A DNA stretch of 64,000 nucleotides from Novosphingobium aquimarinum. GTDB lineage: Bacteria > Pseudomonadota > Alphaproteobacteria > Sphingomonadales > Sphingomonadaceae. The notes below the pieces were generated by a model that made no database searches, was not told the DNA's origin, and saw only the letters and a program-made list of their open reading frames with translations. The stretch spans positions 1 to 64,000 of the forward strand of contig NZ_WRPO01000010.1 of NCBI RefSeq assembly GCF_009746585.1, read 5' to 3'. Shown piece by piece: positions 1-64,000 of this stretch. The translations under genes and the position numbers were made by a program. Numbering within the stretch: position 1 is the stretch's first letter; every line of letters begins with the position of its first letter.

Positions 1-57
1 TTCCAGTGCGACCTTGGCCTTAAAATCGGCGCTGTAGCGCTTCCTCGTCGTCTTCAT
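1..57 (-). CDS. IS3-family transposase OrfA, N-terminal 19 residues only
   Basis: Starting at the ATG at 57-55, the minus strand encodes MKTTRKRYSADFKAKVALE and then runs off the window. This is the characteristic start of IS3-family OrfA, the helix-turn-helix protein that is normally joined to the DDE-domain OrfB by programmed frameshifting. Nothing can be said about whether the element is complete, because the rest is beyond position 1. It flanks other broken mobile genes, which fits an insertion hotspot. Confidence 0.7.
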   Translation of the reverse strand, partial: MKTTRKRYSADFKAKVALE

Positions 58-122
58 TCCCGTACCAATCCATCAGGTCGGGAGTAGCTTAACACCCTGT
101 CCAGAAAACCGGCACCATCTCA
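1..122 (-). mobile_element. End of an IS3-family insertion sequence (partial)
   Basis: The window opens inside an insertion sequence. The minus strand begins a transposase OrfA at 57, and outside it lies a terminal-looking sequence whose outermost bases on the minus strand read TGAGATGGTGCCGG, ending at about 122. IS3-family elements usually begin with TG at the tip. The other end and any target duplication lie outside the window, so the exact boundary is inferred. Confidence 0.6.
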
Positions 123-203
123 GTAGCGTAGTATTTGTGAGGCTTTCGGCGGGGCGACGTCGCCCGCCGAAGGTGGAGTTCCTGCAACGGAGAGGAACTT
201 ACC

Positions 204-570
204 ATGGATACTATCACGACCGCTGCCCCGAGCCATTCGCTGCGCGAGCGGATGTTGCAGGACATGACGATGCGTGGCCTCGGGGCGCACACGCAGAAGG
301 ACTATATCCGGCATGCCCGGAGCTTCGCCGCGTTCCTGGGCCGTCCGCCGGATACGGCCATAATGGAAGACCTGCGGCGTTATCAGTTCGACCAGCACGA
401 GCGCGCCGTGGGGCCGGCCACGATCAATGGGGCCGTGTCGGCACTGCGGTTCCTGTTCGGGATAACCCTGAAGCGCCCGGAGATGGCGCTGGGGCTCGTC
501 GTTGTTCGCAGCATGCCCAAGCTGCGTGTGGTCTTGAGCGTCGAGGAGACAGCGCGGCTGCTCGAGGCTG
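204..570 (+). pseudogene. Tyrosine recombinase/integrase, N-terminal fragment
   Basis: The first 122 or so residues match the SAM-like core-binding domain of tyrosine recombinases of the type often found beside IS91-like elements: an N-terminal stretch with LRERMLQDMTMRGL, then YIRHARSFAAFLG and the helix around VGPATINGAVSALRFLF. A Shine-Dalgarno-like GGAGAGG precedes the ATG at 204. After VEETARLLEA the family-like sequence stops abruptly at about 567-571. The frame stays open to 995 only because it reads antisense through the neighbouring methyltransferase gene. The catalytic domain (R..HxxR..Y) is absent, so the fragment cannot recombine DNA by itself. I infer truncation by recombination. 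Confidence 0.7.
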
Positions 571-1166
571 GGTACCAGTTGCGGTGCAAGCAAATCGTCG
601 ATGAGTTCGGCATCGTGGCCGGTGATATTGCTCGCGCGGAAGAGCGCCTCGAGACACTCGCGGCACTGCGGGGAGATTTCGTTGAGCCAAAGGCTTGCCT
701 GGGTCATCCCGGCCCAGAGCGCAAGCTTGCCGGTCCCAGCAGAAGGTTCGAGGACATGGTCATGCGCTCCGATCCGTGCTGCCCGCGCCGCCAGCCAGGC
801 GAGCCGCGGCGGCGTCACGAACTGCTGCGGCTCGATTTGCTCCTCGCTCCGCGTGGTCTGGGTGGGAACGAGCGCCTTGAGCCGATCGAAAGCCGCGAAG
901 GCTTCGACCGGCGGAACTGCAGGCGTCAGGCCACTCTGCTCCTTGAGGGTAAAGACCTGCGCCAGTTCGAGCGCGGCATGGGCTTCGCGGACTGACCAGC
1001 AGCCATCGGCATCGGAACCGCCGAATGTCTCGAGGAGAGCGTGCCAAATCGCAGCACGATCGATCGGCGTGTCATTCTCAAGCGGATGTGCGAGCGAGCG
1101 AGCCGCGACGAGCAATCTCGGCTCGCTCGCCGTGACAAAATCGAACAGTTGGGAAGAGTGGATCAT
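568..1166 (-). pseudogene. Mobile-element SAM methyltransferase/helicase (strawberry-notch type), N-terminal fragment
   Basis: A good ribosome site (AAGGAGG) precedes the ATG at 1166. The first 200 residues look like the N-terminus of the large methyltransferase plus DEAD-box (strawberry-notch-like) protein carried by plasmids and integrative elements. A class I SAM motif (HVLEPSAGTGKLALWA) is followed by NEISPQCRECLEALF. Homology appears to end at LVPS (569-567), just before where the family has its NPPF catalytic motif. Beyond that the frame runs to 120 only by reading antisense through the integrase fragment. With no NPPF motif and no helicase it should be inactive. The family assignment is from recall and is moderately secure. 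Confidence 0.6.
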
Positions 1167-1246
1167 GGTGCCTCCTTGCGGGACCGGTCACGCTTTGGTG
1201 AGCCCGCGAGGCAATCGCCGCCTCCCCTCTGTTCAAGATGAACTGG

Positions 1247-2128
1247 TCACCCGCTCCTGCAGCACATCGGCCCAGTCCGTGTCGCGCCGGTCGGCTCGCA
1301 GGCGATGATCGTGCGGTCCTTGCGGTCGTGTGCAATGCGCGCCTTCATTTCCGCGACGCGTCCGCCCGGATCGTTATCGACGAAGAGGTGAAGCTCGCGG
1401 ACGCTGTCGGGGATCGCGACTTGCCCGAAGCGCTCGTTCCCCAGCGTCGCCCAGCAGGGAATACCAAACAGCTGCGCCGCGGCGAGCGCGGTCTCGATAC
1501 CTTCGGCCAGTCCGAGGCGCCCGCCTCTCGGCATCGCAAGCCGGACCGCACCGCGCTGCAGGCTTCCCAGTGCCCGTTTCGGCATTGTGATCTTCGCGAT
1601 CTTGCCCGAACGCGGATCGAGGCACGTGCGGTGGAGCGCGATGACGCCCTCGTCGCTGCGGACGGCTGCCAGCATCGCTGCCCTGAACTGGACATTGTCG
1701 CGAGCGCCAAGCGGCGTGCGGCCCAGATAACGCAGATCGCGCGAACGCTCATCGATGCCGCGTCGAGTGAGATAGCGCTCGGCCGCCGTACCGCCGAGCG
1801 CGCAGGCGCTCCGCCAAAGCCGGACCGCGTTCGCATTCTGGCTTTCCTTCGGGGCGGGAGATTCGGCCAGTGCCGACGAGCCATCAAACAGCTCGCGAAG
1901 GCCAGTGCCCTGGCCGGCAACAGCCGCGAGCACGGCCTCGTTGGTACACCCCGCGAAGCAGTGAAAAAGAATCGCCCGTTGCCCAAGCGTCACGCTGAGC
2001 GAGGGAGTTCGGTCGGCGTGCGCCGGACAGCAGCACATGCCCTTGGTCCCGCGCCAGGTTCCGCCCAGCGATTCCACCAGTTTGCGGGCACGATCAGCCA
2101 GTGGCGACGACGTTTGCGTATGCATCAT
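1247..2128 (-). CDS. Toprim-domain primase-like protein of mobile elements
   Basis: The N-terminus carries a CHC2-like zinc-finger pattern ([15 protein letters not shown] followed by HCFAGC), as in DNA primases. The C-terminal half has the toprim signature [11 protein letters not shown] and later [11 protein letters not shown], the metal-binding acidic residues. Proteins like this occur on plasmids and integrative elements and probably act in primer synthesis during transfer or replication. I prefer the ATG at 2128 because GGAGTAGG lies at a suitable distance. The ATG at 2149 is possible but its Shine-Dalgarno is too close. The last 12 or so residues look out of frame: the neighbouring frame reads [16 protein letters not shown] to a stop at 1233, which resembles the usual end of this family. 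Confidence 0.65.
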
Positions 2129-2252
2129 GAGGCCTACTCCATTGGGCATGCCTCCCCCGGCGCAGCCTCCACTCCGCGCCCTGTCACTGCCGATTGACGA
2201 TGAATCGTTCTATAAATGTTCTCATCGCGTTTGGACAGATGGATGCGGATCG

Positions 2253-2879
2253 ATGAGGCACAGGATGAGACTTGGGCTTGCCATCATGGGCTTGGGAATC
2301 CTGAGCGGCGCCACGAGCCTGCGGGCTGAAGACTTGCAAACTGAAAGTCCGGATCCCGGCGCGGCAGTCAGGGTCTATAATAATGGGTTCCGGTTGGTGG
2401 AGCACGGCAAGTGGGAGAGCCGGGCAAGCGTCGCGCCTGAAGCTGGCTCACCGATTGCGCGCCCTCGGTCGGAGATGTCCCGGTCAGGTCCGCCAGCAGG
2501 TCCGAGGACAAACTATCGCCCGGAAATCTATCTGCCCCAGGTCCGCGAAGCTGAATTCCGCTATGCGTTGCCCGAAGGCTTGCTGGATGCGCTGGTCTGG
2601 GTCGAATCGCGCTATAATCCACTGGCAATCAGCAAAGCCGGCGCAGGAGGTCTTGGGCAGCTCATGCCGGGCACGGCTCGCGAACTGGGAGTCCGCAACC
2701 GGTTCGATCCCCGGCAGAATGTCGACGGCGCCGCCCGATACCTTCGTCAAATGATTGATCGCTTCAACCTGATCCATCTGGCGCTAGCCGCCTACAACGC
2801 TGGACCACGAGCCGTAGAACGATCGAGCGGGGTCCCACAGAACGGCGAGACGCCGGCCTATGTTCGAAATGTCCTCTAA
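2253..2879 (+). CDS. Lytic transglycosylase (SLT domain), exported
   Basis: A signal-peptide-like start ([19 protein letters not shown]) precedes a variable linker and a C-terminal SLT/lysozyme-like domain. The catalytic Glu sits in [17 protein letters not shown], followed by [14 protein letters not shown] and [14 protein letters not shown], the usual motifs for cleaving the MurNAc-GlcNAc bond with anhydro product. Single-domain enzymes of this size (208 residues) are common beside conjugation genes (VirB1/TrbN type), where they open peptidoglycan for the transfer channel. The neighbouring element genes support that reading, but a housekeeping role is possible. The start could also be the ATG at 2265. 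Confidence 0.75.
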
Positions 2880-3322
2880 CGTTGGCGCCCCGGGAACCAA
2901 TAGCTCGGCGCGGTGCGTCACTGTCAGGCGACTTCTTGGTTCGCCATCGAGATGCAATGGACTTTGAGACCGACATGTGGGTCGATCCAGTCCTCCGTCA
3001 TTGCTCGCCGCGCGGCCAATCGCTCGACACCAATGTGAGCACCACGCCCCCCCGCCTCACCTTCAAACTGAGAAATCGTGTTGATGGCAGAGCTGACCGT
3101 GGCTTTCCGGCAGACGAAAGATTCATTAGCGATTCGGGCGCGGGATCGATGTGGAGACTGGCAGCTTCAGGTCGAGCATTCGCGAGTTTTTGCCACCCAG
3201 ATCCAATAGTGTCCCACCCGATCCAGAATGCAATTTGTTACCTAGGCTGTTACCTAGAGTGCTCGCAAGTTCCGCCTGGGACCGGTCGCTCTTAGAAATA
3301 TATCTAAATTTCAGATGTTTAT
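2880..3322. other. Gene-free edge of the accessory block
   Basis: No intact gene is visible in these 443 bases. The part nearest the tRNA is AT-rich and holds two direct copies of GTTACCTAG at about 3236-3261. An open minus-strand frame of about 65 codons, listed separately, runs into the tRNA. The stretch is best read as the border of a decayed integrated element, and the attachment core should lie at or just beside the tRNA 3' end. No second copy of the tRNA end is visible within the window. Confidence 0.4.
3126..3322 (-). pseudogene. Possible C-terminal gene remnant abutting the tRNA
   Basis: On the minus strand a frame stays open from the tRNA 3' end to a TAA at 3128-3126. It reads, among other things, SQAELASTLGNSLGNK and later LDLGGKNSRMLDLKLP. 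The composition looks protein-like and the duplicated LGNSLGNK comes from an in-frame 12-base direct repeat. There is no plausible start or ribosome site, since the frame begins inside the tRNA. It may be the tail of a gene lost at the attachment site, or chance. I do not recognise the family. Confidence 0.22.
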
Positions 3323-3398
3323 TGGTGAGCCCTGCTGGGTTCGAACCAGCGACCTACTGATTAAAAGTCAGTTGCTCTACCGACTGAGCTAAGGGCCC
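3323..3398 (-). tRNA. tRNA-Lys (anticodon TTT)
   Basis: The minus strand gives a complete 76-base tRNA. It has a 7-bp acceptor stem (GGGCCCT with AGGGCTC), the D-arm sequence TTAGCTCAGTCGGTAGAGC, anticodon loop CTTTTAA with anticodon TTT, the T-arm GGTTCGAACC and an encoded 3' CCA at 3325-3323. Its 3' end faces the accessory block at 1-3322, the usual side for integration of tyrosine-recombinase elements. Its 5' side faces folK on the same strand. Confidence 0.95.
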
Positions 3399-3433
3399 CC
3401 ATGCGGCTCACTGGCCGCTCGCGGTGCGAAAAG

Positions 3434-3928
3434 TCACCTAGGGGCCGGGCGGGGATGGGTCAAGCGTGCGAAGAGATGTCGCAGCGAGAGGCCGGTCACC
3501 GGGTCGCGCCAGTCCGGGGCAATGGCAAGAGCCGGGGCAAGAACGAAGTCGCGCTGGCGGAACGCACCGTGCGGCACGCCAAGCGCGCGCGATTGCCAGC
3601 GACCGCCGCTCCACAGGATGATGTCGACATCGAGCACGCGTGCTCCCCAGCGCTGGTTGCGACGGCGACCGAAGTCTTTTTCCAGCTGCTTGATCCGAAC
3701 CAGCAATGCAGGCGGATCCATGTCTGTGGCGACGACGGCAGCGGCGTTGGCGTAGCGGCGGCGCGACGGTCCCAACGGCGCGGTGGTGACGATAGGCGAA
3801 CGCGCCTCGACAGTGCAACCGGCCGCCCCCAAGGCGTCACATGCGGCAGCGACGACCTGGCGTGGACTGCCATGGCGGCCGTGACGCCTATTCGAGCCAA
3901 GTGCGAGGAGGTAGGCGTAGCGCGCCAA
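3434..3928 (-). CDS. folK: 2-amino-4-hydroxy-6-hydroxymethyldihydropteridine diphosphokinase
   Basis: This enzyme transfers pyrophosphate from ATP to 6-hydroxymethyl-dihydropterin in folate synthesis. The family hallmarks are all present: LALGSNR near the N-terminus, TAPLGPSRRRYANAAAVV, EKDFGR, and the signature RWGARVLDVDIIL with its metal-binding aspartates, then VPHGAFRQRDFVLAPA. The open frame extends upstream into the amidase gene, but family alignment begins around ARYAYLLALGS. The likely start is the TTG at 3928, five bases after the amidase stop with GAGG just ahead, giving 164 residues, a normal length. Tight spacing implies co-transcription with the upstream amidase gene. Confidence 0.88.
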   Translation of the reverse strand: MARYAYLLALGSNRRHGRHGSPRQVVAAACDALGAAGCTVEARSPIVTTAPLGPSRRRYANAAAVVATDMDPPALLVRIKQLEKDFGRRRNQRWGARVLDVDIILWSGGRWQSRALGVPHGAFRQRDFVLAPALAIAPDWRDPVTGLSLRHLFARLTHPRPAPR

Positions 3929-3932
3929 GCCC

Positions 3933-4799
3933 TCAGATATCCTGCGCGATGCGTCCGTAGAGCTGTGGACGGCGATCGCGGAAGAAGCCCATTCCGGCGC
4001 GGTGTTTGGCCGCCTGGGCGAGATCGATCGTCGCCACCAGCGCACCGCTTTCTGCCTTGCCGTACTCGGCCAGAAAATCGCCCCATTCGTCGGTGATGAA
4101 GCTGTGGCCGTAGAACGCCTGACCGTCCTCCACGCCGATGCGGTTGGCGGCGATCACGGGCATGCAGTTGGAGACGGCATGGCCCAGCATCGCCCGACGC
4201 CACATGCGGCTGGTGTCGAGGTCCGCGTCGTAGGGCTCGGAACCGATTGCGGTGGGATAGAACAGCAATTCGGCACCCATCAGCGCCATCACTCGCGCGC
4301 ATTCGGGGTACCACTGGTCCCAGCAGACGCCGACGCCGATCTTGACGCTTCCGCCCGCCTTAAGCGCCACATCCCAGACCTTGAAGCCGTCGTTGCCGGG
4401 GCGGAAGTAGTACTTTTCCTCGTAGCCCGGGCCATCGGGGATGTGACTCTTGCGATAGGTCCCCACGATCGCGCCGTCGGGGCCGATCATCGCCAGCGTA
4501 TTGAAGTAATGATGCCCGTCGCGCTCGAAATAGCTGGTCGGGATCGTCACGCCAAGCCGCGCGGCGAGCGCCTGCATGGCGATGACCGAGGGATGCTCCG
4601 CCGTGGGGCGGGCGAGTGCGAACAGGTCCTCTTCCTCGACCTTGCAGAAGTAGGGGCCGGAGAACAGTTCGGGCGGCAGGATGACTTCCGCGCCCTTCCC
4701 CGCCGCGTCCTCTACCAGCGCGGTTACGGCGGCGATGTTCTCCGCCTCGTCGGCGGAGTTGAGGGCGAGCTGCAGGGCTGCGACGGTGATCTGGCTCAT
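3933..4799 (-). CDS. aguB: N-carbamoylputrescine amidase
   Basis: A member of the nitrilase/carbon-nitrogen hydrolase superfamily that releases putrescine, CO2 and ammonia from N-carbamoylputrescine in the arginine decarboxylase route to polyamines. The catalytic triad is visible as Glu44 (PPELFSGP), Lys117 (TYRKSHIPDGPG) and Cys158 (GVGVCWDQWYPE). The sequences around Lys117 and Cys158 are typical of AguB rather than of other nitrilases. The 288-residue length is normal. No agmatine deiminase gene is visible nearby, so the partner enzyme must be elsewhere. It precedes folK by a few bases. Confidence 0.88.
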   Translation of the reverse strand: MSQITVAALQLALNSADEAENIAAVTALVEDAAGKGAEVILPPELFSGPYFCKVEEEDLFALARPTAEHPSVIAMQALAARLGVTIPTSYFERDGHHYFNTLAMIGPDGAIVGTYRKSHIPDGPGYEEKYYFRPGNDGFKVWDVALKAGGSVKIGVGVCWDQWYPECARVMALMGAELLFYPTAIGSEPYDADLDTSRMWRRAMLGHAVSNCMPVIAANRIGVEDGQAFYGHSFITDEWGDFLAEYGKAESGALVATIDLAQAAKHRAGMGFFRDRRPQLYGRIAQDI

Positions 4800-4808
4800 A
4801 GGCGCCGA

Positions 4809-5591
4809 CTATTTCGGACGCAGCGCGAAGTCCACCTGGATCGTCACGTCGCTCGCGGTCTGGCCGGGCATGATCCGTGCGCCACCCGACTGGTCGGAGC
4901 TCTCGGGCATCGCGACCGGATAGGCCGAGACCGGCGGCGGGGGCGGCGGAGGCGCCATCGGGACCGCTCCCGAGAAATAACGGTTGCCCTGCTGGCCGCC
5001 CGAATCGCGGATATAGAGCACGCGGCTGATCTGCATCCCGGCGGCATTGGCATAGACTTCGGCCCGCTTGCGCGCAGCCTTATAGGCCTCGGCGTAAGCC
5101 AGGTTCGCGGTCGCTTCGGGATCGGACATCGTGAGGTCCGGCCCGGACATCAGGTTCGCGCCGGCCTGCGTGACAGCAGCGACCGCTGCGCCCGCCTTGT
5201 CGACATCGCGCAAGATCACATTCACCGTGTTGCTGGCGGCGAACTGGCCCTTGCGGTCGCCCCAGTCGATACGATTGACGCTGAGTGAGCGCGTCTGGAT
5301 ATCCTTTTCATCGACGCCCATTTCCTTGAGGGCACCGACGATCTCGTCGATCTTCTTCGCGTTGGCTTCACTGGCGGCCTTGGCGCTGGCAGCGGTGGTC
5401 TGGATGCCCGCGGCGAATTGCGCCTTGTCGGGCCGCGCTTCGGAATGACCGCTCGCACTGACAGACAGCAGCGTCTCGCCATGGTCGACGCCGCGCGCCT
5501 CGTCCGCCTTGTCGCTGCAAGCGGTGGCGGCAAGCAAGGGCAGCACCGCCGGAACGAGGCGGGGGGCAGGTTTCCAATTCAACTTTCGCAC
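4809..5591 (-). CDS. SIMPL/DUF541-domain lipoprotein
   Basis: The N-terminus has a short hydrophobic segment ending in LAATAC, a convincing lipobox, so the mature protein is probably anchored to the outer membrane or periplasmic face. The remainder (about residues 40-255) matches the SIMPL (DUF541) domain: SVSASGHSEARPDKAQF at its start, a central helix region rich in Ala and Lys, and AYAEAYKAARKRAEVYANAAGM. A Pro-rich loop (eight Pro in a run) interrupts it near residue 210. Bacterial members include oxidative-stress proteins such as YggE, but the biochemical role is unsettled. It starts about 75 bases beyond the stop of the upstream methyltransferase-like gene. Confidence 0.8.
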   Translation of the reverse strand: MRKLNWKPAPRLVPAVLPLLAATACSDKADEARGVDHGETLLSVSASGHSEARPDKAQFAAGIQTTAASAKAASEANAKKIDEIVGALKEMGVDEKDIQTRSLSVNRIDWGDRKGQFAASNTVNVILRDVDKAGAAVAAVTQAGANLMSGPDLTMSDPEATANLAYAEAYKAARKRAEVYANAAGMQISRVLYIRDSGGQQGNRYFSGAVPMAPPPPPPPVSAYPVAMPESSDQSGGARIMPGQTASDVTIQVDFALRPK

Positions 5592-5667
5592 ATATTACTC
5601 CCAGCCGCACGGGCGGCGCGAAGCGAAACTGCGAAAAATCCGATTAAAGCGCGATGAATAAACGGCT

Positions 5668-6525
5668 TTAGGACGCCTTGCGGAACAGGAGGGTCATCCG
5701 GTCGCTCTCGCCGATGGCCTCGTATTTCGCCTTGTCCTTGTCCTTGAGCGCGTAAGTCGGCGGTAACGTCCAGACGCCGCTTTCCCAATTGGCGGTGTCT
5801 TTCGGGTTGGCGTTGATCTCGGACTTGCCGACCAGTTCGAAGCCGTTCAGCTCCATAAGCTTGATGACGTCAGCCTCGCGCAAGTAGCCGTGTTCGCCGT
5901 TGGCGTAGCTCCAGGGCGCATCCGCCTTCGCGCGGTGCTGGACGATGCCGATCATGCCGTCGGGCTTCAGGAGTTCGCGCATCGTGCCGATCTCGCTGTC
6001 TGCGGCATTCCAGCGCATGAGGTTGTGCATCATCCGCATCACCAGAATGCGATCGAAGGTGCCTTTCTGATCATCGGGAACGGCATCGAGCGAAAAGCCG
6101 GAGACTTTCGCCTCTGGCTTGCCCGACCAGCCGGCAACCTGACCGCCGAACTTGGCCGCTTGCTCGGGCGCGCCCGCGCGGTACCGCTCGGGAATGCCGT
6201 CGGCATCCTTGTCGAAGAACAGGCCCACCAGCTCGCCTTCGCCGGCCAGATACGGAGCCAGTACGCGCGAATACCAGCCGCCGCCAGGCGCGTATTCGCC
6301 GACTTTCATGTCTGGCCGAACCCCGAGAAATGCGAGCGTGGCGACCGGATTGCGATAGGTATCGCGGCCGCTGTCCGCCTTGCGCGACGGACTCGCCGCA
6401 GCCAGCTCGAGCAGAGCTTCGCAGCCTTCACAGGCGACGACTGTGGTCTCGTCGTCGGCGTCGGCAGCGACGGGGGCGGCAATCAGCCCGAACGAGGTGG
6501 AGATGGCGAGCAGAAAACGGCGCAT
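5668..6525 (-). CDS. Exported class I SAM methyltransferase-like protein
   Basis: The start at 6525 (MRRFLLAISTSFG) follows GGAG at a good distance. A TTG six codons upstream would also keep frame but is less likely. A clear signal peptide ends near AAPVAADA. The rest is Rossmann methyltransferase-like: motif I reads VGEYAPGGGWYSRVLAPYL, followed by VRMMHNLMRW-like and LLKPDGMIGIVQHRA segments. A Cys pair (CEGC) sits just after the signal. Such predicted periplasmic methyltransferases recur in alphaproteobacteria. Their substrate is unknown, and SAM supply outside the cytoplasm is a puzzle. The gene is divergent from msrA. Confidence 0.72.
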   Translation of the reverse strand: MRRFLLAISTSFGLIAAPVAADADDETTVVACEGCEALLELAAASPSRKADSGRDTYRNPVATLAFLGVRPDMKVGEYAPGGGWYSRVLAPYLAGEGELVGLFFDKDADGIPERYRAGAPEQAAKFGGQVAGWSGKPEAKVSGFSLDAVPDDQKGTFDRILVMRMMHNLMRWNAADSEIGTMRELLKPDGMIGIVQHRAKADAPWSYANGEHGYLREADVIKLMELNGFELVGKSEINANPKDTANWESGVWTLPPTYALKDKDKAKYEAIGESDRMTLLFRKAS

Positions 6526-6649
6526 GGAGCGACTCCGAAACAAGGACGTGGCCAGAACCTACCCGAGCGGGCAGCGATGGCAAGCAAGCAGAACGTTCCT
6601 ATCTGAAGGCCAACCGCGGGGTCGGCCCCCGCACGGATGGAGACATGTG

Positions 6650-7183
6650 ATGGAAACGGCAATCCTGGCCGGCGGATGCTTCTGGTGCACCGAAGCAGTG
6701 TTTCGCGACGTGATAGGCGTGAGCGAAGTGGAAAGCGGATACATCGGCGGCGAAGTTCCGAACCCGACGTACAAGGCGGTCTGCTCGGGCAGCACCGGGC
6801 ACGCCGAGGCGATCCGGGTGACGTATGATCCCGATACGATCAGCCTTGCCGAAATCCTCGACGTCTTCCTGGGCACGCACGACCCGACGCAACTCAACCG
6901 TCAGGGCAACGACGTGGGCACGCAGTATCGCTCTGCGATTTTTCCGCTCGACGATGCCCAACGAGCCGAAGCGGAGGCGGCGATCGAGCGCTGGAACGCA
7001 CAGAACGGCGCCACGGCGGTCACGACGATCGAAGGCCCCGCGACCTGGTATCCGGCCGAGGACTATCATCAGGAATACTGGGAGGGCGAAGGCCAGCGCA
7101 ATCCTTACTGCCAGGCAGTGATCCCGCCCAAGTTGATGAAGCTACGAAAAAGCTTTCAGGCGAAAGTGCGCTCTGACGCCTGA
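6650..7183 (+). CDS. msrA: Peptide-methionine (S)-S-oxide reductase
   Basis: MsrA repairs the S-epimer of methionine sulfoxide in oxidised proteins. The catalytic GCFWC motif starts at residue 9 with the nucleophilic Cys10. Family blocks YIGGEVPNPTYKAVCSGSTGHAEAI, here interrupted only by normal variation, then THDPTQLNRQGNDVGTQYRS and ATWYPAEDYHQEY follow in order. A further Cys in NPYCQA near the C-terminus is a candidate recycling residue. The ATG at 6650 follows GGAG by seven bases. The 177-residue length is typical for the cytoplasmic form. It is divergent from the exported methyltransferase gene and ends eight bases from convergent rsmB. Confidence 0.95.
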   Translation: METAILAGGCFWCTEAVFRDVIGVSEVESGYIGGEVPNPTYKAVCSGSTGHAEAIRVTYDPDTISLAEILDVFLGTHDPTQLNRQGNDVGTQYRSAIFPLDDAQRAEAEAAIERWNAQNGATAVTTIEGPATWYPAEDYHQEYWEGEGQRNPYCQAVIPPKLMKLRKSFQAKVRSDA

Positions 7184-7190
7184 CGCGGGG

Positions 7191-8420
7191 TCAGCGGCGC
7201 CAGCGGGCGATGAAGAAACCGTCGAGCCCGCCCGCGTGTGCCAACATGCCGGGGTCGGTCCGCAACCAGCCTTGCGGGCCGGGTTCGAGGCCTGCCGGAA
7301 GTTCGCTTGGGAGAATGGGAACGCCGTTCAGATCGACTCGCTCGGCCTGAGCTTCGCCTTCTTCGCTTTCCAGCGAGCAAACGGCGTAGACGAGCGTGCC
7401 GCCCGGAGCGAGCCAGTCCGTCGCCTTGGCGAGCAAGCTGCCTTGCAACTCGGCCAGTTCGCTAATCTGCGCTGAATGAATGCGATGCAGCACGTCCGGG
7501 TGACGACGGCAGGTCCCGGTGGCACTGCACGGGGCATCCAGCAGGATCGCATCGTATGAAGTCGCGGGCTGCCACTGCAGGGCATCGGCGACGATGACCT
7601 CTGCTCCCAGTCGGGTGCGTTCCAGGTTCTCGCGCAGTCGCTCGGTCCTACGCTTCGCGATGTCGAGCGCGGTCACGGTCCAGCCCGCCGCCGCGAGTTG
7701 CAGCGTCTTGCCGCCAGGAGCCGCGCAGAGATCGAGCACGCGCCGACCCCCGCCCGTACCCAGCAAGCGCACAGGCAGGCTTGCGGCGAGATCCTGCACC
7801 CACCACTCACCCTCGGCGAAGCCGGGAATGTCCTCGATCGCGGTGCCGCGCGGCAGCCGGACATGGCCGGGAGCCAGGGAGACACCTTCCAGCCGGGCCG
7901 CCCATTCCCGGGTGGCGGCAGGATCGCGCAGAGCCAGATCGAGCGGCGGCGGATCGGCAAGTCCGGCCGCGATCGCCGTCGAGCGCTCGGCCCACCGCCT
8001 CACGACCTCCTCGGGTAGGGTCGGCCGATCAGGCAGCGCCGGATTGGCCTTGGTGAGCGTTGAGAAAACGCCATGCGCCAGCCGCCGCGGTCCGCCCGCC
8101 AGCAGTTCGAGCCCCGTCGCCACGACCGCATGGGGGGGCGTCTGCAGACGCAAAACCTGTACTAGCATCATTTCAAGCACGGCGCGCGGCTTGGCATCGT
8201 CGGGCAGGCGTTGGCGGGTGGCGCTATCGATCAGGGCATCGAGATCGACTTTCCAGCGCAGCGTTTCCGAGACGATGGCGCGAGCCAAGGCACGGTCGGG
8301 ACTACCGGTAATACGGCGCAGTGCATTGCTTGCCGCCTGATCGAGAGTTTCGCCCCGGCGCAACACGGCATCGAGCATGGTGAGCGCCGCGCGGCGCGCG
8401 GGCAATCCGGGAATGTCCAT
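7191..8420 (-). CDS. rsmB: RsmB-family 16S rRNA cytosine-C5 methyltransferase
   Basis: The N-terminal 140 residues form a NusB-like RNA-binding domain (ARRAALTMLDAVLRRGETLDQ and later ALARAIVSETLRWK). The C-terminal half is an RNA m5C methyltransferase: SAM site VLDLCAAPGGKTLQLAA, the motif IV cysteine in DAPCSATGTCRRHPDV and the catalytic cysteine in VYAVCSLESEEGE. This two-domain layout is that of RsmB, which modifies C967 of 16S rRNA in E. coli. The 409-residue length is normal. The orthologue versus paralogue question within the Nol1/Nop2/Sun group is not settled by reading alone. Confidence 0.87.
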   Translation of the reverse strand: MDIPGLPARRAALTMLDAVLRRGETLDQAASNALRRITGSPDRALARAIVSETLRWKVDLDALIDSATRQRLPDDAKPRAVLEMMLVQVLRLQTPPHAVVATGLELLAGGPRRLAHGVFSTLTKANPALPDRPTLPEEVVRRWAERSTAIAAGLADPPPLDLALRDPAATREWAARLEGVSLAPGHVRLPRGTAIEDIPGFAEGEWWVQDLAASLPVRLLGTGGGRRVLDLCAAPGGKTLQLAAAGWTVTALDIAKRRTERLRENLERTRLGAEVIVADALQWQPATSYDAILLDAPCSATGTCRRHPDVLHRIHSAQISELAELQGSLLAKATDWLAPGGTLVYAVCSLESEEGEAQAERVDLNGVPILPSELPAGLEPGPQGWLRTDPGMLAHAGGLDGFFIARWRR

Positions 8421-8474
8421 CGGTTCGCCCTATCCGCGATTGCATCGGGCCGCCACCCGTCCCACATCCATCTC

Positions 8475-8645
8475 ATGACTCAGCGAGCAACAAGGCGCCC
8501 CGCCACTTTCGAGAAGCCTGCACACTGGAGCGACGAACCGGCGCCGCGCCCGGAAAAAGCGCCGGAAGACGAAGCCGATCCGGATGGCCTTTCCCCCACC
8601 CGCTACGGCGACTGGGTGAAAAAAGGCATAGCCATCGATTTTTGA
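8475..8645 (+). CDS. SDHAF4-like (DUF1674) succinate dehydrogenase assembly factor
   Basis: A 56-residue protein starting with MTQRATRRPATFEKPAHW and ending in the family hallmark SPTRYGDWVKKGIAIDF. This C-terminal TRYGDW...DF block is the conserved part of DUF1674, the bacterial counterpart of eukaryotic SDHAF4, which helps insert flavinylated SdhA into succinate dehydrogenase. The middle is charged and Pro/Glu-rich. It is divergent from rsmB, 54 bases away. The open frame extends upstream antisense to rsmB, but the ATG at 8475 is where family similarity begins. Confidence 0.8.
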   Translation: MTQRATRRPATFEKPAHWSDEPAPRPEKAPEDEADPDGLSPTRYGDWVKKGIAIDF

Positions 8646-8750
8646 GGTCGAGGCCTCAAGCTCTAGACTTCCAAGTGGTTAGATCCATTCAGCCCGAGCG
8701 GGTTGGGTGACGGGCGAGATGTGTCCGGGGCTCCTCAAGACATCCCAATC

Positions 8751-9248
8751 TCACGGCAAGATATCGATCGTCGCGCCATCGGGCACCACTTGCCAGAGCC
8801 ATGCGATCTCCTCGTTGGAGACGGCGATGCAACCATCGGTCCAGTCCCCCCGCATGCGCCCCGCCATGCCGGTCGGCTGTCCGTGAATCATGATCATACC
8901 CCCGGCACTTCGGCCGAAAGACGCGGCATAGGCCGTATCGGCGGCATTCGGATACGACACATGCAGGGACAGCGTATAGGCGCTTTGCGGATTGCCCCAG
9001 TCGATCTCGTAGCGGCCTTCGGGCGTGCGTTCGTCGCCCTGGAACCGCTTGGGACCGTCAGGCGCATCACCCAGCTGGATCCCCTCGATCACGCGCAGCG
9101 GCGTTCCGTCGGCGTAAGCCGTCAGCGTGCGCGCGCTCTTGTCGACCACGACATGATTGGCGAGCAGCGCGCCCGGCACTTCCTCCTGAGCCGCCGCGCC
9201 GCCCGCGCTGGCCAACAAAGCGAGCGGAGCGAGGCGGAGGAGGTGCAT
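8751..9248 (-). CDS. L,D-transpeptidase (YkuD domain), exported
   Basis: A signal peptide (MHLLRLAPLALLASAGGAAA) is followed by a YkuD catalytic domain. The His is in MIMIHGQPTG and the catalytic Cys in GDWTDGCIAVSN, the standard HG...S/T-x-GC pattern of enzymes that make 3-3 peptidoglycan cross-links or attach lipoproteins. The start at 9248 lies four bases past the purA stop, so it is probably the last gene of the serC-serA-hisZ-purA run or at least coupled to purA. At 165 residues it is a compact single-domain member. Confidence 0.85.
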   Translation of the reverse strand: MHLLRLAPLALLASAGGAAAQEEVPGALLANHVVVDKSARTLTAYADGTPLRVIEGIQLGDAPDGPKRFQGDERTPEGRYEIDWGNPQSAYTLSLHVSYPNAADTAYAASFGRSAGGMIMIHGQPTGMAGRMRGDWTDGCIAVSNEEIAWLWQVVPDGATIDILP

Positions 9249-9252
9249 CGAG

Positions 9253-10542
9253 TCAGTCCTGGAAGGGGTCGCGAACGAGGATCGTATCCTCGCGCTCCGG
9301 GCTCGTCGAGACCAGTGCGACGGGCGTCTCAATCAGTTCCTGCACGCGCTGGATATATTTGATCGCCTGCGCCGGCAGATCGGCCCAGGATCGTGCGCCG
9401 GCGGTGGTCTCCTGCCAGCCTTGCATTTCCTCGTAGATCGGCTCGACCGCGGCCTGATCGGCGGCGTGACTTGGGAAATAGTCGAGAACCTTCCCATTCA
9501 GCCGATAGCCGGTGCACACTTTGATCGTCTCGAACCCGTCGAGCACGTCGAGCTTGGTGAGCGCGATACCAGTGACGCCGGAGATCGCGCAGGACTGGCG
9601 CACCAGCACCGCGTCGAACCAGCCGCAGCGGCGCTTGCGTCCGGTGACCGTGCCGAATTCGTGCCCGCGCTCGCCGAGCCGCTGGCCGGTATCGTCCTCC
9701 AGCTCGGTCGGGAACGGACCCGAGCCGACCCGCGTCGTATAGGCCTTGACGATGCCCAGCACGAAGCCCGTGGCAGACGGTCCCAGCCCCGATCCGCTCG
9801 CCGCCGTGCCGCTGACGGTGTTCGAGCTGGTGACGAAGGGATAAGTGCCGTGATCGACGTCGAGCAGCACGCCCTGTGCGCCTTCGAACAGGATGCGCGC
9901 GCCGGCCTTGCGCACCTTCTTGAGGCGCTTCCAAACGGGCTGCGCATATTGCAGCACGAACGGCGCGATCTCGCGCAGCGCCTCGATCAAGCCCGCCCGG
10001 TCGATCGGCGGTTCACCGAAGCCGGCGCGCAGCGCATCGTGGTGCGCGCAAAGCCGATCGAGCTGGGGTTCCAGATGGTCGAGGTGAGCAAGATCGCAAA
10101 CGCGGATCGCGCGGCGCCCGACCTTGTCCTCGTAAGCGGGGCCGATGCCGCGCCCGGTCGTACCGATCTTGCCCGAGCCCGCGGCCCCCTCGCGCAGGCC
10201 ATCGAGCTCGCGGTGGACGGGCAGAATCAGCGGGCAGTTGTCGGCAATCGCGAAATTCTCGGTCGTGATCGAAACGCCCTGCCCTTCGAGCTTCTCGACT
10301 TCGGCTTTCAGCGCCCAGGGATCGAGCACCACGCCATTGCCGATGATCGACAGCGTGCCCGTCACGATGCCCGAAGGCAGCAGGCTCAGCTTATAGACCT
10401 GCTCGCCGACCACCAGGGTATGGCCCGCATTGTGACCGCCCTGGAACCGCACGACGGCATCGGCGCGGCTTGCCAGCCAGTCGACGATCTTGCCCTTGCC
10501 TTCATCGCCCCACTGGGCGCCGATCACGGTTACATTGGCCAA
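9253..10542 (-). CDS. purA: Adenylosuccinate synthetase
   Basis: PurA joins IMP and aspartate with GTP hydrolysis, the first step from IMP to AMP. The P-loop-like motif [11 protein letters not shown] begins at residue 8, followed by [11 protein letters not shown] with the catalytic His, [17 protein letters not shown], and a GTP-specificity region ending in [18 protein letters not shown]. The 429-residue length is exact for the family. It lies downstream of hisZ by 144 bases on the same strand. No purine-specific regulatory element was recognised in that gap. Confidence 0.97.
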
Positions 10543-10686
10543 GCCTAAGTTTCCTTCGAAATTCCGACCCGGCGCGCCCTAGGCGAAGCGACCGGCTGCG
10601 GCAACACCGTACGCGGAGCCAATCTCTGGCGGTGAAGGCGCGCGCAAAGGTCATCAAGCCGGCAAAGGGATCCGCCAGCGGGACGA

Positions 10687-11802
10687 TCAGGCGATTTCCA
10701 CGGCGTCCACGCCCTCTAGCCGATGCGAACAGCCCAGCGCGACCGCATCGTCGCTCTCGCCCAGGGCCGCGCGAGTCCGCCAGCCGATCGCGCGCAGCCT
10801 TTCGGCAACCGCTGCATCGTGGCCCAGCGGGAGGAAGAGGACCTTGTCCTCGCCGATCCGCGCCGCGAGCGCATCGATCAGCGGATCAGGATAGAGAGAG
10901 AAGCCAATTGCAGGCTCGTCGATGCCGAGGATGCGGTAGGTCCCGCCCCGGCCGAGCGCCCCGGCAACGCCTTGGGCATAGATAGTGAACCCGAACCAGG
11001 ACTGGTACTCGAACCCATGCCGCTCGGACGGGTCGAGCGTGATGCGGGCCTTGTTGCCAACCCGCTCCGCAATTTCGCGAAGACCGGCGATCCGGCTTGC
11101 CAGCGCGCCGCCGACATCGAAGGCAGCCAGCCGCTCGATCGCGGTTTCGAAGGGTCCCACCGAATACAGCAGCGGCAGGTAGTCCTTGCCGCCAGCCTCG
11201 ACCAAACCACCCGCATCCTTGGAATCGAGCTCGCGCCGCACCGCCTCGATTTGCGAGGCGCCGAGCGGCATGGCTTCCGCCGCCAGCGTATCCACAAGAT
11301 CGGGAAGCGTGAAATCGATCGAGATACCGGTGGCCCCGGCCGCCTGCAGCGCCTCGATGGCGACCGTGACGATTTCCGCAGCGGCCGCGACCGAATCGTT
11401 TCCGACCAGTTCCGCGCCCAATTGCAGGCGTTCGCGAACCGGATCGAGGCCATCGCCCTTGATCGTGACGACTTGACCCGCATAGCTCAGCCGCAGCGGC
11501 CTGGAGAGCCCGCCAAGCCCGGTCGCGGCGATCCGCGCGACTTGAGCCGTGATGTCCGATCGCAGCGCCAGGGTGCGCAGGCTCAGCGGATCGACGAAGC
11601 GGAACATGCGCTGCGGCTGGACGCCGGCCATGCGCGAGGCCATCGACCGCTCGAACTCGATCATCGGCGTTTCGACGCGTTCGTATCCGTGCCCGGATAG
11701 AACATCGAGCGCGGCGCGGCGCACGCGGCTTGCAGCGGCGGCGCTGCGCGGCAGCCTGTCTCCCAGTCCTTCGGGCAGAAGATCGCGATCGTTATCCGGC
11801 AT
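10687..11802 (-). CDS. hisZ: ATP phosphoribosyltransferase regulatory subunit
   Basis: HisZ is a catalytically dead histidyl-tRNA-synthetase paralogue that activates and regulates short-form HisG at the first step of histidine synthesis. The class II synthetase-like core is visible: YERVETPMIEFE, FRFVDPLSLRTLALRSDIT (motif 2 region), RLSYAGQVV, and a late GALGRGGTYRILG block. The anticodon-binding domain of true HisRS is missing, consistent with HisZ. The ATG at 11802 (MPDNDRDLLPEGL) is preferred over an in-frame codon further upstream, since synthetase similarity begins at LPEGLGDRLP. No hisG is visible in this window, so the subunits are encoded apart. Confidence 0.87.
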   Translation of the reverse strand: MPDNDRDLLPEGLGDRLPRSAAAASRVRRAALDVLSGHGYERVETPMIEFERSMASRMAGVQPQRMFRFVDPLSLRTLALRSDITAQVARIAATGLGGLSRPLRLSYAGQVVTIKGDGLDPVRERLQLGAELVGNDSVAAAAEIVTVAIEALQAAGATGISIDFTLPDLVDTLAAEAMPLGASQIEAVRRELDSKDAGGLVEAGGKDYLPLLYSVGPFETAIERLAAFDVGGALASRIAGLREIAERVGNKARITLDPSERHGFEYQSWFGFTIYAQGVAGALGRGGTYRILGIDEPAIGFSLYPDPLIDALAARIGEDKVLFLPLGHDAAVAERLRAIGWRTRAALGESDDAVALGCSHRLEGVDAVEIA

Positions 11803-11825
11803 GGCGGTGGGGCCTTTAGCGGCTA

Positions 11826-11854
11826 GCCGGGCCGGAGTCGAACCCCGGCCCGGC
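11826..11854 (-). terminator. GC-rich hairpin after serA
   Basis: Perfect 10-bp inverted repeat (gccgggccgg at 11826-11835, ccggcccggc at 11845-11854) with a nine-base loop, between the end of serA and the start of hisZ. It lacks a T-run on the minus strand, so it may slow or attenuate transcription into hisZ rather than stop it. Confidence 0.45.
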
Positions 11855-11871
11855 AAAGGAAGGCAGCGTGA

Positions 11872-13455
11872 TCAGAACGCGAGTGGCTTGACCAGCTTCA
11901 CCCCAGGCAGATCGCAGGCCTGCTTGACAAGTTCCTGCGAAATCGAGCCGTCGATCGACAGCAGCAGGATAGCTTCGCCACCAGCGACACGGCGGCCGAG
12001 ATGGAAGGTGCCGATGTTGATGCCGTTCTCGCCCAGCAGCGACCCGATGGAGCCGATGAAGCCAGGCGCGTCCTCGTTGACGATATAGAGCATATCGCCT
12101 TCAAGTTCGGCTTCGATGCCGATGCCGAAGATCTCGACGAGGCGCGGGTTGTCAGCCCCGAACAGGGTGCCGGCGACAGAGCGATCACCCTGGCTGGTCG
12201 CAACGGTCACCCGGACCAGCGTCTGATAGACGCCCTCGCGATCGTGGCGCACTTCGCGCACGTCGATGCCGCGCTCCTTGGCGAGATACGGCGCGTTCAC
12301 CATGTTCACGGCCTGCGAGTAGTGCTTCATCATCCCGGCGAGCACAGCAGCCGTGATCGGCTTCTGATTGAGCTGCGCGGCATCGCCCTCCACCTCGATC
12401 GAGATCTTGTCGAGGTTGCCATGCGCGAGCTGCCCAACGAGGCTGCCGAGCTTCTCGGCGAGCGACATGTACGGGCGCAGTTTCGGCGCTTCCTCGGCGG
12501 ACAGCGAAGGCACATTGAGCGCATTGGTGATGCCACCATTGACGAGATAGTCGGCAATCTGCTCGGCGACCTGCAGCGCGACGTTGACTTGCGCCTCGCT
12601 GGTCGAAGCGCCGAGGTGCGGCGTGCAGATGAAGTTCTTCGTGCCGAACAGCGGCGAATCCTTCGCCGGTTCGTTCGCGAACACGTCGAGGGCCGCCCCG
12701 GCGATGTGGCCGGATTCAAGCCCTTCCTTGAGCGCGGCCTCATCGATCAAACCGCCGCGCGCGCAATTGACAATGCGCACGCCCTTCTTGGTTTTCGCCA
12801 GATTTTCGGCCGAGAGGATGTTGCGCGTCTGGTCGGTCAGCGGCGTGTGCAGCGTGATGAAGTCGGCCTTCGCCAGCAGCGTGTCGAGATCCGCCTTTTC
12901 AACGCCCAGTTCCACGGCCCGCTCAGGGGTGAGGAACGGATCGAAGGCGACGACCTTCATCCGCAGCCCCAGCGCCCGGCTCGCAACGATCGAGCCGATG
13001 TTGCCCGCGCCAATCAGGCCGAGCGTCTTGCCGGTCAGTTCGACGCCCATGAAGGCGTTCTTGGGCCATTTGCCATCCTGCGTCTGCTCGTTGGCATCCG
13101 GGATCTGGCGGGCGACGGCGAACATCAGCGCGATGGCGTGTTCGGCCGTGGTGATCGAGTTGCCGAACGGCGTGTTCATTACCACTACGCCTTGCGACGA
13201 GGCCGCGGGAATATCGACGTTGTCGACGCCGATGCCTGCGCGGCCGATCACCTTGAGGTTCTTGGCGGCGGCGAGCACTTCGGCCGTGACCTTGGTCGAG
13301 GAGCGGATCGCGAGGCCGTCGTAATCGCCAATGCGTGCGATCAGCTGCTCGGGCGTCTCGCCGGTGATGACGTCGACGTCGCAGCCGCCTTCCTTGAGGA
13401 TACGTTCGGCGTTGGGGTCCATCTTGTCGGAGATGAGGACGCGGGGTTTGGTCAT
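11872..13455 (-). CDS. serA: D-3-phosphoglycerate dehydrogenase (long, ACT-containing form)
   Basis: SerA oxidises 3-phosphoglycerate to 3-phosphohydroxypyruvate, opening serine synthesis. The NAD-binding fold shows [18 protein letters not shown], and the 2-hydroxyacid dehydrogenase signatures HTPLTDQTRNIL, NCARGGLIDEAAL and TPHLGASTSEAQ contain the catalytic Arg, Glu and His regions. Residues about 330-450 form the intervening domain, and the last 75 residues an ACT domain (LYIVNEDAPGFIGSIGSLL). At 527 residues it is the long form. The ATG at 13455 (MTKPRVLISDKMDPN) is favoured, since the longer frame upstream is the inverted repeat. It lies just after serC. Confidence 0.95.
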   Translation of the reverse strand: MTKPRVLISDKMDPNAERILKEGGCDVDVITGETPEQLIARIGDYDGLAIRSSTKVTAEVLAAAKNLKVIGRAGIGVDNVDIPAASSQGVVVMNTPFGNSITTAEHAIALMFAVARQIPDANEQTQDGKWPKNAFMGVELTGKTLGLIGAGNIGSIVASRALGLRMKVVAFDPFLTPERAVELGVEKADLDTLLAKADFITLHTPLTDQTRNILSAENLAKTKKGVRIVNCARGGLIDEAALKEGLESGHIAGAALDVFANEPAKDSPLFGTKNFICTPHLGASTSEAQVNVALQVAEQIADYLVNGGITNALNVPSLSAEEAPKLRPYMSLAEKLGSLVGQLAHGNLDKISIEVEGDAAQLNQKPITAAVLAGMMKHYSQAVNMVNAPYLAKERGIDVREVRHDREGVYQTLVRVTVATSQGDRSVAGTLFGADNPRLVEIFGIGIEAELEGDMLYIVNEDAPGFIGSIGSLLGENGINIGTFHLGRRVAGGEAILLLSIDGSISQELVKQACDLPGVKLVKPLAF

Positions 13456-13467
13456 ATCGGGTACTCC

Positions 13468-13550
13468 GTCACCCCGGACTTGATCCGGGGTCCCGCTTGG
13501 ATCGCGGGCGGTGAAGAGATAGCGGGACCCCGGATCAAGTCCGGGGTGAC
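13468..13550. repeat. Long palindromic intergenic repeat between serC and serA
   Basis: The 30-base arms at 13468-13497 and 13521-13550 are exact inverted copies, separated by 23 bases. Each arm also contains the smaller dyad ccccgga...tccgggg. This matches the dispersed palindromic repeats common in sphingomonad genomes, whose outer tips read GTCA...TGAC. It sits in the short gap within the serC-serA transcript, where it would fold into a strong RNA stem. Confidence 0.85.
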
Positions 13551-13563
13551 GCAATTCGTTGAG

Positions 13564-14694
13564 TCAGGCCGCTTTCGCGGTGGCGTAGGCCCAGTCGAGC
13601 CAGGGGCCGAGGTCGACGATGTCCTGCGTCTCGACCGTGGCGCCGCACCAGATGCGCAAGCCCGGGGGCGCGTCGCGATAGCCGGCGACGTCGTAAGCCG
13701 CGCCTTCATCTTCAAGCAGCTTCGCGAACTTTTTGATGAAGTCGGCATCCGCGCCCTCGACGGTCAGGCAGACGGACGTCTTCGAACGGCTTGCCGGATC
13801 GGTGGCGAGGTGGCCGAGCCAGTCCCGCTCCGCCACGATCGTGTCGAGCGCGGCGGCGTTCGCATCCGAGCGCGCCTTGAGCCCCTGAAGACCACCCAGC
13901 CCTTTCGCCCATTCTAGCGCAAAGATCGCATCCTCGACGGCGAGCATCGAGGGCGTGTTGATCGTCTCGCCCTTGAACACGCCTTCGGTCAGCTTGCCGC
14001 CCTTGGTGAGGCGGAAGACCTTGGGCAACGGCCATGCCGGGGTGTAGCTTTCCAGCCGTTCGACCGCGCGGGGACCGAGGATCAGCACGCCATGGCCGCC
14101 CTCGCCGCCCAGCACTTTCTGCCAGGAAAACGTCGCGACATCGATCTTCGACCAATCGATGTCGTAGGCGAACACGCCGCTGGTGGCATCGGCGAAGGAC
14201 AGGCCCTCGCGGTCCGCCGGGATCCAGTCGGCGTTGGGAACGCGGACGCCCGAGGTAGTGCCGTTCCAGGTGAAGAGCACGTCGGTGCTCCAGTCGACCT
14301 GCGACAAATCGGGAAGCTCGCCATAGTCGGCGCGGATCACGGTAGGATCGATCTTGAGCTGCTTGACCGCGTCGGTCACCCAGCCCTCGCCGAAGCTTTC
14401 CCAAGCCAGCGTCGTCACGCCGCGCGCCCCAAGCATGGTCCACATCGCCATTTCGAAAGCGCCGGTATCCGAGCCCGGAACGATGCCGATCCGGTGCGTC
14501 TCGGGAAGCTCGAGCACCTCGCGCATCAGATCGATGCAGTAGGCAAGCCGGGACTTGCCGATCTTTGCGCGGTGCGAGCGACCCAGCGATTGCGTGGCCA
14601 GCTTTTCGGGGGAATATCCCGGCGGCTTGGCGCAGGGACCGGAAGAAAAATAAGGACGCGCGGGATTGCGCGCCGGCTTCGTAATATCAGTCAT
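13564..14694 (-). CDS. serC: Phosphoserine aminotransferase
   Basis: SerC converts 3-phosphohydroxypyruvate and glutamate to phosphoserine, step two of serine synthesis, and also acts in pyridoxal phosphate synthesis. It resembles the alphaproteobacterial type: [15 protein letters not shown] at the N-terminus, [31 protein letters not shown], and the PLP-lysine region [19 protein letters not shown]. The 376-residue length is usual for this subgroup, which is longer than the enterobacterial enzyme. GGAGAG lies six bases before the ATG. It heads an operon with serA 108 bases downstream, and a serC-type leader precedes it. Confidence 0.95.
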
Positions 14695-14752
14695 TTAAGA
14701 CTCTCCTCGCAGAGAGCTCGCGCGGCGTTGGGACCGCGTGGCCCGTCGCCGC
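14695..14752 (-). promoter_or_regulatory. serC-leader-like RNA
   Basis: Directly ahead of serC the minus strand can fold into two hairpins. The first pairs GCGGCG (14752-14747) with CGCCGC (14727-14722) and has an inner GGGCC/GGTCCC stem. The second pairs CTCTC (14716-14712) with GAGAG (14705-14701), which contains the ribosome site. The alphaproteobacterial serC leader family is described as having its last stem overlap the serC ribosome site, and this layout fits. A covariance-model search was not possible. Confidence 0.55.
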
Positions 14753-14779
14753 ACTTAGGTTCGTCCCACGAGATGTCAA
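14752..14779 (-). promoter_or_regulatory. Candidate serC promoter
   Basis: On the minus strand a perfect TTGACA (14779-14774) is followed after 16 bases by TAAGTG (14757-14752). The start of transcription would fall at about 14745, just inside or at the edge of the putative leader hairpin. The -35 is strong and the -10 weak, and the call is by inspection only. Confidence 0.4.
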
Positions 14780-15038
14780 TCAAAGTCTTGGGCAAAGTCT
14801 TGGCCGAACCGGCCGCGCGGCGACCTGCGCGCGCCCCTCCATCCTCCCCCGCGAACCCGTCATGCTGGAAGTGGCAAAAGTATGTTCAGCGGCGAACCAG
14901 AAGGCAGCACTTTTGTGTCACGACACCGCCCCAACTATCTGAGAAGGGACCCGGAAATCCGCAAAGTCCCATAGTCCGAAAGACATTCTCGGCACGCATT
15001 GAAAGGTAACGTTAACTATCCGATGACAGGCTAACGCC

Positions 15039-15707
15039 ATGCGCAAGTGCCTCATCCTACTCCCGCTTCTGGCAGCGCTGAGCGGTTGCCTCGACATTCC
15101 CAAGGTGTCGGGCGGCAGCAAGCGCGACAGCGTTCGGCAGTCGACTCGCGTCACCTCACCGCGGCCCGAGACACGGCAGTGCCTGGCCGAGCTCGGAATG
15201 ACCCGCGCGAATTTCACCCCCCTGCCCGATCGCTATACCGGCGGGGGTTGTTCGATTCTCGGATCGGTCCAGCTGGCCAGCCTGCAAGGCGATGCCGCGC
15301 AATTCACTTTGTCTAACCTGGGGCCCGTCACGTGTCCCGCTGCGAGCGCCTTCGCGGGCTGGGCCCGCTTCGGCGTCGACCGCGCTGCCCGGCAAATTCT
15401 GGGTAGCCCCTTGGCTCGGATCGAAACGATGGGCAGCTATAGCTGCCGCACCGTCGCCGGCACGAGCCGGCTTTCCGGCCATGCCAAAGCCAACGCCATC
15501 GACGTGGCCGCTTTCGTGCTGGCCGATGGTCGCCGGATCAGCGTCCTCGACGATTGGTCCAACGGCACGAGCGACGAGCGGCGTTTCCTGCGGATCGTCC
15601 ACCGCAGCGCCTGCAAGCGCTTCGGCACCACGCTGGGCCCGGAATACAACGCCGCCCACCGCAACCATTTCCACCTCGAAGCGGACGCTGCGGACTTCTG
15701 TCGTTGA
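15039..15707 (+). CDS. Extensin-like C-terminal domain lipoprotein
   Basis: A lipobox (LAALSGC) after a short hydrophobic stretch marks an envelope lipoprotein. From about residue 45 the protein matches the extensin-like domain (DUF/ExtC) found across alphaproteobacteria. Conserved blocks are CPAASAFAGWARFGVDRAAR, the SGHAKANAIDVAAF motif with His and Asp, and the C-terminal NAAHRNHFHLE. Those His/Asp motifs resemble zinc ligands of LAS-type metallopeptidases (VanY/D,D-carboxypeptidase fold), so a murein peptidase role is plausible though untested. Six or more cysteines suggest disulfides in the periplasm. Confidence 0.78.
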   Translation: MRKCLILLPLLAALSGCLDIPKVSGGSKRDSVRQSTRVTSPRPETRQCLAELGMTRANFTPLPDRYTGGGCSILGSVQLASLQGDAAQFTLSNLGPVTCPAASAFAGWARFGVDRAARQILGSPLARIETMGSYSCRTVAGTSRLSGHAKANAIDVAAFVLADGRRISVLDDWSNGTSDERRFLRIVHRSACKRFGTTLGPEYNAAHRNHFHLEADAADFCR

Positions 15708-15841
15708 CGCATACCGTGGTGTCTGCGGGAGCTCGTCTAAGCCCTGCCCGCCCATCAACCATAACGGTTCAGGCCCGGTGCAGCGGCTTGCGGACACGCT
15801 GTCGACGATCACCGGAACGTGCCTTTGCGGGAGACCCTCTC

Positions 15842-16150
15842 ATGCGAATGATCGCCGCCCTCGTCGCTGCCGCCATAGTGGCGTTACCGTTGCCTGCCGC
15901 CGCACAGGTCCTCAACGAAGTGCGCGCGATCAACAACTATATCGCGATCGCGAACGGGCGCCGGCAATTGCAGGACCTGACCCAGATCGAACAGCGCGAA
16001 GTGCGCGAAGTCGACCGTCTGCTGAGAGGGGAATCGCGCAGTTCTTCGACGTCACGCGAGGCCTGCATAGAGGAAGAGATCGCGCGCGAAGGCGGCTCGG
16101 TAACGTACCTGCAGTCGCGCATCATCGATTTGCGGTGCAGCCAGCGCTGA
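15842..16150 (+). CDS. Small exported protein of unknown function
   Basis: A 102-residue protein with a clear signal peptide (MRMIAALVAAAIVALPLPAAAQ). The mature part is mostly helical and charged (NEVRAINNYIAIANGRRQL, then EREVREVDRLL-like heptads) and ends with two cysteines (REACIEEEIA and DLRCSQR) that could pair. No known domain was recognised. The start at 15842 is chosen because the signal peptide begins there. It is convergent with the Anbu gene, 23 bases apart. Confidence 0.6.
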   Translation: MRMIAALVAAAIVALPLPAAAQVLNEVRAINNYIAIANGRRQLQDLTQIEQREVREVDRLLRGESRSSSTSREACIEEEIAREGGSVTYLQSRIIDLRCSQR

Positions 16151-16173
16151 TTGCAGGCCGTCGACAGCGCGAA

Positions 16174-16956
16174 TCAGGCCGTCTCGGCGACTCGCGGCAT
16201 ATCGTCCGCCGGTTGCTGCGGCTCGATATGGTAATTGGGCAGCGCGAGAAACGCTTGCTTGAGCGCCTCGCCCCAGCCGGTCGAGATCGCCTGGAAGTAC
16301 GGATCGGTCGCATCGATGCGCCGTTCGTGCAGCGGCACGAACTGATCGCGCTCCACCACCAGCAGATCGAGCGGGAGACCCACCGAAAGGTTGGCTTTCA
16401 ACGTCGAATCGAACGAGACCATCAGCAGCTTGATCGCATCCTCGAACGACATTTCGCGATCGTATCCGCGGATCAGGATCGGGCGACCGTACTTGGTTTC
16501 CCCGATCTGGAAGAAAGGCGTGTCGAAACTGGCCTCGATGAAGTTGCCTTCCGGATAGACCAGGAACAGGCGCGGTTCCATGCCCTTGATCTGGCCGCTG
16601 ACGATGATCGAGGCACCAAACGGACCGGAGCCGCTGTGGCCATTGTCGCTGGCGCGCAGCGCGATGACGTCGCGCAGCAGATCGCCGACGATGGTCGCCA
16701 CCTGAAACATGGTTTCCGCCTCGAGCAGCGAATTCTGCCGCTCCGAAGGCGCCTTGTTGCGCTCCTCGAGCTGGCTGACGACCGCTTGCGTCGTGGCAAG
16801 ATTGCCCGCGGTCATGATCGTGATGATCCGTTCGTCCGGGATCGACCACTGGAACATCTTGCGAAATACCGAGATGTTGTCGACACCCGAATTGGTGCGC
16901 GTATCGCTCATCATCACGAGCCCGCGTTCGAGAATCATGCCGACGCAGTATGTCAT
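16174..16956 (-). CDS. Anbu, proteasome-like peptidase
   Basis: Anbu is a bacterial homologue of proteasome beta subunits and HslV that forms open-ring or helical assemblies in the cytoplasm. After Met removal, Thr1 (TYCVGM) would be the N-terminal nucleophile. Asp17 (MMSDTRTNSG) and Lys32 (VFRKMF) match the proteasomal Thr/Asp/Lys catalytic set. A family-typical glycine-rich loop reads SGSGPFGASIIVSGQI. It is the last gene of a four-gene operon with ATP-grasp, alpha-E and transglutaminase-like genes, the classical Anbu neighbourhood. Its substrates are unknown. A 70-base gap with a GCCCGATCGGGC dyad separates it from the transglutaminase gene. Confidence 0.9.
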   Translation of the reverse strand: MTYCVGMILERGLVMMSDTRTNSGVDNISVFRKMFQWSIPDERIITIMTAGNLATTQAVVSQLEERNKAPSERQNSLLEAETMFQVATIVGDLLRDVIALRASDNGHSGSGPFGASIIVSGQIKGMEPRLFLVYPEGNFIEASFDTPFFQIGETKYGRPILIRGYDREMSFEDAIKLLMVSFDSTLKANLSVGLPLDLLVVERDQFVPLHERRIDATDPYFQAISTGWGEALKQAFLALPNYHIEPQQPADDMPRVAETA

Positions 16957-17026
16957 TACAGTGAGCCTTTATTCGTAAAGCGCGACGCCCGATCGGGCAC
17001 GCGGATCGTCCGGCCTCAACCGCGAC

Positions 17027-17887
17027 TCAGCCGCCTTGCGACTGCTGCTGACCATCAGAGCCTTGTTGTTGCTGCTGACTTACCATTTTCTGCTCAACCG
17101 ATAAATGGACTTCCATTTCGGTTTCCCCAGCACCGACATCGATCCCTTTGACCGGCGCGGCTTCGGAGTAATCGCAGCCGGTCGCGACGCGAACGTAGCG
17201 TTCGTCCGGGCACATCTTGTTGGAGATATCGAAGCCGACCCAACCGAGGCCCTCCACCCAGGCTTCCGCCCAGCCGTGCCCGGCCTCCTGTTCGATCCGG
17301 TCGTCCATCTTCAGATAGCCGCCGACGTAGCGCATCGGAATGTCGAGCAGTCGCCCGGCGCTGATGAAGATATGCGCGTGGTCCTGGCAAACGCCGCGGC
17401 CATTGACGAGCGCCTGCTCCGCGCTCGTCTCCGTCGTAGTCGATCCCGGTACGTATTCGACCGCATCGCTGATCGCGGCGGACAGCGTGTGCAGAAAGCC
17501 GAGCTTATCAGATTTATCCGCGTCCAGCCCGGCGACCAGATTGCGGACACGCAACCCCGCGCGGGTCAGCGAAGTCGGCCGCAGGAAGCACCACAGCGGC
17601 ATATGTCCGACGTGCTCACCGATCACGCCCGACTTGTCTACGGTGGTGACGAGCCCCTTGCAGGTGACGGCCATTTCGGTGACCCCGGGCTCGATCGTGA
17701 TCAGCACCACATGGTTGTTGTTCTGATCGTCGTACTCGGCCTGCGGGTACCCGCCTTCGAAATCCATCTGCCAGTCGCGCACTTCCTGCCCGTGCGTCGA
17801 CTTCGGACGCAACCGCAAGCGCTGCAACCCGTGCTGCACAGGGTGCGCGAAAATGTATCGAGTGCTGTGCGAGATCGCGAGATCCAC
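17027..17887 (-). CDS. Transglutaminase-like protein with Gln-rich tail
   Basis: The N-terminal beta domain (residues 1-100) precedes a transglutaminase/cysteine-protease core with the catalytic Cys in GRGVCQDHAHIFISAGR (about 164), His in AGHGWAEAWVEGLGW (about 202) and Asp in GFDISNKMCPDERYV (about 217). Bacterial members of this COG1305 subgroup are thought to act as peptidases or amide-forming enzymes. The C-terminus is unusual: after SVEQKMVS it runs into a Gln/Gly/Ser tail with five Gln in a row and a further QQQ. It is 10 bases after the alpha-E gene and upstream of Anbu. Confidence 0.88.
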   Translation of the reverse strand: MDLAISHSTRYIFAHPVQHGLQRLRLRPKSTHGQEVRDWQMDFEGGYPQAEYDDQNNNHVVLITIEPGVTEMAVTCKGLVTTVDKSGVIGEHVGHMPLWCFLRPTSLTRAGLRVRNLVAGLDADKSDKLGFLHTLSAAISDAVEYVPGSTTTETSAEQALVNGRGVCQDHAHIFISAGRLLDIPMRYVGGYLKMDDRIEQEAGHGWAEAWVEGLGWVGFDISNKMCPDERYVRVATGCDYSEAAPVKGIDVGAGETEMEVHLSVEQKMVSQQQQQGSDGQQQSQGG

Positions 17888-17897
17888 TGGCGCTGTC

Positions 17898-18845
17898 CTA
17901 TGTCACGAAGCGATATTCGGAGGCGATGCATTCGCCGATGCGGTTGGTCTTGTTGATGACGCTCTGCAGAAACTCGTGCAGGCCGCGATCGAAGATTTCC
18001 TCGATCGTGATCTGGTGGAGCTGGGCTCCGGCATCGCGCAGCAATTCGTGGGCTTCGGTCTCGCCGCCGTACTGCATCGCGAGGCCCGCCATGTTCGAGC
18101 GGACCTTGTCGTAACAGAACGCAAGGCTGCGAGGGAAGCGACCGTCGAGGATCAGGAACTTGGCGATGTCTCGCGGATCCATCTTGCCGGCGTTGAGCCA
18201 GGAGTAAGCACGATCGCCCGCGACCGAGCGCAGCAACGTGTCCCACTGCACGTTGTCGAGGCTGGAGCCGACCCAGGCCACCGATGGCAACAAGACGTAG
18301 TACTTCACGTCGAGGATGCGCGCCGTGCTGTCGGCGCGTTCGATGAAGGTCCCGATTCGGGCAAAATTGAACACGTCGTTGCGCAGCATCGAGCCGTCCA
18401 TCGCGCCGCGTACGAGGGTGGTCTGCCGACGGATGGTCGACAACACTTCGCCGAGATTGGTCTCCCGCACGGGCCGGGCCATCAGCTCGCGCAAGGTCAT
18501 CCAGGTTTCGTTGATCGCTTCCCAGACTTCGTCGGTGATGCTGGTGCGAACCATCCGCGCATTGGTTCGCGCGGATTCGATCATCTGCAGGACGCTGGCC
18601 GGATTATCCTTGTCGCGCAGCAGGTAGTTGAACACCTGAGGACCGACGAAGTCGCTAAACTTTGCGGAATAGTCGTGGATCTGGCCCGTGGTTTTGAGGA
18701 CCGACTTCCATTCTTCTTCCTGCTGCGAGCGATCGCCTCGCGTCAACGCGAGATGGAAGCCGACGTCGATGAGCCTGGCCGAGTTTTCGGCGCGCTCGAG
18801 GTAGCGGGCCATCCAGAAGACCCCAGTAGCAGACCGTCCCAGCAT
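17898..18845 (-). CDS. Alpha-E domain protein
   Basis: An all-helical protein of 315 residues starting MLGRSATGVFWMARYLERAENSARLIDVG, the diagnostic N-terminus of the alpha-E family (DUF403). Conserved blocks include NARMVRTSITDEVWEAINETW and, near the end, a YRFVT tail. Members always keep company with circularly permuted ATP-grasp proteins and are predicted to take part in peptide or amide-bond synthesis, but no reaction is proven. The start ATG shares its first base with the stop TAA of the ATP-grasp gene, indicating translational coupling. Confidence 0.9.
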   Translation of the reverse strand: MLGRSATGVFWMARYLERAENSARLIDVGFHLALTRGDRSQQEEEWKSVLKTTGQIHDYSAKFSDFVGPQVFNYLLRDKDNPASVLQMIESARTNARMVRTSITDEVWEAINETWMTLRELMARPVRETNLGEVLSTIRRQTTLVRGAMDGSMLRNDVFNFARIGTFIERADSTARILDVKYYVLLPSVAWVGSSLDNVQWDTLLRSVAGDRAYSWLNAGKMDPRDIAKFLILDGRFPRSLAFCYDKVRSNMAGLAMQYGGETEAHELLRDAGAQLHQITIEEIFDRGLHEFLQSVINKTNRIGECIASEYRFVT

Positions 18846-20275
18846 TATTCGTCGAGCACCCAGCTATCCTTGGTCCCGCCCCCTTGCGAGGAATTGACCA
18901 CCAGCGAGCCCTTCTTGAGCGCAACGCGGGTGAGGCCGCCGGGCGTGATGTCGATCCCTTCGGGCGAAACCAGCACGAAGGGACGCAAGTCGACGTGGCG
19001 CGGCGCGAGACCTTCCTTGGTGAAGATCGGTACGGTCGAAAGCGAAAGCGTCGGCTGCGCGATGTAGTTTTCCGGTTTTGCCCGCAGCTTCGCTTCGAAC
19101 TCGGCCAGCTCCTTCTTCGAGGCCGCTGGGCCGATCAGCATGCCGTAGCCGCCCGAGCCGTGCACTTCCTTGACGACCAGGTCCTGCAGGTTGTCGAGCA
19201 CGTATTTGAGCGAGTCTTCCTCAATACAGCGCCAGGTCTCGACGTTCTGGAGGATCGGCTTCTCGCCGGTGTAGAATTCGACGATATCGGGCATGAACGT
19301 ATACAGTGCCTTGTCGTCGGCGATGCCGGTGCCCGGTGCGTTGGCGATCGTGACGCCGCCCGAACGGTAGACGTCCATGATCCCGGGTATCCCCAGGATG
19401 CTGTCGGGATTGAACGACAGCGGATCGAGGAAATTGTCGTCCACCCGGCGATAGATGACGTCGACCGGGGTATAGCCGGTCGTGGTGCGCATCTGCACGC
19501 GGCCGTCCATTACCCGCAGATCGCTGCCCTCGATCAGTTCGGCGCCCATCTCGTCGGCGAGGAAGGCGTGTTCGAAGTACGCCGAGTTGTAAATGCCGGG
19601 CGTGAGCACTGCGACGACCGGCCGATCGGCCGCGCATGTCGGCGCACAGGCCCGCAGCGAGCGCGCGAGGCGGCGCGGATAGTCCGACACGGGCCGCACC
19701 GGAATCCGGGTGAACAGTTCCGGAAACATCTGCATCATCGTTTCGCGGTTCTCGAGCATGTACGAGACGCCCGATGGCGTACGGGCGTTGTCCTCGAGCA
19801 CGACGAACTCATCGGGACCGGTGCGCACGAGATCGATACCGACGATGTGGGTGTAGACGCCGCCCGGCGGCGTGAAGCCGATCATCTGCGTGAGGAAGGC
19901 TTCGTTGTCGCGCAAGTAATGGATCGGCAGCCGGCCCGCCTTGATGATTTCCTGCCGGTGATACAAGTCCTGCAGGAAGGCGTTGAGCGCCCGCACCCGC
20001 TGTTCGATCCCGCGCGTCAGCTTGCGCCATTCGCGCGCGGTGATGATCCTGGGGATCATGTCGAACGGGATCAGCCGCTCCTCGGCGTCATCTTCCCCAT
20101 AGACGTTGAAAGTAATGCCAACGCGGCGGAAGAAGCGCTCAGCCTCCGCGTCCTGCCGCTTCAGCCAGTTGCTGTCCTGAGCATCGAACCACTCGCGATA
20201 GTCGGCATAGGCAGGCCGGACGGATCCGTCCGCGTTAAACATTTCATCGTACTTCGGCGCTGGCGTCGATGTCAT
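18845..20275 (-). CDS. Circularly permuted type-2 ATP-grasp protein
   Basis: A 476-residue member of the DUF404/DUF407 circularly permuted ATP-grasp family. Landmarks are the early YDEMFNADGSVRPAY, a central NAPGTGIADDKALYTFMPD, the ATP-binding segment VVKEVHGSGGYGMLIGP, and the C-terminal SLVVNSSQGGGTKDSWVLDE. ATP-grasp enzymes activate carboxylates as acyl phosphates and join them to amines. This family is predicted to make or extend small peptides together with alpha-E partners. It is the first gene of the Anbu operon; GGGAG lies six bases before the ATG. Confidence 0.9.
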   Translation of the reverse strand: MTSTPAPKYDEMFNADGSVRPAYADYREWFDAQDSNWLKRQDAEAERFFRRVGITFNVYGEDDAEERLIPFDMIPRIITAREWRKLTRGIEQRVRALNAFLQDLYHRQEIIKAGRLPIHYLRDNEAFLTQMIGFTPPGGVYTHIVGIDLVRTGPDEFVVLEDNARTPSGVSYMLENRETMMQMFPELFTRIPVRPVSDYPRRLARSLRACAPTCAADRPVVAVLTPGIYNSAYFEHAFLADEMGAELIEGSDLRVMDGRVQMRTTTGYTPVDVIYRRVDDNFLDPLSFNPDSILGIPGIMDVYRSGGVTIANAPGTGIADDKALYTFMPDIVEFYTGEKPILQNVETWRCIEEDSLKYVLDNLQDLVVKEVHGSGGYGMLIGPAASKKELAEFEAKLRAKPENYIAQPTLSLSTVPIFTKEGLAPRHVDLRPFVLVSPEGIDITPGGLTRVALKKGSLVVNSSQGGGTKDSWVLDE

Positions 20276-20299
20276 TTAAACTCCCGTCTGGCGCTATAA

Positions 20300-20314
20300 G
20301 TGCACAATGTGCAC
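20300..20314. promoter_or_regulatory. Palindromic site upstream of the Anbu operon
   Basis: The sequence gtgcacaatgtgcac holds two copies of the self-complementary hexamer gtgcac spaced by three bases, and as a whole is near-palindromic. It lies 25-40 bases ahead of the ATP-grasp start, where a promoter or operator is expected; TTGGC-like sequence lies just upstream on the minus strand. I could not match it to a known regulator. Confidence 0.35.
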
Positions 20315-20414
20315 GGCCTTGCCAAGCGGGTTGCGCTGCATCCGCGAAAAAAGACTGGAAGTCGTGTCCGGGGCCGCCCGCCGGCACGCAGCGGCGTTTA
20401 CGATACGCTATGGT

Positions 20415-21041
20415 TCAGAGCAGCCCGCGAGCTACGAGATCATCCTCGAGCTGGTCCGCATTGTGGAAGTGATGGACGTTCCAGCCCAGGGTCCGTGCCG
20501 CCACGATGTTGTCGTGATTGTCGTCGATGAACAGCATCGCGCCGGGCGCGAGACCGAACCGGTCCACGGCGATCTCGAAAATACGCGCTGCGGGCTTCGC
20601 GACTTTCTCTTCCCCGGATACGACGATGTCGCGAAACCGATCGAACACCGGATCGGTCGGTCGGAATTCGGCCCAGAAGGGGCTCGCGAAGTTGGTGATT
20701 GCGTAAAGCGGCACCCCGCGCGCATCGAGCCGGCGCACCAGTTCATGCGTGCCCTGCACCGGGCCGGGGATGGATTCGAGGAACCGCGTCGCATAGGCGT
20801 CGATCAGATCGGCGCAATCGGGAAACTGCAGCTTGCGCGCCGCCACCATCTCCGCGAGATCGCGTCCGGCATCGTGCTCGGCATGCCAGGCTTCCGTGAC
20901 GACGTGCGCCAGGAACCATTCGAGCCGCTCGGGATCGGGAATCAGCTTGGCGTAAAGCGCGCGCAAATCCCACCGGATCAGCACGCGCCCCACGTCGAAG
21001 ACGACCGCCTCGATGCGCTGCGATGAATTCACTTCGGACAC
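20415..21041 (-). CDS. HAD-superfamily hydrolase
   Basis: Motif I reads VVFDVGRVLIRWD, with the nucleophile Asp and the DxG variant common in the YihX/haloacid dehalogenase-like branch. Motif II is ITNFASPFW, motif III the Lys in SGEEKVAKPAARIFEIA, and motif IV MLFIDDNHDNIVAA. A helical cap (AEHDAGRDLAEMVAARK and onward) lies between motifs I and II. The substrate is unknown, probably a small phosphoester. The start is uncertain: GTG at 21041 or 21032, both very close to the terminator of the upstream L36 gene. No ATG fits before motif I. Confidence 0.8.
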   Translation of the reverse strand: MSEVNSSQRIEAVVFDVGRVLIRWDLRALYAKLIPDPERLEWFLAHVVTEAWHAEHDAGRDLAEMVAARKLQFPDCADLIDAYATRFLESIPGPVQGTHELVRRLDARGVPLYAITNFASPFWAEFRPTDPVFDRFRDIVVSGEEKVAKPAARIFEIAVDRFGLAPGAMLFIDDNHDNIVAARTLGWNVHHFHNADQLEDDLVARGLL

Positions 21042-21044
21042 GAC

Positions 21045-21070
21045 AAAAGCCCCCGCAATTGGGCGGGGGC
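21045..21070 (-). terminator. Rho-independent terminator of rpmJ
   Basis: Perfect 8-bp stem (gcccccgc at 21049-21056 with gcgggggc at 21063-21070) and a six-base loop, followed on the minus strand by TTTT. It lies 65 bases after the rpmJ stop. Confidence 0.8.
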
Positions 21071-21134
21071 CTTCACGCTGTCGCAATCGCAGACCGTCCG
21101 CCAGGTGTTCCCGCCGAACGGGAACGACGTACGA

Positions 21135-21260
21135 TCAGCCCTGGCGAGCCTTGAAGCGGCGATTGGTCTTGTTGATCACGTACGTGCGGCCACGACGGCG
21201 GATCACGCGATTGTCGCGATGGCGGCCCTTGAGCGACTTGAGGCTGTTACGAATCTTCAT
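21135..21260 (-). CDS. rpmJ: Ribosomal protein L36 (C-minus type)
   Basis: A 41-residue basic protein, [18 protein letters not shown]... ending [12 protein letters not shown], which is the L36 variant typical of alphaproteobacteria. It lacks the zinc-binding cysteines seen in the 37-38 residue form, so it is the zinc-independent type. In the assembled large subunit L36 binds 23S rRNA near the peptidyl transferase region. It stands alone here, outside the ribosomal super-cluster, with its own likely promoter and terminator. Confidence 0.95.
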
Positions 21261-21312
21261 TGTGGGTCTCGTCTCTTTTGGCGGTTCCGACCGCCGGAAA
21301 TTCGAAGGCGCG

Positions 21313-21341
21313 CGGGTACGCGGCAATGGTGGGTAAGTCAA
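21313..21341 (-). promoter_or_regulatory. Candidate rpmJ promoter
   Basis: TTGACT (21341-21336 on the minus strand) is followed after 17 bases by TACCCG (21318-21313). It is about 50 bases ahead of the rpmJ start and lies in the divergent region shared with the DUF4136-like gene. The -10 is poor and the call is tentative. Confidence 0.35.
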
Positions 21342-21438
21342 GCACTCACCCGCTGCCTTCGCTGCTGCTTGCATCGTGCGACGCGCGGTTCCAGACTGAG
21401 CGAAACGCCGCCCTGCCCCCTGGCGCGGAGAGGAATAT

Positions 21439-22029
21439 ATGAAGTCCATCATCAAGATCGCAAGCGTTTCGGCCCTGCTTCTGACATCGGCCTGCGTCGC
21501 GCCCGTCGGCCCGGTGGAGGTCACGCGCTTTCATCTGCCTGAGGCGCAATCCCGCGCCAGTGGTCCGATCACCGTGGTCGCGGCGCCCGGAGAAGACGGC
21601 GCGAGCATCGAATTCGCGACCTACGCCGCAGCCGTGCGCCGCGAACTGCAGCGGATCGGTTATGCACCCGCGGACGTACCGGGAGGACAGATCGCAGAGC
21701 TCGGCATCAGTCGCGCCATGCTGAGCCCGCAGCGCCGACGTGGCCCGGTCTCGGTCGGGATCGGCGGCGGGACCGGCGGCTTCGGCTCGGGCGTCGGGGT
21801 CGGAGTGGGCATCGACTTGTCGGGTCCGCCACCGGAGCAGGTCGAAACCGAAATGCGCGTGACCATCCGCGACCGGGTCAGCGGGCAAGCCATCTGGGAG
21901 GGACGTTCGCGCTTCATGGTCAAAGCCGATTCCCCCATGGCGGAAACCTCGCTCGGCGCAAGCCGTCTGGCCGAAGCGCTGTTCAAGGCCTTTCCGGGCC
22001 AGTCCGGGGAAACTATCTACGTCGAATGA
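21439..22029 (+). CDS. DUF4136-like lipoprotein
   Basis: The N-terminus [19 protein letters not shown] is a signal peptide with lipobox LTSAC. The 176-residue mature part has the layout of DUF4136-type lipoproteins: a start [11 protein letters not shown], a middle block [15 protein letters not shown], a Gly-rich loop of about 25 residues ([18 protein letters not shown]), and [19 protein letters not shown]. Function is unknown; such proteins sit at the outer membrane inner face. Its stop overlaps the start of the carboxypeptidase gene by four bases (ATGA), so the two are coupled. Confidence 0.7.
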
Positions 22030-23165
22030 CAGTGCTGCACATTTCTTCCGCGTTCGATTCCGGCAACATCGAAGTTCTTTCCACCGACGAGCAGAGCGCG
22101 ATTCTGGCGATCCGCAAGGATGAGGGGTCGGACTTCTTCCAGTGGTTCCACTTCCGCGTCGCGGGAGCCAAGGGTCGCGAAATGACCTTGCGGATCACCG
22201 GGCTAAACGGCTCTGCCTATCCGATGGGCTGGCCCAACTACCGCGCTTGCGTGTCGGAGGATCGGATCTATTGGGGCCGAACCGACACGCACTGGGACGA
22301 CAAGACCGATGGCGGCACTCTGACGATCCGCTACACCCCGACGAGCGACATCGCCTGGTTCGCGTATTTTGCGCCCTATTCTCTCGAGCGGCATCACGAT
22401 CTCATTTCGCGCTCGGCTACGCAACCGGACGTGGATTATCGCTGCTTGGGCATGTCGCTGGACGGGCGACCGATCGACGCAATCGAGATGGGAACCGGGC
22501 CTCTGCAGATCTGGCTCTACGCGCGCCAGCATCCGGGGGAATCGATGGCCGAATGGTGGATGGAAGGCGCGCTCGACCTGCTGTGCGATCCGGCATCGAG
22601 CGTCGGACGTGAATTGCGGCGGCTGTGCCGGTTGCACCTCGTGCCCAATTGCAATCCCGACGGTTCGGTGCGCGGACACTTGCGCACCAACGCCATCGGG
22701 ACGAACCTCAACCGCGAATGGGGCGAACCGTCCGCGGAGAGATCGCCCGAAGTGCTCGCGATCCGGGATGCCATGGATGCCACCGGCGTCGATTTTGCCA
22801 TGGACGTACATGGCGACGAAGCGATTCCCGGCAATTTCCTGGCCGGGTTCGAGGGCATCCCGTCGCTTAAGGCCGAGCAATCGGAAGGCTATGCGCTGTA
22901 TCGCACCATCCTCGACCGGCGAACGCCCGATTTCCAGACCCGGCTCGGCTATCCGGCAGCATCGCCAGGCAAGGGCAATCTCGCGATGTCGACCAATCAG
23001 CTTGCCGAACGCTTCGGCTGTGTGTCGATGACGCTCGAAATGCCGTTCAAGGATCACGATGCCACGCCGGATCCCAGGCAGGGCTGGAGCCCGGAGCGCT
23101 GCGCGCAACTTGGGAGGGACTGCATGGGCGCGCTCCTGGAATGGATTCACACCCGCTCGACTTAG
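22026..23165 (+). CDS. M14-family zinc carboxypeptidase (cytosolic carboxypeptidase-like)
   Basis: The N-terminal 130 residues form a beta-rich domain ([26 protein letters not shown]-like) typical of the CCP/M14B-D branch. The catalytic domain follows: zinc ligands His and Glu in [14 protein letters not shown] (about 168 and 171), substrate-binding [18 protein letters not shown] with the key Asn-Arg pair, the third ligand His in [11 protein letters not shown] (about 260) and the catalytic Glu in [10 protein letters not shown] (about 336). No signal peptide is present. Bacterial members may trim peptides or murein fragments; the natural substrate is unknown. Confidence 0.85.
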
Positions 23166-23334
23166 GGCCCAATCAGCGCCGGGGTTGCCTGGACACGCGT
23201 GCGCACGATCTTGTTAACCCGTTCATCCTATATCGTCATGTTGTGCCGCTTCGACACGCTCGGGATTCCGCTGCTGCGCCTCGGAAGCGCTTGCGATACC
23301 GGCAGTGCCTGCCGCCCAGCCCGATAAGGATGCA

Positions 23335-24477
23335 ATGACCGAGACGACCGACTACGACCACGAACCGAGGCCGCGCGACTTTTCCGCGCGGTTTGCGCGC
23401 GGTCGTGGTCGCGGGGTTCGTCAGGCCGGTCGCCCCCGTCCCACGTGGGCGCTGGCTCTGGCCGGAGCGGTCGCGCTTCCGGCCTTCGCCGCCCCGCAAG
23501 ACTGGGATCGCTTCAATATCGGCGATGCGGTGAATGCCAATTCGGACGTGCAGCCAATGCCCTTCGAGCAGGCCGGAAGCAGCTTTCCGGGTTCCGCCTT
23601 CTACTATCTCGAGCTGGAAGAGCCGGTGGTAAAGCTCGGCGAAGGCATTCATTCCGATGCCGAACCCACCTCTTCCGATAGCGATAGCCTGACCGGGCCC
23701 ATCGCGCGGGCCATGCGCGTAGACAACAGCGGGGTCGATCGCCGCCGGGCCGAACAGTGCCTGACCGCGGCGATCTATTACGAAGCGGCCAGCGAAGCCG
23801 ATGCCGGCCAACGGGCAGTCGCCCAGGTCGTCCTCAACCGCGTCGCGCATGCCGCTTATCCCAACACCGTGTGCGGTGTGGTCTATCAAGGCTCCGAACG
23901 GACGACGGGCTGCCAATTCTCGTTTACCTGTGACGGCTCCCTGGCGCGCAAGCCCTCCCCGATGTTCTGGTACCGTGCCCGCGCGGTCGCCGATGCGGCG
24001 CTGGCAGGAGCGGTGTTCGCGCCCGTAGGGCTCGCGACGCATTACCACACCGTCCAGGTCCATCCTTATTGGGCGCCCAGCCTGCACTACCTCAGCACGA
24101 TCGGCGCGCACCGCTTCTACAGCTTCCGCGGCGGTGCCGGCGCGCCCGGTGCATTCCGCTTTGCCTATTTTGGTGGCGAGCCAATTGCGGCCCCGCACCG
24201 CCGGGATGACAGTGTCGCCACGCTTGCCGAAGCAAAGGCGCTCGATCCGATCGGCGTGCAGAATGCCTTTGCCGCCACTGAGCCCGAGCCAGCCCCGATC
24301 GCAAAAGCCACTCCGGAGACTGTGCCGCCCCCCGCGACCGAGCCGCCGCGCTACACCGCGCAACAACGCGAAGCCGGCGGCGATGCCCGCTACAAGGCGG
24401 GAAACTTGCCGGAAGCAACGGCCATTCGCGAAAAATACCGCAACAGCGGCAAGTGGATTTCCAGCCCCACATCCTGA
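23335..24477 (+). CDS. SleB-type cell wall hydrolase
   Basis: A basic N-terminal tail and one membrane segment (ALALAGAVALPAFAA, about residues 40-55) are followed by a linker and a SleB/hydrolase_2 domain: EQCLTAAIYYEAASEADAGQRAVAQVVLNR, with the catalytic Glu in YYEAASE, then GCQFSFTCDG, and ATHYHTVQVHPYWAP. Such enzymes cut the glycan strands of peptidoglycan. A Pro/Glu-rich tail of about 90 residues ends the protein. AAGGA precedes the ATG at 23335 closely. An in-frame GTG at 23305 is an alternative start. Confidence 0.85.
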   Translation: MTETTDYDHEPRPRDFSARFARGRGRGVRQAGRPRPTWALALAGAVALPAFAAPQDWDRFNIGDAVNANSDVQPMPFEQAGSSFPGSAFYYLELEEPVVKLGEGIHSDAEPTSSDSDSLTGPIARAMRVDNSGVDRRRAEQCLTAAIYYEAASEADAGQRAVAQVVLNRVAHAAYPNTVCGVVYQGSERTTGCQFSFTCDGSLARKPSPMFWYRARAVADAALAGAVFAPVGLATHYHTVQVHPYWAPSLHYLSTIGAHRFYSFRGGAGAPGAFRFAYFGGEPIAAPHRRDDSVATLAEAKALDPIGVQNAFAATEPEPAPIAKATPETVPPPATEPPRYTAQQREAGGDARYKAGNLPEATAIREKYRNSGKWISSPTS

Positions 24478-24603
24478 TTGCGTTGCGTGTGAAATAGTGA
24501 ACGCATCGGCAACCAAAATTTTGCATCAAGGCTTAGGCCGGCTGCGCTTACCCTCTGTCTCATAACGACAATTCGTACGAAAAGAGACGGGGCGCAAAGC
24601 AGC

Positions 24604-24924
24604 ATGACCATTCGATTTGCCATGGCGAGGAACCGGCGGCGATTTCGCAACCTTCCATGGAGACCCACGACAGCCAATCTTTCCGCTGCCAACGATAATG
24701 ATTTCGACACCGAGTATTCGTCGACGCTAAAGACGGCTCTGCGCTATTTCGCGCGCCATGGTCTCTCGGCACCGGATGCGGTCCAGCGCGAAGCGGTGGA
24801 AGCGATGATGGATCGGGACGAACCCTCGTTCCGAAAGTGGCTGGAGATCTGCCGGACTTTCGACCGGAGAATGGCCGCGAGCCTGTCGCGCAAGGCGGCC
24901 CGCAAGTCTTCATCGCAAAGCTAG
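24604..24924 (+). CDS. Small basic protein of unknown function
   Basis: A 106-residue protein, Arg-rich at the N-terminus (MARNRRRFRNLPWRP) and helical in the middle (TLKTALRYFARHGLSAPDAVQREAVEAM is one predicted pair of helices), ending in a short Lys/Arg/Ser tail. No signal peptide or known domain was recognised. It may be lineage-specific. The region has coding character in this frame and the gene lies on the same strand as SleB and mdh, in the middle of a 650-base interval that would otherwise be empty. Confidence 0.5.
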   Translation: MTIRFAMARNRRRFRNLPWRPTTANLSAANDNDFDTEYSSTLKTALRYFARHGLSAPDAVQREAVEAMMDRDEPSFRKWLEICRTFDRRMAASLSRKAARKSSSQS

Positions 24925-25022
24925 CGACCGAACGACACCGAAGTCGCACGGCTGCTTATTTACTAATGCGAATAATTAGCAATTATAACGACATGCCTGT
25001 CCAAAGGTGGGTGGTTTCTTGG

Positions 25023-26107
<1,085 letters not shown>

Positions 26108-26218
26108 TTGCAGCGGTCGGGCGGTTGCGACCAAATAGGGTTTGCAGCCACCGACGCTCCCACGTGTTAGCCTGCCTCGATAGGCAGCTCCCCAGGACAG
26201 GAACAGGACAGCCAAAAC

Positions 26219-27109
26219 ATGTCGATCCTCGTAAACAAGAATACCAAGGTCATCACCCAGGGCATGACCGGTTCGACCGGCAGCTTCCACACGCAGGCCG
26301 CGCTCGACTACGGCACGCAGATGGTCGCGGGTGTCACGCCCGGCAAAGGCGGCACCGAGCACCTCGGTCTGCCGCAGTTCAACTCGGTCCACGAAGCCAA
26401 GGCCGCGACCGGCGCGACCGCTTCTTGCGTCTACGTTCCCCCCGCGGGCGCGGCGGATGCGATCCTGGAAGCGATCGATGCCGAGATCGAGCTGATCATC
26501 TGCATCACCGAGGGCATTCCGGTGCTCGACATGATCCCGGTGAAGCGCGCCCTTACGGGATCGAAGTCGCGCGTGATCGGGCCGAACTGCCCCGGCGTGC
26601 TCACGCCGGACGAGTGCAAGATCGGCATCATGCCCGGCAACATCTTCTCGAAGGGTTCGGTCGGCGTGGTCTCGCGTTCGGGCACCCTCACCTATGAAGC
26701 CGTGTTCCAGACCACCAATGCGGGCCTTGGCCAGACCACTGCGGTCGGCATCGGCGGCGACCCGGTCAACGGCACCAACTTCATCGACGTGCTCGAGCTG
26801 TTCCTGGCCGACGACGAGACCAAGTCGATCATCATGATCGGTGAAATCGGCGGTTCGGCCGAGGAAGAAGCGGCGCAGTTCCTCAAGGACGAAGCCAAGC
26901 GCGGCCGGAAGAAGCCAATGGTCGGCTTCATCGCCGGCCTTACGGCGCCTCCGGGACGCCGCATGGGTCACGCCGGTGCGATCGTGTCGGGCGGCCAGGG
27001 CGGCGCCGAAGACAAGATCGCGGCGATGGAAGAGGCAGGCATCCGCGTCTCGCCTTCGCCTTCGGAACTGGGCGTGACTCTGGAAGGTTTGCTGAAAGAA
27101 GTTGCCTGA
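26219..27109 (+). CDS. sucD: Succinyl-CoA synthetase alpha subunit
   Basis: SucD binds CoA and carries the phospho-histidine in the interconversion of succinyl-CoA and succinate with nucleoside triphosphate. CoA-fold motif [19 protein letters not shown] begins near residue 11, [13 protein letters not shown] and [20 protein letters not shown] follow, and the phosphorylated His sits in [13 protein letters not shown]. The 296-residue length is typical. Its partner subunit gene sucC, usually directly upstream, is not in the gap after mdh, so it must be elsewhere. Confidence 0.97.
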
Positions 27110-27229
27110 TAGTATTTCGCGGGGGCGAAACAATCGGACGGACTCCGGCCTTATCGTAGTACGATGGTCTGAAGCCCGTCGGCAATCTGCTCGATTTGCG
27201 CTGCGATGCGGCGCGGAAAGGTCGTGACC

Positions 27230-30070
27230 ATGGGCAACGAAAATCTTGATTTTGTCCCCGACGAACCCCAGCCGGGTCCGAGCTGGCAGCGCGGCAACTG
27301 GCCGCAAGTCGGCGGCGCGTTCGAAGACGATCTGACTCAGGCGCTCGATCCGACGGCGCTCAAGCTGGACATCACCGGTTCGGCCAAGAAGGCGGGCATC
27401 CCGCTCGACGAAAGCCGGATCGAAGAAGCCGCCGCGGATTCGATCCGCGCGATGATGCTGATCCGCACCTACCGCGTCCGCGGCCACCTCGGTGCGCAGC
27501 TCGATCCGCTCGGGCTGACGAGCCGCGAACTGCCGCGCGACCTGACCCCCGAATACCATGGCTTTACCGGAGCGGCGCTCGATCGCCCGGTGTTCATCGG
27601 CGGCAATCTTGGTCTCGAATGGACGACCGTTCGTGAGCTCGTGGAAATCCTGCGGCTCAACTACTGCGGCGTCGTCGGCCTCGAATACATGCACATCGCC
27701 GATGTCGAAGAGCGCCGCTTCCTGCAGGAACGCATGGAAGGCGCCGACAAGGAGATCGAATTCACGCCGAACGGCAAGAAGGCGATCCTGTCCGCTGTGA
27801 TCCGCGGCGAGCAGTACGAAAAGTTCCTCGGCAAGAAGTACGTCGGCACCAAGCGGTTCGGCCTCGACGGCGGGGAGTCGATGATTCCGGCGCTCGAATC
27901 GGTGATCAAGTACGGCGGACAGCTGGGCGTTCGCGAAATCGTCTACGGCATGGCCCACCGTGGCCGCCTCAACGTCCTCGCGAACGTGATGGGCAAGCCG
28001 TACAAGGTGATCTTCCACGAATTCTCGGGCGGCACCGCCAATCCCGAAGACGTCGGCGGATCGGGCGACGTGAAATACCACCTCGGCACCTCGACCGACC
28101 GCGAGTTCGACGGGACCAAGGTTCACATGAGCCTGATGCCCAACCCTTCTCACCTCGAGACGGTCGATCCGGTGGTGCTGGGCAAAGTGCGCGCCTATCA
28201 GACGCTGCGCGACGACATTGGCACCGACATCGGCGAAGGTGCGCTTCACAAGGAAGTGCTGCCCGTGCTGATCCACGGCGATGCGGCTTTCGCGGGGCAA
28301 GGCATTGTTTGGGAGTGCTTCGGCCTTTCGGGCGTGCGCGGCTATAACACCGGCGGTTGCATCCACTTCGTGATCAACAACCAGATCGGCTTCACCACGA
28401 CGCCGAACTTCGCGCGCAACTCGCCCTATCCGTCCGACGTCGCCAAGGGCGTCCAGGCCCCGATCCTGCACGTCAACGGCGACGATCCGGCGGCCGTGAC
28501 TTTCTGCTGCAAGCTCGCGATCGATTATCGCCAGACGTTCGGCCGCGACATCGTCATCGACATGTGGTGCTATCGCCGCTTCGGCCACAACGAAGGCGAC
28601 GAGCCCAGTTTCACCCAGCCCTTGATGTACGACAAGATCCGCAAGCATCCCGCCGTCAGCGCGATCTACGGCGCCCGGCTCGCGGACGAAGGCGTGATCG
28701 AGCCGGGTTTCGTCGCCGATACGGAGGCGAAGTTCGTCGAATACCTCGAAGAACAGTTCGAGGCATCCCAGAGCTACAAGGCCAACGAGGCCGACTGGTT
28801 CGGCGGGCACTGGAGCGGCTTCAACAAGCCGGTCGATCCCGAAAGCGCGCGTCGCAATATCCAGACCGGCATCGAACAGAAGCTGTTCGACAGCCTCGGC
28901 CGCACGCTGACCACAGTGCCCGACGACCTCAAGATCCACCGCACCTTGAACCGCGTGCTCGATGCCAAGCGCGAGATGTTCAAGAATGCCGACGGATTTG
29001 ACTGGGCGACCGCCGAAGCGCTCGCGTTCGGCAGCCTCGTTTCGGAAGGCTACAACGTGCGCCTGTCGGGTCAGGATTCGGGCCGCGGCACGTTCAGCCA
29101 GCGCCACGCCGCCTGGATCGACCAGACCGACGAGCACAAGTATGTGCCTTTGAACAGCGTCCCGCACGGGCGGTTCGAAGTGCTCGATTCGACGCTGTCC
29201 GAATACGGCGTGCTCGGATTCGAATATGGCTATGCCAGCGCCGATCCCAAGACGCTGGTGCTGTGGGAAGCGCAGTTCGGCGACTTCGCCAACGGTGCCC
29301 AGATCATCATCGATCAGTACATCGCCGCCGCCGAAGCCAAGTGGCTGCGCGCGAACGGCCTCGTGCTCTTGCTGCCGCATGGCTACGAGGGTCAAGGCCC
29401 GGAGCATTCCTCGGCGCGTCTCGAGCGGTTTCTTCAGCTCTGCGCGCAGGACAACATCCAGGTCTGCAACATCACCAGCCCGGCCAATTACTTCCACGTG
29501 CTGCGCCGGCAGATGCACCGCCCGTTCCGCAAGCCGCTCGTCATCATGACGCCGAAGTCGCTGCTGCGCCATCCCATGGCGAAATCGAACCAGGACGCTT
29601 TCGTCGGCGAAGGGCACTTCTTCCGGATCCTGTCGGACGTGAAACCGGCCAAAGACGAGGACACGCGCCGCGTCATCCTGTGCTCGGGCAAAGTCGCTTA
29701 CGATCTCATGGAAGCACGCGATGCCGCCGAGATCGACGATGTTCAGATCATCCGCCTCGAGCAGTTGTATCCGTTCCCGGGCGAGCCGCTCGCGCTCCGC
29801 CTCTCGCGGATGAAGAATCTCGAGGATATCGTCTGGTGTCAGGAAGAGCCGCGCAACAACGGCGCCTGGTTCTTTGTCGGCTCCCAAATCGAAGAAGCCG
29901 CCGAGCAGGCGGGCATTGAGATCGGGCGCGTTCGGTATGCCGGTCGCAACGCCGCGGCGTCGCCCGCGACCGGTCTTGCCAAGCGCCATGCCGCCGAACA
30001 AGCCGCACTGGTTGCGGACGCGCTTGGCCTTTCCGTCCGTTCCGAAATCCGGCGCAAGCAGAAGGCTTGA
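27230..30070 (+). CDS. sucA: 2-oxoglutarate dehydrogenase E1 component
   Basis: SucA is the thiamine-diphosphate-dependent decarboxylase of the 2-oxoglutarate dehydrogenase complex. The 946-residue protein has the family order: an N-terminal E2-contact region (FVPDEPQPGPSWQRGNW), GLEYMHIADVEERRFLQ, KRFGLDGGESMIP, the ThDP site MAHRGRLNVLANVMGK, HGDAAFAGQGIV, and the C-terminal transketolase-like part with YEGQGPEHSSARLERFLQL and LMTPKSLLRHPMA-like sequence. The ATG at 27230 has GGAAAGG eight or so bases ahead, better than the in-frame ATG at 27206. It is nine bases upstream of sucB. Confidence 0.97.
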   Translation: MGNENLDFVPDEPQPGPSWQRGNWPQVGGAFEDDLTQALDPTALKLDITGSAKKAGIPLDESRIEEAAADSIRAMMLIRTYRVRGHLGAQLDPLGLTSRELPRDLTPEYHGFTGAALDRPVFIGGNLGLEWTTVRELVEILRLNYCGVVGLEYMHIADVEERRFLQERMEGADKEIEFTPNGKKAILSAVIRGEQYEKFLGKKYVGTKRFGLDGGESMIPALESVIKYGGQLGVREIVYGMAHRGRLNVLANVMGKPYKVIFHEFSGGTANPEDVGGSGDVKYHLGTSTDREFDGTKVHMSLMPNPSHLETVDPVVLGKVRAYQTLRDDIGTDIGEGALHKEVLPVLIHGDAAFAGQGIVWECFGLSGVRGYNTGGCIHFVINNQIGFTTTPNFARNSPYPSDVAKGVQAPILHVNGDDPAAVTFCCKLAIDYRQTFGRDIVIDMWCYRRFGHNEGDEPSFTQPLMYDKIRKHPAVSAIYGARLADEGVIEPGFVADTEAKFVEYLEEQFEASQSYKANEADWFGGHWSGFNKPVDPESARRNIQTGIEQKLFDSLGRTLTTVPDDLKIHRTLNRVLDAKREMFKNADGFDWATAEALAFGSLVSEGYNVRLSGQDSGRGTFSQRHAAWIDQTDEHKYVPLNSVPHGRFEVLDSTLSEYGVLGFEYGYASADPKTLVLWEAQFGDFANGAQIIIDQYIAAAEAKWLRANGLVLLLPHGYEGQGPEHSSARLERFLQLCAQDNIQVCNITSPANYFHVLRRQMHRPFRKPLVIMTPKSLLRHPMAKSNQDAFVGEGHFFRILSDVKPAKDEDTRRVILCSGKVAYDLMEARDAAEIDDVQIIRLEQLYPFPGEPLALRLSRMKNLEDIVWCQEEPRNNGAWFFVGSQIEEAAEQAGIEIGRVRYAGRNAAASPATGLAKRHAAEQAALVADALGLSVRSEIRRKQKA

Positions 30071-30078
30071 AGTAAACC

Positions 30079-31317
30079 ATGTCGACTGAAGTCAAGGTCC
30101 CCACACTCGGGGAATCGGTGTCCGAGGCCACGATTGGCCAGTGGCTCAAGCAACCCGGCGAAGCAGTGGCCGCAGATGAAGCCATCGCCAGTCTCGAGAC
30201 CGACAAGGTCGCGGTGGACGTGCTGGCCCCCCAGGGCGGTGTCATGGGCGAACTCAAATTCGCCGAGGGCGATACCGTCGGCGTCGATGCGGTGATCGCG
30301 ACGATCGAGGAAGGCAGCGGCGCGCCCGCCGCCAAGCCCGCCGCCAAGTCGGACAGCAAGGATAGCGATCCGGCACCAGCGCCGACGCCGTCGCCTTCTC
30401 CGGCCCCTGCCCCGTCGGACGATACCGCTGTGGTGCTGTCGCCCGCGGTACGCCGCGCGGTGCTCGAACACGGGATCGATCCCGCCAAAGTGACCGGCAC
30501 CGGCAAGGACGGACGGATCACCAAGGAAGACGTGATCGCCGCCGCCAAGGCGAAGACTGCGGAGCCCACGCCGGCTTCCACCAGCACACCCGCCCCTGCC
30601 CCCTCGGCCACCGGGGAACGCCGCGAAGAGCGCGTCAAGATGACGCGCCTGCGCCAGACGATCGCCCGCCGGCTCAAGTCCGCTCAGGACACCGCCGCGC
30701 TGCTGACGACGTTCAACGATGTCGACATGACGGCCGTCATCGAGGCGCGCACGAAATACAAGGACGTGTTCGAGAAGAAGCACGGCATCCGCCTCGGCTT
30801 CATGAGCTTCTTCGCCAAGGCTTCGGTCCTGGCGCTTAAGGACGTGCCATCGGCCAACGCCTACATCGAGGGCGAGGAAATCGTCTATCACGATTACGTC
30901 GATATCTCGGTCGCGGTGTCGGCGCCCAACGGCCTCGTCGTTCCCGTGGTCCGCGATTGCGACAAGCTGTCGTTCGCGGGAATTGAGAAGTCGATCGCGG
31001 AATATGGCAAGAAGGCCAAGGACGGCACGCTGACCATGGACGACATGAAGGGCGGCACCTTCACTATCTCCAACGGCGGCGTCTTCGGATCGCTGATGTC
31101 GACCCCGATCATCAACCCGCCGCAGTCCGCCGTGCTTGGCCTGCACCGGATCGAGGATCGGCCCGTCGCGGTGAACGGCGAAGTCGTGATCCGGCCGATG
31201 ATGTACATCGCGCTGTCTTACGACCACCGCCTGATCGACGGTCGCGAAGCGGTGACCGCATTGAAGATCATCAAGGAAGCGATCGAGGATCCCACGCGGC
31301 TGCTGATTGACCTGTAA
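30079..31317 (+). CDS. sucB: Dihydrolipoyl succinyltransferase (E2)
   Basis: The 412-residue E2 core of the 2-oxoglutarate dehydrogenase complex. One lipoyl domain spans residues 1-78 with the lipoylated Lys in [10 protein letters not shown] Pro/Ala linker of about 45 residues follows, then an E3/E1-binding domain ([19 protein letters not shown] with [12 protein letters not shown]), a second flexible linker, and the catalytic acyltransferase domain ending in [12 protein letters not shown] with the active-site His. It is nine bases after sucA and upstream of lpd, separated from the latter by a palindromic repeat. Confidence 0.96.
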
Positions 31318-31343
31318 CCGTACATTCGCGATCACCAATCAAC

Positions 31344-31432
31344 CGTCATTCCCGCGACAGCGGGAACCCATCTCCAGACTTGACCGGATGCGCAAACCCG
31401 GGAGATGGATCCCCGCCCTCGCGAGGATGACG
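31344..31432. repeat. Palindromic intergenic repeat between sucB and lpd
   Basis: Imperfect 32-base arms (31344-31375 and 31401-31432) pair with about six mismatches, spaced by 25 bases. The tips read CGTCATTCC and GGATGACG, the same style as the elements at 13468 and 61809. It would form a long hairpin in the sucB-lpd transcript. Confidence 0.8.
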
Positions 31433-31454
31433 AAACAGGAAGCTGGAGCCAAGA

Positions 31455-32852
31455 ATGGCTGAATACGACTACGACGTTCTTGTCATCGGTGCTGGCCCCG
31501 GCGGCTATGTCGCGGCGATCCGCGCGGCGCAGCTCGGGCTGAAGACGGCTTGCGCGGAGAGCCGTGAGACGCTGGGTGGCACGTGCCTCAACGTCGGTTG
31601 CATTCCTTCCAAGGCAATGCTGCACGCCACCGAATACTTCGATGCGGCCGCCAATGGCGCGATGGCCAAGATGGGCATCAAGGTGACGCCCGAACTCGAT
31701 CTCGAGACGATGCATGCGCAGCGTCGCGACGCGGTGAAGCAGCTCACCGGCGGCGTCGCCTTCCTGTTCAAGAAGAACAAGGTCGATTGGCTGAACGGTT
31801 TCGCCAAGTTCCAAGACGCGCACACGGTGAAGGTGGGCGACAAGACCGTGACCGCCAAGAACGTGGTGATCGCCACGGGCTCGACAGTGACGCCGCTGGC
31901 CAATGTCGAAATCGATAACGCCAAGGGAATCGTCGTCGATTCCACCGGCGCTCTCGAATTGCCTGCCGTGCCAAAGAAAATGGTCGTGATCGGTGGTGGC
32001 GTGATCGGGCTGGAACTCGGCTCGGTCTGGCGGCGACTCGGCGCCGAAGTGATCGTGGTGGAATTCCTCGATCAGCTGCTCCCCGGCATGGATGGCGAAA
32101 TCCGCAAGGAAGCCGCGAAGATCTTCAAGAAGCAGGGCATGGAACTTCGCCTCGGGATGAAAGTCACCGGCGTGTCGGTGAAGGGCAAGAAGGCGACGCT
32201 CACGATGGAACCGTCCAAGGGCGGTGACAGCGAGACGCTGACGGCCGATTGCGTCCTCGTCTCGATCGGGCGCCGGCCCAATACCGATGGGCTCGGCCTC
32301 GATGCGATCGGGCTCAAGACCAACCAGCGCGGCCAGATCGAGACCGATCACGACTTCTCCACCCGCGTCGATGGCGTGTGGGCGATTGGCGACGTCATTC
32401 CCGGCCCGATGCTGGCGCACAAGGCCGAGGACGAAGGCATCGCGGTGGCCGAGAATATCGCTGGGATGACCGGCATCGTGAATCACGACCTGATCCCCGG
32501 CGTCGTCTACACTCTGCCAGAGATCGCCGGTGTCGGGCTCACCGAGGAAGCCGCCCGGGAAAAAGGCGAAGTCAAAGTCGGCAAGTTCCCGATGCTCGCC
32601 AACTCGCGCGCGAAGACCAATCACGAGCCCGATGGCTTCGTGAAGATCATCGCGGATGCCGAGACCGACCGCGTGCTCGGCGTATGGTGCATCGCCACCG
32701 TCGCCGGCACGATGATCTCGCAGGCGACCCAAGCGATGGAGTTCGGCGCCACCAGCGAAGACATCGCCTATACTTGCCACGCCCACCCGACTCATTCGGA
32801 AGCGATCAAGGAAGCGGCGATGGCGGTCACCGGCAAGCCGATCCACATCTGA
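31455..32852 (+). CDS. lpd: Dihydrolipoyl dehydrogenase (E3)
   Basis: Lpd reoxidises dihydrolipoamide with FAD and NAD. The FAD fold is at the N-terminus (DVLVIGAGPGGYVAAIRAA), the redox disulfide in GGTCLNVGCIPSKAML, the NAD-binding motif in VVIGGGVIGLELGSVWRRLG, and the second FAD contact in VWAIGDVIPGPMLAHKAEDEG is typical. The C-terminal dimer interface has the catalytic His-Glu pair in ATTCHAHPT-like sequence (YTCHAHPTHSEA). The 465-residue length is normal. Its place after sucAB suggests service to the 2-oxoglutarate complex, though E3 is often shared. Confidence 0.96.
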   Translation: MAEYDYDVLVIGAGPGGYVAAIRAAQLGLKTACAESRETLGGTCLNVGCIPSKAMLHATEYFDAAANGAMAKMGIKVTPELDLETMHAQRRDAVKQLTGGVAFLFKKNKVDWLNGFAKFQDAHTVKVGDKTVTAKNVVIATGSTVTPLANVEIDNAKGIVVDSTGALELPAVPKKMVVIGGGVIGLELGSVWRRLGAEVIVVEFLDQLLPGMDGEIRKEAAKIFKKQGMELRLGMKVTGVSVKGKKATLTMEPSKGGDSETLTADCVLVSIGRRPNTDGLGLDAIGLKTNQRGQIETDHDFSTRVDGVWAIGDVIPGPMLAHKAEDEGIAVAENIAGMTGIVNHDLIPGVVYTLPEIAGVGLTEEAAREKGEVKVGKFPMLANSRAKTNHEPDGFVKIIADAETDRVLGVWCIATVAGTMISQATQAMEFGATSEDIAYTCHAHPTHSEAIKEAAMAVTGKPIHI

Positions 32853-32928
32853 TCGCACGCCCGCGCGAAGCACTAGGCTGCTTGGCGATTTGCGGCTATT
32901 TTCGTCGCATCTCGCCAAGGAGCACTTC

Positions 32929-33543
32929 ATGCCTGTTTCGATCCTGCTTGCCGCGGCTGCGCTAGCGGCTCCCCAGTACAGCGTCGATTTGGACGACTAT
33001 CCGGACAAGGCGCTCGCGATGGAGAAGTCGGCGGCCGTGCTGGCCGACGTGACAGTCACACCCCAAGGCAACATGATCCGGTGCGAGACGATCGACAGTA
33101 CCGGTGATCCCGACCTGGCGCAGCGCATCTGCAAGATCTTCAAGGCCAAGCGCCATCGGCCGGCCCGGTTTTCCGACGGAAAGCCAGCCTGGTTCGTCGA
33201 GCGCGATGTCTACAAGATGTTCCTGCCGGGCACCTCCCCCGCCTCGGCGATCGCAGCGCTGCGCAAGCCCGACGCCATTCTCGAGGTCGCCGCCCTGCCC
33301 CCGGGGATGCAGACGCTGGATGCCAACGTCATCGTCGCCGTCGATGCCGAAGGCCATATCACGGGCTGCGCTCCGGATGCCGGAGACGAAGTCTCGCCCG
33401 TGACTCGAACGGTCTGCGCCAATACCCAAACAGTAACGCAGGACGTCTTTCGCGACGAAAGCGGCAGCGCGGTCCCTTACGTCACGCGGCTGCGGTTTCG
33501 CTTGCAGAAGAAAGACACCACTCTCGCGGCGCCGGCGTCCTGA
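32929..33543 (+). CDS. Exported protein with two TonB-C-like repeats
   Basis: AAGGAG lies six bases before the ATG at 32929. A weak signal peptide (MPVSILLAAAALAAPQ) precedes 190 residues with two copies of a TonB C-terminal-like pattern: VTVTPQGNMIRCETI...ICKIFKAKRHRPARF and VIVAVDAEGHITGCAP...VCANTQ...PYVTRLRFRL. Each has strand, Gly-rich turn, a Cys and a second Cys, suggesting disulfides. In sphingomonads related domains occur in energy-transducer-like proteins of unknown role. There is no transmembrane TonB box, so a true TonB function is unlikely. It follows lpd by 76 bases and overlaps nothing. Confidence 0.55.
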   Translation: MPVSILLAAAALAAPQYSVDLDDYPDKALAMEKSAAVLADVTVTPQGNMIRCETIDSTGDPDLAQRICKIFKAKRHRPARFSDGKPAWFVERDVYKMFLPGTSPASAIAALRKPDAILEVAALPPGMQTLDANVIVAVDAEGHITGCAPDAGDEVSPVTRTVCANTQTVTQDVFRDESGSAVPYVTRLRFRLQKKDTTLAAPAS

Positions 33544-33546
33544 CGC

Positions 33547-33969
33547 GTGCGGCAATTGCGCCCCTTCCACCTCGCCTTCCCGGTCGATGATCTTGCCGCG
33601 GCGCGGGCCTTCTGGGGCGGTGTGATCGGTTGTCCCGAAGGACGCAGTTCGCCCACGTGGATCGACTTCGATTTCTACGGCCATCAGATCGTGACTCACC
33701 TCGCCCCTGGCGCCGGAGACGCGGCGAACAACCCGGTCGACGGCCACGGCGTTCCGGTCCCCCACTTCGGCATCGTTCTCGAGATGGACGCCTGGGAAGC
33801 ACTGGCATCGCGTCTGCGCGAAGCCGGCGTGGCGTTCGAAATCGAGCCGCACGTCCGCTTTGCCGGTCAACCGCGCGAGCAGGCGACGATGTTCTTCCGC
33901 GATCCTGCCGGCAACGCGATCGAGATGAAGGCCTTCGCAGACTTGAAACAGTTGTTTGCGGTCGATTGA
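33547..33969 (+). CDS. VOC (glyoxalase/dioxygenase fold) protein
   Basis: A 140-residue protein of the vicinal oxygen chelate superfamily. The first half reads [28 protein letters not shown], with the metal-binding His in FHLAF, and the second half [20 protein letters not shown] followed by [15 protein letters not shown], with the C-terminal metal ligand Glu. This layout resembles glyoxalase-type and dioxygenase-like VOC proteins; the substrate cannot be named. The start is the GTG at 33547, three bases after the stop of the previous gene, so the two are probably co-transcribed. Confidence 0.75.
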
Positions 33970-34015
33970 TCGCGCCTGCGGCATCGCCTGATAGCTAACG
34001 TCACTTCCGGACGAA

Positions 34016-34792
34016 TTGATCTTGCAAACGAACCCATCGACTCGCCGAGCGCCGTGTCTGGTCATCGTACTCGGCGTGATCCTCGCATGCATGCACTTCA
34101 GCGCGCCTTCTCAGGCGCAAGCGGCGCGCAGCTTCGGCGTCATCCTGGAGGGGACGACCGACTTGCGCGATCGCGGCATCAGCTGGAGCGGCGGCAAGAG
34201 TGCGCTGCAGCTCGATGCCACGCTGCCGATCACGCCCGATCTCGCGATCGACGTGAAAGCTGCGACTTTGCATGGAAGCCAGCGGCATGGGGGCAGCGAC
34301 TTTGGCCTCGCGATCAGTCCTAACCATCAGATCTACCTGAGCGGATGGCGGTTGGCGTACGGGGTCACCGGGCATGTCTTCATTGGCGAAGGCGGGCTGA
34401 ATTTCGTCGAGCTTGACGGCTCGGCCACGCGGTCGATCGGCCCTTTGCAAGTGGCTGCTGGTGCCAGCTTCGCGCCGTCGCAGAAGGCGATTGGCGGCAG
34501 CAATCTCTATCTGCACGCCGATGCCGTGATCGGGATTCCCGGATCGCCCTTCACGATCTACGGCGGCGCAGGCCACACCCTCGGTTCGAACGACGATACC
34601 CCGCGCGCCCGACGGCTGCGGCCGGACGGAGACTACACCGATTGGTATGTCGGCGCGGAACACGTCAGTGGTCCCGGAGCGATTGGCCTGCGCTACTCCG
34701 ACACCGCCATCGGTGTGGTGCCAGACCCATCCGAGTATCTTGACAAGCACACCGGGGCAAAGCTGGTCGGCTATGCGCGCGTCTTCTTCTGA
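34016..34792 (+). CDS. TorF-like outer membrane porin
   Basis: A signal peptide-like segment (LVIVLGVILACMHFSAPSQA) precedes about 220 residues of alternating beta strands typical of the TorF family of putative porins: GVILEGTTDLRDRGISWSGG, LPITPDLAIDVKAATL and NLYLHADAVIGIPGSPFTIYGGAG. The protein ends in Phe (VGYARVFF), the usual C-terminal signature for insertion by the BAM complex. The start is a TTG at 34016 or a later codon; the N-terminus is uncertain. It is convergent with the DPP III-like gene, 15 bases away. Confidence 0.65.
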   Translation: MILQTNPSTRRAPCLVIVLGVILACMHFSAPSQAQAARSFGVILEGTTDLRDRGISWSGGKSALQLDATLPITPDLAIDVKAATLHGSQRHGGSDFGLAISPNHQIYLSGWRLAYGVTGHVFIGEGGLNFVELDGSATRSIGPLQVAAGASFAPSQKAIGGSNLYLHADAVIGIPGSPFTIYGGAGHTLGSNDDTPRARRLRPDGDYTDWYVGAEHVSGPGAIGLRYSDTAIGVVPDPSEYLDKHTGAKLVGYARVFF

Positions 34793-34807
34793 ACGACGCG
34801 CTCCCCG

Positions 34808-36499
<1,692 letters not shown>

Positions 36500-36609
36500 G
36501 AAAACGGGACTTTCGACGTGATTGACCTCAACTACCTGGAAACGTTAGCCGGGCTCAGCCCGCAAGTCACGGATCACGCTCATCAGGGTACCAATCGAAA
36601 GGAGGCACC

Positions 36610-37251
36610 GTGATATCGCCAGCCATGCCATCGCTGCCGCCGATGCCGCCGATGCCGCCGATACTCGACATCGTCGGAATCGCGATCTTCGCGCTTTCGG
36701 GGGCCATCGTCGCCGCGCGCGAGAAACAGACCTTCGTCACTATGGCCTTCTTTGCACTGATCACCGGCGTGGGCGGAGGAACCGTGCGTGACATCCTGAT
36801 CGGCGCGCCGGTGTTCTGGATGCGGGACCCGTTCACGGCGCCGATCTGCCTCGCCATGGCGTTCCTCGTGTGGTTCGCTCCCGACCGGTGGTGGAGCCCG
36901 CGCCTGCTTGCCTTCGCGGACGCCGCGGGGCTCGCCGCCTATGCCGTTTTGGGCACCGTCAAAGCGCTTCGCTTCGATCTTCCGCCGGCCACCGCCATTC
37001 TGATGGGCATCGTGACCGGCTGCGTCGGCGGCATCATTCGCGACATCATCGCCGGGCAGCCCTCGATCTTGATGCGCCACGAGATCTACGTGACCGCGGC
37101 GGCCCTGTCTGCCACGCTGGCCGCAGTGGGATGGTTCATTGGCCTGCCGCTCGCGGTGCTCTGGATCATCGCGACCGGTGCCGGTTTCGCCTTGCGCGGC
37201 GCCGCCATCCACTGGTCCCTGGCGCTTCCGGCCTACAAGACCAAGCCGTAA
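36610..37251 (+). CDS. Trimeric intracellular cation (TRIC/UPF0126) channel
   Basis: A 213-residue membrane protein with seven hydrophobic segments and the internal duplication of the TRIC family. Repeat 1 has GIAIFALSGAIVAAREKQ and GVGGGTVRDILIGA, and repeat 2 has DAAGLAAYAVLGTVKA and CVGGIIRDIIAGQPSIL, each with the Gly-rich pore-lining helix break. Prokaryotic members conduct K+ and other cations. The start is the GTG at 36610, four bases after the strong Shine-Dalgarno AAAGGAGG. An odd N-terminal tail of Met/Pro repeats precedes the first helix. Confidence 0.88.
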   Translation: MISPAMPSLPPMPPMPPILDIVGIAIFALSGAIVAAREKQTFVTMAFFALITGVGGGTVRDILIGAPVFWMRDPFTAPICLAMAFLVWFAPDRWWSPRLLAFADAAGLAAYAVLGTVKALRFDLPPATAILMGIVTGCVGGIIRDIIAGQPSILMRHEIYVTAAALSATLAAVGWFIGLPLAVLWIIATGAGFALRGAAIHWSLALPAYKTKP

Positions 37252-37258
37252 TCGAGCA

Positions 37259-37302
37259 CGACAAGGCATTCCAAGCCGTCACCGGAATGGAATGCCTTGT
37301 CG
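37259..37302. terminator. Perfect 15-bp hairpin between convergent genes
   Basis: Arms cgacaaggcattcca (37259-37273) and tggaatgccttgtcg (37288-37302) are exact inverted copies with a 14-base loop, between the TRIC gene and a convergent exported-protein gene. No T-run follows on either strand, so it may be a bidirectional RNA-end or processing hairpin rather than a standard terminator. Confidence 0.5.
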
Positions 37303-37317
37303 CATGTACGGATCGAA

Positions 37318-37851
37318 TTACCGCAGGCCGCGAATGCCGCTGAAGTCGACGTCGACCACCCGGCCGTAGTTGTAATTGCAGTCGAAGCGACCGCTGTCAT
37401 AGCCGCGACGTCCCCGATAGCGATTGTTGACGACGACGCTGCCCTTCACATCGAAACCCTTGCCGGTACGCTTGACCTTGCGGATCTGGGTCACATTAGC
37501 GCGGCCATAGCGACTGGCGGATCGCTCTACCGCGCGGACACATCGCTCGACGGCGAGGCGCGGGTTGTCGCGGTAGCCTCGATAGCGGTTGCCGCGGTAG
37601 CGTCGGTCGTCATAGCGACGATCATAGCGACGGTCGTCGTAGCGATATCGCGAATTGTAGCTGTACCGTCCTCGATCGTTGTCGCTGGCGGCTGCCGCCA
37701 CCGCGGCTATGCCGCCGATGACGAGCGCGCCGGCGATCACTTCGCCCGCACCAATTCCACCATCGTGATCGCGCGCCATCGCAGGCGCTGCAGAGACCGC
37801 CAACGAACCGGCGGCCACGGTTCCAACCAGTATTTTGGCAAATCTCTCCAT
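37318..37851 (-). CDS. Exported Arg/Tyr/Asp-rich repeat protein
   Basis: A signal peptide (MERFAKILVGTVAAGSLAVSAAPAMA) is followed by a hydrophobic Gly/Ala segment (about residues 34-57) that could span a membrane, then a low-complexity run from about 62 to 95 made of RYDDRRYDRRY-like repeats. The C-terminal 80 residues (CVRAVERSASRYGRANVTQI, then FDCNYNYGRVVDVDF) look folded and hold two cysteines. The pattern is shared by many alphaproteobacterial exported proteins of unknown function. The gene is convergent with TRIC. Confidence 0.65.
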   Translation of the reverse strand: MERFAKILVGTVAAGSLAVSAAPAMARDHDGGIGAGEVIAGALVIGGIAAVAAAASDNDRGRYSYNSRYRYDDRRYDRRYDDRRYRGNRYRGYRDNPRLAVERCVRAVERSASRYGRANVTQIRKVKRTGKGFDVKGSVVVNNRYRGRRGYDSGRFDCNYNYGRVVDVDFSGIRGLR

Positions 37852-37964
37852 GGTTCAAATCCTCTGTACGGTCAGGCCCCATGCCCGACTTTGTAGAACC
37901 CTTTTACCAAGGTGCCCTTGAGGAGGCGCTGAACCACGGCTTCACCGAAAATTCATCTTTTGCG

Positions 37965-40142
37965 TCACTTTTCTGAACAGCTGATATCATCCAGCTTCGT
38001 CCAGTGTGCGAAAAACGCCAGCACATCGGCACTTTCCGCGATGATCTTGTCCGTGGGCTTGCCCGCCCCGTGCCCCGCCCTCGTTTCTATGCGGATCAGC
38101 CGGGGCTTCTCGCCGAGGTCCGCGTGCTGCAAAGCGGCGGTATACTTGAACGAATGGCCGGGCACGACGCGATCGTCGGTATCCGCCGTCGTCACCAGGA
38201 TTGCCGGGTAACGCTCGCCGTCACGGATGTTGTGGTAGGGCGAGTACGCGCGCAGCACGCGAAAATCCGCTTCCTTCGCAGGATCGCCATAGTCGTCGAT
38301 CCAGTAGCGACCTGCCGTGAAGCGATCGAAGCGCAGCATGTCCATGACCCCGACCTGGGCATTCGCTGCCGCGAACAGATCCGGCCGCTGATTGACGACA
38401 GCGCCGACCAGCATCCCGCCGTTGGAACCGCCCTGGATCGCAAGGCCATCCTGGGGCGTGATACCTTGCGCGATCAGGTACTCGCCCGCCGCGATAAAAT
38501 CGTCGAACGTGTTCTGCTTGTTCGTAAGCCGACCGGCATCATGCCAGGCCCGTCCATATTCCCCGCCGCCTCGAACATTGGCGAGCGCGAAGGCACCGCC
38601 TGCCTGCAGCCATGCCATTCTCGACGAGGAATAGCCGGGCGTCAGCGAGACATCGAAACCGCCATAACCGTAAAGCAGCGTCGGCAGGGCCTTCTTCGCC
38701 ATGGCGGCTGCCTTGGAACGCACGAGAAAGAGCGGAATGCGGGTTCCGTCCTTCGCGAGGTAGAAGCGCTGCTCGATCGCGAAGTCGTCAGGATCGAACG
38801 GGAGTGAGGGCTCGGCGAACGGCGTGATGTCGCCCGAGACGAGATCCATGCGATAGATGGTGGGTGGCCGATTGAAACTGGTGAAAGAGAAGAAGGTCTC
38901 GGGATCACCGGGCTTGCCGGAGAACCCGGAGGCAGTCCCGATATCGGTCATCGAAATCTCGCGCGGCGGGTTGCCATCGAGCGAGATGATTTCCGCTTTG
39001 CTTGCGGCATCCTCGAGGTAGTTGAGGATCAACTGCCCGCCCACGATCGTCGCCCGCGTCAGGATCGCGTTGGCTTCCGGGACGATCGTCTTCCAGCGCG
39101 GCTTGTGATCCGCCAGGTCGATCTGAACCAGGCGATAGCGCGGCGCATCGTGGTTGGTCACGAACCACAGCCGCGACCCGAGTCCATCGACCAGCTTCCA
39201 TTCGTCCGCGAACCCGCGAACGATCCGCCGCGCGTTCCAACGACGCTTACCGCTAGCGGCCAGATCGATGACATGGATTTCGTGCCGGGCATCGGTTCCG
39301 ACGACGCTGGTGATGATCGCCCAACGTCCGTCCGAGGTGAGTTGCGCGGAATTGTTGTATTCGCGGTGTCGCGGCGTCGCGAAGACCAACTCGTCTTCGG
39401 CTTGGGACGTACCGATACGGTGGAAGTAGACCGCCTGATCGTAGTTCAATCCCCGGAATTCGGCGCCGGGGTCGGGTGCGGGAAAACGCGAATAAAGAAA
39501 GCCAGTCTCGCCAACCCACTCCAGCGCGCTGAACTTCACCCAGCGCACTTCGTCCGAAAGCGTTTCGCCGCTGGCGACATCCAGCACCTTGAGGACGCGC
39601 CAGTCGCTCCCCCCATCCTGGATGCTGTAGAGAAGATACCGGCCCTCCCGCGAAGGCTCCCATGCGTCGAGCGCGACCGCACCATCGCCAGCCCAGGTGT
39701 TCGGGTCGAGCAACAGGCGCGGGGTTCCCTGCAGGCCTTGCCGGACGAACAGCTGCGACTGGTTCTGCAATCCGGAGTTTCGGGTATAGAAATACCGGCC
39801 CCCGGCCTTTGCCGGCAGGCCGAACCGTTCGAAATCGAACAGTGCGCGGATCCGCTCGGCAAAGCTGTCGCGCATCGGCAGATCGTCGAGTTGGGACCGC
39901 GTCAGTGCGTTCTGGCGTTCCACCCAGCTGGCAACGTCCGGATCGGTTCGAACATCGTTCTCGAGCCACCGATAGGGATCGGCGATAACCTCACCGAAGT
40001 GGTCCTCCGTCACGGCCTCACGGCGGGTTTCAGGATACACCAGCGGCTCCATGGCTTGCGCCAAAGTGGGGCTCGGCCACGCCAGCCACAAGGCCGCCGC
40101 CAACCGCAGCGCGATACTCACAATGATCCTCTCCACACGCAA
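37965..40142 (-). CDS. Exported prolyl oligopeptidase (S9A)
   Basis: A signal peptide (ALRLAAALWLAWPSPTLAQ) directs a 725-residue enzyme to the periplasm. The N-terminal and central part form the seven-bladed propeller typical of S9A (YRWLENDVRTDPDVASWVERQN at the start is a hallmark). The C-terminal alpha/beta hydrolase has the catalytic Ser in AIQGGSNGGMLVGA, Asp in TADTDDRVVPGHSFKY and His in RAGHGAGKP. It cleaves short peptides after proline. Its start at 40142 overlaps the tail of the rplQ terminator, so its promoter should lie within or beyond that hairpin. Confidence 0.9.
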   Translation of the reverse strand: MRVERIIVSIALRLAAALWLAWPSPTLAQAMEPLVYPETRREAVTEDHFGEVIADPYRWLENDVRTDPDVASWVERQNALTRSQLDDLPMRDSFAERIRALFDFERFGLPAKAGGRYFYTRNSGLQNQSQLFVRQGLQGTPRLLLDPNTWAGDGAVALDAWEPSREGRYLLYSIQDGGSDWRVLKVLDVASGETLSDEVRWVKFSALEWVGETGFLYSRFPAPDPGAEFRGLNYDQAVYFHRIGTSQAEDELVFATPRHREYNNSAQLTSDGRWAIITSVVGTDARHEIHVIDLAASGKRRWNARRIVRGFADEWKLVDGLGSRLWFVTNHDAPRYRLVQIDLADHKPRWKTIVPEANAILTRATIVGGQLILNYLEDAASKAEIISLDGNPPREISMTDIGTASGFSGKPGDPETFFSFTSFNRPPTIYRMDLVSGDITPFAEPSLPFDPDDFAIEQRFYLAKDGTRIPLFLVRSKAAAMAKKALPTLLYGYGGFDVSLTPGYSSSRMAWLQAGGAFALANVRGGGEYGRAWHDAGRLTNKQNTFDDFIAAGEYLIAQGITPQDGLAIQGGSNGGMLVGAVVNQRPDLFAAANAQVGVMDMLRFDRFTAGRYWIDDYGDPAKEADFRVLRAYSPYHNIRDGERYPAILVTTADTDDRVVPGHSFKYTAALQHADLGEKPRLIRIETRAGHGAGKPTDKIIAESADVLAFFAHWTKLDDISCSEK

Positions 40143-40175
40143 AAAACGGCCGCGAGCCTAGCACTCGCGACCGTT
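40141..40175 (-). terminator. Terminator of the alpha ribosomal operon
   Basis: A strong GC-rich hairpin (stem ACGGTCGCGAG with CTCGCGGCCGT, seven-base loop) is followed on the minus strand by six T. It lies about 30 bases after the rplQ stop and is the end of the rpsM-rpsK-rpoA-rplQ transcript. Confidence 0.88.
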
Positions 40176-40202
40176 CCTGCAATCTTGCCAACCTGAAGGA
40201 GA

Positions 40203-40625
40203 TCAGGCCTCTTCGTATTCTTCCGCTTCGTTCATGACCGGACCGGAGTCCTTGCCCTTGGCATCAGTGTCACGGTCGACGAGCTCGATGATCGCGATCG
40301 GCGCAGCGTCCGACATGCGGATGCCGGCCTTGATGATGCGCGTGTAACCACCGCTGCGACCCGCATAACGCTCGGCCAGAACCTCGAACAGCTTGGCTTC
40401 CTGCGCTTGGTCCATCAGCCGGCTGTGCGCCAGACGACGGTTCGAAAGGCCGCCACGCTTCGCCAGCGTGATCAGCTTTTCGACGTAAGGGCGCAGTTCC
40501 TTGGCCTTGGGCGTCGTGGTCTGGATCTGCTCATGCTTGATGAGCGCGGCGGCCATGTTGCGCAGGAGGGCGGCGCGGTGGCCGGACTTGCGCTGCAACT
40601 TACGGCCGGAAATCTTATGGCGCAT
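40203..40625 (-). CDS. rplQ: Ribosomal protein L17
   Basis: L17 binds 23S rRNA near the exit tunnel. The N-terminal signature [25 protein letters not shown] is complete, followed by [31 protein letters not shown], read here in shorter form. The 140-residue protein carries a normal-length core plus an acidic tail (NEAEEYEEA) seen in alphaproteobacterial L17. It is the last gene of the operon, 91 bases after rpoA, and is followed by a strong terminator. Confidence 0.97.
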
Positions 40626-40716
40626 TGAATTTATTCCTTCGTTCGCTAGCGGGCCGTATCAGGCACCCGCTGTCAGGCCGGAAAACGGGGTCCGGCCCAA
40701 GCCCCTGGAGCGGTGA

Positions 40717-41775
40717 TCAGCCGAGCAGTTCCTGCTCGAGCTTCTTCGCCATTTCCTCGATGTTCTCGGGCGGCCATCCGGGGATGTCCATGCCGAGACG
40801 CAGGCCCATGCTCGAAAGCACTTCCTTGATTTCGTTGAGCGACTTGCGGCCGAAATTCGGCGTGCGCAGCATCTCGGCTTCGGTCTTCTGGACCAGATCG
40901 CCGATGTAGATGATGTTGTCGTTCTTGAGGCAGTTGGCCGAGCGTACCGACAGCTCCAGCTCATCCACCTTCTTGAGCAGGTAGCGATTGAGCTGGTTGG
41001 TGTCGCTCTCTTCGGGGGCGGCAGCAGCCATGCCGATCATCGGCGACTGGCCAACCGGAGCCACGTCCTCGAAGTGGACGAACAGCGCGAGCTGGTCCTG
41101 CAAGATGCGCGCAGCGTAAGCGACCGCATCTTCGGGCGTGACCGTACCGTCGGTTTCAACGGTCAGGTTGAGCTTGTCGAAGTCGAGCTCCTGACCGATA
41201 CGCGCGTTGTCGACCTTGTAGCTGACCTGCCGAACCGGCGAATAGAGCGAGTCGATCGGGATCAAGCCGATCGGCGCATCGATCGGACGGTTCTGCACCG
41301 CCGGAACGTAGCCCTTACCGACGTCCGCCGTCAGTTCCATGTTCAGCGTCGCGCCCTCGTCGAGGTGGCAGATCACGAGGTTCTTGTTCATCACCTCGAT
41401 GTCGCCCGTCACCGCGATGTCGCCCGCCTTGACTTCGGCCGGACCGATCGCCGACAGCTGAAGGCGCTTCGGCCCTTCGCCCTGCATGCGCAGCGCGATC
41501 TGCTTGACGTTGAGGACGATGTCCGTCACGTCCTCGCGCACGCCGGCCAGCGAGGAGAACTCGTGGAGCACGTTGTCGATCTTGATCGAGGTGATTGCGG
41601 CACCCTGAAGCGACGACAGCAGGACACGGCGCAGGGCATTGCCGAGCGTGAGGCCAAAGCCGCGCTCGAGAGGTTCCGCGACGAAGGTCGCGCGGAGCTT
41701 GGGGTCGGCTCCGGGCTTGATCTCAAGGCTGTTCGGCTTCTTGAGCTCCTGCCAGTTCTTCATGTTGACGCTCAT
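40717..41775 (-). CDS. rpoA: RNA polymerase alpha subunit
   Basis: Alpha dimerises to start RNA polymerase assembly and contacts activators. The N-terminal domain shows [25 protein letters not shown], and [17 protein letters not shown]; the C-terminal domain has [16 protein letters not shown] and [21 protein letters not shown], the DNA- and activator-binding helices. At 352 residues it is the alphaproteobacterial length. The ATG at 41775 follows GGGGAAG; another Met four codons on is an alternative. It is 109 bases downstream of rpsK. Confidence 0.97.
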
Positions 41776-41884
41776 GGACTTCCCCTGGGGTTTTCTTGCT
41801 GGCGGCGGTCACAGACCCGGAGACCCGGGCCGGGACCGATCCTGACAGCGGACGGCGACCGGTTCGCCGCCCGCTTGGGCTCGA

Positions 41885-42274
41885 TCAAACGCGGCGACGC
41901 TTGGAAGGACGGACGCCGTTATGCGGGATCGGCGTAACGTCCCGGATCGAGGTGATGGTGAAGCCAACGGCCTGCAGGGCGCGAAGCGCGCTCTCACGAC
42001 CCGAGCCGGGGCCCTTGACCTCGACTTCGAGCGTGCGAACGCCGTGTTCGGCCGCCTTCTTGCCGGCATCGTCGGCCGCGACCTGCGCGGCGTACGGGGT
42101 CGACTTGCGGCTGCCCTTGAAGCCCATCATGCCGGCGGACGACCATGAAATGGCGTTGCCCTGGGCATCGGTGATGGTCACCATGGTATTGTTGAAGCTG
42201 GCATTGACGTGCGCGATGCCGCTGGAAATGTTCTTACGCTCGCGGCGCTTAATGCGCTGGGGTTCGCGTGCCAT
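41885..42274 (-). CDS. rpsK: Ribosomal protein S11
   Basis: S11 shapes the platform of the 30S subunit and helps mRNA-start selection. The 129-residue sequence has the family blocks [41 protein letters not shown] and [20 protein letters not shown] with the basic C-terminal KRRRV. It lies between rpsM and rpoA in the usual alpha-operon order. Confidence 0.98.
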
Positions 42275-42337
42275 GATCGTCTGTCCTGTCGAATAGAGCT
42301 GGGGAAGACCGGGTGCCCCGTGAAGGGGCGCGCCGGC

Positions 42338-42706
42338 TTACTTCTTCTTGCCGGCGATCGGCTTGGCCTTACCCTTGCGGGTGCGCGCATTGGTATGCGT
42401 GCGCTGGCCACGAACCGGCAGGCCCCTGCGGTGACGCAGGCCACGATAGCAGGCGAGATCCATCAGACGCTTGATGTTCATCGCGGTTTCGCGGCGAAGG
42501 TCGCCTTCGACGGTGTGATCGGCGTCGATCGTCTCGCGGATCTGCAGCACTTCGGCGTCGGACAGGTCCTGGACGCGGCGGGCGTGATCGATGCCCAGCT
42601 TATCCGCAATTTCGACCGCCTTCTTGCGGCCGATTCCATGGATGTAGGTAAGCGCAATGATAACGCGCTTGTTGGTGGGGATGTTGACCCCGGCAATACG
42701 AGCCAC
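42338..42706 (-). CDS. rpsM: Ribosomal protein S13
   Basis: S13 sits in the head of the 30S subunit and contacts the P-site tRNA and L5. The 122-residue sequence begins [22 protein letters not shown] and includes [31 protein letters not shown] and the basic tail [25 protein letters not shown] (shown in part). It is the first gene of the alpha block here. The gene upstream on the same strand is not adk but an exported SRPBCC-like protein, with a candidate promoter in between. Confidence 0.98.
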
Positions 42707-42855
42707 TTAATTCTCCTGCTCCACAGGGCCAAACTGGCAGGCCCTATCTCATAGCGTAACACCCGCAAAACAGGCCGCCCGGTCGGGCAGAAATCCGGTA
42801 TGCGTCGGGCATGATTTTGCCCGAGATTCCGAACCGTTCTGTCGAGTGAAGGGCG

Positions 42856-42884
42856 CGCTTAGACCGATTCGGCTGCACTGTCAA
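42856..42884 (-). promoter_or_regulatory. Candidate promoter of the alpha operon
   Basis: TTGACA (42884-42879 on the minus strand) is followed after exactly 17 bases by TAAGCG (42861-42856). It lies in the 291-base gap between the SRPBCC-like gene and rpsM and would give a leader of about 145 bases, which contains the dyads CGGGC...GCCCG and GCCCGACCGGGC. The strong -35 makes it the best promoter candidate in the super-cluster. Confidence 0.5.
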
Positions 42885-42997
42885 CGGCAGTGCAGCGCAA
42901 ACGGGAGGCCCACGACACGTCACTGCCGAGGCCTCTGGCGATGGAGAGAAACCTACTCCGTTTTTCCCCGTCAGTCAAAATATGGCCGCAGCCGAAC

Positions 42998-43729
42998 TCA
43001 TCGGCCCTCGATCGGGGCCGGCACGAATGCGTCCTCCGCGGCGGCGTCGGGATCGATCGGGAGAATCGCCGGCGGCGTGGCTTCTTCCGGCAATTGCGCC
43101 GGATCTGCGGACTTCGACGGCATCGGCCCTTCGCCGTCTGCTGTCGCATCGGGAGCCGTCATTCCGGTCGCCGTCGGGACCAGCGTGCCGCCAAGGCGGT
43201 CGGCCAATCGGCTGAGTTGATCAGCGAGAACCCCATCGACCGCCGGCGCCATGCGCGCCATGGGCGTGCGCATGTAGCCCGCGACGACATATTCCATCAG
43301 GATCCGAGTAGCGCCGTCTTCGGATTTGAGCTGGAACGTCAGCGTCCCGACCACGGCATCCGACTGCAGCGGCCCGAGAGCACCCGACAAGCGCAGCGCG
43401 CGAGCACGTTCGATGTAGATCACCCGCAGATGCTCGACGCTTCCGAGAGGGGCGGCATTCGGAGATTCCGGATTGCGCAAGATCTCGCACCAGCATCCGC
43501 CGGCGCGCGCATCCAGGGAAAGATTCGCCGCGTCCGCCGAAAACGTGTGCGCCGGGTTCCACCACCGTGAGGGCTCCACCAGGACGTCCCAGGCTTCCTG
43601 CGCAGACACCGGCACTTCGGCAACTTGCCGGATGACAAATCCGCGTTCGGACGCCTCGCTCACGTTCGCGAGGGCGGGAGAAGAGAACGACAGAAAGGCG
43701 AGCAAGGCCGAGAGCGCGCACTTCAACAT
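42998..43729 (-). CDS. Exported SRPBCC-like protein
   Basis: A signal peptide (MLKCALSALLAFLSFSSPALA) precedes a START/SRPBCC-like domain of about 150 residues: VIRQVAEVPVSAQEAWDVLVEPSRWWNPAHTF, a WCEILRN turn, and TLTFQLKSEDGATRILMEYVVAGYM. The Trp/Pro-rich WWNPAHTF segment is typical of the polyketide cyclase-like group. The last 75 residues are disordered, Pro/Ala/Asp-rich. Function is unknown, probably binding of a hydrophobic ligand. It is inserted between adk and rpsM, two genes that are normally adjacent; adk ends 28 bases upstream. Confidence 0.7.
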   Translation of the reverse strand: MLKCALSALLAFLSFSSPALANVSEASERGFVIRQVAEVPVSAQEAWDVLVEPSRWWNPAHTFSADAANLSLDARAGGCWCEILRNPESPNAAPLGSVEHLRVIYIERARALRLSGALGPLQSDAVVGTLTFQLKSEDGATRILMEYVVAGYMRTPMARMAPAVDGVLADQLSRLADRLGGTLVPTATGMTAPDATADGEGPMPSKSADPAQLPEEATPPAILPIDPDAAAEDAFVPAPIEGR

Positions 43730-43757
43730 CTGTTCCCTCCTGTCCCGGGCTTACGGT

Positions 43758-44402
43758 TCAGCCGATGATCGCCTCGATCGCTTCGGTCACCGAATCCATG
43801 TCGGCCATGCCATCGACCCGGCTGACGATACCTTTGGCCTCGTAGAACGGCAGGATCGGAGCCGTCTTGGCGCGATATTCCGCCATCCGGGTCCGAACCG
43901 TCTCTGCGTTATCGTCCGGGCGGCGCTTGAACTCGGTGCCGCCGCACTTGTCGCACGTGCCAGGCAAGCGCGGCTGCTCGAACTTGTCGTGATAGCCCTT
44001 CCCGCACGACGCGCAGGTAAAGCGGCCGGTGATGCGCTCGACCAGCGCGTCCTCGTTGACGTCGAGCTCGATCACGTGATCCAGCGTGCGGCCGCGATCG
44101 GACAGCAGTTTTTCGAGCGCCTGCGCCTGGGCTTCGGTCCGGGGATATCCGTCGAAGATGGCGCCGGATTCCGGCCCCATGGAATCGAGTTCCTCGCCGA
44201 TGATCCCCGAGACGATCTCATCGGATACGAGTTCGCCTCGCTCCATCACCGCCTTGGCCTTCAGCCCGGTCGGCGTTCCTGCCTTGACCGCGGCACGTAG
44301 CATGTCTCCCGTCGAGAGCTGGCGCATACCGCGACGCTCGACAAGTCGCTGCGACTGGGTGCCCTTCCCCGCTCCCGGCGGGCCCAGAAGAATGATGTTC
44401 AC
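43758..44402 (-). CDS. adk: Adenylate kinase
   Basis: Adk balances ATP, ADP and AMP. The P-loop GPPGAGKGTQSQRLVE is at residue 7, followed by STGDMLRAAVKAG, the signature FDGYPRTEAQAQAL, and a long LID domain with four cysteines (CASCGKGYHD and CDKCGGTEF) that should bind zinc, as in gram-positive and some alphaproteobacterial enzymes. The 214-residue length is that of the long form. It is 32 bases after secY, the usual spc-operon order. Confidence 0.97.
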   Translation of the reverse strand: MNIILLGPPGAGKGTQSQRLVERRGMRQLSTGDMLRAAVKAGTPTGLKAKAVMERGELVSDEIVSGIIGEELDSMGPESGAIFDGYPRTEAQAQALEKLLSDRGRTLDHVIELDVNEDALVERITGRFTCASCGKGYHDKFEQPRLPGTCDKCGGTEFKRRPDDNAETVRTRMAEYRAKTAPILPFYEAKGIVSRVDGMADMDSVTEAIEAIIG

Positions 44403-44434
44403 TTAGCCTCGATCCCCCGTGTCTCGACGCGCGC

Positions 44435-45802
44435 CTAGCGCAAACGGCCTTTCAGTTTGGCCTTCTTGATAAGGTCACCATACTGGTGCGCCAGCAGGTG
44501 CGACTGGATTTGCGTGATCGTGTCGACAGTGACGTTGACCACGATCAACAAGCTGGTTCCGCCAAGGAAAAGCAAGGGCAGACCGGTCTGCGAGATAAAG
44601 TATTCCGGTACGACGCACACCAAGGTCAGATAGATCGCGCCGACCACGGTAATCCGCGTGAGGACGTAATCGAGATAGTTGGCGGTGTTCTTGCCGGGAC
44701 GAATCCCGGGAATGAAGCCGCCGTTCTTCTTCAGGTTGTCCGCCGTCTCCTCAGGATTGAAGACGACAGCGGTGTAGAAGAAGCAGAAGAAGATGATGCC
44801 GGCGGCATAGAGCAGCATGTACAGCGGCTTGCCGTGACCCAGGTACTGGTTCAGCGAAACGACGAAGCTGCCAAGCGCGGTATCCGTCGAAAGCGAATTG
44901 CCCGCGAACTGCGTGATCGTCAACGGCAGCAACAGCAGCGAACTGGCGAAGATCGGCGGAATGACGCCTGCCGTGTTGATCTTGAGCGGCAAGTGGCTGC
45001 GATCGGCCTGCATCATCCCGCGCTGGGTGGCGCGCTTGGGATACTGGATCAGCAGCCGCCGTTGCGCTCGCTCCATGAAGCAGATGAAGAGGATCAGCAC
45101 GACGATCAGCGCGATCAGCGACAGGATCAGAAGGCTTCCGGTATCGCCCGCGCTATACTGTGCCATCAGCTGCGAGACGAACGTCGGCATCTGCGCGACG
45201 ATGCCCGCCATGATGATCAGCGAAACGCCGTTGCCGATGCCGCGCGAGGTGATCTGCTCGCCCAGCCAGAGCAGGAACATCGTGCCGCCGACGAGATTGA
45301 TTACGGCGCCCACGCGGAACATGTAACCGGGGCTGACGACCGCCTGCAGGCCGCTCTGCGCGGCGTAGGCTTCGAGGCCGGTGGCGACGAACCACCCCTG
45401 GATCGCGCACAGCAGCACCGTGCCGTAGCGCGTGTACTGATTGAGTTTCTTGCGCCCGGCCTCGCCTTCCTTCTTCAACGCCATCAGCGCGGGATGGAGC
45501 GAGGCGGCAAGCTGTACCACGATAGAGGCGGTGATGTACGGCATCACCCCCAGCGCGATCAGGCTCATCCGCGAGAGACTGCCACCCGAAAAGGTGTTGA
45601 ACAGGTCGAGAATACCGCCCTGAGTCTGGCTGTAGAGCGACTGCAGCACCAGCGGATTGATGCCGGGCAACGGCACGAAGCTCAGAAACCGGAACACGAT
45701 CAGCGCTCCGATCGTGAACCAGATCCGCTTCTTGAGCTCGGTCGCCTTGGAGAAATTGGCCAGGCTCAGGCTGCTGGCAATGTTGTCGGCGCGGGAAGCC
45801 AT
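44435..45802 (-). CDS. secY: Protein translocase subunit SecY
   Basis: SecY is the channel of the general secretion machinery in the inner membrane. Ten hydrophobic segments are visible, starting IWFTIGALIVFRFLSFVPLPG. The pore-plug region (GGILDLFNTFSGGSLSRMS), the segment GIGNGVSLIIMAGI and the cytoplasmic loop C5 (QYPKRATQRGM) are all present. The 455-residue length is typical. It lies between rplO and adk. Two dyads (45830-45868 and 45935-45966) lie in the 192-base gap from rplO. Confidence 0.97.
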   Translation of the reverse strand: MASRADNIASSLSLANFSKATELKKRIWFTIGALIVFRFLSFVPLPGINPLVLQSLYSQTQGGILDLFNTFSGGSLSRMSLIALGVMPYITASIVVQLAASLHPALMALKKEGEAGRKKLNQYTRYGTVLLCAIQGWFVATGLEAYAAQSGLQAVVSPGYMFRVGAVINLVGGTMFLLWLGEQITSRGIGNGVSLIIMAGIVAQMPTFVSQLMAQYSAGDTGSLLILSLIALIVVLILFICFMERAQRRLLIQYPKRATQRGMMQADRSHLPLKINTAGVIPPIFASSLLLLPLTITQFAGNSLSTDTALGSFVVSLNQYLGHGKPLYMLLYAAGIIFFCFFYTAVVFNPEETADNLKKNGGFIPGIRPGKNTANYLDYVLTRITVVGAIYLTLVCVVPEYFISQTGLPLLFLGGTSLLIVVNVTVDTITQIQSHLLAHQYGDLIKKAKLKGRLR

Positions 45803-45829
45803 TACGTCGGGAAAGCCTTCGTTATACGA

Positions 45830-45868
45830 TTCGACAAGGCCTTAACGCCTGTGGCGCGGCTTGTCGAA
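45830..45868 (-). promoter_or_regulatory. Hairpin ahead of secY
   Basis: Nine-base inverted repeat ttcgacaag (45830-45838) with cttgtcgaa (45860-45868), loop 21 bases, about 30 bases ahead of secY on the minus strand. It may influence translation of secY relative to the ribosomal genes; no known element was matched. Confidence 0.35.
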
Positions 45869-45934
45869 CCCGTGAAAGTGGTTGCCAATATAGTTCGTCG
45901 GTCGCCGGGTGAAACCCGTTGTCGCCGGAACGCA

Positions 45935-45966
45935 GAAAGGGCGAAGCGCCTGGCGCCCGCCCTTTC
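45935..45966 (-). terminator. Terminator-like hairpin after rplO
   Basis: Stem gaaagggcg (45935-45943) with cgccctttc (45958-45966), loop 14 bases, about 30 bases past the rplO stop. The T-run is weak, so partial attenuation between rplO and secY is more likely than a full stop. Confidence 0.45.
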
Positions 45967-45994
45967 GTACGATACCGATCAAATCACGGCAGGC

Positions 45995-46477
45995 TCAGGC
46001 CTCGACCGTCTCCTTGACGACGGTCACTTCGACCGAACCGCCGGACTTTTCCACGGCCTCACGAGCGCCCTTGGAGGCACCGGCGACCTTGAAGCTCGCC
46101 TTGGAGGTCAGCTCGCCCTTGCCCAGCAGTCTCACGCCGTGCTTGCCGCCGCGGGCCAGACCGGCCGCCTGCAGCGCCGCCTGATCGATCGTCGAAGAGG
46201 CATCGAGCTTGCCCGCATCGATGGCCTTCTGGATCATGCCCAGGTTCACTTCGGCGTAGTCCTTCGCGAACTTGGTGTTCGAGAAGCCACGCTTCGGGAG
46301 CCGCATGTGCAGCGGCATCTGGCCGCCTTCGAAGCCCTTGACGGCAACGCCCGAACGGCTCTTCTGGCCCTTCTGGCCACGCCCGCCGGTCTTGCCCTTA
46401 CCCGAGCCGATGCCACGGCCTACGCGCATGCGGCGATGACGGGCACCTTCGTTGTCACGGATTTCATTCAGTTTCAT
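45995..46477 (-). CDS. rplO: Ribosomal protein L15
   Basis: L15 is a late-assembly protein of the large subunit. The N-terminal glycine/basic stretch ([30 protein letters not shown], shown in part) is characteristic, followed by [26 protein letters not shown]. The 160-residue protein has a Lys/Ala/Val-rich end. In most bacteria rplO follows rpmD directly; here a lipoprotein gene lies between them. A dyad (GGACC...GGTCC at about 46565-46581) and a second short one precede it. Confidence 0.97.
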
Positions 46478-46587
46478 ATCTGCACTCGCTTTCGCTTTTG
46501 TCGCGCTAATGGGAAGGCGGCCCCTTAAGGAAAAGAGTGACCGGTGTCACCCCCTAATTCCCGTTGGACCGCCCGATGGTCCGGACG

Positions 46588-47757
46588 TCAGTAGCCGGCC
46601 GTACGCACAGAGATGGTGGTCTCACCGGGAACTTCCACTCCGAACGGATTGCGCGCGGCGCGCCAGCGTAGCTGCGCGATACCGATTGCGCAGATTTCCG
46701 CATCGAAGTCCGGCACCGCGGTTCCCGGCTCGAGCCGGCAGGATGTCGGAGCGCCTTTCGCATCGATCTCGAAGGTCACGCGCTGAACGCTTCGTTTTTG
46801 GCGCATCAGCTGCTTCTGGTACTTCGAGCCGATGTCGATCAGCGCCTTGCGATAGGCGAGCTCACTCTTTTCCAGCATGCGCGGCTCCTCGCGCAGTTCC
46901 TCGAAGGTGCCCGGCGCAAGCCTTGGCCGCATTCTCAGAACCGCCGACTGCCATTTCATCGCCCGCGCCAGCTGCAACGGCGATTGCGCATCGGGCATCG
47001 CCCGGCAATTCGTCCCGGTAGGATCCGCCCCGGCTTTGAGCAGATAATCGACCGCAACCGGTTCACGGTACGCAATCGCCCAGGCGAGCGGCGTCATTCC
47101 GAACATGTCGGGCTGGTGAAGCAGAGACGGCTCGCGGCGACGAAGCTGACGCAGCCGCCAGGCATCCCCGCGCCGCGCAGCCTCGGCGGCATCGTATTGC
47201 GTTCGGGGCGCGCCCAGTTTCACGAAACCCGAACCGGTTCGAGTCGGAGTGAGCGAGGGATCGGTCGGCCTGCAGATGTCGCCATAGGGATAGCCAGGAT
47301 CTGCCACGATCTCGCGATTGTATTGCGTCGCGAAACGCTCGAGGTCGGGCCCGGTCTCCCGACCATCCTGCGTCTCGGCGATCATGCCGCGCACGGTCCA
47401 GGCATCGAGCCCGTTCGGCAGCGCGCATTGGACGCCGTATGTCGCGTCGACTTCTTCCGATGCGGCACCGTTCGCGATCAGACGAAAATCCCCTGCCTCG
47501 ACCGCCTCATGCGCAGCTTGGCTAGGATCGAGCTTGCCCGCAGCGAATGCCCTGCGCAGCGCCGCGTCACTCTCGCGATGGGCGGCGATCGCCGCAGGGG
47601 CCAGCAAGGCCTCGTCGCACACCGTCAAGGCCTTGCCCTTTTCGATGCCGCCGTCGCTGACGTTTTCCTCGGTCTGCTCGCATCCCGCCACCACCAGCAG
47701 GCCCACGAGAGCCAGGGTCCCGAGCACAGATCTGCCTGACGGATTCCCGCGAAACAT
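46588..47757 (-). CDS. Lipoprotein with ankyrin-like and TonB-C-like domains
   Basis: A lipobox (LVVAGC) follows a hydrophobic start at the ATG at 47757. Residues about 75-270 contain ankyrin-like helices (RLIANGAASEEVDATYGVQC, FGMTPLAWAIAYREPVAVDYLLKAGADP), and the last 90 a TonB C-terminal-like fold (VTFEIDAKGAPTSCRLEPGTAVPDFDAEICAIGIAQ, abbreviated) with paired cysteines. No such protein belongs to the standard spc operon; it is wedged between rpmD and rplO on the same strand. The function is unknown; its location in the periplasm is inferred. A hairpin after rpmD suggests it is transcribed separately or by read-through. Confidence 0.72.
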   Translation of the reverse strand: MFRGNPSGRSVLGTLALVGLLVVAGCEQTEENVSDGGIEKGKALTVCDEALLAPAAIAAHRESDAALRRAFAAGKLDPSQAAHEAVEAGDFRLIANGAASEEVDATYGVQCALPNGLDAWTVRGMIAETQDGRETGPDLERFATQYNREIVADPGYPYGDICRPTDPSLTPTRTGSGFVKLGAPRTQYDAAEAARRGDAWRLRQLRRREPSLLHQPDMFGMTPLAWAIAYREPVAVDYLLKAGADPTGTNCRAMPDAQSPLQLARAMKWQSAVLRMRPRLAPGTFEELREEPRMLEKSELAYRKALIDIGSKYQKQLMRQKRSVQRVTFEIDAKGAPTSCRLEPGTAVPDFDAEICAIGIAQLRWRAARNPFGVEVPGETTISVRTAGY

Positions 47758-47772
47758 GGCTTCTCTCATGCC

Positions 47773-47805
47773 AAAGGGGCCCCGGCCTTACGACCGGAGC
47801 CCCTT
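47773..47805 (-). terminator. Hairpin after rpmD
   Basis: GC-rich inverted repeat (aaggggccccgg with ccggagcccctt, 47774-47805 approximately) between rpmD and the lipoprotein gene, followed on the minus strand by a short TTTGG. It may end or reduce transcription from the upstream spc block. Confidence 0.6.
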
Positions 47806-47844
47806 GTGATGACCGGCAACCTGATTACCGGCAACCGGCAACGA

Positions 47845-48021
47845 TCAGTCGACGACCGTGACCAGGTGAGGCACCTTGGCGACGGCGCCACGCACCTCGG
47901 CCGTGTCCTCGATCTCGACGACGCGATGCATCTTGCCGAGGCCGAGACCCACGAGGATCTTCTTCTGGCTCTCGGGCCGACGGATCGGCGAACCGATCTG
48001 CTTGAGCTTGATCTTGGCCAT
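47845..48021 (-). CDS. rpmD: Ribosomal protein L30
   Basis: A 58-residue protein too short for most gene-length cut-offs. From the ATG at 48021 it reads [19 protein letters not shown] and continues with [18 protein letters not shown], ending PHLVTVVD. That is the complete L30 fold. It starts five bases after the stop of rpsE, with no gap that could hold another gene, exactly as expected for the spc operon. Confidence 0.96.
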
Positions 48022-48026
48022 CTGGA

Positions 48027-48809
48027 TTACTCCGCAATCGCTTCGGCAGCGGCCTCGGCCTCTACCTCGGTCACACCACCCCGGCCGAGAAGGTCAGCGA
48101 CCTTCTTGCCGCGACGCTGCGCCACCGACTTCGGCGAAGTCTGCGTGGTCAAAGCGTCGAACGTGGCGCGGATCATGTTGTAGGGGTTCGAGGTCCCGAC
48201 CGACTTGGTCACGACGTCCTGAACGCCCAGGCTCTCGAAGACGGCGCGCATCGGACCGCCGGCGATGATGCCGGTACCCGCAGGCGCGGTGCGCACATTC
48301 ACGCGACCGGCACCGAAGTGACCACGGCCATCGTGATGCAGCGTGCGACCTTCCTTGAGCGGAACGCGAACCATCTTCTTCTTGGCCGACGCGGTCGCCT
48401 TGGTGATCGCCTCGGGCACTTCGCGCGCCTTGGCGTGACCGAAGCCGACGCGACCCTTGCCGTCGCCCACGACGACCAGCGCCGCAAAGCCGAAGCGCTT
48501 GCCGCCCTTCACCGTCTTGGAAACGCGGTTGATGTGGACGAGCTTCTCGATCAGCTCCTCGCCATCGTCGTCGCCGCGACGATCGTCGCGACGGCCACGA
48601 CCACGGCCGCCGCCACGGTCATTGCGATCGTTACGACCACGACCACGGCCACCGCCGCCGGGGCCACGACCACCGGGGCCACCGCTATGGCCGCCACCGG
48701 CGTTGCCGCCGGATTCGCGCGCATCCTGCGGCTCGGCGCCTTGCGGGTGCTCCGCGGCGATCGGGTTCTCGGCCAACTGTTCGGCCGTCTGGTTGTTTTC
48801 TTCTGCCAT
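48027..48809 (-). CDS. rpsE: Ribosomal protein S5 with long N-terminal extension
   Basis: S5 controls decoding fidelity at the 30S mRNA entry. The normal core begins near residue 84 ([20 protein letters not shown]) and includes [20 protein letters not shown], and [20 protein letters not shown]. The first 83 or so residues are extra: an acidic start followed by a Gly/Arg/Asp/Asn low-complexity run with [16 protein letters not shown]. At 260 residues it is about 90 longer than the usual S5. A similar extension is known to me in sphingomonad S5. It lies between rplR and rpmD. Confidence 0.95.
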
Positions 48810-48811
48810 GA

Positions 48812-49150
48812 TCAGAACTCCAGCCCGCCTTCGCGGGCGGCATCGGCCAGCGCCTTGACGCGGCCATGATAGAGGAAACCACCGCGGTCGAACACGACGG
48901 TCGTCACGCCGGCCTTCTTGGCAGCCTCGGCAAGCTCCTTGCCGACGCGCGTCGCGGCGTCGGTGTCGGTGCCCTTCCCGCCCAGCGTATTCGCGGCGGC
49001 AAGCGTCCTGCCCTGCAGATCATCGATGATCTGCGCGTAGATGTGCCGGCCGGTGCGGTGCACCGAAAGACGAGGACGGCCAGTGGCCTGCGCGCGCAAC
49101 GAAGTGCGGACGCGCTGGCGACGGCGTTCGAAAAGCGAAAGCTTGGCCAT
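48812..49150 (-). CDS. rplR: Ribosomal protein L18
   Basis: L18 binds 5S rRNA with L5. The 112-residue sequence has the basic N-terminus [19 protein letters not shown] and the conserved blocks [20 protein letters not shown], and [28 protein letters not shown] in shortened form. Its ATG shares one base with the stop of rplF, and it is two bases from rpsE, as in many spc operons. Confidence 0.98.
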
Positions 49151-49683
49151 TACTTCTTCTTCCCTTCCTTGCGGAAGATGTACTCGCCGCGGTACTTGAT
49201 ACCCTTGCCCTTGTAGGGCTCGGGCTTGCGCCAGCGACGAATTTCGGCCGCGACCTGGCCGACCTTCTGCTTGTCGATCCCGGAAATCTCGACGGTCGTG
49301 TTGTCGGGCGTCTTGATCTCGATGCCCTCGGGCACGTCGATGTCGACGTCGTGCGAGTAGCCGAGCTGAAGCTTGAGCTTCTTGCCCTGCGCCGAAGCAC
49401 GATAACCGACGCCGGTGATCTCGAGAACCTTGGTGTAACCCTGGGTCACGCCTTCGATCAGGTTCGAGACGAGCGTGCGCTGCATGCCCCAGTGGCTGCG
49501 CGCCTGCTTGCTGTCGTTCGCGGGATGAACCGAGATCGAACCGTCTTCCAGCTTGTACGAAACGTAGTCGGACAGACCCATCGAAAGCGTGCCCTTGGGC
49601 CCCTTCACCGACAGCGAGCCGTCCTTCATCTCGGCCGTGACCCCACTCGGGATCGAGACCGGCTTCTTACCGATGCGGCTCAT
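49150..49683 (-). CDS. rplF: Ribosomal protein L6
   Basis: L6 lies near the factor-binding site of the large subunit. The 177-residue protein shows two similar domains: [20 protein letters not shown] at the start and, in the second, [23 protein letters not shown], with the signature [16 protein letters not shown] near the end. Its start overlaps the stop of rpsH by one base. Confidence 0.98.
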
Positions 49684-50078
49684 CAGAACACCTCCGCGAG
49701 CACTTCGCCGCCCACGTTCTGCGAGCGGGCCTCGGCATCCGAGAGCACGCCGCGCGGCGTCGAAACGATGGTGATGCCAAGGCCGTTGCGCACGATCGGC
49801 AGTTCCTTGGAACCCGAATAAACGCGGCGGCCGGGCTTCGAAACGCGGGCAACATGCTTGATCGCAGGCTCGCCTTCGAAATACTTCAGTTCGATCCGCA
49901 GCTGCGGGTGCTTGCCCGAAGCATCCTCGGTGTAGCCACGAATGTAGCCTTCACGCTGGAGCACTTCGAGAACGCGGGTACGCAGCTTCGACGCCGGCGA
50001 AAGGACCGAGTCCTTCTTCGCCTGCTGGCCGTTGCGGATACGGGTGAGCATGTCACCCAGGGGATCGGTCATAGCCAT
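49683..50078 (-). CDS. rpsH: Ribosomal protein S8
   Basis: S8 is a primary 16S rRNA binder and, in E. coli, the translational repressor of the spc operon. The 131-residue sequence starts [22 protein letters not shown] and has [20 protein letters not shown] and the C-terminal [26 protein letters not shown] in shortened form. It lies 11 bases after rpsN and overlaps rplF by one base. Confidence 0.98.
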
Positions 50079-50089
50079 CTGCTAATTCC

Positions 50090-50395
50090 TTACCAGCTCG
50101 ACTTGGTGACGCCGGGGATCATGCCCTTGTTGGCAAGATCACGCAGCTCGATACGGCACAGGCCGAACTTGCGGTAGTAACCGCGGGGGCGGCCGGTCGT
50201 GGCGCAGCGGTTGCGCACGCGCGTCGGGTTCCCGTTGCGGGGAATCTCGGCCAGCTTGAGGCGGGCAATCAGCCGCTCGGTTTCGTCAAGCGAGGTATCG
50301 TCGGCAATCGCCTTCAGACGCTCGTACTTGCCTGCATACTTCTTCACGAGCTTCTTGCGACGCTCATTCTTGTTTACGGAACTCAGTTTCGCCAT
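50090..50395 (-). CDS. rpsN: Ribosomal protein S14 (zinc-free form)
   Basis: The 101-residue S14 of the long, zinc-independent class: [27 protein letters not shown] at the start (abbreviated), a central helical region, and the conserved [20 protein letters not shown]. It has two cysteines but not the four-Cys zinc ribbon of short S14. It lies between rplE and rpsH. Confidence 0.98.
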
Positions 50396-50437
50396 GGACT
50401 TAAGCTCTCTTTCGCGTGTTCAATTCAAGGCAGCGGC

Positions 50438-51019
50438 TTACGCCGCTTCCTTCTGTTCCGCCTCTTCGACGGGGAACGGGAAGCCGAACAACCGGAGCAG
50501 TTCGCGCGCTTCCTCGTCAGTCTTGGCCGTGGTGGTCACGATGATGTCCATGCCACGAACCTTCTCGATCCTGTCGTAGCTGATCTCCGGAAAGATGATC
50601 TGCTCCTTCAGGCCCATCGCATAGTTGCCGCGGCCGTCGAACGACTTCGGGTTAAGACCACGAAAGTCACGGATGCGGGGCATCGCGATGGTCACCAGGC
50701 GATCGAGGAATTCGTACATGCGCTCACGACGGAGCGTCACCTTGCAGCCGATCGGCATGCCTTCACGCAGCTTGAACTGCGCGATCGACTTGCGGGCCTT
50801 GGTGATCACCGGCTTCTGGCCGGCAATCAGCTGCATTTCCTCGGCAGCGATCTGGACCTTCTTCTTGTCCTGGCTCGCTTCGCCAACGCCCATGTTGAGC
50901 GTGATCTTCTCGATCCGCGGGACCATCATGTGGTTGGCGTAACCGAACTTCTCGGTCATCGCCTTGATGATCTCGTCGTCGTACTTCGAGCGCAGACGCG
51001 GAGTATAGGAATCAGCCAT
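50438..51019 (-). CDS. rplE: Ribosomal protein L5
   Basis: L5 binds 5S rRNA and contacts S13 and tRNA. The 193-residue protein contains the family signature [47 protein letters not shown], and the motif [18 protein letters not shown]. Its ATG lies eight bases within the end of rplX, so the two overlap slightly, as is common in this operon. Confidence 0.98.
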
Positions 51020-51335
51020 CGATGGTCTCCCCGGACTTTACGGCCACACGGACCTTCTTGCCGTCCTTGGTTTCGAAGCGAACGCGGGTCGGCTTGCCGT
51101 CCTTGGGATCGGCAACCGAAACCTTGCTGATCGCCATCGGCGCCGGAACGCGGTCGATGCCGCCCTGCGGGTTCGCCTGGGTCGGCTTGCGGTGACGAGT
51201 GGCTACGTTGACACCTTCGACCAGGACCTTGCCTTCTTTCGGCATGACCTGAAGAACAGTGCCGGTGCGGCCCTTGTCCTTGCCCGAACGGACGACGACG
51301 TTGTCACCCTTCTTGATCTTCGCGGCAGCCATCAC
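51012..51335 (-). CDS. rplX: Ribosomal protein L24
   Basis: L24 starts assembly of the large subunit. The 107-residue protein has a KOW motif at the N-terminus ([20 protein letters not shown]) and the conserved [21 protein letters not shown]. It overlaps rplE at its end and rplN at its start, each by a few bases. The first two Met codons are adjacent; either could start translation. Confidence 0.98.
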
Positions 51336-51700
51336 AGCACCTCCGGAGCGAGCGAGATGATCTTCATGAAGCCACGGCCACGCAGTTCGCGGACCACGGG
51401 GCCGAAGATACGCGTGCCGATCGGTTCCTCATTCTTGTTGATGAGGACCGCGGCGTTCGTGTCGAAGCGGATCACGCTGCCGTCGGGACGACGCACGTCC
51501 TTACGGGTGCGAACGATCACGGCGCGGTGCACGTCGCCCTTCTTCACGCGAGCACGAGGCTGCGCTTCCTTCACCGACACCACGATGATGTCGCCGACGC
51601 CCGCGGTACGACGCTTAGAGCCACCCAGCACCTTGATGCACTGGACGCGCTTCGCGCCGCTGTTGTCCGCGACGTCGAGATTGGATTGCATCTGGATCAT
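51332..51700 (-). CDS. rplN: Ribosomal protein L14
   Basis: L14 sits at the subunit interface. The 122-residue protein starts [22 protein letters not shown] and includes [21 protein letters not shown] and [24 protein letters not shown]. It is the first gene of the spc block; a 56-base gap separates it from rpsQ. No separate spc promoter was confidently found in that gap. Confidence 0.98.
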
Positions 51701-51756
51701 CGATCCGGTTCCTTCTCACTGGCTTGCCGGTACGGGTCCGGCAGTTCCAAAATACG

Positions 51757-52050
51757 TCAGTTGCTGCCCGCTGCCTCGACATCGAGGTTGGCTTCGACCG
51801 CAGTGCCCTTGCTCGCCTGCAGACGATCGAGCACCTTCCACGACTTGGTCTTGGAGATCGGCTTGGTCTCCTCGATCCGCACGCGGTCGCCGGTCTTGTA
51901 GCCGTTCTCCTCGTCGTGCGCGTGATAGCGCTTCGAGCGACGGATGATCTTGCCGTAGAGCGGGTGCTTAACCTTGCGCTCGACCAGCACGGTCACGGTC
52001 TTGTCGGTCTTGTCGGAAACGACGGTCCCGATCAGGATTCGCTTGGGCAT
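51757..52050 (-). CDS. rpsQ: Ribosomal protein S17
   Basis: S17 is a primary binder of 16S rRNA. The sequence starts [21 protein letters not shown] and includes [21 protein letters not shown] and [18 protein letters not shown]. At 97 residues it carries a C-terminal acidic/Ala extension ([11 protein letters not shown]) beyond the E. coli form. It ends the S10 block. Confidence 0.97.
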
Positions 52051-52062
52051 CGTGTTTCCTCC

Positions 52063-52266
52063 TTACTTCGCAGCCGCGGCGCGCTCGGCCTGGAGCGTCT
52101 TGATGCGAGCGATGTCGCGACGCACTTCCTTGATCCGCGCAGGGCGCTCCAGCTGGTTGGTCGCCGCCTGGAAGCGAAGATTGAACTGCTCGCGCTTCAG
52201 ATCGGTCAGATCGGTGACGAGCTGATCATCGGTCTTGGCGCGCATGTCTTCAGTGTTGCTAGCCAT
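52063..52266 (-). CDS. rpmC: Ribosomal protein L29
   Basis: A 67-residue helical hairpin protein at the peptide exit tunnel. The conserved core [18 protein letters not shown] and [20 protein letters not shown] are both present. It is two bases after the stop of rplP and 12 before rpsQ. Confidence 0.97.
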
Positions 52267-52268
52267 TG

Positions 52269-52700
52269 TCAGCCTCCCAGGTGCGAGGTGTCGCCGAGAC
52301 GGGCAACGACCTTGGTCTTGATCGGCAGCTTCATCGCGGCGCGGCTGAACGCCTCGGCCGCGAGCGGCCCGGCAACGCCGTCGAGCTCGAACAGGATCCG
52401 GCCCGGCTTCACGCGAGCGGCCCAGTATTCGACCGAGCCCTTGCCCTTACCCTGACGGACTTCGGCAGGCTTCTTCGACACCGGCACATCCGGAAAGATG
52501 CGGATCCAGAGGCGACCCTGGCGCTTGATGTGACGCGTGATCGCCCGCCGAGCGGCCTCGATCTGGCGTGCAGTGATCCGCTCGGGTTCCATGGCCTTGA
52601 GGCCGTAGGATCCGAAGTTCAGATCGGTGCCGCCCTTGGCGTCGCCCTTGATCCGGCCCTTGAAGGCCTTGCGGAACTTGGTTTTCTTCGGTTGCAGCAT
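52269..52700 (-). CDS. rplP: Ribosomal protein L16
   Basis: L16 organises the A-site region of the large subunit. The 143-residue protein begins [20 protein letters not shown] and has the hallmark [44 protein letters not shown] in shortened form, and GTELDGVAG-like sequence near the end. It lies between rpsC and rpmC. Confidence 0.98.
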
Positions 52701-52715
52701 GTTGCTTACTCTACC

Positions 52716-53411
52716 TTAGCGGGCCGGACGGACGCCGGAGGTTTGAGCCTCCATCATCAGGCGATCCTGCGCCGTCGGGTCATGGCCGAGGATCTCGCCC
52801 TTGAAGACCCAGACCTTGATGCCGATGATGCCGTAGGCGGTCAGTGCCTCGGCGTCGGCATAGTCCACGTTGGCGCGCAGCGTGTGCAGCGGAACGCGGC
52901 CTTCGCGGTACTGCTCGACACGAGCGATTTCGGCGCCGCCGAGACGGCCACCGCACATCACCTTGATGCCTTCGGCACCCAGACGCATGGCGGACTGCAT
53001 CGCGCGCTTCATCGCCCGGCGGAACGCCACGCGGCGGATCAGCTGGTCGGCAATGCCCTGCGCGATGAGCTTGGCATCGATTTCCGGCTTGCGGATCTCG
53101 ACGATGTTCAGCTTCACTTCGCTGTCAGTCATCGAAGCCAGCTTCTTGCGGAGCTTCTCGATGTCCGCGCCCTTCTTGCCGATGATGACGCCCGGACGAG
53201 CGGCATAGATCGACACACGGCACAGCTTGGCCGGGCGCTCGATGACCACCTTCGAGATCGCGGCCTGCGGCAGCGATTCGATGATGAACTTGCGGATCTT
53301 GAGATCCTCTTCGAGCAGCTGCCGATAGTCACGCCCTTCGGCGTACCAGCGGCTGTCCCACGTGCGGTTGATCTGCAGACGCAGGCCGATCGGATTGGAT
53401 TTATGACCCAT
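52716..53411 (-). CDS. rpsC: Ribosomal protein S3
   Basis: S3 lines the mRNA entry channel and has helicase activity with S4. The 231-residue protein starts [20 protein letters not shown], has a KH domain ([20 protein letters not shown]) and the C-terminal signature [16 protein letters not shown]-like ([21 protein letters not shown]). Its ATG is two bases after the stop of rplV. Confidence 0.98.
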
Positions 53412-53413
53412 GA

Positions 53414-53791
53414 TCAGGCCTCCTCGACTTCGCGAACGACGATCCGAAGGCGCGAGAACGGCTTCAGGATCCGAGTGGACTTGCCGCGACCGCGCGTGTG
53501 GAAACGCTTCATCGTGATCGACTTGCCCACCGAAGCCTCGGCCACGACGAGCGCGTCGACGTCCAGGTTGTGGTTGTTTTCCGCGTTGGCGATCGCCGAG
53601 GCGAGAACCTTGCGCGCGTCTTCGGCCATGCCCTTCTTCGAGAAGGCGAGGATGTTCATCGCTTCCTCGGCCTTCTTGCCGCGGATCAGACCGGCGACGA
53701 GATTCAGCTTCTGCGCCGAGCCGCGGATCTGCGTGCCGACCGAGAGCGCCTCGTTGTCGGCAACGCGGCGGGGTGCCTTGTTCTTGCTCAT
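53414..53791 (-). CDS. rplV: Ribosomal protein L22
   Basis: L22 reaches into the exit tunnel with its long hairpin. The 125-residue protein includes [24 protein letters not shown] and the C-terminal [30 protein letters not shown] in shortened form, the tunnel loop with its Arg/Gly/Lys residues. It shares one base with the end of rpsS. Confidence 0.98.
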
Positions 53792-54069
53792 CAGCGCTTA
53801 CCCTTCTTGTCGGCGGCGTGGCCGGGGAAGCTGCGCGTGGGAGCGAACTCGCCGAGCTTGTGGCCGACCATGTCTTCGTTGACCGAGACGGGAATGAACT
53901 TGTGGCCGTTGTAGACGCTGAACGTCAGACCAACGAACTGCGGCAGGATCGTCGAACGACGCGACCAGGTCTTGATCGGACCAGTACGGCCACTTGCTTC
54001 CTGAGCGGTCTCTGCCTTCTTGAGCAGATACAGATCGACGAAGGGGCCTTTCCAGACGGAGCGTGCCAT
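53791..54069 (-). CDS. rpsS: Ribosomal protein S19
   Basis: S19 is at the top of the 30S head, bridging to the large subunit. The 92-residue protein starts [20 protein letters not shown] and contains [20 protein letters not shown] and [20 protein letters not shown]. It is six bases after rplB. Confidence 0.98.
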
Positions 54070-54075
54070 CGTGTC

Positions 54076-54912
54076 TTACCTCTTCTTCTTCGCGTGGCGC
54101 GAACGGATGATCATCTTGTCCGTCTGCTTGTTGTTCCGGGTACGGGCGCCCTTGGTCGGCTTGCCCCACGGAGTAACCGGGTGACGGCCACCCGAGGTCC
54201 TGCCTTCACCACCACCATGCGGGTGATCGACCGGGTTCTTCGCAACACCACGCGTGAGCGGGCGACGGCCCTTCCAGCGCGTGCGACCGGCCTTGGCGAA
54301 GTTCTGGTTCGCGTTGTCCGGGTTCGACACGGCGCCGACGGTACCCATGCAATCGCCGCGCAGGTAACGCTGCTCGCCCGAGTTCAGGCGGGCAATCACG
54401 AGACCACGGTCACGACCGACGATCTGCACGTAGTTGCCTGCCGAGCGAGCGATCTGACCGCCCTTGCCCGGCTTCATCTCTACGTTGTGGCAGATCGTGC
54501 CGACCGGCATCTGCGACAGGAGCATGGCGTTGCCAGGCTTCACGTCGGTCTTCTCGCCGGCGATCACACTGTCGCCAATCGCCAGACGCTGCGGCGCCAG
54601 GATGTAGGCCAGTTCGCCGTCTTCGTACTTCACGAGCGCGATGAACGCGGTGCGGTTGGGATCGTATTCGATCCGCTCGACCGTAGCCGACATGTCCCAC
54701 TTGCGACGCTTGAAGTCGATATAGCGGTACTTCTGCTTGTGACCGCCAGCAATGCCGCGCGAAGTCACGTGGCCCTTGTTGTTGCGGCCGCCGGTCTTGC
54801 GCTTGCCTTCGGTCAAAGCCTTGACGGGCTTGCCCTTCCACAGCGACGTCTTGTCGACGAGGATCAGGCCACGGCGCGCCGGGCTGGTCGGGTTGTAGTT
54901 CTTCAATGCCAT
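54076..54912 (-). CDS. rplB: Ribosomal protein L2
   Basis: L2 is essential for peptidyl transfer and subunit joining. From the ATG at 54912 ([20 protein letters not shown]) it is 278 residues with [37 protein letters not shown], and the conserved [19 protein letters not shown] containing the key His. The longer open frame upstream is not used. It is four bases downstream of rplW. Confidence 0.98.
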
Positions 54913-54916
54913 CGGA

Positions 54917-55231
54917 TCAGCCCCGTACGCCTTCGGTGATGTCGATCGACTGGCCCTCGGCCAGCGTGACAACCGCCTTCTTCACGTCGCTGCGACGGTA
55001 AGGCTTACCGCGCCAGCGCTTGACCTTGCCCTTCTGGACGATGGTGTTCACGCCAGTCACCTTGACGTCGAACAGCGCTTCGACCGCCGCCTTGATCTCA
55101 GGCTTGGTCGCATCGTCGGCCACCTTGAAGACGACCGCGTTGTGCTCGGAGAGCAGCGTCGACTTCTCGGTGATGTGGGGCGAGAGGATCACGTCGTAGT
55201 GACGGATCGCAATGTCCTTTGCCTTAGCCAT
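54917..55231 (-). CDS. rplW: Ribosomal protein L23
   Basis: L23 at the tunnel exit is the docking site for trigger factor and SRP. The 104-residue protein has [35 protein letters not shown]-like sequence and the final [15 protein letters not shown]. Its start overlaps the end of rplD by eight bases. Confidence 0.98.
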
Positions 55232-55850
55232 TGAAACGCGCCTCCAGTTTCTCGACCGCGGCGCGCGTCAGCACCAGCGTATCATGCTTGAGGATGTCGT
55301 AGACGTTGGCGCCGACGGCAGGCATCACGTTAACGCCGACGAGGTTGCCGGCCGCACGTGCGAAGCTGTCGTTCACCGCCTCGCCGTCGATCACCAGAAC
55401 CTTCTTGCCGAAGCCAGCCTGCGAAAGCTGACCCGCCAGGGCCTTGGTCTTGGCATCGGCGACATCGAGACTGTCGATGACCACGAGGCCGTCCTTGGCC
55501 TTGGCCGAAAGCGCCATCTTGAGGCCGAGTGCACGGACCTTCTTGTTCAGCGACTGCTCGAAGTCACGCTTGCGCGCACCGTGAGCCTTACCACCGCCGA
55601 TGAAGATCGGTGCCGCACGGTCACCATGACGAGCCGTGCCGCCGCCCTTCTGGCGACCCCACTTCTTGCCGGTGCGAGCGACGTCGGACCGCTCGCGCGT
55701 CGGGCGAGCGGTGCCGCGACGGTTCTCGAGCTGCCAGGTTACGACGCGATGCAGGATGTCGGCGCGCGGTTCGAGACCGAACACTTCGTCCGAAAGCTCG
55801 ATGTCGCCCTTGGCGTCGGAGCCATCCAGGTTGAGGACCTTGACCTTCAC
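55224..55850 (-). CDS. rplD: Ribosomal protein L4
   Basis: L4 lines the exit tunnel and in E. coli represses its own operon. The 208-residue protein shows [21 protein letters not shown], in which the tunnel loop continues with [23 protein letters not shown] (abbreviated), and the C-terminal [20 protein letters not shown]. It lies two bases downstream of rplC and overlaps rplW. Confidence 0.98.
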
Positions 55851-55852
55851 GA

Positions 55853-56611
55853 TTAGCCCTCCTGGCCTTCGGTCGCTTCCGGCGCCGCGGTGTCATCCGC
55901 AGGCGTGTCGGCAGCGGCCGGTTCATTGCTGTTGGCGGCCTGCTTCAGGCCGGCCGGGTACGGAGCCTCGGCGTGGCGAGACACCTTCACGGCGTCCGAC
56001 ACGGTGAGCCAGGTGTTCTTCGCGCCCGGGACCGAGCCCTTGACGAAGATCAGGCCGCGCTCGTCATCGACGCGCACGATTTCGAGGTTCTGCTGCGTGC
56101 GCTGACGGTCGCCCATGTGACCGGCCATCTTCTTGTTCTTGAAGACCTTGCCCGGATCCTGGCGGTTACCCGTCGAGCCGTGCGAACGGTGCGAGAGCGA
56201 AACGCCGTGCGTTGCGCGCAGACCACCGAAGCCCCAGCGCTTCATCGCGCCGGCAAAGCCCTTGCCCTGGGTGTGACCGGCGACATCGACCAGCTGGCCC
56301 GGCACGAAGTGCGAGGCGGCGATCGTCGCGCCGACATCGAGCAGCGCATCGTCAGCGACGCGGAACTCGGCAACACGCATCTTCAGCGGCACTTCCGCCT
56401 TGGCGAAGTGCTCACGCTGCGGCTTGTTGACATTCTTGGCCTTGGCTTCGCCGGCACCGAGCTGAACGGCGACATAGCCGTCCACATCGTTGGTGCGAAC
56501 CGAAACAACCTGGCAATCTTCCAGCGCCAAAACGGTTACGGGCACATGCCGGCCGTCTTCCTGGAACAGGCGGGTCATCCCCACCTTTTTGGCGATCACG
56601 CCAGTGCGCAT
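55853..56611 (-). CDS. rplC: Ribosomal protein L3
   Basis: L3 starts assembly of the large subunit. The start is the ATG at 56611 ([20 protein letters not shown]) after GGAG at eight bases; a TTG two codons ahead is not needed. The 252-residue protein has [20 protein letters not shown] and [23 protein letters not shown], read in part, where the Gln is a methylation target in E. coli. A 40-residue acidic, Ala/Pro/Glu-rich tail extends the C-terminus. Confidence 0.97.
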
Positions 56612-56617
56612 GATCAA

Positions 56618-56860
56618 AACTCCTCAACAGAGGCACACGAGGACCATCCCCGGGTGCATGCTCAGCCCTTTTGATGATGCGTCGCCCCGTCCGGGCTGAA
56701 GCGCCTCTCCGTTGAGAGAGACTGGACGGGGGACGCAGACCCGGAGGAAATTCCCCCGGCGGTATCCCTTGTGTCCCGACGGCGTTTCGTCGGGCTCTGT
56801 CCTCGCGGTTCCGTGGGAACCGGTAAGTGCCCTCCTGCCGAAGCCGGAGGGCCGCCTCGC
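56618..56860 (-). promoter_or_regulatory. Structured gap between rpsJ and rplC
   Basis: In this 243-base gap on the minus strand five dyads are visible: CCCTCC/GGAGGG (56830-56851), CGGTTCC/GGAACCG with a three-base loop (56806-56822), CCCGACG/CGTCGGG (56775-56794), CCGGGGG/CCTCCGG (about 56741-56759), and CCCCGTCC/GGACGGGG enclosing a smaller CTCTC/GAGAG (56685-56731). rpsJ and rplC are usually close, so this insert looks like an RNA regulatory region for L3 onwards. I could not match it to a known leader family. Confidence 0.55.
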
Positions 56861-57172
56861 TTACGCGAGCTTGATTTCGACGTTCACGCCCGCCGCAAGA
56901 TCGAGCTTCATCAGCGCGTCGACGGTCGTGGCATTCGGCTGCACGATATCGAGCAGACGCTTGTAGGTGCGAACCTCGAACTGCTCACGCGACTTCTTGT
57001 CGATGTGAGGACCGCGGTTCACGGTGAACTTCTCAATCTTCGTCGGCAGCGGAATGGGGCCCCGGATCAGCGCGCCAGTGCGGCGAGCCGTATCTGCAAT
57101 TTCGCCAGTCGCCTGGTCGAGCACGCGGTGATCGAACGCCTTGAGGCGAATGCGAATGTTTTGAGCTTCCAT
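56861..57172 (-). CDS. rpsJ: Ribosomal protein S10
   Basis: S10 is in the head of the 30S subunit and, with NusB, acts in antitermination. From the ATG at 57172 ([19 protein letters not shown]) it is 103 residues with [20 protein letters not shown] and [15 protein letters not shown]. The longer open frame upstream is not supported. It is the first gene of the S10 operon here, downstream of an HNH-like gene and a candidate promoter. Confidence 0.98.
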
Positions 57173-57342
57173 GTCCACTACCGATGAGAAAGAGCGAAGG
57201 AGCCGCGGCTCCCGTTGAATTGCGAAGCGCGCCACTACAGGGGATGCGGGATTCGTGCAAGCCCCAAGCCCGCGAAAAATTCGGATTTCTGCCAGGTTTC
57301 GATGCGCCGGGTGTTCCGCGCAACGAATGGCTTGTCCGCCCC

Positions 57343-57371
57343 TCTATACACGCAATTGAATTGTTGGCCAA
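57343..57371 (-). promoter_or_regulatory. Candidate S10-operon promoter
   Basis: TTGGCC (57371-57366 on the minus strand), 17 bases, then TATAGA (57348-57343). It begins 20 bases past the HNH-like stop and would give a leader of about 165 bases before rpsJ. The -10 is better than in the other candidate promoters in this window. Confidence 0.5.
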
Positions 57372-57390
57372 ACCCGGGGCGATCTCGCCG

Positions 57391-57741
57391 TCAGCGCTTG
57401 GCTTTCTTGCCGAGCGCCGCGTTGAAATCGGGTTCCTTGTTCGAAACCCACGCGACGAACTTCTCGATCCGGGGATCGAGCCGAAGCAAGCCGCCATCGA
57501 GGCCGTAGCGCTGCAGCTCGGAATTGGTGAACGTGGTGATGACCATGTTCTGGCAGATCGGATGCATCGGCACCGTGTCGCGCCCTCCCCGGCTCTTGGG
57601 AACCGGGTGATGCCAGACCACAGTTTCGCCACAAGGCCTCCCACACAGCCAGCAGTCTGGCGGCGGGGATGCTTCCTCCTCGCTGTCCGGTTCGTCGTAG
57701 ACGTCCTCGCGCGGGCCGTGCTTGCCGTACTTGCGTGCCAT
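57391..57741 (-). CDS. HNH-like protein, probably inactive
   Basis: A 116-residue protein with the frame of an HNH nuclease: CWLCGRPCG as the first zinc pair, VVWHHPVPKSRGGRDTVP with the catalytic His-His of the motif start, then MHPICQNMVITTFTN. In the family as I know it, the last part reads ICH...IH, with the two His residues that bind metal and complete the HNH active site. Here those positions are Gln and Ile. If that alignment is right, the nuclease is dead, and the protein may bind nucleic acid only. It sits between tuf and rpsJ, after the tuf terminator. A second role cannot be inferred. Confidence 0.75.
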   Translation of the reverse strand: MARKYGKHGPREDVYDEPDSEEEASPPPDCWLCGRPCGETVVWHHPVPKSRGGRDTVPMHPICQNMVITTFTNSELQRYGLDGGLLRLDPRIEKFVAWVSNKEPDFNAALGKKAKR

Positions 57742-57756
57742 GGGTTCCTTTCAACG

Positions 57757-57788
57757 AAAAGGCCCGACCTCCGCTAGGAGGCCGGGCC
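57757..57788 (-). terminator. Terminator of the str operon
   Basis: A strong stem of 12 bp (GGCCCGGCCTCC with GGAGGTCGGGCC, one non-Watson-Crick pair), a four-base loop, and TTTT after it on the minus strand. It begins 28 bases after the tuf stop. Confidence 0.9.
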
Positions 57789-57815
57789 GATCCGTTCAGA
57801 AGTAGGCTTGAAAGC

Positions 57816-59006
<1,191 letters not shown>

Positions 59007-59101
59007 TTACACAAACCTTCTTTTCTTCTGAAATTGAGACTGCGGGAATTCGAAAGCGGCACCCGCGGAATCGAGCGCCGCCCCTAGACCTATCACGTCA
59101 C

Positions 59102-61195
<2,094 letters not shown>

Positions 61196-61295
61196 GGGAA
61201 AATTCCTTGGATTTTCGGGACTGGGAACCGCTCGTCAGATAGGTCCCCGCCCCTCGATTAAAAGTGTGACGCCCGGATGACGACCGCGCTTCGCC

Positions 61296-61766
61296 TTACC
61301 AGCGGTAGTGCGAGAAGGCGCGGTTGGCGTCGGCCATGCGGTGCGTGTCCTCGCGCTTCTTCACCGCGTTGCCGCGGTTGTTGGCGGCATCGAGCAGCTC
61401 GCCCGATAGCCGCGCCGACATCGTCGTCTCGGGACGGTTGCGCGCCGCCGTGATGAGCCAGCGGATCGCCAGTGCCTGGGCGCGCTCGGGACGCACTTCG
61501 ACGGGGACCTGGTAGGTCGCACCGCCGACGCGCCGCGAACGGACCTCGATCTGCGGCTTCACGTTGTTCAGCGCTTCGTGGAACAGCTGCACCGGATCGG
61601 CCTTGGCGCGCGATTCCATGGTGTCGAGCGCACCGTAGACGATGCCTTCGGCGGCGGACTTCTTGCCGTCGTACATGAGGTTGTTCATGAACTTCGACAG
61701 GACCTGATCACCGAACTTGGGATCGGGCAGGATTTCCCGCTTCTCGGGACGACGACGACGTGACAT
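61296..61766 (-). CDS. rpsG: Ribosomal protein S7
   Basis: S7 shapes the E site and, in E. coli, represses its own operon. The 156-residue protein begins [20 protein letters not shown] and has [20 protein letters not shown]-like sequence, [20 protein letters not shown] and [19 protein letters not shown], followed by the basic C-terminus. A palindromic repeat (61809-61912) separates it from rpsL. Confidence 0.98.
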
Positions 61767-61808
61767 TTAGAAACTCCAGAATCCGGGAGCGTAGCGACCG
61801 TCCTCAGA

Positions 61809-61912
61809 CGTCATCCCAGCGAAAGCTGGGATCGTGGGCCTCAGGCGCTCCGGTTGAAACTCGCGACGGTTCGACCAGCCCGACAGCGATCTCAGCATTC
61901 GCTGGGATGACG
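61809..61912. repeat. Palindromic repeat inside the str operon
   Basis: 25-base arms at 61809-61833 and 61888-61912 are inverted copies with two mismatches, spaced by 54 bases. The tips read CGTCATCCC and GGGATGACG, as in the repeats at 13468 and 31344. It lies between rpsL and rpsG, inside an operon transcribed at high level. Confidence 0.82.
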
Positions 61913-61927
61913 GACTGATCGGACGGA

Positions 61928-62299
61928 TCACTTCGGCCGCTTGGCGCCGTACTTCGAACGGCTCTGCTTGCGGTCCTTGACGCCCTGCGTATCGAGCACG
62001 CCGCGCAGCACGTGGTAGCGCACGCCGGGAAGGTCGCGCACACGGCCGCCGCGGATCAGCACCACCGAGTGCTCCTGCAGGTTGTGGCCCTCGCCGGGGA
62101 TGTAGGTGATGACCTCGCGCTGGTTGGTGAGGCGCACCTTGGCGACCTTGCGAAGCGCCGAGTTCGGCTTCTTCGGGGTCGTCGTGTAGACGCGGGTGCA
62201 GACGCCGCGCTTCTGCGGGTTCTGCTCCATGGCCGGGACCTTGCTCTTGGCCTTCTGCGGCTCGCGGCCCTTTCGGACCAGCTGGTTGATCGTGGGCAT
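61928..62299 (-). CDS. rpsL: Ribosomal protein S12
   Basis: S12 at the decoding centre controls fidelity and streptomycin sensitivity. The 123-residue sequence from the ATG at 62299 ([15 protein letters not shown]) has the hallmark [19 protein letters not shown] and [19 protein letters not shown]. Lys43 is the usual residue, but position 88 is Arg ([11 protein letters not shown]) where E. coli and M. tuberculosis have Lys. Asp89, the beta-methylthio target, is kept. It heads the str operon, with a strongly folded leader just upstream. Confidence 0.97.
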
Positions 62300-62324
62300 C
62301 TGTACTCTTTTCTGGTTGTGGAGT

Positions 62325-62404
62325 GCGATGGGACCGCTCCGCCTCGTCCTCTCCGGAATAGAGAGGCAAGCCCTCGGTGGCCCGAGGCGGAACGGACCCG
62401 TCGC
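62325..62404 (-). promoter_or_regulatory. Structured rpsL leader
   Basis: On the minus strand 62404-62383 pairs with 62346-62325 in a stem of about 22 bp, with a few mismatches or wobbles. Inside it are CCTCTC/GGAGAG (62366-62348) and an alternative hairpin CCTCGG/CCGAGG (62387-62372), which uses part of the same outer strand. The two folds exclude each other, so the region could act as a switch or attenuator. It ends 25 bases before the rpsL ATG, whose ribosome site (AAAAGAG) is weak. Confidence 0.6.
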
Positions 62405-62902
62405 ACCCCGGGCCATGGGGCCGGTGCGCGCGAGGACGGATGGATAAAGGCAGACAGATCATGTCCGCACCGAGTTGCAGAAGCGCTCCAACCGAGCGCC
62501 CCGGCAAAAGCCGGAACCGCAGTCGGAACAGCGCAATCCTCGAGCGCGTCCATGAGCCGAAAGACACTCCACCCGGACTCGAAAGCACCGGATTACTTTG
62601 CCACGGGACGCCGGAGGTTTCCCTCCCGTTGCGCAAGGACCCGGAACCTTGGTTCCAACCCCGCACGCACCCGCGCAATGCTCAGCTCTATGTCGTTTCC
62701 CAGCGGACCAGCCGCAAGGGAAGCGCGCCGTTAGCGGGATTCGCCGCTTCGGTCAAGGGAAGCTGATCCCACACCGTTCGGCTCATTGCTCAAACGCCGC
62801 CTAGGTCGCCGTCTATTCCGCGCCGCTGGCAAAGGCACGTGCTCCAGGTGATTCCGTCGCAGTCGGTCGATCCCAGTTCCGCCGTCCGGAACACATAGTG
62901 CT
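62405..62902. other. Gene-free stretch upstream of the str operon
   Basis: No gene is supported in these 498 bases. An open plus-strand frame (62377-62766) has no family resemblance and no ribosome site. Short dyads such as GGAACC-TT-GGTTCC at 62643-62656 and CCGG-CAAAAG-CCGG at 62501-62514 are visible. The str promoter should be here, but I found no convincing -35/-10 pair. Confidence 0.5.
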
Positions 62903-64000
62903 TCAGTGCGCCGAAACCATATCCGCGGCCTCGATTTTTGCCGCGAGATCCTCGATCGGGATAAAATCGCTATCGATGCCGAACAGCCGCGGTCCGAGCA
63001 CTTCCAGGCTTTCCGGGCGGCGCAGCATCGGGTCGGCGGCGAAACCGAGAACCTTCACGCGCTGCCCATAGGTTAGCATCTCGCCGGTCAACGGCTCGGC
63101 GGATTCGCGGTCGAGCACGGAGATCAGATCCGGCACCATCGTCGCCGGTTCGCCATTATGGCGCGCGACAATGAACTCGTTGCGGATCTCGATGGTGAAC
63201 TGGTCCTTGTCGTCGCGAAGGTCTTGGAGCGTGACGAGACCAAAGTGCCAGCCGTCGCGCGTCTCGTGCAGAACGTCAGTGACTTTACCGTCGAACAGGA
63301 TGCGCGCCACGCGCCCGTCCTGCTGGCGCAGATACGCGAGGAGCGAAGCGAAGGGATCGCCGTCCGCCCGGTCGCGACCGACGCGGATCGCGCGTCCGAT
63401 CCCCTGCGAAAGCGTGAGCGAGCCAAGCACGGCGCACTCGCGCACCTGCCGTCCGCTCATCGGATAGATCGCGCTGAACGCCATCGAGCCCATGGCCGTG
63501 ACGACCGAGCGACACAGGTCCTCGGCAGTACGATCGTTGACGGCATCGACGACCACGACGTTGCCGACGTCGTCCATCAGCAGACACGGCGTCGCCTTGA
63601 TCCCGTAGATGCTGAACGTCGTCATTTCGAGCTGCGGCACAGCTCGGCCGATGCCGTCAGCATCGACGACGGGTACCCCGCTGATCGCGGAAAGTGCCAA
63701 AGGGAACACGGAGTTCGCGCCCCCGATCTCGGCCGAGATCAGCGCGTCGACGCGCCGGCCATAGAACGCTTCCGCACGCGCCAGCAGCCGAAGCAGCGTC
63801 TTCTCGCTGACGAGCTGCTCGACGATCACGGTCGGCGCCCCGATCCCAGCGATGGACAGCACGAAGGCATCGTCGTCGAGGCTCTCGGGCGAGACGACCT
63901 TCGGCAGCTTGCCGCGCTTGATCTGTTCGCTCACGAACAGTTCGCCGACATAGGGATCGCCGCCGCCACCGGTGCCGAGCAGCACCGCGCCGCGCGCCAT
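62903..64000 (-). CDS. DUF917-family protein (5' end outside the window)
   Basis: The open frame runs from a stop at 62903 through the window edge. It matches DUF917: GAVLLGTGGGGDPYVGELFVSEQI near the beginning of what is visible, ISAEIGGANSVFPLALSAISGVPVVDADGIGRAVPQLEM (abbreviated), and the C-terminal LISVLDRESAEPLTGEMLTYGQRVKVLGFAADPMLRRPESLEV region. The family is annotated as hydantoinase-like or of unknown function. The Met at 64000 is an internal codon of the frame, and a few N-terminal residues are probably missing. It lies upstream of rpsL on the same strand. Confidence 0.78.
   Translation of the reverse strand: MARGAVLLGTGGGGDPYVGELFVSEQIKRGKLPKVVSPESLDDDAFVLSIAGIGAPTVIVEQLVSEKTLLRLLARAEAFYGRRVDALISAEIGGANSVFPLALSAISGVPVVDADGIGRAVPQLEMTTFSIYGIKATPCLLMDDVGNVVVVDAVNDRTAEDLCRSVVTAMGSMAFSAIYPMSGRQVRECAVLGSLTLSQGIGRAIRVGRDRADGDPFASLLAYLRQQDGRVARILFDGKVTDVLHETRDGWHFGLVTLQDLRDDKDQFTIEIRNEFIVARHNGEPATMVPDLISVLDRESAEPLTGEMLTYGQRVKVLGFAADPMLRRPESLEVLGPRLFGIDSDFIPIEDLAAKIEAADMVSAH

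Follow-up and report, generated by a model that had tools for sequence, protein, structure and literature searches.

The spc operon counts among the most conserved strings of ribosomal genes in bacteria, and its gene order is regarded as all but invariable. Why, then, does a gene for a predicted envelope lipoprotein stand inside it, between rpmD and rplO, in Novosphingobium aquimarinum? We addressed this question in a stretch of 64,000 nucleotides from this species (contig NZ_WRPO01000010.1, positions 1 to 64,000; hereafter the window) and by comparison with its relatives.

A preliminary description of the window had placed the gene between rpmD and rplO; this was confirmed, on the same strand and with exact coordinates. 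The gene (46588–47757, minus strand) is the only one in the 1,367-nt gap between rpmD (47845–48021, minus), the upstream edge, and rplO (45995–46477, minus), the downstream edge. It begins with an ATG, ends with the stop codon at 46588–46590 and encodes 389 amino acids comprising a signal peptide with a lipobox, an N-terminal region, ankyrin repeats and a TonB-C-like domain; the longest mechanical start of its open reading frame is an in-frame ATG at 47769, four codons upstream. Distances were anchored upstream on rpsE (48027–48809, minus), and secY (44435–45802, minus) keeps a constant position after rplO.

We favour, with a probability of about 0.7, the reading that the rpmD-rplO junction is a variable slot framed by a terminator-like and a promoter-like element, into which the lipoprotein gene was gained once and then kept. 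The flanks of such a slot would be self-sufficient and its contents swapped by recombination; the lipoprotein would bind partners in the periplasm, and its gene would be transcribed by read-through in the window.

Variation at the rpmD-rplO junction

The preliminary description had called rpmD and rplO almost always adjacent and had suggested a look at gene order in related genomes. In all 24 genomes from the other families of the order the two genes are adjacent, with 198–310 bp between rpsE and rplO; here they are interrupted. Within the genus, the distance from rpsE to rplO was at least 900 bp in 23 of the 31 genomes with both genes on one contig, the window included, and these long loci divide into nine with the lipoprotein gene and 14 without it. 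Distances of at least 900 bp also occurred in 27 of 114 genomes of a family sample (taken to be Sphingomonadaceae; both anchors were readable in 114 of 249), representing the same genus and 13 of 47 other genera. The content between the hairpin and the rplO promoter-like sequence described below ranges from 0 to 6.3 kb, and the cargo changes.

As a control, 26 junctions within the cluster were measured, each in 10 to 20 genomes of the genus and again with the window included. Lengths of at least 600 bp were reached at rpmD-rplO (14/20), adk-rpsM (13/15) and rpoA-rplQ (2/10), and never at the other 23 junctions. At adk-rpsM the occupant seems in most cases to be one and the same stable gene: homologues of the window's gene at this place were found in 18 of 20 same-genus stretches, counted per stretch (window included) and not by exact position. 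This gene (42998–43729, minus) encodes 243 amino acids, with a signal peptide seen by eye and a Polyketide_cyc2 score of 13.9 bits, below the cut-off. Between tuf and rpsJ the window also encodes a small HNH-like protein (57391–57741, minus; 12.8 bits, below the cut-off). Nothing in the other 19 stretches matched it; some of these possibly end before that junction.

One pair of genomes places the boundaries of the variable part. In G015 and G027, rpmD is 98% identical at the DNA level, and the gap measures 292 bp and is unfilled in the former, versus 1116 bp and a gene in the latter. Their sequences cease to be alike shortly after the hairpin and agree again from no more than 8 nt ahead of the GTGACA of the rplO promoter-like sequence, so that in this pair the variable part lies between the terminator-like and promoter-like elements.

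Integration hotspots between core genes have the same flanks and different cargo in different genomes. The junction resembles them in its constant core flanks and unlike cargo across genomes, in the sharp boundaries and the unfilled site of a close relative seen in G015 and G027, and in standing out from its neighbours, 23 of the 26 junctions never reaching 600 bp. It differs from them in that the cargo is small, a single gene or a few, and in that the site falls within a ribosomal protein cluster. In the part of the cargo that was scanned, no protein had a Pfam match to an integrase or transposase. Because of this last result, we infer that cargo may be swapped by homologous recombination through the conserved flanking ribosomal genes. 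An Rfam search for tRNAs, which covered the window alone, found one, more than 40 kb from the slot.

Elements framing the slot

Comparison across genomes shows that, in the family sampled, the spc operon often runs from rpmD through a terminator-like hairpin, a variable stretch, a promoter-like sequence and a conserved leader to rplO. The variable stretch is a slot: it can be empty or contain a single gene or a few, which differ from species to species and lie on either strand.

The hairpin after rpmD, ahead of the lipoprotein gene, had been noted in the preliminary description and was borne out: the 94 nt at 47757–47850 fold at −50.6 kcal/mol (z −4.9), and 0 of 200 shuffles were as stable. 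The terminator-like hairpin itself (47774–47805, minus) has a 14-bp stem, a GTAA loop and a short U run. Three T follow it, and 16 nt separate its end from the lipoprotein ATG. A strict terminator scan of 44000–51500 omits this hairpin, which has too few T in its tail, and reports eight terminator-like sites against 6.2 (sd 2.7) in shuffles, that is, the shuffle rate. A sigma-70 consensus scan of the same interval returned no promoter-like site (shuffles 1.2).

We then counted hairpin and promoter patterns that were fixed after the sequences had been read and that are looser than, or different from, those of the strict scans. Judged by the looser criterion, rpmD is followed by a T-tailed hairpin in 57 of the 60 gaps that span at least 120 bp, most of them chosen for their length, in 5 of 7 gaps of 61–119 bp, and in neither of the two shorter gaps nor of the two outgroups. 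Ahead of rplO, (G/T)TGAC(A/T) followed after 15–17 nt by (C/T)TA was present in 42 of the 60 long gaps. It turned up in 5 of 1420 shuffles, which preserve base composition only, and in none of the 11 gaps that measure up to 100 bp. The window's version (46523–46550, minus) consists of GTGACA, 16 nt and TTAAGG. Rfam gave nothing in 46400–47900 up to an E-value of 1. To judge from these sequence patterns, a stop signal and a new promoter appear to divide the conserved ribosomal string in Novosphingobium and in species related to it. The slot would tolerate cargo because the flanking transcription units would be self-sufficient on both sides.

A conserved 5′ leader of 30 nt (46478–46507, minus) precedes rplO and contains a small stem with an inner GCGAAAGC hairpin. 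Across the family loci that were read, the leader, AGCGCGAC..AAAGCGAAAGCGAGTGC, hardly varies; some genera have additional stems. Changes on both sides were seen in two of six pairs (4 of 90 cells) among 15 chosen sequences, and the count of pair types was not above that of shuffles. The text of an account of 20 ribosomal leaders does not mention rplO (PMC7247131), and the element is possibly an unreported ribosomal leader.

Insertions of small numbers of genes into the conserved ribosomal cluster are known from Gammaproteobacteria and Bacilli in a study that counted 163 alterations, with 75 of 115 rearrangements leaving operons intact, and whose main text does not include rpmD and rplO (Brandis 2021, PMC8046335). 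Judged by that text, the likeness is that a few genes are inserted into a conserved cluster; the difference is that here a single spc junction holds unlike genes in many species, between terminator-like and promoter-like elements. We found no report of the rpmD-rplO slot among the literature matches listed, a body of text with subscription journals largely outside its coverage. What would be new is an integration site between core genes that lies within the spc operon, bounded by terminator-like and promoter-like elements. Its occurrence across many genera of one family suggests how an essential operon can come to be split, the break then serving to receive new genes. The slot would lend itself to studies of how genes are gained through recombination across essential flanking genes, and is possibly usable as a neutral insertion site in sphingomonads.

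Genes found in place of the lipoprotein

Forty-one filled loci lack the lipoprotein gene, 14 from the own-genus sample and 27 from the family sample (two of the 27 also belong to the genus). Enzyme classes typical of surface glycans, with acyltransferase-3 included, were found in 24 of the 41. An Acyl_transf_3 gene is present in 17 loci, 12 recognised by Pfam and five by similarity to those (one of the five is a short ORF); several of the 17 are related by descent and do not count as separate gains. Seven further loci hold a group-1 glycosyltransferase, a Wzy-like polymerase, a Stf0 sulphotransferase, an FkbM methyltransferase or a GDSL hydrolase, assigned by Pfam or by similarity to a protein that is Pfam-matched or near the cut-off. 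Thirteen own-genus genomes contain 88 Acyl_transf_3 matches in total; at about seven per genome, few would be expected at any one junction. From the enzyme classes, it appears probable that these cargo enzymes act on surface glycans.

The other 17 loci hold, among others, an MCRA-family gene, RTX and bacteriophytochrome genes, kinase-like genes, methyltransferases, a ThsB-like TIR gene or nothing recognised, and they include five with ORFs outside the scan (G095, G137, G177, G197 and G202). A membrane protein among the cargo that by eye resembles a GT-C glycosyltransferase had no Pfam match. Cargo genes occur on both strands. The ThsB-like TIR gene lies in the slot of genome G289 (L068:1811-2533, minus; PADLOC E-value 4.9e-119).

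Another reading would make the slot, in Sphingomonadaceae, a dedicated site of surface variation. The terminator-promoter frame and the flanking genes, acting as recombination arms, would allow O-acyltransferases, glycosyltransferases, polymerases, sulphotransferases and defence genes to be exchanged between species as single-gene traits of the surface or of phage resistance. The lipoprotein would be one of these traits, now fixed, and would perhaps mimic TonB and shield TonB-dependent receptors. We put this forward tentatively and regard it as rather doubtful.

Transcription of the lipoprotein gene

The preliminary description had proposed that the position of the gene would link its output to growth rate. 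This would be expected if the lipoprotein gene were a true member of the spc operon, its place coupling envelope output to ribosome synthesis and growth, a reading that we consider unlikely. Its long retention is consistent with membership, and so is its orientation: as far as the contigs reach, it shares the strand of rpmD and rplO in every one of the 29 Novosphingobium-type loci. Evidence against both membership and a general coupling comes from a candidate promoter element, TGTGCTA(T/A)(G/T)C, which was first seen by eye and then counted: 28 of 29 homologues have it, 51–156 nt upstream of the point where the match begins (28 of 30 with the window; 33 of 3000 shuffles). The terminator-like hairpin after rpmD (57/60 long gaps), the promoter-like sequence before rplO (42/60) and the opposite orientation of some other cargo argue in the same direction. 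An earlier, narrower pattern was found before the lipoprotein gene in 18 of 30 regions and in 42 of 1500 shuffles. We also considered a promoter of the rplO type before the lipoprotein gene and rejected it: a matrix trained on the rplO sequences scored at best 5.6 in 29 regions (28 loci and the window), compared to a lowest score of 15.1 and a median of 27.2 in training.

Features of the window fit the membership reading. The TGTGCTA(T/A)(G/T)C element is missing there and in the sister locus L091, and the window's start codon is too close to the hairpin for a promoter to intervene. Because only 16 nt separate hairpin and gene, the U run is short and no own element is present, read-through from the spc operon, and with it a partial coupling, is possible in the window; the omission of this hairpin by the strict terminator scan fits as well. 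Returning to the slot reading, the simplest account is that most relatives transcribe the lipoprotein gene separately, from a putative promoter of its own, and that the lineage of the window depends on read-through of a weak rpmD terminator. A partial coupling to growth rate thus stays plausible for the window and L091 and is not supported in general.

Distribution and descent of the lipoprotein gene

Homologues over most of the protein were found in 9 of 36 same-genus genomes, in all nine after rpmD. Three others of the genus (G009, G011 and G030) match weakly over the C-terminal domain alone and were excluded from the carriers. No match was found in the 24 genomes of other families in the order. 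A search of 397 family genomes, in which at most four candidates were scored per genome, gave matches at an E-value of 1e-10 in four: the window, one more genome of the genus and two weak matches in other genera. Scanning named genomes with two conserved peptides yielded 33 loci, 29 of which are Novosphingobium, including one labelled Sphingomonas sp. IC081. Every one of the 29 has the gene in the rpmD-rplO interval, again as far as the contigs reach (the rpmD side is off the contig in L106 and the rplO side in L098).

We placed the gene on a tree of six ribosomal proteins, a quick tree in which about half of the rows have less than half of the columns. All 39 rows that carry the gene fall into a single clade (SH-aLRT 95), which includes no row without it, and the tree needs a single change of the trait. 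The tree supports a single entry of the gene into the slot, in the ancestor of one Novosphingobium clade, followed by vertical inheritance. Because 29 of the 39 gene-bearing rows were found by searching for the gene itself, and some are the same strains as our sampled genomes, retention is tested by the nine sampled relatives, which stand beside the window and are all carriers. Absence of the gene from near relatives, which in the preliminary description would have counted against its proposal, does not occur: all 29 loci and all nine sampled genomes of the clade carry it. Values of dN/dS were 0.05–0.14 in 12 of 14 pairs and 0.28 and 0.445 in the other two, the highest being that of the window and its nearest relative, L091; these ratios indicate that the gene is under purifying selection.

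The four loci outside Novosphingobium bear on a further reading, in which the lipoprotein family is functionally tied to ribosomal clusters and has moved between ribosomal junctions, and is not ordinary cargo. Two of the four homologues are near ribosomal genes, which would be unexpected for chance cargo: in L121 (Sphingopyxis) the gene directly follows rplQ, and in L123 (a Brevundimonas MAG) a match lies beyond adk, adjoining a proline-rich TonB-like gene named by eye. However, the L123 match is partial, and the other two loci have no ribosomal gene in the stretch read: L122 (a Caulobacteraceae MAG) has two tandem copies beside a malic-enzyme-like gene, and L120 (a marine MAG) has its homologue beside a recA-like gene (both neighbours named by eye). 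The same slot is moreover filled by other genes in other genera. We judge a functional tie to ribosomal clusters to be improbable and retain the single gain into a variable slot.

Predicted structure and role of the lipoprotein

On the translation of the gene, a signal peptide and lipobox (LVVAGC) were read by eye up to Cys26 (47680–47757, minus). Cys26 is nearly invariant in an alignment of 10 rows, one of which ended short there, and all 10 family sequences have a lipobox with a cysteine after the signal peptide, again read by eye. The alignment of 10 shows no variation at cysteines 47, 111, 162, 251, 340 and 356, which is consistent with an oxidising compartment. The N-terminal part of the protein was poorly modelled.

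The preliminary description had named the protein for ankyrin repeats and a TonB-C domain. Both folds are backed by models, and both sequence scores lie under the curated cut-offs. In an AlphaFold2 model, residues 187–289 (46891–47199, minus) match ankyrin structures, the first row, tied with many, being 5d66_A of Acinetobacter baumannii (Z 14.3, rmsd 2.1 over 92 residues). The Ank_2 score of the window protein is 18.7 bits, below the Pfam cut-off of 27.3, and all 10 family members match Ank_2 at E-values up to 1 (best 8.2e-05). Since ankyrin chains filled the structure comparison of the whole model, we modelled the C-terminal domain alone (residues 300–389; pLDDT 89.7), from 16 homologues. 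Its TonB-C-like part comprises residues 314–389 (46591–46818, minus). The best matches are TonB C-terminal domains, led by 6i97_D (Z 6.9, rmsd 3.0 over 82 residues, where a Z below 8 could by itself reflect merely a common arrangement), and TonB-type or TolA domains make up 18 of the 19 best rows; Foldseek E-values were weak (best 0.039). The window protein has no PF03544 match and scores 14.8 bits with TIGR01352, below the cut-off of 27.1; four of the 10 family members match PF03544 weakly (best E-value 0.0065). None of the Pfam and NCBIfam families extends over the full length of the protein.

The gene could also be read as a spurious ORF, or one in decay, within an intergenic region that has expanded. 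For this one might cite the lack of any Pfam domain above cut-off in the window protein and the dN/dS of 0.445 against the nearest relative. The reading is hardly credible, being already contradicted by the low dN/dS of 12 of 14 pairs, by full-length homologues with six invariant cysteines and by confident models of two domains.

Energy-transducing TonB has an N-terminal membrane helix and a proline-rich span. The C-terminal domain of the lipoprotein has the same fold as TonB C-terminal domains, with Z-scores up to 6.9; the protein differs from energy-transducing TonB in having a lipobox and ankyrin repeats and in lacking the membrane helix and the proline-rich span, which was not seen by eye in the aligned sequences. 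We do not call it a TonB, because it stays below the sequence cut-off and lacks the membrane-anchor features. It shares with bacterial ankyrin-repeat proteins the region modelled as ankyrin repeats and differs from them in that this is joined to a lipobox and a TonB-C-like domain. It gave no match to PADLOC anti-phage defence models at an E-value of 0.001, and none in the plasmid and phage collections. The product is predicted to be an envelope lipoprotein that combines ankyrin repeats with a TonB-C-like fold, and its putative role is most likely to bind partners in the periplasm. It would be anchored to an envelope membrane, and its ankyrin repeats and TonB-C-like domain might bind periplasmic partner proteins, such as receptors with a TonB box.

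The preliminary description had also pointed to a second gene with TonB-C-like repeats (32929–33543, plus), and this was upheld. A TonB_C domain scores 30.1 bits, above the cut-off of 24.6, and a second, weaker TonB-C-like unit was found by pairwise comparison (E-value 0.057). The gene follows an ORF that by eye is lipoamide-dehydrogenase-like (31455–32852).
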